Below, one piece after another: positions 1-35,183 of a stretch of DNA of 35,183 bases. The stretch is from Gemmatimonadota bacterium (GTDB lineage: Bacteria; Gemmatimonadota; Gemmatimonadetes; Gemmatimonadales; Gemmatimonadaceae). Below the pieces are notes generated by a model. The model had not been told where the DNA came from and ran no database searches. It was given only the letters and a program-made list of their open reading frames with translations. Every line of letters starts with the position of its first letter. Position 1 is the first letter of the stretch. The stretch spans positions 1 to 35,183 of the forward strand of contig JAJTGR010000015.1 of assembly GCA_021299375.1 (NCBI GenBank), written 5' to 3'. Both the position numbers and the translations under genes were made by a program.

Positions 1-3
1 CAC

Positions 4-33
4 CTTATACCACCGGGGGCAGCCGTTATTCAA
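4..33 (-). promoter_or_regulatory. Possible sigma70-type promoter firing leftwards out of the window
   Basis: On the minus strand TTGAAT (33 to 28) and TATAAG (9 to 4) are separated by 18 bases, close to the housekeeping -35/-10 arrangement and unusually AT-rich for this sequence. Transcription would begin just beyond the left edge, so the gene it serves cannot be seen. Confidence 0.35.
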
Positions 34-54
34 TGCCGTGGTGAGAAATCCGGG

Positions 55-138
55 CTAGCTCGCGCCCCCTAGCTCGCGCCCCCTGGCTCGCGCCCCCTGG
101 CTCGCGCCCCCCTGGCTCGCGCCCCCTGGCTCGCGCCG
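55..138. repeat. 14-bp tandem repeat, six copies
   Basis: Six near-perfect copies of CTRGCTCGCGCCCC run head to tail. The first two have A and the others G at position 3; one extra C lies at 111 and the last copy is truncated by about two bases. The array sits immediately 3' of the DinB-like gene. The unit is not a multiple of three and no gene crosses it. On the minus strand each unit contains GGCGCGAGC, which is also the core of the 15-bp repeat inside hrpB at 6314-6403. Confidence 0.9.
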
Positions 139-146
139 TCCCGCCG

Positions 147-689
147 TCACCTGCTCAAGTACCTCTCCCGCGTCAGCACCAGGTGATGCGCCATGTGTCC
201 CGCCAGCATCCACACCAGCGCCCGCGCTGACACCGTCTGGCCGCTGGCCATGCCCACCTGGGCGAGCGCCTCCTCGTCGAGTGACCGCACGAGCGCGAGC
301 GTCGACGCGCGCACCGCCTCGAGTTCACCGACGATGTCGTCGAGGGTGCGGCGGCCGGCCCGGCTCGCGGGCACCCAGTCGTCCTGTTCGAAGCCGGGCA
401 GGGGTGTGCCGTCTCCACGGGCGATGCGCACCAGGCGATAGCTGAACACCCGCTCCGTGTCGTTCACATGCACCAGCGACTCGGCCAGCGTCCACTTGCC
501 CGGGGCATAGGCGAAGCCGGCGGCCGATGGCGGGGCGTGCTGCAGCAGCGCCCGAAAGGCGGCCGGCTGCGCCGCCAGCAGTGCCACGATGTCATCGCCG
601 CCGTCGGCGGTCAGCGCCGCGGCGGCGGCATCGATGTACGTGAGGTGGTAGGGCGCGTGTTCATCAGCGGTGGGACGGGTGATGCGCAT
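147..689 (-). CDS. DinB/YfiT-like putative metal-dependent protein
   Basis: This 180-aa protein looks like a member of the DinB_2 (DUF664/YfiT-like) four-helix-bundle superfamily. Visible hallmarks are the segment PGKWTLAESLVHVNDTERV with His74, and the late helix AGHMAHH with His165, His168 and His169. In this superfamily three His residues bind a divalent metal, so His74 plus two of the late histidines are the likely ligands. Such proteins are cytoplasmic; some are thiol-dependent transferases and most have no known substrate. The ATG at 687-689 is the only sensible start. The 14-bp repeat array follows its stop by about 10 bases. The family call is fairly safe, the biochemical role is not known. 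Confidence 0.85.
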   Translation of the reverse strand: MRITRPTADEHAPYHLTYIDAAAAALTADGGDDIVALLAAQPAAFRALLQHAPPSAAGFAYAPGKWTLAESLVHVNDTERVFSYRLVRIARGDGTPLPGFEQDDWVPASRAGRRTLDDIVGELEAVRASTLALVRSLDEEALAQVGMASGQTVSARALVWMLAGHMAHHLVLTRERYLSR

Positions 690-713
690 GGGGGGTCTGC
701 AGGGGCGGGAGAG

Positions 714-866
714 TCAGAAGAAGAGGCTGCCCCCGAAGAGTGCCCCGGCGAGGCCCACGCCGGCAATTGCCCCCACGTCGGTCTTCCGACTGCCGGCGTA
801 CATCGGAGCAGCGGCGTTGCCGTGGTGGAACACCGACCACTTCACGGCGCGGCGTGGATGCGGCAC
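714..866 (-). CDS. Possible tiny membrane protein (50 aa)
   Basis: A short reading frame fills the gap between alaX and the DinB-like gene. From a GTG at 864-866 it gives 50 residues; from an ATG at 801-803 it gives 29. The C-terminal half (VGAIAGVGLAGALFGGSLFF) is a Gly/Ala/Leu-rich stretch long enough for one membrane segment, preceded by a basic SRKTD. It would be the middle gene of a minus-strand run, 12 bases after alaX. No Shine-Dalgarno sequence precedes either start and I recognise no family, so it may be chance. Confidence 0.25.
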   Translation of the reverse strand: MPHPRRAVKWSVFHHGNAAAPMYAGSRKTDVGAIAGVGLAGALFGGSLFF

Positions 867-878
867 ACGATGGTTCGG

Positions 879-2066
879 TCAGAAGCGGAGCGCCTGCACC
901 ACGTCGGCGAGACGCTCACGGTCAGCGACTGCGCCCTGCGCCATACGTGGCGAGCCACCTCCACGACCACCGACCGCCTGCAATGCTGCGCGGAGTGTCT
1001 GCCCCGCATCGACGCCGGTATCAGCGCTGGTGGCCAGCAGGACGCCGCCCAGGTGCGTGTTCGTCACGCAGATCAGGCATGCGCCGAGCGCAACACACTG
1101 TTGGGCGAGTAGCTCGGCGTCCTTGACTGGCCCGTCCACCGTCAGGCGAATCCGCCGAATGCCCTTCGCGTCGGGCACCGCCTGCGCCCAACGCTCCCGC
1201 GCCTCGTGGCGCGCGAGCTCCTGCTGCAGACGCCGGTGCTCGCGCTCGAGCTCCGTGAGGCGCTGCCCCTGCTGCTCGACCAGCACCGGCAGGTCCTGCG
1301 GCGACGCTGACAGCGGCCGCGCCGCACGGGTCAGCAGATCGGCATCTGCCCGCGCCCGCTGCACGGCCCGGTGGCCGCACACGAACTCCACGCGCGTGTG
1401 GCCTTTGGTCTTCTCGGCACGCCGCAGCAGCATCGCGCCCACCGCTCCCGTACGCGCGACATGCGTACCGCCGCAGGCGCTGCGGTCGAGCCCCTCGATG
1501 GTGACGATGCGCAGGGTGCCCTCACGATCGCTGGCCTTGCGCAGATCGGTGGCGCTGGCCGCGTCCTCGTACGACACGCGCACGGTACGGTTTTCCAGCA
1601 GCAGCGCGTTCGCTTCGTGCTCGATCCGCACCAACCGGTCCGTGGACAGACCCTCCACGCCGGCAACATCGAGGCTGCTCGCGCTGTCACCGAAGTGCAC
1701 GCTCACGGTGGGCCAGCCGTAGCGATCCGCCAGCAGCGCCGACAGCACGTGTTGCCCGGTGTGCTGCTGCATGTGGTCGACACGTCGTGTCATCTCCACC
1801 TGGCCGATCACCATCGCCCCGACCGGCAGTCCCAGGGGCTGCGCGAGGTGATGCGCAATGCGCGCCTCCTCATCGACCACGTCGACAATCGGCATGTCGG
1901 CGAGCACACCAAGGTCGTGCGGCTGTCCACCCGAGGTGGGATAGAACGCCGTCCGGTCGAGGTACACGATGCGGCCCTCGTCGGCGAGGGCGGTCACCGT
2001 CGCGCTGAAGCGGGCGAGCGTGGCATCGTCGTAGTAGAGGCGTTCGGTGGCCTGGACCTGGGACAT
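879..2066 (-). CDS. alaX: Alanyl-tRNA editing protein, AlaX-L type
   Basis: Free-standing editing protein that hydrolyses mischarged Ser-tRNA(Ala) or Gly-tRNA(Ala) in the cytoplasm. The 395-aa protein has the AlaRS-like editing core with the zinc motif HxxxHxxxH (His98, His102, His106 in HMQQHTGQH) and CGGTH (Cys198, His202), and the conserved FYPTSGGQP near residue 41. A coiled-coil-like segment at about 265-300 leads into a C-terminal DHHA1 domain (LGGVLLAT, GGRGGGSPRMAQG), the full AlaX-L layout. The frame stays open far upstream, but that part is antisense to the next gene; the ATG at 2064-2066 gives the family-typical N terminus. The start faces the divergent lipoprotein gene across 60 bases. 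No strong Shine-Dalgarno is visible. Confidence 0.93.
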   Translation of the reverse strand: MSQVQATERLYYDDATLARFSATVTALADEGRIVYLDRTAFYPTSGGQPHDLGVLADMPIVDVVDEEARIAHHLAQPLGLPVGAMVIGQVEMTRRVDHMQQHTGQHVLSALLADRYGWPTVSVHFGDSASSLDVAGVEGLSTDRLVRIEHEANALLLENRTVRVSYEDAASATDLRKASDREGTLRIVTIEGLDRSACGGTHVARTGAVGAMLLRRAEKTKGHTRVEFVCGHRAVQRARADADLLTRAARPLSASPQDLPVLVEQQGQRLTELEREHRRLQQELARHEARERWAQAVPDAKGIRRIRLTVDGPVKDAELLAQQCVALGACLICVTNTHLGGVLLATSADTGVDAGQTLRAALQAVGGRGGGSPRMAQGAVADRERLADVVQALRF

Positions 2067-2113
2067 GGGCTGGACATGGCAGGGTGGATCACGACGGAGG
2101 GCGGGTCTCCGCC

Positions 2114-2119
2114 TATCTT
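2114..2119 (+). promoter_or_regulatory. -10 element TATCTT of a probable leaderless promoter
   Basis: TATCTT ends 7 bases before the ATG at 2127, so the expected transcription start coincides with the start codon. No Shine-Dalgarno is present. The same octamer CTATCTTG with the same 7-base spacing precedes the gene at 8669. Confidence 0.55.
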
Positions 2120-2126
2120 GTGCAAT

Positions 2127-4574
2127 ATGACGCGCCCGACCACCTCCCGACTCCTGGCTGGCTCGCTCGCCATCGGCCTTGCTGTGGTGGCAGGGTGTAC
2201 CGGCGTGCGTGCCGGCGGCCCCCGCACTGTACTCGCCGGCGCCACGGTGGACGAAGCGCCACCGCCGCCGGTTCGGCTGTCGCTGCCCCCGGCCCCGGCT
2301 GATCCGGAGCCGGACGCGGCAGCCTCCGACTCGGCTGCGGTCACCCGCCTCATGCGCCTGTCGTACGTGTGGCACCTGCTCTCGCTGCACCACCCGGCGG
2401 CTGCCGTGCGCGGCGTGCCGCTCGACTCGGCGTTCATTCGTGCCGTGACGCTGGTACGTCGGGCCACCGACGCTCCCGCCCTTGAGGTAGCGTACAGGCG
2501 CTTCCTGGCCGTGCTCAACGATCCGCTCACGACGGTGGAGCGGGACACCGAGGACCCCGCCGTGGCGCCCGACGGTATGACGGCGAGCATCGCTGCCGAG
2601 CGCACCAGCGACAGCATCCTCGTGCTCACGATTCCCACGAGCAGCCGCTATCGCGACGGCAGTGAGGCCTCGTTGCGGGCGTCGCTGACGGACGTACCCG
2701 CCAAGGTGGTGCTCGATCTTCGCACCGCTGTGGCCGGTGCGGCGCTGGATAGTGTGGAGGCGTTCGTTGCCCGCAGCGAACTGGTGGAACGGTTGGCGTC
2801 GGTGCCGTTCATGCGGAGCAGCGTGCGCACGCGGCGCGTGGGCGGCGCCGTGGAGACCGCGCAGGGCTGGCGGTTCGATGATGCCTGGCGCGTGCGCGAC
2901 GGTGCGCTGGTGATGCCGCAGCGGCCAGCCCCGCGGCGGCTCGTGGTGCTGGCCAATGCCCAGACCGTCTTTCCGCGCGCAGTACTCGGCCTCATGGCCA
3001 GCACGCGGGCCACCGTGATCGCCGATTCGGTGCCCAGTGGGGCGCCGCTGCGCGACGACGCCCTGGTGCCCCGCGTGACGCTCTTCCTCGAACAGGGGCT
3101 GCGCGTGACGCTGCGCGCCGGAGAACTCGTGCACGCCGATGGCAGCACCGGGCTCACCGCCGACACGCTGGTGGCGGCCGCGCCGGCCGTGGCGACCGAC
3201 AGTGCGCCGGCGCTCCGCGCAGCGCTCGCCATGTTGCGCACCCAGCGCTTTGCGCGTGCCTCGCGCCTGCCCGTGGTGCGTGCGCCGGCGGCGCTGCCGG
3301 GCTACTACGACGGCGATCCGTACCCATTCATGGGCGCGCGGGTGCTCGCCGGTGCCCGCCTGTGGAGCGCCATGCGGGCGCGGCACGCCCATCGTGATCT
3401 GTACGACGACGATGCCGACGACGTGTTCGAGCGCGCCCTGCCGCGTCTGGAGTCGGCGCGCTACCCCGGTGAGTACGCGGCGGCCCTGCTGTCGTTCGTG
3501 AGTTCGTTCGACGATGCCCAGGTGGGGTTGCGCGGGGCCAGTCTCGATTCGCTGCTGGGCGTGGCCAGTGTGCCCTTTCGCGTGCGCTGGGCCGACGGCC
3601 GGGTGATCATCACCGATGTCGTGCGTGATTCGGTTACGCGGGCGCTCGGCATCGAGCCCGGGCAGGAGGTGGTGGCCGCCGATGGATACCCGATTCCTGC
3701 GTGGCTGCTCGAGCGGCGCCGGTTCGTGTCGGCGCCCAACGAATGGTCACGTCAGCAGCAGCTCATGACGCTGCTGCCTCGCGGTGCCGTCGGGACATCG
3801 CTGTTCCGCCTGCGCGATGTGACCGGCCGCGAACGACCGCTGGCCGTGCCGCGCCGTCCCGAGTATGTGCGGTTGCTGGCCACGGTCGAACGGCCGTGGC
3901 GCAGTGCGTCGCTGGCGTTGCCCAACGATATCGCGTACATCGATGTGAACCGGCTCACCGAGCAGACGGTGGACGACGCGCTGCAGCAGCACCGGATGGC
4001 GCGGGCGTGGATCCTCGACCTGCGCGGCGGGCTCGCCGACTCCAGCCGCGTGGGGGCGCGGGTGCTGCAGGCGGTACGGGAACGGCCGCTGGCGGTGGTG
4101 GCGCAGGAGCTGCACCGCTATCAGTCGCTCCCCTGTCTCGCGCCCACGCTGCGTGAGGCAGCTGCGCAGTGCCCGGATGAGCGCGAAACGCGCGCCCGGG
4201 TACTACAGGGTGACACCGCGGGCCATTACCGCGGGCGTCTGGTGGCGCTGGTCGACGAACGTACGGTGGGTGCCATGGAACGCCTCGCGCTCGCCCTCGA
4301 GGCGACGACGGGGGTCACGTTCATCGGGAGCGCCACCGCCGGCTCGCCAGCGGACGCGGTGACGGTGTCGCTCCCCGGTGGCCTCACGATCACGGTGCCG
4401 GCGATGGAGCTGCGCCGCACCGATGGTTCGCAGTGGCAGCGCATCGGGTTGACGCCGCTGCTCGAGGCGCGGCTCAGCGCGCGCAGCTACCGCACCGGTG
4501 GCGACGAGGTGCTGGAGCGTGCACAGGCGTGGCTGCAGCAGCAGCTGGATACCGGCACGCGTCGGCGGCGGTGA
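2127..4574 (+). CDS. Lipoprotein with two S41-like (C-terminal-processing-peptidase-like) halves, probably inactive
   Basis: 815-aa exported lipoprotein: signal peptide with lipobox VAGC (Cys24), then a Pro/Asp-rich linker. The second half is an S41-type peptidase module: helical cap at about 415-470, PDZ-like region at about 480-545 (RALGIEPGQEVVAADGYPI), and core strand with LDLRGG at about 630. The nucleophile segment reads DERTVGAME (T713, V714, G715), where active relatives carry Ser near the Gly. The first half repeats the plan in weaker form (LDLR near 196, NAQTVFP near 278-283), again without Ser. It is therefore probably a non-catalytic binding or scaffold protein, or a very divergent enzyme. 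The ATG at 2127 is chosen because it opens the signal peptide and follows a TATCTT element by 7 bases. Confidence 0.75.
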   Translation: MTRPTTSRLLAGSLAIGLAVVAGCTGVRAGGPRTVLAGATVDEAPPPPVRLSLPPAPADPEPDAAASDSAAVTRLMRLSYVWHLLSLHHPAAAVRGVPLDSAFIRAVTLVRRATDAPALEVAYRRFLAVLNDPLTTVERDTEDPAVAPDGMTASIAAERTSDSILVLTIPTSSRYRDGSEASLRASLTDVPAKVVLDLRTAVAGAALDSVEAFVARSELVERLASVPFMRSSVRTRRVGGAVETAQGWRFDDAWRVRDGALVMPQRPAPRRLVVLANAQTVFPRAVLGLMASTRATVIADSVPSGAPLRDDALVPRVTLFLEQGLRVTLRAGELVHADGSTGLTADTLVAAAPAVATDSAPALRAALAMLRTQRFARASRLPVVRAPAALPGYYDGDPYPFMGARVLAGARLWSAMRARHAHRDLYDDDADDVFERALPRLESARYPGEYAAALLSFVSSFDDAQVGLRGASLDSLLGVASVPFRVRWADGRVIITDVVRDSVTRALGIEPGQEVVAADGYPIPAWLLERRRFVSAPNEWSRQQQLMTLLPRGAVGTSLFRLRDVTGRERPLAVPRRPEYVRLLATVERPWRSASLALPNDIAYIDVNRLTEQTVDDALQQHRMARAWILDLRGGLADSSRVGARVLQAVRERPLAVVAQELHRYQSLPCLAPTLREAAAQCPDERETRARVLQGDTAGHYRGRLVALVDERTVGAMERLALALEATTGVTFIGSATAGSPADAVTVSLPGGLTITVPAMELRRTDGSQWQRIGLTPLLEARLSARSYRTGGDEVLERAQAWLQQQLDTGTRRRR

Positions 4575-4768
4575 ACTCGTGAAGGTGACCAGCGCTTGCG
4601 TCACGACGGTAGCCATACTGCGGCACCGATGACGGCGTCATGGGCGACGACGGTATCGCTGGGCGCGGCTTCCGGTGCCGTTTCGCCTACCGATCACGCG
4701 AGCTACCCTGACGTCGTCACGGTGCCGCTGATTTCGGTGCCGCCGTTCGCCGTTCCCCACGAGACACA

Positions 4769-7387
4769 GTGACGCTGCCTGCCCTCCCCATCGAGGAGGC
4801 TCTCCCCGCCCTCCGCGCCGCGCTCGCCGCGCGCAGCGTGGCCGTGCTCGAGGCGCCACCCGGTGCCGGCAAGACCACGCGGGTGCCGCTCGCCTTGATC
4901 GGCGAGCCGTGGCTGGGCGGCCAGCGCCTCGTGATGCTCGAGCCTCGCCGCCTCGCCGCACGCGCCGCCGCGCACTACATGGCGCGACTGCTTGGCGAGT
5001 CGGTCGGTGGCACGGTGGGCTACCGCGTGCGCGGCGAGACGCGGGTGTCGGTGCGCACACGCATCGAGGTGGTTACCGAGGGGGTCCTGGCGCGCCTACT
5101 GTCGGCGGACGCGACCCTCGACGGCTACGGCGCGGTCCTCTTCGACGAGTTTCACGAGCGCTCGCTGCAGGGGGATCTGGGCCTCGCGCTGGTGCTCGAA
5201 ACGCAGCAGCAGCTGCGCGACGACCTGCGCGTGCTGGTCATGTCGGCCACGCTCGATGGCGACGCCGTCGCGGCCCTGCTCGCCGATGCGCAGGGCTCGG
5301 CGCCCGTCGTGCGCAGTGCCGGGCGGATGTATCCCATCACGACGCACTACCGCCCGCCGCGCAGCGATGAACGCCTCGACGCGGCCACGAGCCGGGTGGT
5401 GCGCGAGGCGCTCGCCGACAGCGAGGGCGATGTGCTGGTCTTTCTGCCGGGCATGGGCGAGCAGCGCCGCGTTGCCGAACGCCTTGAGGGAGACACCGCC
5501 ATGGCGGCGGCTCGAGTGCGCGTCCACGTGCTGCACGGCAGCATGCCGCTGACCGAGCAGGATGCGGCCCTCGCACCAGCGCCGCCGGGCGCGCGCAAGG
5601 TGGTGCTCAGCACCAGTGTCGCCGAAACGAGTCTCACGGTGGAAGGGGTGCGCGTGGTGGTCGATGCCGGCCTGTCGCGCGTGCCGCGCTTCGACGCCAC
5701 CGCGGGCCTCACCCGGCTGCACACCGTACGGGTGAGCCGCGCCTCGGCCGATCAGCGGCGCGGCCGCGCCGGGCGCGTGGCACCCGGCGTCTGCTACCGA
5801 TTGTGGGACATCCACGAGGAGCATGGATTTCTGGCCAGTTCGCGCGCCGAAATCATCGATGCCGATCTGTCGTCGCTGGCGCTGGAGCTGGCAGACGCCG
5901 GCCTCGCCGATCCGTCGCTACTGCGGTGGCTCGACGCGCCACGTCCAGGCCCCTTCGTGCAGGCGCGGACGCTGCTCGCCCAGCTCGGCGCGCTCGACCC
6001 CGCCGGCCGGATCACGGCGCACGGCAAGCGCATGGCGGCGCTGCCGCTGCAGCCGCGACTCGCGCACCTCGTGCTCGTGGCGGCCGAGCGTGGGCAGCTG
6101 GCGCTGGGCGCTGCGATCGCGGCACTGCTCGAGGAGCGGGACATCGTGCGCGGTGAGGGATTCGGGGGGACGCCGGCCGATCTGCGGTTACGTACGGAGC
6201 TGCTGCAGCGCGGGGGCGATGGGGGCGCAATCGGGATGTATGGCGCGCGGGCGGAGCGGGATGCGGTGCGGCGGGTGCGGGCGGCGGCGGAGGAGCTGTC
6301 GCGGAGGCTGCGGGACGGCGCGAGCTTGAACGGCGCGAGCTTGAACAGCGCGAGCCGGAACAGCGCGAGCGGGAACTACGCGGGCCCGAACGACGCGGGC
6401 GCGACGGGATGGGACGACACCGACACGGGGTCGCTGCTCGCGCTCGCCTTTCCCGACCGCGTGGCCCAGCGTCGGCCGGGTGCGGAACCGCGCTATCTGC
6501 TGCGCAACGGCAGTGGCGCGGCACTCCCCAAACAGGACAGCCTGCACGACGCGCCCTATCTCGCGGTGGCCGAGCTCGAGGGGCAACCGCCGGAATATCG
6601 CATCGCCCGGGCGGCACCCCTGTCCCTCGAGGACATCCTCGCCGACTTCGGCGAGCAGGTCACCCGCGAGCAGCTCGTGTCATGGGATGAGGCCCGTCGC
6701 GCGGTGCAGGCGGTGGAGCGCAGCCGCCTCGGGGCGATCGTCCTGGCCGAAAAGCCGTGGCGGGACGCCGACCCGGCGGCGGTGACCGCGGCCGTCATCG
6801 TACACCTGCGGCGCATCGGCGTAGGCGCATGGCCGCTCGGCGACGGCGCTCGGCGCCTGCGGGAGCGGCTCGCGTTCCTGCGTCACTACGATACGACGTG
6901 GCCCGACGTGGCCGATGACGCGCACATGGCCACGCTCGACGACTGGCTGGCGCCGTTTCTCGATGGCGTGCGCACGTGGACGCAGCTCGAGGCGCTCGAC
7001 TGGCACGCGGCGCTCGCCTCGCTGGTGCCGTGGGCGGAGCGCGCCGCGCTCGACCGGCTGGCGCCGACGCACCTCGAGGTGCCGAGCGGGTCGCGCCTTG
7101 CGCTCGATTACCGTGATCCCGCGACCCCCGTGCTGGCCGTCAAACTGCAGGAGGTGTTCGGCTGGACGAGCACCCCGCTGCTGCTCGACGGGCGCGTACC
7201 GGTCACGCTGCATCTGCTGTCACCGGCGCAGCGGCCGGTGCAGGTCACCCGGGATCTCGCGGGCTTCTGGAAGTCGAGCTACTTCGAGGTGCGCAAGGAG
7301 CTGCGCGGTCGCTACCCGCGGCATCCGTGGCCCGACGATCCCCTCACCGCCGAAGCCACGCGCCGCGCGAAGCCGCGCGGCACGTAG
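4769..7387 (+). CDS. hrpB: ATP-dependent RNA helicase HrpB
   Basis: 872-aa DExH-box helicase. Walker A GAGKTT at 32-37, DEFH (motif II) at 126-129, SATLDGD (motif III), LVFLPGMGEQRR, and motifs V/VI in the region STSVAETSLTVEG to QRRGRAGRVAPG are all intact. The C-terminal HrpB domain (WAERAALDRLAP, LEVPSGSRLALDY, LQEVFGW, FWKSSYFEVRKELRGRYPRHPWPDDP) is diagnostic. Its cellular role is poorly defined; in proteobacteria it is dispensable. Odd feature: residues 516-545 are a six-fold five-residue repeat (N-x-A-S/G-x) encoded by a 15-bp minisatellite, an insertion between the helicase core and the C-terminal part. The start is GTG at 4769; 194 bases upstream hold no gene. It converges on the aminotransferase gene with only 9 bases between the stops. 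Confidence 0.95.
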   Translation: MTLPALPIEEALPALRAALAARSVAVLEAPPGAGKTTRVPLALIGEPWLGGQRLVMLEPRRLAARAAAHYMARLLGESVGGTVGYRVRGETRVSVRTRIEVVTEGVLARLLSADATLDGYGAVLFDEFHERSLQGDLGLALVLETQQQLRDDLRVLVMSATLDGDAVAALLADAQGSAPVVRSAGRMYPITTHYRPPRSDERLDAATSRVVREALADSEGDVLVFLPGMGEQRRVAERLEGDTAMAAARVRVHVLHGSMPLTEQDAALAPAPPGARKVVLSTSVAETSLTVEGVRVVVDAGLSRVPRFDATAGLTRLHTVRVSRASADQRRGRAGRVAPGVCYRLWDIHEEHGFLASSRAEIIDADLSSLALELADAGLADPSLLRWLDAPRPGPFVQARTLLAQLGALDPAGRITAHGKRMAALPLQPRLAHLVLVAAERGQLALGAAIAALLEERDIVRGEGFGGTPADLRLRTELLQRGGDGGAIGMYGARAERDAVRRVRAAAEELSRRLRDGASLNGASLNSASRNSASGNYAGPNDAGATGWDDTDTGSLLALAFPDRVAQRRPGAEPRYLLRNGSGAALPKQDSLHDAPYLAVAELEGQPPEYRIARAAPLSLEDILADFGEQVTREQLVSWDEARRAVQAVERSRLGAIVLAEKPWRDADPAAVTAAVIVHLRRIGVGAWPLGDGARRLRERLAFLRHYDTTWPDVADDAHMATLDDWLAPFLDGVRTWTQLEALDWHAALASLVPWAERAALDRLAPTHLEVPSGSRLALDYRDPATPVLAVKLQEVFGWTSTPLLLDGRVPVTLHLLSPAQRPVQVTRDLAGFWKSSYFEVRKELRGRYPRHPWPDDPLTAEATRRAKPRGT
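6314..6403 (+). repeat. 15-bp in-frame minisatellite inside hrpB, six copies
   Basis: Six consecutive 15-base units (consensus AACGGCGCGAGCTTG, later copies degenerate to AACTACGCGGGCCCG) encode NGASL, NSASR, NSASG, NYAGP and NDAGA. The first four units are nearly identical, which suggests recent copy-number change. The GGCGCGAGC core is shared with the 14-bp array at 55-138. Confidence 0.9.
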
Positions 7388-7396
7388 CCCTCGCCG

Positions 7397-8569
7397 TTAC
7401 GCCAACGCCCCCGGCAGCGCCGCCACGAACTGCTTCATTTCCTCCGGCGTACCGATGCTCACGCGCACCCAGTCGGTGAACGGCGGGAAGGCGCGGCCAA
7501 TGAGGAAGCCCTTGCCAAGGAAGTACTCCTGCACCTGCTGGACCGGGCGCCCGGCCTGAAAGAACACGAAGTTCGTCTGCGACGGCGCGGCCTTCTTGCC
7601 GAGTCTGGCCACCGCGTCGAGCAGCATGGTGCGCCCTTCGCGGTTCTTCTGCTTCACGAAACGCTGGTACTCCACATCGAGGAGTGAGGCGTTGGCCGTC
7701 TGCAGTCCGAACACGTTCGGGTCACCGGTCACGTACTGCGACAGCTTCTGGATGATGTCGGGGCGCGCCACCGCGAAGCCGCAGCGCAGCCCGGCGAGTC
7801 CGTGGATCTTGCTGGCCGTGCGCGACACGATCACGTTCTCGCCCTTGAGCACGAGGTCCACCATCGACCTGTGTCCCGGCCGGTCGACGAACTCGAAGTA
7901 GGCTTCGTCGACGATCACCGGCGCACGGCGCGCCGCATTCGAGACGAAGTCGCGCAGCGCCTGGTCGTCGGCCAGGTTGGATGTCGGGTTGTTCGGGTTG
8001 CAGACAAACACGAGCTTCGTGCTGCTCCCAATCTTCGCGTCCATCTGGTACAGGTCGTGATCGAAGTTGTGGTCGAGCGGCACCTTGTGGACCTTGGCCC
8101 GCAGCGTCTCGCCCCAACGCGGGAGGTCCTCGAATGTTGGCCAGGGGGCCACGATCTCGCCGCCCTCCATGCTGTAGGCCAGCGCCAGAATGGACAGCAC
8201 TTCGCTCGAGCCCTGCGTGACCAGCACGTGATCCGCCGGGACGCCCACATACTTCGCAAACGTCTCACGCAGGGTCTCGCGCACCGGTGGCATGTACCAG
8301 GTGTGTTGCGCCCACCCCTCCATCAGCGCGTCCTTGGCCTTGGGGGACATGCCGAAGGGGTTCTCGTTGAAGCACAGTCGGATGGGGCCCGCAGCTCGAC
8401 GCGCGGTGGTCACGTCGCGCTCCATCTGGGCCAGCAGGTCGGCGTAGGCCACACCGCCGCCGAGCACCCGCGACATCTCCGAGGCCGGGAGCAGGCCGGG
8501 GAGGGCGACGCTGGCGCCAAGGCCAAGTCCGGTGGTGCGAAGCCATTGGCGGCGGGACAGAGTGCTCAC
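7397..8569 (-). CDS. Tat-exported histidinol-phosphate-aminotransferase-like PLP enzyme
   Basis: 390-aa fold-type I aminotransferase of the HisC-like subfamily. Seen: LCFNENPFGMSP at 65-76, substrate/PLP region CNPNNPTSN at 190-198, Asp221 (VDEAYFEF), PLP-lysine Lys254 within SRTASKIHGLAGLRCGF, and a C-terminal RVSIGTPEEM. The N terminus carries a twin-arginine signal, SRRQWLRTTGLGLGASVALPGLLPA, so the enzyme should be exported folded with its cofactor, unlike biosynthetic HisC. Substrate unknown. Start is GTG at 8567-8569 with GAGG 6 bases upstream. It is divergent from the flippase-like gene, sharing a 99-base intergenic region. Confidence 0.85.
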   Translation of the reverse strand: MSTLSRRQWLRTTGLGLGASVALPGLLPASEMSRVLGGGVAYADLLAQMERDVTTARRAAGPIRLCFNENPFGMSPKAKDALMEGWAQHTWYMPPVRETLRETFAKYVGVPADHVLVTQGSSEVLSILALAYSMEGGEIVAPWPTFEDLPRWGETLRAKVHKVPLDHNFDHDLYQMDAKIGSSTKLVFVCNPNNPTSNLADDQALRDFVSNAARRAPVIVDEAYFEFVDRPGHRSMVDLVLKGENVIVSRTASKIHGLAGLRCGFAVARPDIIQKLSQYVTGDPNVFGLQTANASLLDVEYQRFVKQKNREGRTMLLDAVARLGKKAAPSQTNFVFFQAGRPVQQVQEYFLGKGFLIGRAFPPFTDWVRVSIGTPEEMKQFVAALPGALA

Positions 8570-8655
8570 GGGCGACCTCGGGAGGTTGGGGACGGCGGCG
8601 AAACGGGACGGGAGTAATCGACGCACCGGACATGGGGAGCGCCAGCGGTCCCGGC

Positions 8656-8661
8656 TATCTT
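8656..8661 (+). promoter_or_regulatory. -10 element TATCTT of a probable leaderless promoter
   Basis: TATCTT is followed by exactly 7 bases and then the ATG at 8669. The context CTATCTTG is identical to that in front of the lipoprotein gene at 2127. There is no Shine-Dalgarno. Confidence 0.55.
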
Positions 8662-8668
8662 GCGCGCC

Positions 8669-9694
8669 ATGTCCACGTCGCGCTGGCTGGTGACCTTCCT
8701 CTCCTTCGCCCTCATGATCGGCGCCTCGGCGTGGGTGGTCGTGCCGCATTGGCCGGACGGGGGCATGCCCTGGCTGTCGTGGCCCGTGCATGCGGTGGCG
8801 CTGGCCACGGTGACCGCCGAGATCCTGACCCGGGCGTTCAAGATCCAGGCGTCGGCGCGGGCCTGCGGCATTCCGCTGCGCTTCGGGACGGCGCTGCGGG
8901 TGTGTCTGGCCGGCGACTTCGCGGCCGCCATCACGCCGGCCCGCGCAGGAGCGGAGCCATCGCGGTTCCTGGTGCTGGCGGAGAGCGGAACGAGCGCCGC
9001 CGGACGTGTGTTGGTCCTGTTCCTCGAGCTGTTTCTCGAGATGTGGTCGCTGCTGCTGGTGTGCGCCGTGCTGGCGGTGGCCTTCCACGGCCGAGGGGCA
9101 TCGGTGTCGGGGCTGCTGGCACTGGTGGGCGGCTACAGCACGGTGGTGCTGGGGGCCGGGGCGGTGGGGTGGGGGCTGTCCCGACGCACCGGAGACGGAC
9201 CGGCGCCGGCGTGGGTAGGCCGGCTCGGGGTGAGCGAGGCCCGCTGGCAGGCCGTGGGGCGCGGGTTGCAGTCGTTGCAGGGCGCGGTGCAGTCGCTGCG
9301 CACGGCCAACCCGGTGCTCATGCTGCTGGCGTTCGTCGGCTCGGTGCTGCACGTGCTGTTCAAGGTGGCCACGCTGCCCATGCTGGTGTTGCTCGCCGAC
9401 CCGTCATTCCCGCTCACCATGAACACGCTGGCGCCGCTGGTGCTCTGGCCGCTGGCCCTGTTCTACGGTGGGGTGGTGGTGCCGGCGCCCGGTGGCGGCG
9501 GCTTCATCGAGGGGGCCTTCGCGGCCACGCTGTCGAGCGCCATCCCCGAGGGGATCTTCGTGGCCTCGCTGCTCTGGTGGCGGTTCTACACGTTTTACCT
9601 CTACATCCTTGTCGGCGGCCTGGCCGCTGGTGACGCGGCGCTCCGAGCGCTGCGGCCGGCGCCTGCCACCCTGTCTCCCTCTGCCCCGTCGTGA
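8669..9694 (+). CDS. Flippase-like (LPG_synthase_TM / UPF0104) membrane protein
   Basis: 341-aa polytopic inner-membrane protein with about 8 hydrophobic segments. It matches the lysylphosphatidylglycerol-synthase transmembrane domain family, seen in CRTAL-type segments such as LAGDFAAAITPARAGAEPSRFLVL and the signature PAPGGGGFIEGAF near residue 275. Family members without the catalytic MprF domain are thought to move or modify lipids and are often linked to polysaccharide or hopanoid pathways; no substrate can be assigned here. The ATG at 8669 is preferred to the in-frame TTG nine bases upstream because of the -10 element. Its last four bases (GTGA) overlap the start of the EamA transporter, so the two are translationally coupled. 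Confidence 0.85.
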   Translation: MSTSRWLVTFLSFALMIGASAWVVVPHWPDGGMPWLSWPVHAVALATVTAEILTRAFKIQASARACGIPLRFGTALRVCLAGDFAAAITPARAGAEPSRFLVLAESGTSAAGRVLVLFLELFLEMWSLLLVCAVLAVAFHGRGASVSGLLALVGGYSTVVLGAGAVGWGLSRRTGDGPAPAWVGRLGVSEARWQAVGRGLQSLQGAVQSLRTANPVLMLLAFVGSVLHVLFKVATLPMLVLLADPSFPLTMNTLAPLVLWPLALFYGGVVVPAPGGGGFIEGAFAATLSSAIPEGIFVASLLWWRFYTFYLYILVGGLAAGDAALRALRPAPATLSPSAPS

Positions 9695-10623
9695 GCCCAA
9701 CGTCCCGCGCCTCCGAGTCTCCCGCTGCGACGCGCTGGCAGCTCATTGCCGGGTTCCTCATCATCTACGTGGTGTGGGGCTCCACGTATCTGGCCATCAA
9801 GTGGGGCGTGGCCACCATCCCGCCGTTCCTCATGGGGGCCGTGCGCTTCCTGGTGGCCGGCAGCGGCCTGTACGCCTTCACACGATGGCGGGGCGCCGCT
9901 CCGCCCACCCGGCGGGAGTGGCGCGACTCGGCCATCGTGGGCGCCCTGCTGCTGTTCGTGGGCAACGGCGCCGTGTCGTGGGCGAGTCAGCGGGTGAATT
10001 CGGGGCTGACGTCGGTGATCGTGGCCACGGTGCCGCTCTGGCTGGTGCTCTGCGAGGCCTGGCAGGGCAAGCGGCCGCGCGTGGCGCAGGTGGCGGGTGT
10101 CGTGATCGGGCTCATCGGCGTGGGGCTGCTCGTGCTCCCGGCTGGCGGCGCGCGTACCGGCGCGGTGGACCCCATCGGGGCCACCGTCCTGGCCCTGGGG
10201 TCCCTGTCGTGGACGGTGGGCTCGCTCTATTCGCGCACGTCGCACCAGGCCAAGCCGGCCGCGCTGGCGATTGCCATGCAGATGCTCACCGGCGGCGTGC
10301 TGCTCACCGGGCTGTCGCTCGCGCTGGGCGAGTGGCACCGGCTGGACGTCGCCCACGTGTCCATGGCGTCGGTGCTGTCGCTGCTGTACCTCATCACCTT
10401 CGGGTCGCTGATCGGCTTCAGCACCTACATGTGGCTGCTCAAGGTGGCCAGCCCGACCGCCGTGGGCACCTATGCCTACGTGAACCCGGTGGTCGCGGTG
10501 CTGCTGGGGGTGGCGCTGGGCGGCGAACGGCTGCCGAAGCTGGCGTGGATCGCCATGACCGTCATCGTGGGCGGCGTGGCCATGGTGAGCCTGGTGGACG
10601 CCCGGCGGCGGGCGACGGCCTGA
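9691..10623 (+). CDS. EamA/DMT-superfamily transporter (YedA/RhaT-like)
   Basis: 310-aa inner-membrane protein with ten predicted helices arranged as two EamA repeats. Visible signatures are IIYVVWGSTYLAIKWGV in helix 1, PPFLMGAVRFLVAG in helix 2 and, in the second repeat, TAVGTYAYVNPVVAVLLGVALGGE. It is likely an exporter of a small metabolite or amino acid; the substrate cannot be read from sequence. The GTG start overlaps the stop of the preceding gene by four bases (GTGA). A GC-rich hairpin (10640-10664) follows the stop. Confidence 0.9.
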   Translation: MSPTSRASESPAATRWQLIAGFLIIYVVWGSTYLAIKWGVATIPPFLMGAVRFLVAGSGLYAFTRWRGAAPPTRREWRDSAIVGALLLFVGNGAVSWASQRVNSGLTSVIVATVPLWLVLCEAWQGKRPRVAQVAGVVIGLIGVGLLVLPAGGARTGAVDPIGATVLALGSLSWTVGSLYSRTSHQAKPAALAIAMQMLTGGVLLTGLSLALGEWHRLDVAHVSMASVLSLLYLITFGSLIGFSTYMWLLKVASPTAVGTYAYVNPVVAVLLGVALGGERLPKLAWIAMTVIVGGVAMVSLVDARRRATA

Positions 10624-10639
10624 GGCAAACGGACACGGC

Positions 10640-10664
10640 CGGCGGCTGCTGAATCCCGCCGCCG
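10640..10664 (+). terminator. Possible terminator hairpin after the EamA gene
   Basis: CGGCGGC (10640-10646) pairs with GCCGCCG (10658-10664) around an 11-base loop, 17 bases after the stop. No T-run follows, so an intrinsic terminator is only possible. Confidence 0.3.
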
Positions 10665-10673
10665 CCCGCCCCG

Positions 10674-10679
10674 TATGGT
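10674..10679 (+). promoter_or_regulatory. Possible -10 element (TATGGT) for the small membrane protein
   Basis: TATGGT lies 31 bases before the GTG start, leaving room for a short leader that contains the Shine-Dalgarno AAGGAG at 10698-10703. No convincing -35 is visible. Confidence 0.35.
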
Positions 10680-10710
10680 GTACTGTCCCCCTACTTCAAG
10701 GAGCCAGTCG

Positions 10711-11073
10711 GTGCGTACCCACATCAAGGTCGTCGGCCTCGTCAATCTGCTCTACAGCGCCATCGGCATGCTGGCCGCCGCCGGCGTGCTGTTCAGCGGC
10801 ATCTTCGGGTCGCTGGCCACCTTCAACCCGCTGGTGATGATCGTGGGCACCGTCACCGGCGTCATCGCCGCCGCGGTCATCGGGGTGATCAGCCTCTTCG
10901 GCCTCATCGCCGGCTTCGCGCTGCTCAACCACCAGCAATGGGCGCGCTACGTCATTCTCGTGGTGTCGGCGTTTCGGCTGTTCAAGTGGCCGATGGGCAC
11001 GCTGTTCGGCGGCTACTCCATCTGGGTGCTCACGCACACGGAAACGAAGCAGCTGTTCGACATGAACAGCTGA
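10711..11073 (+). CDS. Small membrane protein of unknown function (120 aa)
   Basis: The protein starts at GTG, placed 7 bases after a clear AAGGAG at 10698-10703; an upstream in-frame ATG at 10675 is rejected because it overlaps the -10 and lacks a ribosome site. Three hydrophobic segments are visible (about residues 6-30, 40-72 and 80-105), the middle one very Gly/Val/Ile-rich (VIAAAVIGVISLFGLIAGFALL), with NHQQWARY between the second and third. The tail THTETKQLFDMNS is polar and probably cytoplasmic. I do not recognise a named family. It is the last gene before the repeat-rich region and the IS110 element. Confidence 0.75.
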   Translation: MRTHIKVVGLVNLLYSAIGMLAAAGVLFSGIFGSLATFNPLVMIVGTVTGVIAAAVIGVISLFGLIAGFALLNHQQWARYVILVVSAFRLFKWPMGTLFGGYSIWVLTHTETKQLFDMNS

Positions 11074-11115
11074 GACGGCGCGACGCTGAGACGGTGAGCC
11101 TGAGAGCGGAGCGTT

Positions 11116-11139
11116 GCGTGGGAGACCCGGGACGACGAT
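11116..11139 (+). repeat. 24-bp inverted repeat, left copy
   Basis: Contains GGGAGACCCGGGACGACG. It is the exact reverse complement of 12789-12812, and the two copies bracket the IS110 transposase. The flanking sequence also shows weaker similarity, so it looks like part of a longer dispersed intergenic repeat. Confidence 0.85.
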
Positions 11140-11171
11140 AGCGCATTGAGACGCTGAGCCACGCAGGAATC

Positions 11172-11330
11172 GAGAGTCCCGAGCGCTGCATCCGCCCGGG
11201 GGCGGCGCCGACGGGTCAGCACCGGGTTCGGTCGACCACGGTGGCACGTGCACCCCCCCCGCGCGCCGAGGCGCCCCGCGGATACCCCCCCCGCGGATGC
11301 CCCCCGCGGACGCCAGCGCTCGGAACTCTC
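11172..11330. repeat. Imperfect long inverted repeat enclosing C-tract repeats
   Basis: GAGAGTCCCGAGCGCT (11172-11187) is matched in reverse complement by 11315-11330 with one mismatch, and similarity continues inward (TCCGC followed by a G-run on the comparable strand). AGACGGTGAG at 11089-11098 is likewise matched at 11328-11337. Between the arms lie three copies of CCCCGCGGAYR-like units. Confidence 0.7.
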
Positions 11331-11613
11331 ACCGTCTTTCGTCGCTCACCCTCTCACCCCTTCTATGAGAAAGGTTTTGTAGTCAAGGGCGACGTGGCGC
11401 CCTTCCGGCTGGTGTCTGCTGGTGCTGCTGGTGTGGCTGGTGCGGCTCCCGCCGTGTCCCCGTACCACTCGTCTATCCGCACTCATCGCCGACGCGAGGT
11501 GCCTGTTGGGGTCCGATGGGTGGGCGTGTAGATGCTGCCAACTCTCTCACGCTCTCGGGGAGCTGAGGGTTGAACGCCGCATCCAGTGACGCGGGCTGGG
11601 ACAGCGGCAGCGA

Positions 11614-12675
11614 TTAGGCGGCGCGGTGCTCCAGGCGATAGGCGGTGCCGGTGCGCCAGAGCGCGTGGAGCAGGACCGCGAGTTTGCGGGCCACCGCGAT
11701 CACCGCGCGCTTCTTCGCATTGGGCCCGCCGCGCACCATCAGCGCGTCACCGAAGCGCCGGAGATCACACGGCGGGCCAACCGGACCGAGGATGTACTGC
11801 GCGGCGCCCACGAGATACCGCCGCCCCAGCGCATCGCCCCGCTCCGTGAGGCGCAGTTGCGGCGTGGACTGACTGCTCTCATCCAACTTGGGCACGAGGC
11901 CGAAATACGCCGCCGCCTGGCGACTGGTCGCGAAGCGCGAGGGATCCTCCACGAGCAGCACGAAGGCGAGCGCGGTCAAGGGCCCGACGCCGGGGATCTG
12001 CCGCAGGCGCTGCGTCTCCGGGTACGCGGTGGTCGCCAGGCGCTCGAGCTGCGTGTCGAAGCCCCGAATCTGCGTCGTCAGTGTCGCGATCAGCGTGAGC
12101 AACGGGGTGAGCGCGTCGGTGAGGGCCTCGGGGAGCGAGGCCGCCGCGCGGGTGGCAAACGCCTCGGCGCTCGTCGCGGGTAGCCGATGCCCGACGCGCT
12201 TCACCGCGCCGCGCCCATGATTGATCAGCGGCGTGCGCGCTTTCACGAGCTGATCCCGGGCGCGCAGCGGCGCGAGATGCGCCGGCGTCTGCTCGCCGCG
12301 ATGCTGAATGGCGTGCCGCAACTGCACGTCGACCCGCCCGAGGCGCGCGAGGTACGCGGCGTCCATGCGGTCATTGCGCTTCGTCCGCCGCCGCGCGCCG
12401 TACATCGCGCTCGGATTGGCGACGTACACGTCGTGGCCGTACGAAGCCAACTGGCGACGGATCCATGGCGAGTGGCTACCGACCTCCCGCACGACCCGCG
12501 CCGGCGCGCGCTCGGCGAACGCGTGCCGCACGGCGTCCGGCGTCGTGGCCACCTTCCGCTCCTCGAGCACGGTGCCCGCGGCATCCACCACACACAGCTG
12601 GCTCTGGCGATCCCCGAGATCGAGGCCGATGGTTACGGACGGGAACAGGGCAGTAGCTCCAGACGAGTGAGACAT
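11614..12675 (-). CDS. IS110-family transposase (DEDD recombinase)
   Basis: 353 aa, full length for the family. The N-terminal RuvC-like DEDD domain shows Asp19 (TIGLDLGDRQSQ), Glu64 (REVGS), and Asp102 with Asp105 (KRNDRMDAAYLARL). A helical linker leads to the C-terminal transposase_20 domain: helix-hairpin-helix RQIPGVGPLTALAF at about 225-238, then AAAYFGLVPKLDESSQ with Ser267/Ser268 as candidate nucleophile, and a closing KLAVLLHALWRTGTAY. No frameshift or stop is seen, so it could be active. Start ATG at 12673-12675. Whether it belongs to the IS110 or IS1111 subgroup is undecided. Confidence 0.92.
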   Translation of the reverse strand: MSHSSGATALFPSVTIGLDLGDRQSQLCVVDAAGTVLEERKVATTPDAVRHAFAERAPARVVREVGSHSPWIRRQLASYGHDVYVANPSAMYGARRRTKRNDRMDAAYLARLGRVDVQLRHAIQHRGEQTPAHLAPLRARDQLVKARTPLINHGRGAVKRVGHRLPATSAEAFATRAAASLPEALTDALTPLLTLIATLTTQIRGFDTQLERLATTAYPETQRLRQIPGVGPLTALAFVLLVEDPSRFATSRQAAAYFGLVPKLDESSQSTPQLRLTERGDALGRRYLVGAAQYILGPVGPPCDLRRFGDALMVRGGPNAKKRAVIAVARKLAVLLHALWRTGTAYRLEHRAA

Positions 12676-12693
12676 GGCCGACCCCCGGTCATA

Positions 12694-12707
12694 GGGCCTC
12701 GCGGCCC
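12694..12707 (-). ncRNA. Candidate bridge-RNA hairpin upstream of the IS110 transposase
   Basis: The minus strand reads GGGCCGCGAGGCCC: a perfect 5-bp stem closed by a GCGA tetraloop, 18 bases before the transposase start. IS110-subgroup elements carry their bridge RNA in this upstream end, so the 12676-12790 stretch is the logical location. Only this hairpin and a second short one are directly visible; the full RNA was not folded. Confidence 0.3.
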
Positions 12708-12788
12708 GCGTAAGTGGTCAACTGTGGCGCGCCCCGAGAGGTACGACGCCGTGACCAGCCGGGGGAAGGCCTGTCTCATTTCAACTCC

Positions 12789-12812
12789 ATCGTCGTCCCG
12801 GGTCTCCCACGC
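12789..12812 (-). repeat. 24-bp inverted repeat, right copy
   Basis: Exact reverse complement of 11116-11139. It lies 113 bases upstream of the transposase start codon and 88 bases before the GMC oxidoreductase start. Confidence 0.85.
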
Positions 12813-12886
12813 GACTCTGGCCTCTCTCACTCTCCACCGCACAGGCCGGGCCTGCCGTCATGCTGGCGTCTCTGTAGTCTCGGCGG

Positions 12887-12892
12887 TAGCCT
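12887..12892 (+). promoter_or_regulatory. Possible -10 element TAGCCT close to the GMC start
   Basis: TAGCCT ends 8 bases before the ATG at 12901, again compatible with a leaderless or near-leaderless mRNA. GGGAG also lies in this interval, but only 1 base from the ATG, too near for a normal ribosome site. Confidence 0.4.
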
Positions 12893-12900
12893 CCGGGAGC

Positions 12901-15036
12901 ATGGCCACGCTCGCCGCTCCGTCAACACGCCGACCGCAGGACGCGGCGCCCGCGCCCCACCTGAGCGCGCCGCAGCGCGACACGCTGGCCGCGCTGGCCG
13001 CCTGCCTCATCGAGGGCGCGCCGCCGGCCGACGAGACCATTTCCGAACTCGTCGCCCGGTGCGACCGTCGCCTCACCGCGTTGCCGCTGCACCGGCGGGC
13101 CGCCTTCGGGCAGGCGCTCGACGCGCTGGGCTCACGGGTCGCCGTGCTGCTGGCTGTTGGCCGGGCCCGGCCTTTCGCGGACCTCGCGCCGGCCGATCAG
13201 CTGCGCTGTCTGACCGCCTGGGGCGAGTCGGCGCTCGGGCCCATCCGGGCCGCCTACCAGTCGGTGCGGCGGCTCGTGCTGTCGGTGCACTACGCGCGCC
13301 CGGACGTGGCGGCGGCCATCGGCTATGCGGGGCCGCTGCACCGCCGTGCGCCGCAGGTACCGTGGGAGGGACCGCTGCCCCCGGTGGACGTGCGCGCCCA
13401 GGGTGAGCCGGTGGTCCGTGGCCGGGTCGTGCTGCCGGGCGTCATCGAGCGCGACCCGCTGCCACCGGGCGTCGTCCCCGCCGGCACCATCACCGGGGAC
13501 ACCCACCGCACGGCCGACGTGGTGGTGATCGGCACCGGCGCCGGCGGGGCGGTCACCGCGGCGCGGCTGGCCGAGGCCGGGCTGCAGGTGGTGATGCTCG
13601 AGTCGGGGCGCTGGCACGACCGCGCCGACTTCACCGAAGAGGAAGCCGAACTCACCGAGCGGCTGTATGCCGACGGTGCGCTCCGAACCACCGACGATGC
13701 GGCCGTGGCCCTCGTGCAGGAGCACACCGTGGGCGGGTCGACCACGGTGAACTGGATGATCATGCTGCGCACCCCCGACTACGTGCTCGAGCAGTGGGCG
13801 CGCGAGTCCGGCGTGGCGGGCATGTCCCCGGCGGAGATGGCGCCCGTGTTCGATCGCATCGAACAGGAGGTGCGCGCCGGCCTCGTACCGGAAGACGCCC
13901 ACTCGGCCAACAACCGGCTCGTGCTCGACGGGGCCCGCGCCCTCGGCTGGCGCGTGCACAGCGGGATGATCAACGCCCAGGGGTGCATTCGCTGCGGTTA
14001 CTGTGGCGTGGGGTGTCGCCACAACGCCAAGCAGTCCACGCTGCTCACGTTCGTGCCGCGCGCCCTCGCAGCCGGTGCCACGCTCTTCACCGAGGTGGCG
14101 GCCGAGCGCATCGAGGTGCGCGAGCGCGACCGGGGCCCGTCGCAGCAGGGTACTCCGTCACGCAAGCGCGTGTACGCCACCGTGCGTGGGCACCGTGGCC
14201 ACCCCCACCGGCTCACCGTCGACGCCCCGATCGTCGTGGCCGCCGGTGGCGCCGTGGGTACCCCGGTGCTGCTGGAGCGCTCAGGGCTTGGCGGTGGGGG
14301 CGTAGGGTCGTGGCTTCGGCTGCACCCCACCACCGGGGTGTTCGGCGTGTACGACCGTGACATCGTGACCAGCGCCGGCATTCCGCTCACCACCATGTGT
14401 GACGAGTTCATCCGGTGGCAGGGCACCGACTACGGGTTCTGGATCGAGACGCCGCCGATGCTGCCCTCGTTCATGGCGGCGGCGATGCCGGGGGCGGGGC
14501 GTGCCCATGCCGCCCGCATGGCGCAGTACAATCGCCTCGGCGTGATCGTCGGCCTCACACGCGACGGCGCCGCCCGCCAGGTCTCGAGCGGCCGGGTGTC
14601 GGTGACCCGCCACGGCGATACGTCCATCACGTATCGTCTCACCGCGGAAGATCAGCGCCGCGTGCGCGCCTCGCTGTCGGCCATGGCCCGGTTGCACTTT
14701 GCGAATGGCGCGACCGAGGTGGGCACCATGCACACCACACCACGGGTCATCCGTCACGTCCGCGACGTCGATACCCTGCAGGCGGTCGCGATCGGTCCCA
14801 ACCGGATGGCACTCGTTTCGGCCCACGTGAACGGTACCTGTCGCATGGGCACCGACCCGGCCACCTCGGGAGCGACGCCCGACGGCGAGCGGCACGGGGT
14901 CCGCGGCCTGTACATTACCGATGGGTCGTTGCTGCCGACGGCGCTCGGTGTGAACCCCCAGGAAACGATCATGGCCGTCGCGTCGGTACTGGCCGATCGC
15001 ATGGCCTCGCGTCATGCCGGTGTGGCCGCCCATTGA
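12901..15036 (+). CDS. GMC-family FAD oxidoreductase (long-chain alcohol oxidase-like)
   Basis: 711 aa. The first 200 residues form a helical extension with LPLHRRAAFGQALDAL and a mostly alpha segment, as in long-chain fatty alcohol oxidases. The dinucleotide-binding motif GTGAGG is at 211-216 with the ADP-ribose Glu234, followed by the GMC signature region (VGGSTTVNWMIMLRTPDYVLEQW). A Cys-rich CIRCGYCGVGC at about 361-371 is also seen in that subfamily. The C terminus has the active-site region HVNGTCRMGTDP and LYITDGSLLPTALGVNPQETIMAVA. Substrate is probably a primary alcohol; this is inferred from subfamily only. The MarR gene follows after 40 bases and the transcript may continue to 17841. 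Confidence 0.88.
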   Translation: MATLAAPSTRRPQDAAPAPHLSAPQRDTLAALAACLIEGAPPADETISELVARCDRRLTALPLHRRAAFGQALDALGSRVAVLLAVGRARPFADLAPADQLRCLTAWGESALGPIRAAYQSVRRLVLSVHYARPDVAAAIGYAGPLHRRAPQVPWEGPLPPVDVRAQGEPVVRGRVVLPGVIERDPLPPGVVPAGTITGDTHRTADVVVIGTGAGGAVTAARLAEAGLQVVMLESGRWHDRADFTEEEAELTERLYADGALRTTDDAAVALVQEHTVGGSTTVNWMIMLRTPDYVLEQWARESGVAGMSPAEMAPVFDRIEQEVRAGLVPEDAHSANNRLVLDGARALGWRVHSGMINAQGCIRCGYCGVGCRHNAKQSTLLTFVPRALAAGATLFTEVAAERIEVRERDRGPSQQGTPSRKRVYATVRGHRGHPHRLTVDAPIVVAAGGAVGTPVLLERSGLGGGGVGSWLRLHPTTGVFGVYDRDIVTSAGIPLTTMCDEFIRWQGTDYGFWIETPPMLPSFMAAAMPGAGRAHAARMAQYNRLGVIVGLTRDGAARQVSSGRVSVTRHGDTSITYRLTAEDQRRVRASLSAMARLHFANGATEVGTMHTTPRVIRHVRDVDTLQAVAIGPNRMALVSAHVNGTCRMGTDPATSGATPDGERHGVRGLYITDGSLLPTALGVNPQETIMAVASVLADRMASRHAGVAAH

Positions 15037-15076
15037 TGGCGGACACCTCGGTCCCGACCTCCGCACCCATTCCGAC

Positions 15077-15643
15077 ATGAGCAAGGGCGACAAGAAACGA
15101 CGACGCGCACTCGAGGCCTACGGTGCGCTCCAGCGAGCGGCCGCGATGGCGGCCTCGCACGTCGATCACGCCGTGCACACCTTCGGCTTGTCGGCGTCGC
15201 AGTTCGGTGTGCTGGAGACGCTCCACGAACGCGGCCCGGTGCACCAGCAGGAGCTCGCCGAGGCGCTCGGGCGCAGCAAGGCCCAGATGACGGCGATCAT
15301 CGATGCGCTCGAGGCGCGCACGCTCGTGCGACGCGAGCGCCATGCGGTCGACCGGCGCTACATCTCCGTCTACCTCACCGAGGCCGGGCGGGTGATGCTG
15401 GCCGAGGCCGCGCCGGTGCGCACCGAGGCCGTCGTGGCGCTCATGCGCGAGTTGAGTGGCGAGCAGCGTACGCGGCTCACCAGGCTGTGTCGGCGGTTGC
15501 TGCGGGTGGTCGATCCGACGGCGGAGAGCGGCGGCGATGCGGACTCGCACGATGCGGAACCCCAAAGCGCCAGGGAGGACGGGCCAGGTGATGCCGCCGC
15601 CGACGTGCGCTCGCACGCAGCTGCCGACGTCTCCCACGCCTGA
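15077..15643 (+). CDS. MarR-family transcriptional regulator
   Basis: 188-aa winged-helix protein. Residues 40-105 contain the wHTH (SASQFGVLETLHERGPVHQQELAEAL, recognition helix SKAQMTAIIDALEA, wing RRERHAVDRRYISVYLTEAG). Flanking helices would form the dimer interface. The last 40 residues (from TAESGGDAD) are Asp/Ala/His-rich and look disordered, which is unusual. The ATG at 15077 is preferred over 15014 because the latter overlaps the GMC gene and adds a non-conserved Pro-rich leader. It sits between the GMC oxidoreductase and the aminotransferase, so it probably controls this run; the ligand is unknown. Confidence 0.9.
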   Translation: MSKGDKKRRRALEAYGALQRAAAMAASHVDHAVHTFGLSASQFGVLETLHERGPVHQQELAEALGRSKAQMTAIIDALEARTLVRRERHAVDRRYISVYLTEAGRVMLAEAAPVRTEAVVALMRELSGEQRTRLTRLCRRLLRVVDPTAESGGDADSHDAEPQSAREDGPGDAAADVRSHAAADVSHA

Positions 15644-15691
15644 TCCGCCGGCATCGCACGGCATTCCTTCTCACCTTCCACCTGGACCATC

Positions 15692-16858
15692 ATGGCCGGC
15701 CGTCACTTCCTGCAGATTCCGGGTCCGACCCCGGTTCCCGATCGCCTCCAGCGTGCGATGCACCGCCAGATGGAGGACCATCGCTCCTCCACCTTCCCGG
15801 CCTTCACGCGTTCGATTCTTTCGCGGCTGCCGCACGTGGTGCACCAGACGCGCGGTGAGGCGTTCGTCTTTCCGGCCACCGGCTCGGCCATGTGGGAAGC
15901 CGCCCTGGTGAACACGCTCAACCCCGGCGCGCGCCTCCTGGCGCCGCGCTTCGGCCAGTTCTCGCATCTGTTCATCCAGACCGCACGCAACCTCGGCTAC
16001 ACGGTGGACGTGCTCGAGGAGCCGTGGGGTGAAGTGGCCGATCCGGCGAAGATCGAGGCCGCGCTCGCCGCCGACACGGCCCATGAGATCCAGGGCGTGC
16101 TGCTGGTGCACAACGAAACCGCCACCGGTGTGACCACCGACGTGGGCGCGGTGCGCGCGGCGATCGATCGCGCGAAGCACCCGGCGCTGCTGTTCGTGGA
16201 CGGGGTGAGCTCCATCGCCAGCCTCGACTTCCGCTTCGATGACTGGGGCGTGGATCTGGCCATCACCGGCTCGCAAAAGGGGTTCATGCTCCCGGCGGGA
16301 CTTGGCATTCTGTATGCCAGCGAAAAGGCGCTGTCCCGCGTGGACGCCTGCACCACGAAGCGCGCGTACTTCGACCTGCGGGCCATGCGCGCCAACAATG
16401 TGCAGGGCTACTTCCCGAGTACGCCGGCGCTGTCGCTGCTCTTCGGCCTCGACGAGGCGCTCACCATGCTGCTCGAGGAGGGCATGGACAAGGTGGCGAC
16501 GCGGCACCGTCGCCTCGCCACCGGCGTACGCGCCGCGGTGAAGGCGTGGGGGCTGCGTGAGTGCGCCACGCGTCCGGAGATCGCCTCCAACTCGCTCACC
16601 GCGGTGGTGGTGCCCGAGGGGCACGACGCCCGCAAGGTCATTGAGATCGCGTTCACCCGCTATGACATCGCGTTGGGCTCGGGGCTCAGCGAAGTGGCCG
16701 GCAAGGTGTTCCGCATCGGTCACCTGGGTGACATGAACGCGCTTACGCTGGCGGGCGCGCTGGCGGGCGTGGAGATGGCGCTCTGTGACGCGGGCATCGC
16801 GGTGACGCTCGGCAGCGGCGTGGGTGCGGCCCTGCAGCACTGGCGCGTGCCCTCGTGA
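15692..16858 (+). CDS. Class V aminotransferase, serine/alanine-glyoxylate type
   Basis: 388-aa PLP enzyme of fold type I class V. N-terminal IPGPTPVP (9-16), HRSSTF (30-35), the phosphate-binding ATGSAMWEAAL (62-72), cofactor Asp170 (LLFVDGVSSIASLDF) and PLP-lysine Lys196 (ITGSQKGFMLPAGLG) are all present. Length and motifs fit serine-glyoxylate and alanine-glyoxylate aminotransferases, which turn glyoxylate into glycine and serine into hydroxypyruvate. The next gene, overlapping by four bases (GTGA), encodes a glyoxylate/hydroxypyruvate reductase that would consume the hydroxypyruvate, which favours the serine-glyoxylate assignment. Cytoplasmic. No clear Shine-Dalgarno precedes the ATG. Confidence 0.88.
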   Translation: MAGRHFLQIPGPTPVPDRLQRAMHRQMEDHRSSTFPAFTRSILSRLPHVVHQTRGEAFVFPATGSAMWEAALVNTLNPGARLLAPRFGQFSHLFIQTARNLGYTVDVLEEPWGEVADPAKIEAALAADTAHEIQGVLLVHNETATGVTTDVGAVRAAIDRAKHPALLFVDGVSSIASLDFRFDDWGVDLAITGSQKGFMLPAGLGILYASEKALSRVDACTTKRAYFDLRAMRANNVQGYFPSTPALSLLFGLDEALTMLLEEGMDKVATRHRRLATGVRAAVKAWGLRECATRPEIASNSLTAVVVPEGHDARKVIEIAFTRYDIALGSGLSEVAGKVFRIGHLGDMNALTLAGALAGVEMALCDAGIAVTLGSGVGAALQHWRVPS

Positions 16859-17841
16859 GTGCGCCGAGTGCACGGGTGGTCGTCACCCGCAAGATGCCGG
16901 CGCCGGTCGAGGGGGCGGTGGCTGCGCGGTACGACGCGCTGCTCAACCGCACCGATGTGGCGCTGACGTCCGAACAGCTCGCGCAGGTGCTGCAACAGGC
17001 CGACGTGGTGGTCACCACGGTCACCGACAAGTGGCACCCGGGGATCTTCGACACCACGAGCATCCGCACGAAACTGCTGGCCAACGTAGGCGTCGGAGTC
17101 AATCATATCGCGCTCGAGGCCGCGCGTCGTGCCGGCATCACGGTGACCAACACTCCCGATGTGGTGACCGACGACACGGCCGACATTGCCATCGCGCTCA
17201 TGCTCATGACCATGCGGCGGCTGGGCGAGGGCGAGCGCCATCTGCGCAGCGGCGCGTGGGGTGGCCTGCGCCCCACGTTCATGCTGGGGCGGACCCTGCG
17301 CGGCAAGACGCTGGGGATCGTGGGCTATGGGCGTATCGGCCGTGCGGTGGCGCGCATCGCCCATGACGCCTTCGGCATGCACATCCTGTGGCAGGCGCCG
17401 CGCGACCCGCGCATCGACGATCCGGCCACGGCGGGCCCGGCGAGCGCCGAGCGGGTGGCCACGCTCGAGGAGCTGCTGCAGCGCAGCGATGTCGTATCGC
17501 TGCACTGCCCGGCCACGCCGGAAACGCGGCACCTCATGAACGCGCGCACGATCGGCCTGATGCCGCCACACGCCTACCTGGTGAACACGGCGCGCGGTGA
17601 TGTGGTCGATGAAGCGGCCCTCACGGCGGCGCTCAAGGAGCGACAGATTGCTGGCGCCGGTCTCGATGTCTACGAGTTCGAGCCCAGCGTGACGGCGGAG
17701 CTCAAGGACATGGAGCACGTGGTGCTGCTGCCGCACCTCGGCAGCGCCACCATCGAGACGCGCACCAACATGGGGATGCGGGCGCTGGCGAACGTCGACG
17801 CGTTCGTGAGCGGGCAGCCGGTGCCGGACCGCGTCGTCTAG
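16855..17841 (+). CDS. D-2-hydroxyacid dehydrogenase, glyoxylate/hydroxypyruvate reductase type
   Basis: 328 aa, NAD(P)-dependent. The nucleotide-binding loop GYGRIG is at 157-162 (LGIVGYGRIGRAV). Catalytic residues of the family are in place: Arg247 (NTARGDVVDE), Glu276 (YEFEPSV) and His294 (LLPHLGSATIETR). Substrate-side LANVGVGVNHI at 75-85 matches the GyaR/D-glycerate dehydrogenase subfamily. The expected reaction is reduction of hydroxypyruvate to D-glycerate or glyoxylate to glycolate. Its GTG start overlaps the aminotransferase stop by four bases, so the two enzymes are co-translated and act in sequence. The 39 bases to the convergent ugd gene contain two copies of GTCAGCGATCG. Confidence 0.9.
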   Translation: MSAPSARVVVTRKMPAPVEGAVAARYDALLNRTDVALTSEQLAQVLQQADVVVTTVTDKWHPGIFDTTSIRTKLLANVGVGVNHIALEAARRAGITVTNTPDVVTDDTADIAIALMLMTMRRLGEGERHLRSGAWGGLRPTFMLGRTLRGKTLGIVGYGRIGRAVARIAHDAFGMHILWQAPRDPRIDDPATAGPASAERVATLEELLQRSDVVSLHCPATPETRHLMNARTIGLMPPHAYLVNTARGDVVDEAALTAALKERQIAGAGLDVYEFEPSVTAELKDMEHVVLLPHLGSATIETRTNMGMRALANVDAFVSGQPVPDRVV

Positions 17842-17880
17842 CGCCGCGCCGTCAGCGATCGGCGAGCCGCGCTTCGGGCG

Positions 17881-19062
17881 TCAGCGATCGCCGCCGAACA
17901 GGTCACGGGTGTACACTTTCTCGCGCACGTCGGCGAGCGCCGGGCTCACGCGATTGGCCACGATGAGATCGCAGGCGCGCTTGAAGGTGTCGAGGCAGCG
18001 TTCGACGGGGCTGTTGAAGAAGGTCGGGGTGTCGATGACCGGCTCATACACGACCACGTCGATCCCCCGCGCCTTGATGCGCTTCATGATGCCCTGTACG
18101 CTCGACGTCCGCACGTTGTCGGAGCCGGATTTCATCACCAGCCGGTAGATGCCTACCCGCCGCGGATTGCGGCGGATGATCTCGCGGGCGATGAAGTCCT
18201 TGCGGGTGGTGTTCGACTCCACGATGGCCTTGATGAGCGTCTGCGGCACATCGAAGTAGTTGGCCAGCAGCTGCTGGGTATCTTTGGGCAGGCAGTAGCC
18301 GCCATAGCCAAATGACGGGTTGTTGTAGTGCATGCCGATGCGGGGGTCGAGCCCCACGCCTTCGATGATCGGCAGCGCATCGAGGGCGTGGTGCGCGGCG
18401 TAGCTGTCGAGCTCATTGAAGAACGCCACCCGCATGGCGAGGTAAGTGTTGGCGAACAGCTTCACCGCCTCGGCCTCCGTGGCGGTCATGAGGCGCACGG
18501 GAGGCGCGGCCGGCGGCATCACGGCAGTCCACAGTGCGGCCACCGCCTCGGCGTCCGCCGGCGGGCCGCCCACGATCACGCGCGAGGGATGCAGGCTGTC
18601 GTGCATCGCGCTGCCTTCGCGCAGGAACTCGGGCATGAACAGCGTGGGCGCATCGCCCAGCGACGTGGCCAGCGAGGCGGCGAGGCGGTCGGTGAACCCC
18701 ACCGGCACCGTGGAGCGGATCACGAGTGGGACGCGCGGGTTGACGGCGCGCGCCGCGGCCGCCACCTGCTCCACGGAACTCGTGTCAAAGAAGTTCGACT
18801 CCGGGTCGTAGTCGGTGGGGGTGGCGATCACCACCAGCTCGGCGTCGCGATACGCCGCCGCCGCGTCGAGTGTGGCATGCAGCGCCAGCGCCGGGTCGTG
18901 CAGTCGCCGCTGCAGCTCGGCATCCTCGATGGGGGACTGGCGGCGGGTGATTGCGGCGACACGCTCGGGCACGATGTCCACGGCCGTGACCCGGTGCTGC
19001 GCCGCCAGCAGCACGGCGTTCGACAGGCCGACGTACCCGGTACCCACGACGGTGATGCGCAT
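17881..19062 (-). CDS. ugd: UDP-glucose 6-dehydrogenase
   Basis: 393-aa cytoplasmic enzyme that oxidises UDP-glucose to UDP-glucuronate with two NAD+. The N-terminal Rossmann motif GTGYVGLSN is at 7-15, the STVPVGFTDR segment near 150, the FMPEFLREGSA signature follows, and catalytic Cys257 lies in GYGGYCLPKDTQQL. The length is that of the short, E. coli Ugd-like group. The ATG at 19060-19062 opens exactly at the Rossmann strand; the longer open frame upstream lies antisense to other sequence. It follows the glycosyltransferase gene by 29 bases on the same strand, so both probably serve polysaccharide or glycolipid assembly. Confidence 0.94.
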   Translation of the reverse strand: MRITVVGTGYVGLSNAVLLAAQHRVTAVDIVPERVAAITRRQSPIEDAELQRRLHDPALALHATLDAAAAYRDAELVVIATPTDYDPESNFFDTSSVEQVAAAARAVNPRVPLVIRSTVPVGFTDRLAASLATSLGDAPTLFMPEFLREGSAMHDSLHPSRVIVGGPPADAEAVAALWTAVMPPAAPPVRLMTATEAEAVKLFANTYLAMRVAFFNELDSYAAHHALDALPIIEGVGLDPRIGMHYNNPSFGYGGYCLPKDTQQLLANYFDVPQTLIKAIVESNTTRKDFIAREIIRRNPRRVGIYRLVMKSGSDNVRTSSVQGIMKRIKARGIDVVVYEPVIDTPTFFNSPVERCLDTFKRACDLIVANRVSPALADVREKVYTRDLFGGDR

Positions 19063-19091
19063 GTGATGCCGTGACCGTGACGAGGATGGGG

Positions 19092-20240
19092 CTACGCCGA
19101 CAGCGCGAGCGTGCACGCCTCGTCGAGCACCACCTCGTACTCGGCGAACAGGGCATCCCAGATCACCGCCCAGCCGCGTTGCTGCGCCTCCCGCCGGCCG
19201 GCGTCGGCAATCGCCCGGCGCACCGGCACGTCGAGGAACACCGACGTGATCGCGCGGCGCAGCGCGTCCGGCTGCCGCACGTCGACAGGACAGGCGGTGC
19301 CCCGATGCGCGAACTCCGTGGTCGGCCCGCTGTTGTGCGAGACCACGCACAGCCCCGATGCCATGGCTTCGAGCACCACGTTGCCGAACGTTTCCGTGGT
19401 CGACGGAAACAGGAACACGTCGGCCGACGCGTAGTACTCGGCCAGCGCCTCCCCCTCCCGTCGTCCGGCAAACACGGTGCCCGCCGGGGCCGAGGCGCGC
19501 AGCCGCTCCTCCGCAGGACCATCACCCACGAGCACGAAGCGCAGACGATCGGGGTGCGCCGCCAGCAGGGGCGCCATCGCGGTCATTGCCACGTCGATGC
19601 CCTTTTCCGGGGCCAGCCGCCCCACGTACAGCACCACGCAGCAGTCGTCATCGGCGCCGAGGGTGGCGCGCAACGCTTGCGACCGGTGGGCGGGGGCAAA
19701 GCGGGCGGTGTCGATGCCACGCCCCCACACGCGGGTGCCCGCGAAGCCGTGGCTGGCCAGTTCGTCGGCCACGATGCGGGTGGGCGCGAAGGTGCGCGTG
19801 CCCCCGTTGTGGAACCAGCGCAGGAACGGCCACGAAATGGCATCAAGGCCCTGCAGGCCATAGTGACGCAGGTAGGCCGTGAAGTGCGTGTGATACGACG
19901 ACACCAGCGGCAGCCCCAGGGCGCGCGCCGCCTGTCGCCCCGACAACCCCACGCCGAATGGCGTCGCGATGTGCACGAGGTCGGGCGCGAAGGCCTGCAG
20001 AATGCCGCGCGCCCGTTTCATGGAGGGCGTGGCCATGCGAAGCTGCGGATACGCCCAGAACGGTCGCGCGGGCCAGCGCGCTACCCCGTCGGCGCGGCGG
20101 CTGCCGTCTTCCGGGGTCAGCACCAGCGTCTCGATGCCGCGACGGTGACACTCGTGAATGAGCCGGTCGAGCGTCCGGGCGACGCCGTTGACTTGCGGCA
20201 CCCACGTATCGGTGAATAGTACCAGCCGCTTGAGGGTCAT
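19092..20240 (-). CDS. GT4-family glycosyltransferase
   Basis: 382-aa GT-B fold retaining glycosyltransferase. The N-terminal acceptor domain begins with LVLFTDTWVPQVNGVARTL, typical of PimB/MgtA/SqdX-like lipid glycosyltransferases, and contains VSSYHTHFTAYLRHYG. The donor domain has VLYVGRLAPEKGIDV (about 203-216), FVLVGDGPAEERL, and the E-x7-E motif Glu283/Glu291 (ETFGNVVLEAMASG). The donor may be a GDP- or UDP-sugar; the adjoining ugd suggests a uronate-containing product, but this is inference. Start ATG at 20238-20240. A weak -10 (TAGCCT at 20289-20284, minus strand) lies upstream in the region shared with the divergent esterase. Confidence 0.9.
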   Translation of the reverse strand: MTLKRLVLFTDTWVPQVNGVARTLDRLIHECHRRGIETLVLTPEDGSRRADGVARWPARPFWAYPQLRMATPSMKRARGILQAFAPDLVHIATPFGVGLSGRQAARALGLPLVSSYHTHFTAYLRHYGLQGLDAISWPFLRWFHNGGTRTFAPTRIVADELASHGFAGTRVWGRGIDTARFAPAHRSQALRATLGADDDCCVVLYVGRLAPEKGIDVAMTAMAPLLAAHPDRLRFVLVGDGPAEERLRASAPAGTVFAGRREGEALAEYYASADVFLFPSTTETFGNVVLEAMASGLCVVSHNSGPTTEFAHRGTACPVDVRQPDALRRAITSVFLDVPVRRAIADAGRREAQQRGWAVIWDALFAEYEVVLDEACTLALSA

Positions 20241-20410
20241 GGGACACCAGAGACGTGGTCGGGGCGGAACCGCGGACGAGGTGAGGCTAGCCGCCGCGTT
20301 CCACGGCCTGGTGCCGGTCGTGTCGCCAGTCGGTCACGATTGCGGTTGTGCGCGATGGCGGTGGGTCCCGTTCGCGGCCGACGCCCCGTTCGCCGTCTCC
20401 GGCCCCCCGC

Positions 20411-20416
20411 TAGCTT
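20411..20416 (+). promoter_or_regulatory. -10-like TAGCTT close to the esterase start
   Basis: TAGCTT ends 5 bases before the ATG at 20422. With the TATCTT sites at 2114 and 8656 it forms a series of TANCTT hexamers placed 5-8 bases from start codons. Confidence 0.4.
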
Positions 20417-20421
20417 CCGGC

Positions 20422-21294
20422 ATGTTCGTCGCCGGCCTCTCTCCCGAACTGCACCCGGTTCCGCCCACGCCCATTCGGGCGGGGTCGCTGCTGCATTTCC
20501 CGGAGATCAAGTCGCGCTTCCTGCCACAGGCACACGATGTCATCGTGTGCCTGCCGCCGGACTACGACCGGCATCCCGACCGCCGCTATCCGGTGCTGTA
20601 CCTGCACGACGGACAGAACGTGTTCGACGACCTGCCGATGTCGCCGTTCGGCGTGCAATGGGGCGTGGACACCACCGCCCGGGCGCTCATGCACGCGCGG
20701 GTCATCGAGCCGGTGATCCTGGTGGCCATCGGCAACGCCGGCCGCGACCGCATCGACGAATACACCCCCACCCGTGACAACATGCACGACGCGGGTGGGC
20801 TCGCCGACCGCTACGGGCAAATGCTGGTGTACGAGATCAAGCCGTGGGTCGACCACACCTGGCGCACGCGGCGCGGGCCCTTCGACACCGGGCTCGCCGG
20901 CAGTTCACTGGGCGGGCTGCTCACGCTGCATCTGGGGCTCGAGCACCCGGCCATCTTCGGGAAGCTCGGGTTGCTGAGTCCCAGCGTCTGGTGGGACGAC
21001 CGCTGGATCGTGCGGCAGCTCAATGCCAACAACGATCACCGCCCCGACCTGCGCATCTGGCTCGACGTGGGCACGGGCGAGCGCCGCATGCTCAAGGGCA
21101 CACGGCTGCTGTACCGCATGCTGCTGCGCAAAGGCTGGCGAGTGGGCGACGACCTGTGCTACCACGAAGCCGAAGGCGCGCTGCACGACGAACGGGCCTG
21201 GGGGGAACGCACGGGGCTGTTCCTGCGCTTTCTCTTTCCCGCCTTCTCGTCGCCGCAGGTGCTCGCCCGGGCCATGTCGAGCGGCATGACCTGA
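20422..21294 (+). CDS. Alpha/beta-hydrolase, putative esterase (esterase-D/Fes-like family)
   Basis: 290 aa. Family hallmarks: HDVIVCLPPDYDRHPDRRYPVLYLHDGQNVFDD at about 38-70, nucleophile Ser162 in the elbow GSSLGG, an acid Asp in IWLDVGTGERR (about 211-222) and a late His in EGALHDERAW. No signal peptide, so it is probably cytoplasmic. The natural ester is unknown. The ATG at 20422 is chosen over longer in-frame starts because the extra residues are not conserved-looking and a -10-like TAGCTT lies just upstream. A DUF2461 gene follows after 15 bases and is likely co-transcribed. Confidence 0.85.
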   Translation: MFVAGLSPELHPVPPTPIRAGSLLHFPEIKSRFLPQAHDVIVCLPPDYDRHPDRRYPVLYLHDGQNVFDDLPMSPFGVQWGVDTTARALMHARVIEPVILVAIGNAGRDRIDEYTPTRDNMHDAGGLADRYGQMLVYEIKPWVDHTWRTRRGPFDTGLAGSSLGGLLTLHLGLEHPAIFGKLGLLSPSVWWDDRWIVRQLNANNDHRPDLRIWLDVGTGERRMLKGTRLLYRMLLRKGWRVGDDLCYHEAEGALHDERAWGERTGLFLRFLFPAFSSPQVLARAMSSGMT

Positions 21295-21309
21295 TCCCCA
21301 CTCCCGGCC

Positions 21310-22029
21310 ATGGACAGCTTCACCCGGTTTTCTCCCAAGGCGTTCACTTTCCTGCGCGGGATCGCGAAGCACAACCGCAAGGAATGGTTCGAGGCCCATC
21401 GCGACACGTACGAGCAGGAGCTCAAGCGCCCGCTCTCCGCGCTGATCGAGGAAATGGACGTGCACCTGGCGACGATCGCCCCCGAGATCATCGGCTCGCC
21501 GAAGAAGTCGGTGTTCCGCATCCATCGGGACGTGCGCTTCAGCAAGGACAAGTCGCCCTACAAGACGAACGTGGCGTGCTGGTTCTTCCACCGGGACGTG
21601 GGCACGCGCATGCAGACCGAGGCCGTGCACGGTGGGGCCGGGTTCTACCTGCACATTCAGCCCGGCGCGTGTTTCTGCGGCGGCGGCATCTGGATGCCCC
21701 CGCGGCCGGCGCTGGCCAAGATCCGGCAGGCGCTGGTGGACGACCTCGAGGGGTGGGAGGCGATCGTGACCAACCGCGCCTTCCGCCGGCGCTTCGGCGA
21801 TCTCGACACCGAGGGAATGCTCACCCGCCTGCCGCGGGGGTACGACGCCGACCACCCGGCCGGCGCGTGGCTCAGGTACCAGTCGTTCACGGCGGGGACG
21901 CCTCTCACCGAGGAGGAGGTCCTCAGCCCGAAGCTGCCGCACGTGCTGGCCCGGCACTACGCGGCCATGACGCCGTTCGTGCGCTGGCTCAACACCGCCC
22001 TCGGCCTTGCCCCCGCCGCAGTACGGTAA
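21310..22029 (+). CDS. DUF2461 family protein
   Basis: 239 aa, recognised from the DUF2461 (TIGR02453) pattern: FSPKAFTFLRGIAKHNRKEWFEAHRDTYE at the N terminus, then FRIHRDVRFSKDKSPYKTNVACWFFHR around 78-98, a Gly-rich barrel strand GAGFYLHIQPGACFCGGGIWMP, and a C-terminal helical part. No catalytic activity is established for the family and no signal peptide is visible. It lies 15 bases after the esterase gene and 66 bases before the VC0807-like gene. The start has no Shine-Dalgarno, consistent with coupling to the upstream gene. Confidence 0.9.
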   Translation: MDSFTRFSPKAFTFLRGIAKHNRKEWFEAHRDTYEQELKRPLSALIEEMDVHLATIAPEIIGSPKKSVFRIHRDVRFSKDKSPYKTNVACWFFHRDVGTRMQTEAVHGGAGFYLHIQPGACFCGGGIWMPPRPALAKIRQALVDDLEGWEAIVTNRAFRRRFGDLDTEGMLTRLPRGYDADHPAGAWLRYQSFTAGTPLTEEEVLSPKLPHVLARHYAAMTPFVRWLNTALGLAPAAVR

Positions 22030-22095
22030 GCCGCCCCCGCTGCCGAGACTTCCGGGTACCGCCGGGCGGCATGCCCGGCGAGATTCCCCCGAGTC

Positions 22096-22926
22096 ATGTC
22101 GAAGTCGCTGAAGCTCACGCTGGACATCCTGATCGGGGCCGTCGCCCCGGTGTTGATCCTCAAGTACGGTACGGCCTCGTTGGGTACGCTCCCCGCGTAT
22201 CTCACCGCCGCGCTCGTGCCGGTGGCGTGGGTGCTGCTCGACCTGTTCGTCATCTCGCGGCGCTTCAACTTCATCACCACGTATGGCGGCGCGTCGGCGA
22301 TCATGCGCGGGGCGCTCGCCTTCTGGTATGTCGACGGGGCCCTCTTTGCCTTCAAGGACAGCGCGAGCTACCTCCTCGCGTTTGTTGTCTTCGGGCTGAC
22401 GGCCTTCCTGGGCAAGCCCGTCACGCGCTCGATCGCGTTGCAGGGGCTCGATCCGGACACTCCGGAACGGGCGCAGCAGATGGACCGGCTGCTGGGCGAG
22501 CCCACCGTGCGGCGGGCGATGACCCAGGCCGCCCTCCTCATCGGCGTCACGAACCTGGTGGCGGGCGCGATCAACTACGTCATCAACTACCGGATGGTCG
22601 TGGCGCCGTTCAACACGCCGGCCTTCAACGACCAGGTGGCGAACGTCAACGCCATCACGCGCCTCGTCCTGGTGCTGCCGGACATGGTGGCGCTGTTCTT
22701 CGCCTTCAGTCTGATGTACAAGGCCATGTACGCGCTGCTCCCGGCTGAGGACGGTGCCGACCCGGACGCCGGTGAGTTCTGGGCGCTGCTGGCGCGCCGG
22801 GAGGACGCGATGGCCTTGGTGCGCGCCGGTGCGTCCGGCGCGGCTGCGGCCGGGGGGGGGCTCGCCGATACCGAGGTGCAGGCTCGCGCCGCCCGCCAGG
22901 CGCGAGAAGAGTTCGGGCTGCGCTGA
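22096..22926 (+). CDS. VC0807-like integral membrane protein
   Basis: 276-aa inner-membrane protein with about six hydrophobic segments: ILIGAVAPVLILKY, LTAALVPVAWVLLDLFVI, an internal pair around YLLAFVVFGLTAFLGKP, AALLIGVTNLVAGAINYVI and VLPDMVALFFAFSLMYKAM. The pattern, and the cytosolic loop RRFNFITTYGGASAIMRG, resemble the VC0807 family, whose function is unknown. The C-terminal 50 residues are soluble and Ala/Gly-rich, including a run of Gly codons at 22852-22860 (nine G in a row in the DNA). No Shine-Dalgarno; a possible third gene of the esterase-DUF2461 run. Confidence 0.7.
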   Translation: MSKSLKLTLDILIGAVAPVLILKYGTASLGTLPAYLTAALVPVAWVLLDLFVISRRFNFITTYGGASAIMRGALAFWYVDGALFAFKDSASYLLAFVVFGLTAFLGKPVTRSIALQGLDPDTPERAQQMDRLLGEPTVRRAMTQAALLIGVTNLVAGAINYVINYRMVVAPFNTPAFNDQVANVNAITRLVLVLPDMVALFFAFSLMYKAMYALLPAEDGADPDAGEFWALLARREDAMALVRAGASGAAAAGGGLADTEVQARAARQAREEFGLR

Positions 22927-23038
22927 TCCACGGGTGCGGCCGCGGGCATTTGAGCTTCGGCGTCCACCTGCCGATGCTCTCTGGCGGGGATGGTGGCGCT
23001 GCGGCTCCTTCCCCCTCACCTGCCACGATCGCCCGGAC

Positions 23039-23350
23039 ATGCCCGAGATGCCCATCGATATAGCGGTTCCCGCTCCGACCTACACCATCGAGGAGCGAGG
23101 TGACGTGCTCCGTGTGACCGGAATGGATGGCGGGCCCCTCGACCTGCGGGTGGACGAAGGGCTGGTGTTCGCCAAGTACCTGGGCCAGGAGCCGCGGCAG
23201 TGGGCGGAGGTGACGCTGCCGTCGGTCGTCGGGTTCTTTGCCGCCAATTCGCCCGTCGCGACCTTCCTGCGCCGTCAGGGCGCCTTCCCGCTCCGCCAGC
23301 TGCTGCTGGATGCGCTGTCGGGCGTGGGCGAGTCCGACCACGCAGCCTGA
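23039..23350 (+). CDS. Small soluble protein of unknown function (103 aa)
   Basis: Compact 103-residue acidic protein with a predicted beta-rich N terminus (TYTIEERGDVLRVTGMDGGPLDLRV) and helical C terminus (VVGFFAANSPVATFLRRQGAFPLRQLLLDALSG). No signal peptide, Cys or known motif. The ATG at 23039 is the first in-frame start consistent with gene spacing; a second Met lies three codons on. Notable: its last 18 codons are repeated at 26061-26114 after the mgtA gene, with 32 of 33 bases identical at the core, so a second partial copy of the gene exists downstream. No family recognised. Confidence 0.65.
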   Translation: MPEMPIDIAVPAPTYTIEERGDVLRVTGMDGGPLDLRVDEGLVFAKYLGQEPRQWAEVTLPSVVGFFAANSPVATFLRRQGAFPLRQLLLDALSGVGESDHAA

Positions 23351-23413
23351 CCGCCGCACCACCGACCGCCACGGGGCTCCTGCCCGGCGCTGGCTGTCGT
23401 TCCCGCGGCGTCG

Positions 23414-23419
23414 TAGAAT
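23414..23419 (+). promoter_or_regulatory. Possible -10 element TAGAAT upstream of mgtA
   Basis: TAGAAT lies 44 bases before the GTG start. A weak -35-like TGGCTG at 23391-23396 is 17 bases upstream. GGGAG at 23453-23457, 6 bases before the start codon, is the ribosome site. Confidence 0.35.
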
Positions 23420-23463
23420 GACGGAGGGCGCAGGAGCTCGCACCGTCAGGTAGGGAGTCGCGT

Positions 23464-25980
23464 GTGGCCATCGATACCTCGTCGGCCTTCTGGAGCCGCC
23501 CGATCGACGGCGTCTTGCAGGCCGTGGGGGCGACGCCGGCCGGCCTGGCTGCCGCCGAGGCCGCTGTCCGTCTCGCGCGCCATGGCGCCAACGCCCTGAC
23601 CTCCCGGCGGCGTCGGTCGGGACTGGCCGTCCTGCTGGCTCAGGCGCGCAACCCGTTGCTGCTGCTGCTCGCCGTGGCGGCCGGCGTTTCGTTCGCCAAC
23701 GGCGAGTGGGTCGATGCCCTCATCGTGCTGGCCATCGTGGGAGCCAGCGTCGGGACGGCCGTGGTCCGCGAATCGCGGGCCGAGGGCGCGTTGGCCGCGC
23801 TGCAGGACCGCGTGTGCATGCGGGCGCGCCTGTTGCGTGATGGTACGGTCGTGGAGGCGCCGGTCGAGGCGGTCGTGCCCGGCGATGTTGTCCTGCTCGG
23901 TGCGGGCAGTCTCGTGCCCGCCGATGGCGTCCTGCTGGAAGCGACGGACTGTTATGTGGCCGAGGCGGCGCTCACCGGCGAGGCCTTCCCGGTTGAGAAA
24001 CGGGTGGGACCGGTGGCTGCCGAGGCCCCGCTGGCCCAGCGCTCGGGTGCGGTGTTTCTGGGCACCAACGTGCGCAGCGGTGCGGCCCGGATGCTGGTGG
24101 TCCACACGGGGCGCGACACGGTGTTCGCGGGTATCGCGCAGCGCCTCGAGGCACACCCGCCGGAAACGGAATTCGACCGCGGGCTGCGCCGCTTCAGTTA
24201 CCTGCTCACCGCGTCGATGGTGGTCCTGGTGCTGTTCGTCTTCGCGGTGCACCTGTGGCGCGGGCGACCCGCGGTGGAGACGCTCCTGTTCGCCGTGGCC
24301 CTCGCGGTCGGGCTCACGCCGGAGCTGCTGCCCGCCATTCTCACCGTCAATCTCACCCGCGGGGCGGCCCTCATGGCGGGCCGCGGGGTGCTGGTGCGGC
24401 ATCTGAGCGCCATCGAGAACCTCGGCAGCATGGATGTGCTCTGCACGGACAAGACGGGCACCCTCACCGAAGGCGTGGTGGAGTTGGCTGGTGCGTTCGA
24501 CGGCCGCGGTGAGCCGTCGCCGGCGGTGCTCGCCCTCGCCGCCCGCAACGCGGCGCTGGCCACCGGGCTCGCCAGTCCGCTCGATACCGCCATCGTGAAC
24601 GCCCATGGCCCCATTGGCGCCGCGGCGCACAAACTCGCCGAACTCCCCTTCGACTTCGAGCGGAAGTGCGTGAGCGTGCTGGTGGAGGAGAACGGGGCCG
24701 TGCGGCTGGTGACGAAGGGCGCCGCGCCGCCGCTGCTGGCGTTGTGTACCACCCTCGCCGACGGGACGGCGCTCGATGCCGCCACGCGGCACGCGATCGA
24801 CGCGCGCATCGCGGCCTGGAGCACCGCGGGCATCCGTGTGCTCGCCGTGGCCGACGCCGACTGGCCTCGTGCCGTGCCGGCGTCGCTGCCGCGGACCGCC
24901 GAGCGCGACCTGCGCCTGCAGGGGTTTCTCACCTTCAGTGACCGGCCCAAGGCCGGGGCACGCGACGCCGTGGCCGACCTCGCCCGGCTTGGCGTGGCCG
25001 TGAAGCTGATTTCCGGCGACACCGCACTGGTCACGCAGCATGTGGCGGGCGAAGTCGGGCTGCGCGCTGACCGGGTCCTGACCGGGCGTGAGATCGCGGG
25101 ACTCGCCGACGACGCGCTGCAGTTGCGCGTCGAACAGACGGATCTGTTCGCCGAAGTGGACCCGGCGCAGAAAGAGCGCATCATCGATGCGCTGCGCGCC
25201 CGCGGCCATGTGGTGGGGTTCCTTGGCGACGGCGTCAATGACGCCCCGGCGATGCGCGCCGCCGACACCAGCCTGTCGGTGGACACCGCGGTGGATGTGG
25301 CGCGCGAAGCGGCCGACTTCGTGCTGCTCGAGCGCGATCTCGACGTGATCCGCCGCGGCATCGAGGAGGGGCGGCGCACCTTCGCCAACATCATGAAGTA
25401 CGTGCTCACCACCATGAGCGCCAATCTTGGCAACATGGTGAGCATGGCGGCGGCGTCGCTCCTCCTGCCGTTTCTTCCGCTGCTCGCGTCACAGATCCTG
25501 CTCAACAACTTCCTGTCGGACATCCCCGCCTTCGGGCTGGCCGACGACGCCGTCGACCCCGAACTCGTCGCCACGCCGCCTCGGTGGGACGTGTGGTTCA
25601 TTGCCCGATTCATGCTCGTCTTCGGCATCGTAAGCAGCGCCTTCGACGCCCTCACGTTCAGTGTGCTGCTGCGCCGCTTTCATGCCTCGGCCCCGCAATT
25701 CCAGACCGGGTGGTTCATTGAATCGCTGCTCACCGAGCTGGTGATCGCGCTGGTGGTGCGCACGCGCCGGCCTTTCTTCCGCAGTCGGCCGGGGGCGCTG
25801 CTGCTCTGGTCTACCGCCGGGCTGGCCGCGCTCTGCTTCGTGGTGCCGTGGCTGCCATTCGCGGACCTCGTGGGGTTCGTGCCGCTGTCCCCGGCCCTGC
25901 TGCTGGCGCTCGCAGGGATCACGGCGGCCTATGTGCTGGTGACCGAGGGGGCGAAGCGGGCGTTCTACGGGCGCGTGTAG
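23464..25980 (+). CDS. Magnesium-importing P-type ATPase, MgtA/MgtB type
   Basis: 838-aa P-type ATPase. The cytoplasmic actuator loop has LTGEAFPVEK (TGE), the membrane motif in helix 4 reads VGLTPELLPAILT (about 283-293), which is the P3B Mg2+-ATPase signature, the phosphorylated Asp329 is in CTDKTGTLTEG, the nucleotide-binding KGA follows, and the hinge is FLGDGVNDAPAMRAAD (about 586-601). Six C-terminal membrane segments end the protein. Slightly shorter than the roughly 900 residues of enterobacterial MgtA, mainly at the N terminus. GTG start with GGGAG 6 bases upstream. No MgtL-like leader or riboswitch was recognised. The duplicated tail of the 103-aa gene flanks it on both sides. Confidence 0.88.
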   Translation: MAIDTSSAFWSRPIDGVLQAVGATPAGLAAAEAAVRLARHGANALTSRRRRSGLAVLLAQARNPLLLLLAVAAGVSFANGEWVDALIVLAIVGASVGTAVVRESRAEGALAALQDRVCMRARLLRDGTVVEAPVEAVVPGDVVLLGAGSLVPADGVLLEATDCYVAEAALTGEAFPVEKRVGPVAAEAPLAQRSGAVFLGTNVRSGAARMLVVHTGRDTVFAGIAQRLEAHPPETEFDRGLRRFSYLLTASMVVLVLFVFAVHLWRGRPAVETLLFAVALAVGLTPELLPAILTVNLTRGAALMAGRGVLVRHLSAIENLGSMDVLCTDKTGTLTEGVVELAGAFDGRGEPSPAVLALAARNAALATGLASPLDTAIVNAHGPIGAAAHKLAELPFDFERKCVSVLVEENGAVRLVTKGAAPPLLALCTTLADGTALDAATRHAIDARIAAWSTAGIRVLAVADADWPRAVPASLPRTAERDLRLQGFLTFSDRPKAGARDAVADLARLGVAVKLISGDTALVTQHVAGEVGLRADRVLTGREIAGLADDALQLRVEQTDLFAEVDPAQKERIIDALRARGHVVGFLGDGVNDAPAMRAADTSLSVDTAVDVAREAADFVLLERDLDVIRRGIEEGRRTFANIMKYVLTTMSANLGNMVSMAAASLLLPFLPLLASQILLNNFLSDIPAFGLADDAVDPELVATPPRWDVWFIARFMLVFGIVSSAFDALTFSVLLRRFHASAPQFQTGWFIESLLTELVIALVVRTRRPFFRSRPGALLLWSTAGLAALCFVVPWLPFADLVGFVPLSPALLLALAGITAAYVLVTEGAKRAFYGRV

Positions 25981-25990
25981 ACGGCGTGGT

Positions 25991-26062
25991 ACCGCCGCTG
26001 CCCTGGAAGCCGGGCCGGCGTCCACGCTCGCCCAGGTTGCCGATGCGCGGGTTCACGATCAC
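25991..26062 (-). pseudogene. Fragment of the C terminus of an outer-membrane-type protein
   Basis: On the minus strand these codons read VIVNPRIGNLGERGRRPGFQ followed by GSGG, matching the last residues of the broken gene at 31308 (TIVNQRFGNLGELGRRFGFQ, GGG) at about 17 of 23 positions, with clear DNA similarity. There is no stop after the Gly residues and no upstream body. It is a stranded 3' fragment, abutting the end of mgtA. Confidence 0.7.
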
Positions 26063-26114
26063 GCTGCTGCTGGATGCGCTGTCGGGCGCGGGCGACACCG
26101 GGCACGCGGCGTGA
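26061..26114 (+). pseudogene. Duplicated 3' tail of the 103-aa gene
   Basis: The last 18 codons, TLLLDALSGAGDTGHAA and stop, match QLLLDALSGVGESDHAA and stop of the gene at 23039-23350. The first 26 bases of the core (26063-26088 against 23299-23324) are identical. The gene body is missing and the outer-membrane fragment is joined in its place on the other strand. Confidence 0.7.
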
Positions 26115-26277
26115 TGGGCCAGCGGGAAGGCAGAATGGTGACTCGGGAAGCTCCGGGGTGCGTGCCGCGTGATCAGGCGCCCCCGCAGCATCCGCGCTGA
26201 GGGTGTGCTGATCTGTAGCGACAGCCGATGGGCACGGCCCGAGCGCGAACTTGCCCGGTAATCCCCCCACTTGTAGA

Positions 26278-26293
26278 GGGCGCCAGAAGTGGA
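26278..26293 (+). repeat. IS3 terminal inverted repeat (orfB side)
   Basis: GGGCGCCAGAAGTGGA; pairs with 27415-27430 at 13 of 16 positions. The orfB stop codon begins only 2 bases inside it. Confidence 0.75.
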
Positions 26294-26294
26294 G

Positions 26295-27122
26295 CTATGC
26301 TGCAAGGGCCAGCTTCATCGCCGGCGTGATTCCACCCAAAGCCATTTTGGGCCGTTCGTTGTTGTACGTCCAGAGCCAGTGAGTCGCTGCTGCCTGGACC
26401 TGTTCGATGGAATCGATCAGGGTTTGCGCGAGCCAGTCGTAGCGCACGGTCCGATTGTAGCGTTCGATGTAGGCGTTCCGTTGCGGTTGCCCTGGCTGGA
26501 TGAAGTCGAGCTGAATGCCGCGCCCCTTCGCCCACTGTGTCACGGTCTCGCTGAGGTACTCAGGCCCGTTGTCGCAGCGACTGACGGCGGGGACGCCACG
26601 CCATTCAATCAGCTGGTCGAGCGCTCGGACGACGCGCACCGCTGGCAATGACAGGTCCGCCTCGATGATCAGGCCTTCGCGATTGAAGTCGTCGAGGACG
26701 TTGAACAGCCGGAAGCTGCGACCGTCGGACAGCTGGTCGTGCATGAAGTCCATGGACCACACCCGGTTGGGTCCGTCGGGGACGGCCAACGGCTGTGGCG
26801 TCTCCCGCACGAGCCGCTGCCGCGGCTTGATCCGCAGGTTCAGCTCGAGCGCCCGATAGACGCGGTACACCCGTTTGTGATTCCAAGCGAACTGCTTCAC
26901 GTTCCGCAGGTAGAGGAAGCACAATCCGAAGCCCCAGGTGCGATACGTCGTCGTGAGGCGCACCAGCCAGTCCGCGACCTCGGCATCCTCGTCGACGCGG
27001 CGGCCCTGGTGCCGGTAGCAGGTCTCACTGATGCCAAATGTTCGGCAGGCGTGCTGGATGGTGGTGCGCTTGGTCTCAACCGCGTTCCGGGCCAGCGCGT
27101 GACGCTGCGCTGGCCTCACCAT
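26295..27122 (-). CDS. IS3-family transposase OrfB (DDE integrase)
   Basis: 275 aa from the ATG that overlaps the orfA stop (ATGGTGA). After the HTH_21-like helical part ([15 protein letters not shown]) comes the rve integrase core with the complete triad: Asp125 ([11 protein letters not shown]), Asp184 ([11 protein letters not shown]) and Glu220 ([14 protein letters not shown]). The Asp184-Glu220 spacing is exactly 35 residues, and W/Y residues after the Glu ([25 protein letters not shown]) complete the signature. It is in the -1 frame relative to orfA; a short AGAAAATGG stretch at the overlap could allow the -1 frameshift that makes the OrfAB fusion in IS3 elements. No inactivating change is seen. 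Confidence 0.93.
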
Positions 27123-27382
27123 TTTCTGGCGAGGGACTCCCGCAGCAGGTCCGCGCTCAGTTGCGCGTCGACATACAGCTTCTTGAGGCGCCGATTCTCC
27201 TCCTCGAGCTCCCTCATCCGCGTCATCAACGAGACATCCATGCCCCCGAACTTGGCGCGCCACTTGTAGAACGTGGCCGAGCTGATGCCGTGCGTCCGGC
27301 AGAGCTCCGGCACCGGGATGCCGCCCTCCGCCTCCTTCAGGACCGCGATGATCTGGCTATCGGTAAACCGTGATGTCTTCAT
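27116..27382 (-). CDS. IS3-family transposase OrfA (HTH, leucine zipper)
   Basis: 88 aa. N-terminal helix-turn-helix ([42 protein letters not shown]) of the transposase_8 type, followed by a coiled-coil [20 protein letters not shown] used for oligomerisation. These features are typical of the IS407 branch. Overlaps orfB by 7 bases. Its ATG at 27380-27382 is preceded on the minus strand by GAGGTTCC, which supplies a GAGG ribosome site. Confidence 0.92.
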
Positions 27383-27414
27383 GGGAACCTCCTCGGATCA
27401 GTGTACGAGAAAAT

Positions 27415-27430
27415 TCCACTTTCGGCGACC
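27415..27430 (-). repeat. IS3 terminal inverted repeat (orfA side)
   Basis: Reverse complement GGTCGCCGAAAGTGGA; partner of 26278-26293. Confidence 0.75.
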
Positions 27431-27491
27431 GTGCTTTTCCGGGAGGATTACCGTCGCCCCCACGCGGTGGGACGAATGGAATGACGATTCG

Positions 27492-28136
27492 ATGACGGTC
27501 CCGCCGATCATGGCTGGCCTGAAGCAGCAAGCCCATCTTGTGCGGAGCGGCAATCCAACGGTGCTACCAGAAAGGAATCGTTTGGCACTCGCCCGGCTGG
27601 CGCAGCTGCTGGCCAGGTCTCCGGTACGACAGCGAATTGTCGCCCTGTTGGTGGCCGGCAGGGCGCGGAAGGAAATTGCGCGAGATCTCGGGCGGTCCCC
27701 GCACACGATCGATGCCCACCTCAAGGCCATCTATCGACATGTCGGCGTTGGCGACCGCGGGCGACTGATGCTGCTGGCGAGCCAGCTACCGGACCTGACG
27801 CCCCCCCCCCCGAAAATGGGGACTGTCGTTCCTAGGCGTCTCGCCGAAGAATGTCTCCGTACAATTCGCACCCCAGTCGAACGTGTGACGATGTTGGCGG
27901 GTCACGTCACATCACTTTGCGAATCGAAAAGCCATGAACCGCGCCCACTCACATGCCCGCCACTCGCTTCTCATTCCAGGCGTCATCACGCTGTTCCTCG
28001 TTGGCTGTGCGAAGGACCCGGCGGGCCGGGAGCCGAACAAGCCTGTCGTGGATCGCGGAACGCGCCCGTTCGCGGTGGTGGAATCACTGCACTTCGGCAA
28101 CCGCGAGCACGATCTCGTATTCGGAAGGTACGCTGA
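27492..28136 (+). CDS. LuxR-type HTH protein, probably N-terminally truncated, C11 tract in its tail
   Basis: The conserved part is residues 44-97: SPVRQRIVALLVAGRARKEIARDLGRSPHTIDAHLKAIYRHVGVGDRGRLMLLA, a GerE/LuxR DNA-binding domain. No receiver or sensor domain precedes it: 61 bases upstream the IS3 element begins, and the frame continues into the element, so the original 5' part may have been cut off. At residue 104 the gene runs into eleven consecutive C (27801-27811). As given, the frame continues for another 110 residues that look non-coding and overlaps the next gene by 203 bases. With one more C it would stop at 27833-27835 (114 aa), with one fewer at 27886-27888. It lies just upstream of the lipoprotein/peptide cluster and may regulate it. 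Confidence 0.6.
   Translation: MTVPPIMAGLKQQAHLVRSGNPTVLPERNRLALARLAQLLARSPVRQRIVALLVAGRARKEIARDLGRSPHTIDAHLKAIYRHVGVGDRGRLMLLASQLPDLTPPPPKMGTVVPRRLAEECLRTIRTPVERVTMLAGHVTSLCESKSHEPRPLTCPPLASHSRRHHAVPRWLCEGPGGPGAEQACRGSRNAPVRGGGITALRQPRARSRIRKVR
27801..27811 (+). repeat. Homopolymeric C11 tract
   Basis: Eleven C between GACG and GAAAATGGGG, inside the tail of the LuxR-type gene. Tracts of this length are prone to slippage in replication and to sequencing error; the reading frame after it depends on its exact length. Confidence 0.9.
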
Positions 28137-28953
28137 CAACGGCGTCGCTTTCTTTGATCGACTGAGCGGACGACTGCTCGTGGCGTCTCGCGGTAGCGAT
28201 ACGTTGCGTACCATTGGACGCACTGGTAGCGGCCCAGGCGAGTACCGCTCCGTCGTCGACGGGCTGCGGCTCGCCGACGAAGTGCTGGTGCTGGACGCGC
28301 TGCGTCGCATCGTCATCACGTACGATACGGGTGGTGCGCTACGCGATACCCGGCGAGTGGAAGGCGGCGCCCGGAAACTCCTCGCACGAAGCGGTACCAC
28401 GACGTTGGTGTCTGGACGATTCATGAGAACCGACAGGCCTGATACGGTAGACGCCGTTCTCCGTCTGGATCATGCTGGTGAAGCCACTCGCCATGTTCCG
28501 CTCCCCTTCCCGACAGACCCAAGCGGGAGACGGTTCTCGGACATCTACGTTGCAGCATGCGGGATCGGGCAGTTCGCCGCGGCGAGAGCGGACACCAACG
28601 TGGTATGGATCGTTGATGCCAGCACGCTGGCCGTAGTTCGTACCCTGAGCGTCTCGGTCGCATTCGCAGGCGTGAGTATGTCGCCGAGTCCCGAGAGCAC
28701 GCCGGACCCGAAGCGCTTTCGCTTCACCGGTCTGCTGGGTGATGAGACTGGATGCGTGATCATCTCGCCGCAGGATGTGGACGGCGACGCTCCACGGCTT
28801 GATCTCTACAGGATCGGCGCGAGCCAGTCGGGAGTTGATCTGTTCACGGTTCCTCTGCGGTTACCCGTGGCGTTTCGTCGAGATACGCTGTTTGTGCTTG
28901 ACGAGCACACCAACCCGCAGGTTGTCAGGATCCTTGCGGCGGAGCTGAAGTGA
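27934..28953 (+). CDS. 6-bladed beta-propeller lipoprotein A
   Basis: 339 aa. Signal peptide with lipobox LVGC (Cys25), so a membrane-anchored lipoprotein. The body consists of repeated beta strands, and the motif GRTGSGPGEYRSV at 95-107 is the hallmark loop of 6-bladed beta-propeller proteins of the NHL/DUF5128-like type (VLVLDALRRIVITYDTGG follows as a blade). Two further cysteines, Cys209 and Cys274, are the only ones in the mature chain and could form a disulfide. A second, divergent copy lies at 29599-30648. Between them are two small secreted Cys-rich peptides. Codon use here is less GC-biased than in the flanking housekeeping genes. The start ATG has no obvious Shine-Dalgarno (CGAAAAGCC precedes it). 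Ligand unknown. Confidence 0.8.
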   Translation: MNRAHSHARHSLLIPGVITLFLVGCAKDPAGREPNKPVVDRGTRPFAVVESLHFGNREHDLVFGRYADNGVAFFDRLSGRLLVASRGSDTLRTIGRTGSGPGEYRSVVDGLRLADEVLVLDALRRIVITYDTGGALRDTRRVEGGARKLLARSGTTTLVSGRFMRTDRPDTVDAVLRLDHAGEATRHVPLPFPTDPSGRRFSDIYVAACGIGQFAAARADTNVVWIVDASTLAVVRTLSVSVAFAGVSMSPSPESTPDPKRFRFTGLLGDETGCVIISPQDVDGDAPRLDLYRIGASQSGVDLFTVPLRLPVAFRRDTLFVLDEHTNPQVVRILAAELK

Positions 28954-29056
28954 TACGTCCCATTTCGCACGGACTCTCACGTGCGCGGCCCCCGCCGCGA
29001 AGAACAGCGACAAGCCAACAGCAATCCCAACTTTTTACGTTCGGAGAGAAGTGGCC

Positions 29057-29287
29057 ATGCGAAATCGATGGTTTTCGGCGGCTGCCGTCACCCTCATGTT
29101 AGGAGCCGCTGCGGTAGCACACGCCAATGAACTTCCTGGCGACGGTGGTGGAGACAATCCCTTTGGACCGACGAACCAGCTGGCGGAGGCGGTGAAGAAC
29201 CCATTCAACACGGTTATCTACTGGGAGTGCGCTGGTCCCTGCGCCAAGGGTGACAAGTGCTGCCGTCCTTACTACATCCATCCCTGA
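29057..29287 (+). CDS. Small secreted Cys-rich peptide 1
   Basis: 76 aa. Signal peptide MRNRWFSAAAVTLMLGAAAVAHA (cleavage after Ala23), then a Gly/Asp/Pro-rich linker with DNPFGPTN at 33-40 and a tail with Cys58, Cys62, Cys68 and Cys69 (ECAGPCAKGDKCC) followed by aromatic and basic residues. GGAGAG at 29043-29048 is 8 bases before the ATG at 29057 and only 2 before the in-frame GTG at 29051, which decides the start. The following gene begins 3 bases after the stop. The mature part, about 53 residues, is paralogous to peptide 2. No known family recognised; it could be a disulfide-rich secreted peptide, a RiPP-like precursor or a surface component. Confidence 0.8.
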   Translation: MRNRWFSAAAVTLMLGAAAVAHANELPGDGGGDNPFGPTNQLAEAVKNPFNTVIYWECAGPCAKGDKCCRPYYIHP

Positions 29288-29290
29288 GCC

Positions 29291-29518
29291 ATGCGCACAT
29301 TACGACTTCTTGCGGCGGGCTTCCTCGTGGCCGCTGCCCTGCTGCCAGCGCCCACCGCGCTGGCGCACGTCAATGCCGAGCCTCCTGATGATCCGGTCGG
29401 GCCAGTCAATCCCAATCCACCGCAAGGGCTGAAGATGTACGACTATGATTGGAGGAATGGCACCGCCAAGTGCTGGAACACCAGCTGCGGATTCGGCTGG
29501 TGCTGCTGGGTGTACTAG
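29291..29518 (+). CDS. Small secreted Cys-rich peptide 2
   Basis: 75 aa. Signal peptide ending ALLPAPTALA (cleavage after Ala25), Pro-rich linker with DDPVGPVN at 33-40, and tail KCWNTSCGFGWCCWVY with Cys61, Cys66, Cys71 and Cys72. Compared with peptide 1, the DxPxGPxN motif occupies the same residue numbers, and the distance from first Cys to the CC pair is ten residues in both. The C terminus is strikingly aromatic (three Trp, one Tyr in the last 15). No Shine-Dalgarno; only 3 bases separate it from the stop of peptide 1, so translation is probably coupled. A strong hairpin follows. Confidence 0.8.
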   Translation: MRTLRLLAAGFLVAAALLPAPTALAHVNAEPPDDPVGPVNPNPPQGLKMYDYDWRNGTAKCWNTSCGFGWCCWVY

Positions 29519-29531
29519 GAGAGCCGTAGAG

Positions 29532-29562
29532 GGGTGGCGCACGTTCGGATCGTGCGCCACCC
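29532..29562 (+). terminator. Strong 12-bp stem-loop between peptide 2 and propeller B
   Basis: GGGTGGCGCACG pairs perfectly with CGTGCGCCACCC around the 7-base loop TTCGGAT, starting 14 bases after the peptide 2 stop. Only TT follows the stem, so it may be a weak or factor-aided terminator, or an RNA-processing/stabilising hairpin that sets peptide mRNA above the downstream lipoprotein mRNA. Confidence 0.6.
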
Positions 29563-29598
29563 TTGCACTGCCACAGTCAACGTCGAGGAACAATACCG

Positions 29599-30648
29599 AT
29601 GCAACGCAGCTGGGCGGCCCCTTTCCTGTCGGTTGGCTTTGCCGTACTCCTGGCCAGCTGCCGGGAGCAATCGGGCGCGACCGAGACATCGGCATCACGT
29701 GAACCCGTCGGGGTCGTGCTGGCCGATGTGCCTGGTGATCCGGTTGCCCGCATCTACGGATTCGGAACCCATCCAGACGGGTACTTTCTCCTCGATGGGC
29801 CAGCCGCGCGCGTGCTGCTGATTGGCAGAGACGGTAGGGTCTCCCGGTCACTGGGCCGTCATGGGGGCGCACCCGGTGAATTTCGTGACGCGTCACTCGC
29901 GATTGCTGCCGCGGATGGTCGATTGGCAGTGCTCGACCCACCATTTATCACGGTGTTCAAGAAGTCGGGTGAGGTGAGGGCGCGTTTCATGACACGACCG
30001 ACTCTCGGTTCACTGGATTGGGCATGCAACGATAGCCTCCTGGTATTCGCTGGTCACGGTGATCTCGCGCCCGGTTCGAAGATTCCGGCCCTCGAGTTCT
30101 TCAGCGATGATGGCAGGCCGGTCGGTGGTACTCGCCCATGGCCGCGTTGGAGCCCCTCCATGAACAATTCCATTGCTGCACTTGCATTCAGCGAGCGGGA
30201 CTGTGTCATCACGGCCATGGAGGCGGTCGGCCGACAGTATGCCGTGGTCGATCTGCGCGCGGACACACAGGCAATCGAACCGCGCGATGTACCGTGGCCC
30301 GAGAACCCCGCCGAAGTCATGACGGCTGCGGTCAACGCGGGGAGCGATCCGGTGGCAGCCGGTAAGCTGGTGTCCACAAATACGGGCATCTGGAGAGTGG
30401 CCGGCGATACGGTGCTGGTGAGACAGGACAGTACGTCGGCAGATCTGGCAGTGTCATTCCGGTATCGCCTGGTTGTGAACGGCGTCGGTTCGAGCTCCGA
30501 TCGCACCGATCTCAAGATCTGGGAGGCGGACGCAGACAGCATCAGCTTCACCAGGGTGCGCGACGATGGAACCATCGAGGTCGGACGCGCTTCGATCCGG
30601 TGGCTTCTCGACCCGCTGCGAAAGGCGCTCCCCCGAGGCACACGGTGA
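29599..30648 (+). CDS. 6-bladed beta-propeller lipoprotein B
   Basis: 349 aa. Signal peptide MQRSWAAPFLSVGFAVLLAS with lipobox LASC (Cys21). The propeller hallmark is GRHGGAPGEFRDAS at 87-100, then IAAADGRLAVLDPPFITVFKKSGE as a typical blade. Exactly two mature-chain cysteines remain, Cys143 (DWACND) and Cys202 (ERDCVI). GAGGAA at 29584-29589, 9 bases upstream, selects the ATG at 29599 rather than the in-frame ATG 12 codons earlier. The stop overlaps the start of the thioredoxin-like gene (GTGA). Paralogous in architecture to lipoprotein A; the function is unknown. Related propellers often accompany secreted-peptide genes in Bacteroidetes (recollection, to be checked). Confidence 0.8.
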   Translation: MQRSWAAPFLSVGFAVLLASCREQSGATETSASREPVGVVLADVPGDPVARIYGFGTHPDGYFLLDGPAARVLLIGRDGRVSRSLGRHGGAPGEFRDASLAIAAADGRLAVLDPPFITVFKKSGEVRARFMTRPTLGSLDWACNDSLLVFAGHGDLAPGSKIPALEFFSDDGRPVGGTRPWPRWSPSMNNSIAALAFSERDCVITAMEAVGRQYAVVDLRADTQAIEPRDVPWPENPAEVMTAAVNAGSDPVAAGKLVSTNTGIWRVAGDTVLVRQDSTSADLAVSFRYRLVVNGVGSSSDRTDLKIWEADADSISFTRVRDDGTIEVGRASIRWLLDPLRKALPRGTR

Positions 30649-31226
30649 GTGTCTTCAGATCGGGCGCGCTTGTCCGCCTACTGTCCGCCGTTGTGTACGG
30701 ACTGGCGCTCGCGGGCTGTGGTCCATCCAGCGTTCGTACGTCGGAAGAGGCTCGCGCGACTGTCGCAGCGCGTCCCCCGATCCCGCTGATCGCCGGCACC
30801 GCTCTTCGCGACTATGCCACCAATACACCCGTCAGTCTCGGGACGGTGTTGGGCCCAGACGGCGACGTCGTGCTGGTGCTCGATCAGCAGGCCTGCGAAA
30901 GCTGCCTGGCGATCGATGTGGAGATCCGTGCACTGCGTGCGCGCAAGCCACGGCAGCCGGTTCTTGTGTTCACAGACTCGGTGAACGCCGGCTCGGTTTC
31001 GCAGTACCTCGCATCCATGCGGTCGCCTGGCCGATTGCTCGTCGTGCCAGCCACCGAGATGGCGATGCTGACCATGGGCGTTGACGGCGCGCTGACGACC
31101 CATCTGGTCGATGGCGCCGGTCGTGTCCTCTTCTCGCAGACCCGTGTACCCGGAGCGCGTCAGGAGCTCCTCGTGGAGGATCTCAGGGCGCTGGAGGGAC
31201 TCGTGTCTGCTACACCATCCAGCTGA
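30645..31226 (+). CDS. Thioredoxin-like lipoprotein with CESC motif
   Basis: 193 aa. Signal peptide with lipobox LAGC (Cys25). Residues 70-150 look like a thioredoxin fold: strand DVVLVLDQQ, then the redox pair Cys84-Glu-Ser-Cys87 at the head of a helix (CLAIDVEIRALRA), strand PVLVFTDS and a cis-Pro-like LLVVPATEMA. Overall it resembles the redoxin/TlpA-like proteins that act in the periplasm. The GTG start overlaps the propeller B stop by four bases, so the two are coupled. Given four Cys in each nearby peptide and Cys pairs in both propellers, a role in their disulfide chemistry is a reasonable guess, not shown. Confidence 0.75.
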   Translation: MSVFRSGALVRLLSAVVYGLALAGCGPSSVRTSEEARATVAARPPIPLIAGTALRDYATNTPVSLGTVLGPDGDVVLVLDQQACESCLAIDVEIRALRARKPRQPVLVFTDSVNAGSVSQYLASMRSPGRLLVVPATEMAMLTMGVDGALTTHLVDGAGRVLFSQTRVPGARQELLVEDLRALEGLVSATPSS

Positions 31227-31244
31227 CCGGGCGGCTGCCGGGGC

Positions 31245-31294
31245 GACGGTGCACCACGCCAGCGGACGGCCGTCTGCGTTCAGCCGGCACCGTC
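31245..31294. terminator. Possible bidirectional terminator between convergent genes
   Basis: GACGGTGC (31245-31252) pairs with GCACCGTC (31287-31294), and inside them GCGGAC/GTCTGC (31262-31277) forms a second hairpin. It lies between the convergent thioredoxin-like gene and the outer-membrane pseudogene. Confidence 0.45.
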
Positions 31295-31307
31295 CGCCGC
31301 CGCTCGC

Positions 31308-32380
31308 TCAGCCCCCGCCCTGAAACCCGAACCGGCGCCCGAGCTCGCCGAGGTTGCCGAAGCGCTGGTTCACGATCGTGTTGTAGATGGAGCCGAACGT
31401 GTAGCCGATGCCGATGTTGGTGTTGTAGCGGAAGTTCGTCTGCAGCTGCTGGCGCTGCGTGAGGATGTCGCGCTCCGACTGCGCGTTGGCGGCGATGTAG
31501 ATCTGGTCGCGCACGCGTGAAGCCGAGCCGCGGAAGTTGAGCGAGAACCCGCGGCCGAGTCGGAGCTCCACGAAACCCGACAGCGTCACGTGGTTGCGAT
31601 TGGGGTCGTGGAGGCACTGCGCCCCTTCGAGCGTGAGGTTGGTATTGCCCCACTTCTGCCGCTGAGTCAGAGCCAACAGCAGCGTCTGGTTCACCCGCGT
31701 TTCTTCGTCCTGCCCGAACACCGTGGTGCTGCAATACTGATAGTAGTTCGGCCCCACGCAATACAGCGCCGTGAGCTGGCGCCGCGTGGCCTCGGTCCAC
31801 GGGAAGTAGTTGTACTCGATGGCTGGCGAGACGCGCAGCGACAGCTTCTGGTTGAGCACTTCGCTGAAGCCGGCGGACACCGTACGAGCTGCTCGTCGTT
31901 CGCCGACAGGTTGCCGTCCACGCGATACAGCCAGAGGTTCCACCGGTCCTTCACCGCCTTCGCGTTGAGCGACGGGGCCACGACGCCGTTCACCAGCTCC
32001 ACGCGCAGGCGTGACGCGATGGGGGTGCGGGCCACGTAGGGCGCGAGCCCCAGCTGGAAGGTGCGCAGCAGCTCGCGACGGACGCGGTCGTCGGCGTGGT
32101 TGGGGAGCGTGGTGATGGTGAGCGTGTCGACCTTGCCGGCGTACCCCTTCTGGGCAAGGAAGTTGACGGTGATCTGCCGACCGCCGTTGGCAGCGTTGAG
32201 GCCGGTGAGGAGCAGATGCACATCGGCGTCGAAGCGGTCGCGCACCCAGTTCAGCAAGCCCATTTCCTGCACGAAGAAGTTGCGGTCGCAGCCGCGCACG
32301 CCGCCTCGGGCGGCCGCGGACTCCACGACGGCGGCACCGAGAAGGGCGGCCCGCATCACCGGCATATGGAACAAACGCAT
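31308..32380 (-). pseudogene. Frameshifted outer-membrane-type beta-barrel protein
   Basis: Two frames continue one protein. The N-terminal part, from ATG at 32378-32380, has a signal-like MRLFHMPVMRAALLGAAVV and a domain with FFVQEMGLLNWVRDRFDADVHLL and ARTPIASRLRVELV, ending in WNLWLYRVDGNLSANDEQLV. The C-terminal part continues one base back as TVSAGFSEVLNQKLSLRVSPAIEYNYFPW and ends in alternating barrel-like strands and GRRFGFQGGG. The switch lies at about 31880-31895. Total length 1073 bases is not divisible by three. A -1 change (loss of one base) restores the frame. From memory, intact relatives have extra strands between the halves, so a larger deletion is also possible. Sequencing error cannot be excluded. 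Function unknown. Confidence 0.7.
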
Positions 32381-32588
32381 CGCGTACGAGATCGAGGGGG
32401 GAAAGACGCAGGCGAACGGCGTCCGCCGGGGGCGATAGCCTTCCACGCCCGGGGGCATGCGCCTGAGGGGATCCGACCGTTCGGTCCTAGTCACACTTCC
32501 CCAAACGGGAATACTTGCCGTCTGCGAGTGGCAGCCGATCCGGATCGCCCGCACATTGGACGCGCCTCTATTCCCGGAGATCGGCCCC

Positions 32589-35027
32589 ATGTCACCTCGC
32601 CCCTGGCGCACCCTGCGCCACGTCGCCGCCCTGCTGGTACTCACCCCGGCGATTGCCGCGGCGCAGTACCGGCAGCCGCCGGCGCCCATCGCCCAGATCC
32701 TCGACCAGCCGGCCACGCCGCTCGTCCAGCTGAGCCCAGACCGAACGCAGCTGCTGCTGCTCGAACGTCCGGGGCTTCCCCCCATCAATGAAGTGGCAGC
32801 CTTCGAGTACCGGCTCGCCGGGCTGCGCTTCGATCCGCGCACCAGCGGCCCGTCGCGCGGACAGAGCTACACCGGTCTGTCGCTGCAACCCGTGCAGGGA
32901 GGCGCCGCGCGCCCGATCGCGGTGAACCTGCCGGCGGGTGCGGGCATCGGGAACGTATCGTGGTCCACCGATGGCCAGCGGATCGCCTTTACCGTCACCA
33001 CCGACAACGCCATCACGCTCTGGGTGGCCGACCTCGCCACCGCCAAGGCCGCCCCCGTCACGCCGCGCCGTCTCGCGGCAGTCCTCGGCACGCCCTGCAC
33101 GTGGGTGGCCGCCACTCGGCTCGCCTGCACCTTCGTCCCCGAGACGCGCGGCGCCGCGCCCGCCCCGCCCACCACACCCGACGGCCCGGTGATCCAGGAG
33201 GCCCTCACTGGCAGTGCCGACCGGGCGGCCACCTACCAGGACCTGCTCAAGAGCCCCTTCGACGAAGCGGTGTTCGAGCACTTCGCCACCAGCCAGGTGG
33301 CGCTGGTGTCGCTCGACGGCACCATCACGCCGCTGGGCACCCCGGCCATGCGCGCCGATGTGAGCGCCTCCCCTGATGGCCGCTACCTGCTGGTGAGCAC
33401 CGTGTCGCGCCCGTTCTCGTACACGGTCCCGCTCACCTACTTCCCCATGCGGACCGAGGTGTGGTCGCTGGACGGGCAGGTGGTGAAGGCGGTGATGAGC
33501 CGCGCCTTGACCGAGCGGGTGCCCTGGGGTGGTGACGGCGCGCTCCCGGGGCCGCGCAACATCCAGTGGCGGCGCGACGCCGACGCCACGCTGGCGTGGG
33601 TGGAGGCGCTCGACGGCGGCGACAGCCGCGTCGCGGCAGCAAAGCGCGACCGTCTCCTGCTGCTCGGGGCGCCGTTCACCGGCACGCCGACGACGCTCAT
33701 GGAGACCGCGTGGCGCGCCGCCGGCATCACCTGGGGGCACGGCACGCTGGCGGTGGTACGGGAGAACGCCACGCGCGAACGGCGGACGCGGGCCTGGCTG
33801 GTGGATCCCTCCGGCGCCAGCGCGCCGCGCCAGCTCTGGGAGCGCAACAGCGAAGACCGCTACGCCGATCCTGGCGACTTCATCACCACCCGCGACGCCC
33901 GCGGCCAGACGGTGCTGTTCACGAGCCCCGATCGGAAGGTCGCCTTCCTCACCGGCGCCGGCGCCTCACCCGAGGGCGATCGGCCGTTCGTCGATCGCTT
34001 CGAGCTGGCCACCGGCAAGTCCACGCGCCTCTTCCAGAGTGCCGCCCCGTACTACGAGCAGCCCATCGGCATGCTCGATGCTCGCGGCACGGTCGCCCTC
34101 ACGCGACGCGAATCGAAGACCGACGTGCCCAACTACTACGTGCGCGACCTCGTCCGCCGCATCGCGCCCCGCGCCCTCACGGCCTTCACCGATCCGGCGC
34201 CACAGTTCGCCGGTGTGACCAGCCAGCTCATTACCTACACACGCAAGGATGGCGTGAAGCTGTCGGCCACGGTGTACCTGCCGCCCGGCTACGACAAGGC
34301 CAAGGACGGTCCGCTGCCCTTCTTCCTCTGGGCGTACCCGCTCGAGTACCGCTCGCGCGAAGCGGCGTCGCAAGTGGTGGGGTCGCCGTATCGCTTCGTG
34401 CGCCCGACGGGCGCCTCGCACCTGTTCCTGCTCACGCAAGGCTACGGCGTGATGGACAACCCCACCATGCCCATCGTGGGTGCGGACGGGAAGGAGCCCA
34501 ACGACAGCTACGTCGAGCAGCTCACCACCAGCGCGCAGGCCGCGGTGGACACGATCGTCGCCATGGGGATCGCCGATCGTGAGAAGATCGGCGTGGGGGG
34601 CCACTCCTATGGAGCCTTCATGACCGCCAACCTGCTCGCGCACACTCGCCTCTTCAAGGCGGGCATTGCCCGCAGCGGCGCCTACAACCGCACGCTCACG
34701 CCGTTCGGCTTCCAGGGCGAGGAGCGCTCCTACTGGGAGGCGCCGGAGCTGTACGAGACCATGTCGCCGTTCACGTACGCGAACCGGATCAAGGACCCGA
34801 TCCTGCTCATTCACGGTATGGCCGACAACAACACCGGCACCTATCCCCTGCAGAGCGAGCGCATGTACCAGGCGCTCAAGGGCAACGGGGCCACGGTGCG
34901 CTACGTACAGCTGCCCGGCGAGTCACACGGCTACGCGGCGCGCGAAAGCGTGGGGCACACGCTGGCCGAGATGACCGCGTGGCTGGATCAGTTCGTGAAG
35001 GCGGGGAAGCGGGCGACGATGCAGTAG
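32589..35027 (+). CDS. Secreted S9-family peptidase, glutamyl-endopeptidase (S9D)-like
   Basis: 812 aa. Signal peptide (TLRHVAALLVLTPAIAAAQ) points to export. A long N-terminal beta-propeller covers about residues 30-530 and the alpha/beta-hydrolase domain the rest. Catalytic triad: Ser673 in GGHSYGAFMTANLLAH, Asp746 in HGMADNNTGTYPLQS and His780 in PGESHGYAARES. The strings GIARSGAYNRTLTPFGFQ and EAPELYETMSPF are very close to plant chloroplast glutamyl endopeptidase and its bacterial relatives, so cleavage after acidic residues in peptides is likely. The ATG at 32589 opens the signal peptide; upstream in-frame residues look non-coding. It is divergent from the broken outer-membrane gene, with 208 bases between the starts holding no recognised gene. 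Confidence 0.9.
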   Translation: MSPRPWRTLRHVAALLVLTPAIAAAQYRQPPAPIAQILDQPATPLVQLSPDRTQLLLLERPGLPPINEVAAFEYRLAGLRFDPRTSGPSRGQSYTGLSLQPVQGGAARPIAVNLPAGAGIGNVSWSTDGQRIAFTVTTDNAITLWVADLATAKAAPVTPRRLAAVLGTPCTWVAATRLACTFVPETRGAAPAPPTTPDGPVIQEALTGSADRAATYQDLLKSPFDEAVFEHFATSQVALVSLDGTITPLGTPAMRADVSASPDGRYLLVSTVSRPFSYTVPLTYFPMRTEVWSLDGQVVKAVMSRALTERVPWGGDGALPGPRNIQWRRDADATLAWVEALDGGDSRVAAAKRDRLLLLGAPFTGTPTTLMETAWRAAGITWGHGTLAVVRENATRERRTRAWLVDPSGASAPRQLWERNSEDRYADPGDFITTRDARGQTVLFTSPDRKVAFLTGAGASPEGDRPFVDRFELATGKSTRLFQSAAPYYEQPIGMLDARGTVALTRRESKTDVPNYYVRDLVRRIAPRALTAFTDPAPQFAGVTSQLITYTRKDGVKLSATVYLPPGYDKAKDGPLPFFLWAYPLEYRSREAASQVVGSPYRFVRPTGASHLFLLTQGYGVMDNPTMPIVGADGKEPNDSYVEQLTTSAQAAVDTIVAMGIADREKIGVGGHSYGAFMTANLLAHTRLFKAGIARSGAYNRTLTPFGFQGEERSYWEAPELYETMSPFTYANRIKDPILLIHGMADNNTGTYPLQSERMYQALKGNGATVRYVQLPGESHGYAARESVGHTLAEMTAWLDQFVKAGKRATMQ

Positions 35028-35061
35028 GCAGGCGTCGGCGTTGCCTCCGCATTGAACACAA

Positions 35062-35130
35062 CAGGCCACGGATCACACGGAAACCGGGGGCTCTTGAATT
35101 CCAGCGGTTCGCCGTGGATTGGCCGTGGAT
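35062..35130. repeat. CCACGG / CCGTGG word-rich intergenic segment
   Basis: GGCCACGGATCACACGG (35064-35080) is followed by two direct copies of GCCGTGGAT (35111-35119 and 35122-35130). CCACGG and CCGTGG can pair, giving a weak hairpin that might end the S9 peptidase transcript. Confidence 0.35.
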
Positions 35131-35144
35131 CGGCTACGGAGGGG

Positions 35145-35183
35145 CTATCGCTTCGCTTTCGGTGCCTTCGTCGCCGGCGCTGC
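35145..35183 (-). CDS. 3' end of a Lys/Ala/Pro-rich protein (partial)
   Basis: Reading in from the right edge on the minus strand, twelve sense codons AAPATKAPKAKR precede a TAG at 35145-35147. Such Ala/Pro/Lys tails occur on histone-like, HU-like and topoisomerase proteins. The gene lies outside the window, so identity is unknown; it could also be a chance frame. Confidence 0.35.
   Translation of the reverse strand, partial: AAPATKAPKAKR

Follow-up and report, generated by a model that had tools for sequence, protein, structure and literature searches.

A 121-base scrap of two gene tails in a Gemmatimonadaceae genome, probably the relic joint between side-by-side copies of one block

We have analysed a stretch of 35,183 nucleotides from a Gemmatimonadota bacterium (the window), which is contig C31 of a genome assembly of 4.48 Mb in 116 contigs. 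Comparison of the window with itself reveals two families of direct repeats, and these meet between mgtA and an IS3-type element in a scrap of 121 bases. The gene at 31308 is called omp here, which is a working label that no family backs. The features of the locus are given below; left and right copy refer to the two copies of a block that we propose further on.

22096 to 22926, plus strand: gene for a VC0807-family membrane protein (NF041646, above cut-off), the conserved left anchor of the locus
23039 to 23350, plus strand: p103, the intact 103-amino-acid source gene, without a Pfam or NCBIfam family
23464 to 25980, plus strand: mgtA, magnesium-translocating P-type ATPase (TIGR01524, 709.5 bits, cut-off 610.75), content of the putative left copy
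25994 to 26060, minus strand: omp-tail copy, 22 codons of the omp 3' end, decayed and with the stop lost, 82% identical over 67 nt to 31311-31377
26061 to 26062, no strand: the joint, two bases (AC) from neither gene, with no clear microhomology in alignments and on reading
26063 to 26114, plus strand: p103-tail copy, 17 codons including the stop, 87% identical over 52 nt to 23299-23350
26295 to 27382, minus strand: IS3-type element with two overlapping ORFs (Pfam rve_3/rve, HTH_Tnp_1), first part of the content of the putative right copy
27934 to 31226, plus strand: lipoprotein/peptide cluster (from reading of the genes and family profiles), second part of the content of the putative right copy
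31308 to 32371, minus strand: omp, the source gene, broken, with its N-terminal part and an internal stretch missing relative to the G044 protein (tblastn)

An earlier note on this DNA had described the scrap as a scrambled junction, in which the minus strand carries the last codons of the gene at 31308 and the plus strand, directly adjoining, carries the last 18 codons of the 103-residue gene. The minus-strand half is confirmed. Here 55 of 67 nucleotides are identical to 31311-31377 without gaps (E = 5e-12 in a whole-genome search), and 17 of 23 residues agree with omp at the protein level. The match stops one codon before the stop of omp, which is not kept. On the plus strand 45 of 52 nucleotides are identical to 23299-23350 (E = 1e-10, whole-genome search). 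This 3' end is real too, but instead of 18 codons it comprises 17, the stop among them, and one further base. All seven differences from p103 fall within the last 26 of the 52 nucleotides; the first 26 are identical to p103 and are built of common codons. The two tails do lie side by side, but with the bases AC between them. The bodies of both genes were said to be missing, which is an apt description, as only the 3' ends are present, and both source genes stand elsewhere in the window, as claimed, where they still flank the scrap. The term outer-membrane gene was not confirmed, since Pfam yields no significant family for omp or for its full-length relative in genome G044. The orthologues of omp are open in relatives while the gene is broken here, and a paralogue, 62% identical, lies on contig C39 of the same genome.

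Short similarities in codon-biased, G+C-rich sequence could arise by chance, a doubt that the earlier note had itself raised for the outer-membrane side. The common codons of the first 26 nucleotides on the p103 side speak for this, and an apparently unrelated match in genome G041, 94% identical over 32 nt, overlaps them. However, the two tails score 63.5 and 68 bits, against 46 bits for the highest-scoring apparently unrelated match to 25991-26114 in 30 genomes of the genus. None of 300 composition-preserving shuffles reached the score of either tail, and both tails are in the register of their genes and stand side by side. Chance can be dismissed with next to no reservation, and, as judged by these alignments, both similarities are real. 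In the organism's own genome the two source places are the only matches to the scrap below E = 0.001, and at this threshold there is no third copy of either tail and no further joint. The joint was not found elsewhere among the 30 genomes of the genus searched, nor was any intermediate state. Folding of the scrap does not indicate a structured RNA (z-score -0.01), and the scrap has no evident function. A scan of 374 ORFs at 28 loci (468 kb, relatives included, a small sample centred on this locus) gave no other comparable tail scrap. Among the remaining hits of at least 40 bits, a single one is a tail, which lies next to a local repeat in L136, and the others are pieces from heads or middles; those from heads in L063 and L064 were taken for the paralogous kinase-like genes found there.

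The substitutions in the tails bear on their age. In 18 aligned codons the omp-tail copy and its source differ at 10 sites. The copy has five non-synonymous changes and one synonymous change, while the source has four synonymous and no non-synonymous changes (Fisher p = 0.048, with 10 sites only). Thirteen genomes have an omp orthologue with at least 79% identity, and all of these but G043, 12 in number, served as outgroups for this polarisation; some sites are weakly polarised, and one rests on a plurality of 6 of 12. This pattern suggests that the omp-tail copy decayed free of selection while omp itself stayed constrained, and the scrap looks to have formed while omp still worked. On the p103 side the tails are too variable between species for the changes to be polarised. 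Identity does not decide where the omp-tail copy belongs, as it matches the omp of G044 at 45 of 54 positions and its own omp at 44 of 54. By eye, the p103-tail copy resembles its own p103 only. The divergence also bears on the possibility that two strains or two places were misjoined in the contig. With a genome in 116 contigs this is conceivable, but exact identity to a source extends over 26 nt at most, nothing is shared across 26061, and the copies have diverged, one of them with its own decay. We regard such an artefact as quite unlikely.

The gene for the VC0807-family membrane protein is present in 29 of the 30 genomes of the genus, all but G023. p103 occurs in eight of the 30, including this one (the other loci of the family are L112, L134, L056, L057, L060, L061 and L136), with one p103 in each. 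In all seven other genomes an HDOD-domain gene follows p103 directly on the same strand (the adjacency is taken from coordinates, and the Pfam HDOD assignment is shown for the G042 copy). This is not the case here. In this genome p103 has lost its HDOD partner, and the locus no longer contains HDOD. G044 and G042 have the membrane gene, p103, HDOD and then omp in the opposite direction; in this ancestral-looking state p103 and omp are neighbours that converge. In G005 and G015 the membrane gene directly adjoins omp, with p103-HDOD elsewhere. In G009 and G017 p103-HDOD follows the membrane gene, and omp was not seen there. In G001, G004 and G022 the membrane gene and omp are separated by about 8.3 kb, which includes two large genes that look kinase-like by eye. 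A decayed HDOD gene, spread over several frames with two TAG codons, lies at the locus in G006 (L116), where p103 is absent; this is independent wear of the same module. Because the contents differ among these genomes, the site is variable across species.

We suggest that 25994-26114 is probably a relic joint between side-by-side copies of a block that ran from the p103 tail to the tail of the convergent omp. A second copy of this block would have been joined beside the first, so that the right-hand boundary of one copy met the left-hand boundary of the other. The outer ends of the first and the second copy would then be the intact p103 (left) and omp (right), respectively, and the fused inner ends would show the omp tail followed by the p103 tail, both without bodies. 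The fusion looks illegitimate, as it has two filler bases but lacks clear microhomology. Since p103 stands on the left and omp on the right in the ancestor, the order omp tail, p103 tail is what the addition of a second block copy is expected to give. It is the only one of the eight possible arrangements (two orders, and two orientations for each tail) that results from joining the right end of the block to the left. This is the arrangement found, with the omp tail on the minus strand, the p103 tail after it on the plus strand, p103 outside on the left and omp outside on the right, as in a tandem-type joint, and the single-copy ancestral arrangement for such a joint exists in G044 and G042. 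The joint also has an end without homology, or with a few bases only, as in a scar of homology-facilitated illegitimate recombination. After the fusion the omp-tail copy would have decayed, the original content of the block (the HDOD gene, judging from relatives) would have been lost from both copies, and the copies would have come to hold mgtA and the IS3/lipoprotein genes that they contain now. We infer that one joining event made the joint, through either a duplication in the lineage or the addition of a second allele by homology-facilitated illegitimate recombination.

The earlier note implied a different history, in which complete second copies of both genes once stood at the scrap and each lost its body. 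This would be compatible with the two tails, and the fusion of two 3' ends in the scrambled junction is real. But the history takes more steps, and both deletions would have had to stop at one point. Relatives were checked for complete second copies of both genes and none was found; no examined genome has two p103 genes. The complete second genes are not needed, because both source genes still flank the joint, and the ancestral order in G044 and G042 makes them unnecessary. The bodies need never have been at this position, since p103 and omp stand outside, as an event of this kind leaves them. We consider the loss of full copies improbable.

Site-specific integration could also leave gene tails as attachment-site repeats, with islands inserted at gene 3' ends. 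Direct repeats of gene tails do flank each content segment here. However, the genes scanned between the tails include no integrase, just the IS3 transposase, and the repeats are merely 82-87% alike, not near-identical. Nor would simple insertion at either gene place the omp tail before the p103 tail. This explanation appears very improbable to us. The earlier note had placed the junction beside mgtA and the IS3, but neither could be tied to the making of the joint: the tails meet 235 bp away from the nearest IS3 gene, and mgtA fills one of the copies. A joint made by the IS3 was set aside. The IS3-type element is present in a single copy in the genome. Elsewhere in the window, an IS110-type transposase gene (11614-12675) lies within 11093-12835, flanked by a 47-nt inverted repeat with 81% complementarity, and short repeats of the CCCCCTGGCTCGCG unit occupy 51-137 at the left contig end.

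The contents of the two copies bear on how the joining may have come about. Nothing of the interior is common to both, as mgtA on one side and the IS3 with the lipoprotein cluster on the other are unrelated. The nearest relative of mgtA is 64% identical and comes from a Candidatus Binatia MAG (named genome collection), and the best match in the genus (40 relatives) is 46% identical. The cluster at 27934-31226 consists of two propeller-like lipoprotein genes, two small Cys-rich secreted peptides and a thiol-disulfide-like protein. For the protein of 27934-28950, 52 of 200 other genomes of the order have a match, all of them weak, at 45 bits or less. By these matches, neither mgtA nor the lipoprotein cluster is native to the genus, and both may have entered with the joint; no source was found for mgtA beyond the 64% match or for the lipoprotein gene beyond 45 bits. 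The cluster may resemble the NVEALA/6-bladed-propeller clusters of Bacteroidetes. Within it, the first propeller-like lipoprotein gene has a weak DUF5128 match, the thiol-disulfide-like protein is DsbE-like by a weak match, and the peptides of 29057-29287 and 29291-29518 are adjacent and secreted, with Cys-rich aromatic tails and no significant family. To the right of the IS3, a frame that is open from 27273 encodes at 27470-27830 what by eye resembles the DNA-binding end of a LuxR-type protein, possibly another truncated gene.

Past the tails the sequences do not align, neither beyond the p103 tails (26115-26275 against 23351-23463, with 97% of shuffles as good) nor beyond the omp tails (25850-25993 against 31150-31310, 92%). 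No remnant of HDOD, mgtA or the p103 3' flank beside the joint, and no HDOD remnant in the window, stands clearly above background. On both strands, 2-3% of 100 shuffles equalled the highest score, that for 27421-27933 against the HDOD gene of G044. Since the copies share nothing between the tails, a plain tandem duplication needs later replacement of the content of at least one copy, with edges at the gene ends. Thus, the non-aligning flanks and the lack of a clear HDOD remnant argue against plain tandem duplication, and for content replacement or the stacking of alleles.

Two accounts of the joining event remain, and we give them about equal weight. One is a tandem duplication of the block in the lineage, with the contents of both copies turning over afterwards, a history to which we assign somewhat less than an even chance. 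Tandem duplication is the commoner kind of event when compared with homology-facilitated illegitimate recombination. The order of the joint is exactly that of a duplication, and the p103-tail copy is closest to its own p103. There is documented precedent in bacteria for duplications whose joint lacks homology; PMC11111574 cites many that have no sequence identity there. Against this account, extra replacements that end at gene ends are needed, and there is no trace of common content.

The other account is homology-facilitated illegitimate recombination, in which incoming DNA with p103, mgtA and omp paired by homology near p103, and its omp tail was joined illegitimately to the resident p103 tail, which stood before the IS3/lipoprotein allele. 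We hold it to be plausible, again a little short of an even chance. A single event then accounts for a difference in contents that begins with the first base past the gene ends, and allele comparisons retain coding ends, not spacers. The site is also known to hold different contents by species, which are nothing, p103-HDOD or the 8.3 kb of kinase-like genes. Displaced 3' ends left over at other loci are explained by homology-facilitated illegitimate recombination in PMC5361080, but there the process is called rare relative to homologous recombination. In addition, since the p103-tail copy is like its own p103 only, the second allele must have come from an unsampled near relative. More tentatively, the scar may record the illegitimate stacking, in a single event, of two alternative alleles, p103-mgtA-omp and p103-X-omp, that belong to a single variable locus.

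The scrap can be compared with known systems. It shares with the join points of bacterial tandem duplications that a block's right end runs into its left end, that the gene copies on the outside were whole at joining, and that there is little or no homology at the joint. In contrast to these, the second copy is unrecognisable here, with unrelated content, and no more of the joint than 121 bp is left. In the Vibrio T6SS immunity-gene arrays and the orphan 3' regions of Rhs genes, as discussed in PMC5361080, a new allele likewise stands beside the old one with a truncated 3' end as the scar. Here, however, the tails belong to two ordinary chromosomal genes and have no evident use, and the donor is unsampled. 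The tandem duplication-random loss model, in the mitochondrial literature consulted, also has duplication, partial loss in each copy and telling remnants. There it is mainly a model for mitochondrial gene order, whereas the order outside the scar is unchanged here. We found no publication on this locus, in literature searched mostly without the name of the host genus and thus a weak guide to what is in print.

The scrap is genuine and is ordinary genome wear from an event of a known kind, and it changes nothing in the known systems. It provides a small, well-documented example of how accessory genes accumulate between a pair of conserved ones, and 121 bases still reveal part of the order of events. 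A reversed pair of 3' ends from neighbouring genes points to a duplication-type joint, rather than to lost gene copies. If the stacking of alleles is true, accessory DNA that lies between conserved convergent genes of this genus would accumulate allele by allele, without an integrase, and the process could be counted from the reversed pairs of gene tails that it leaves as scars.
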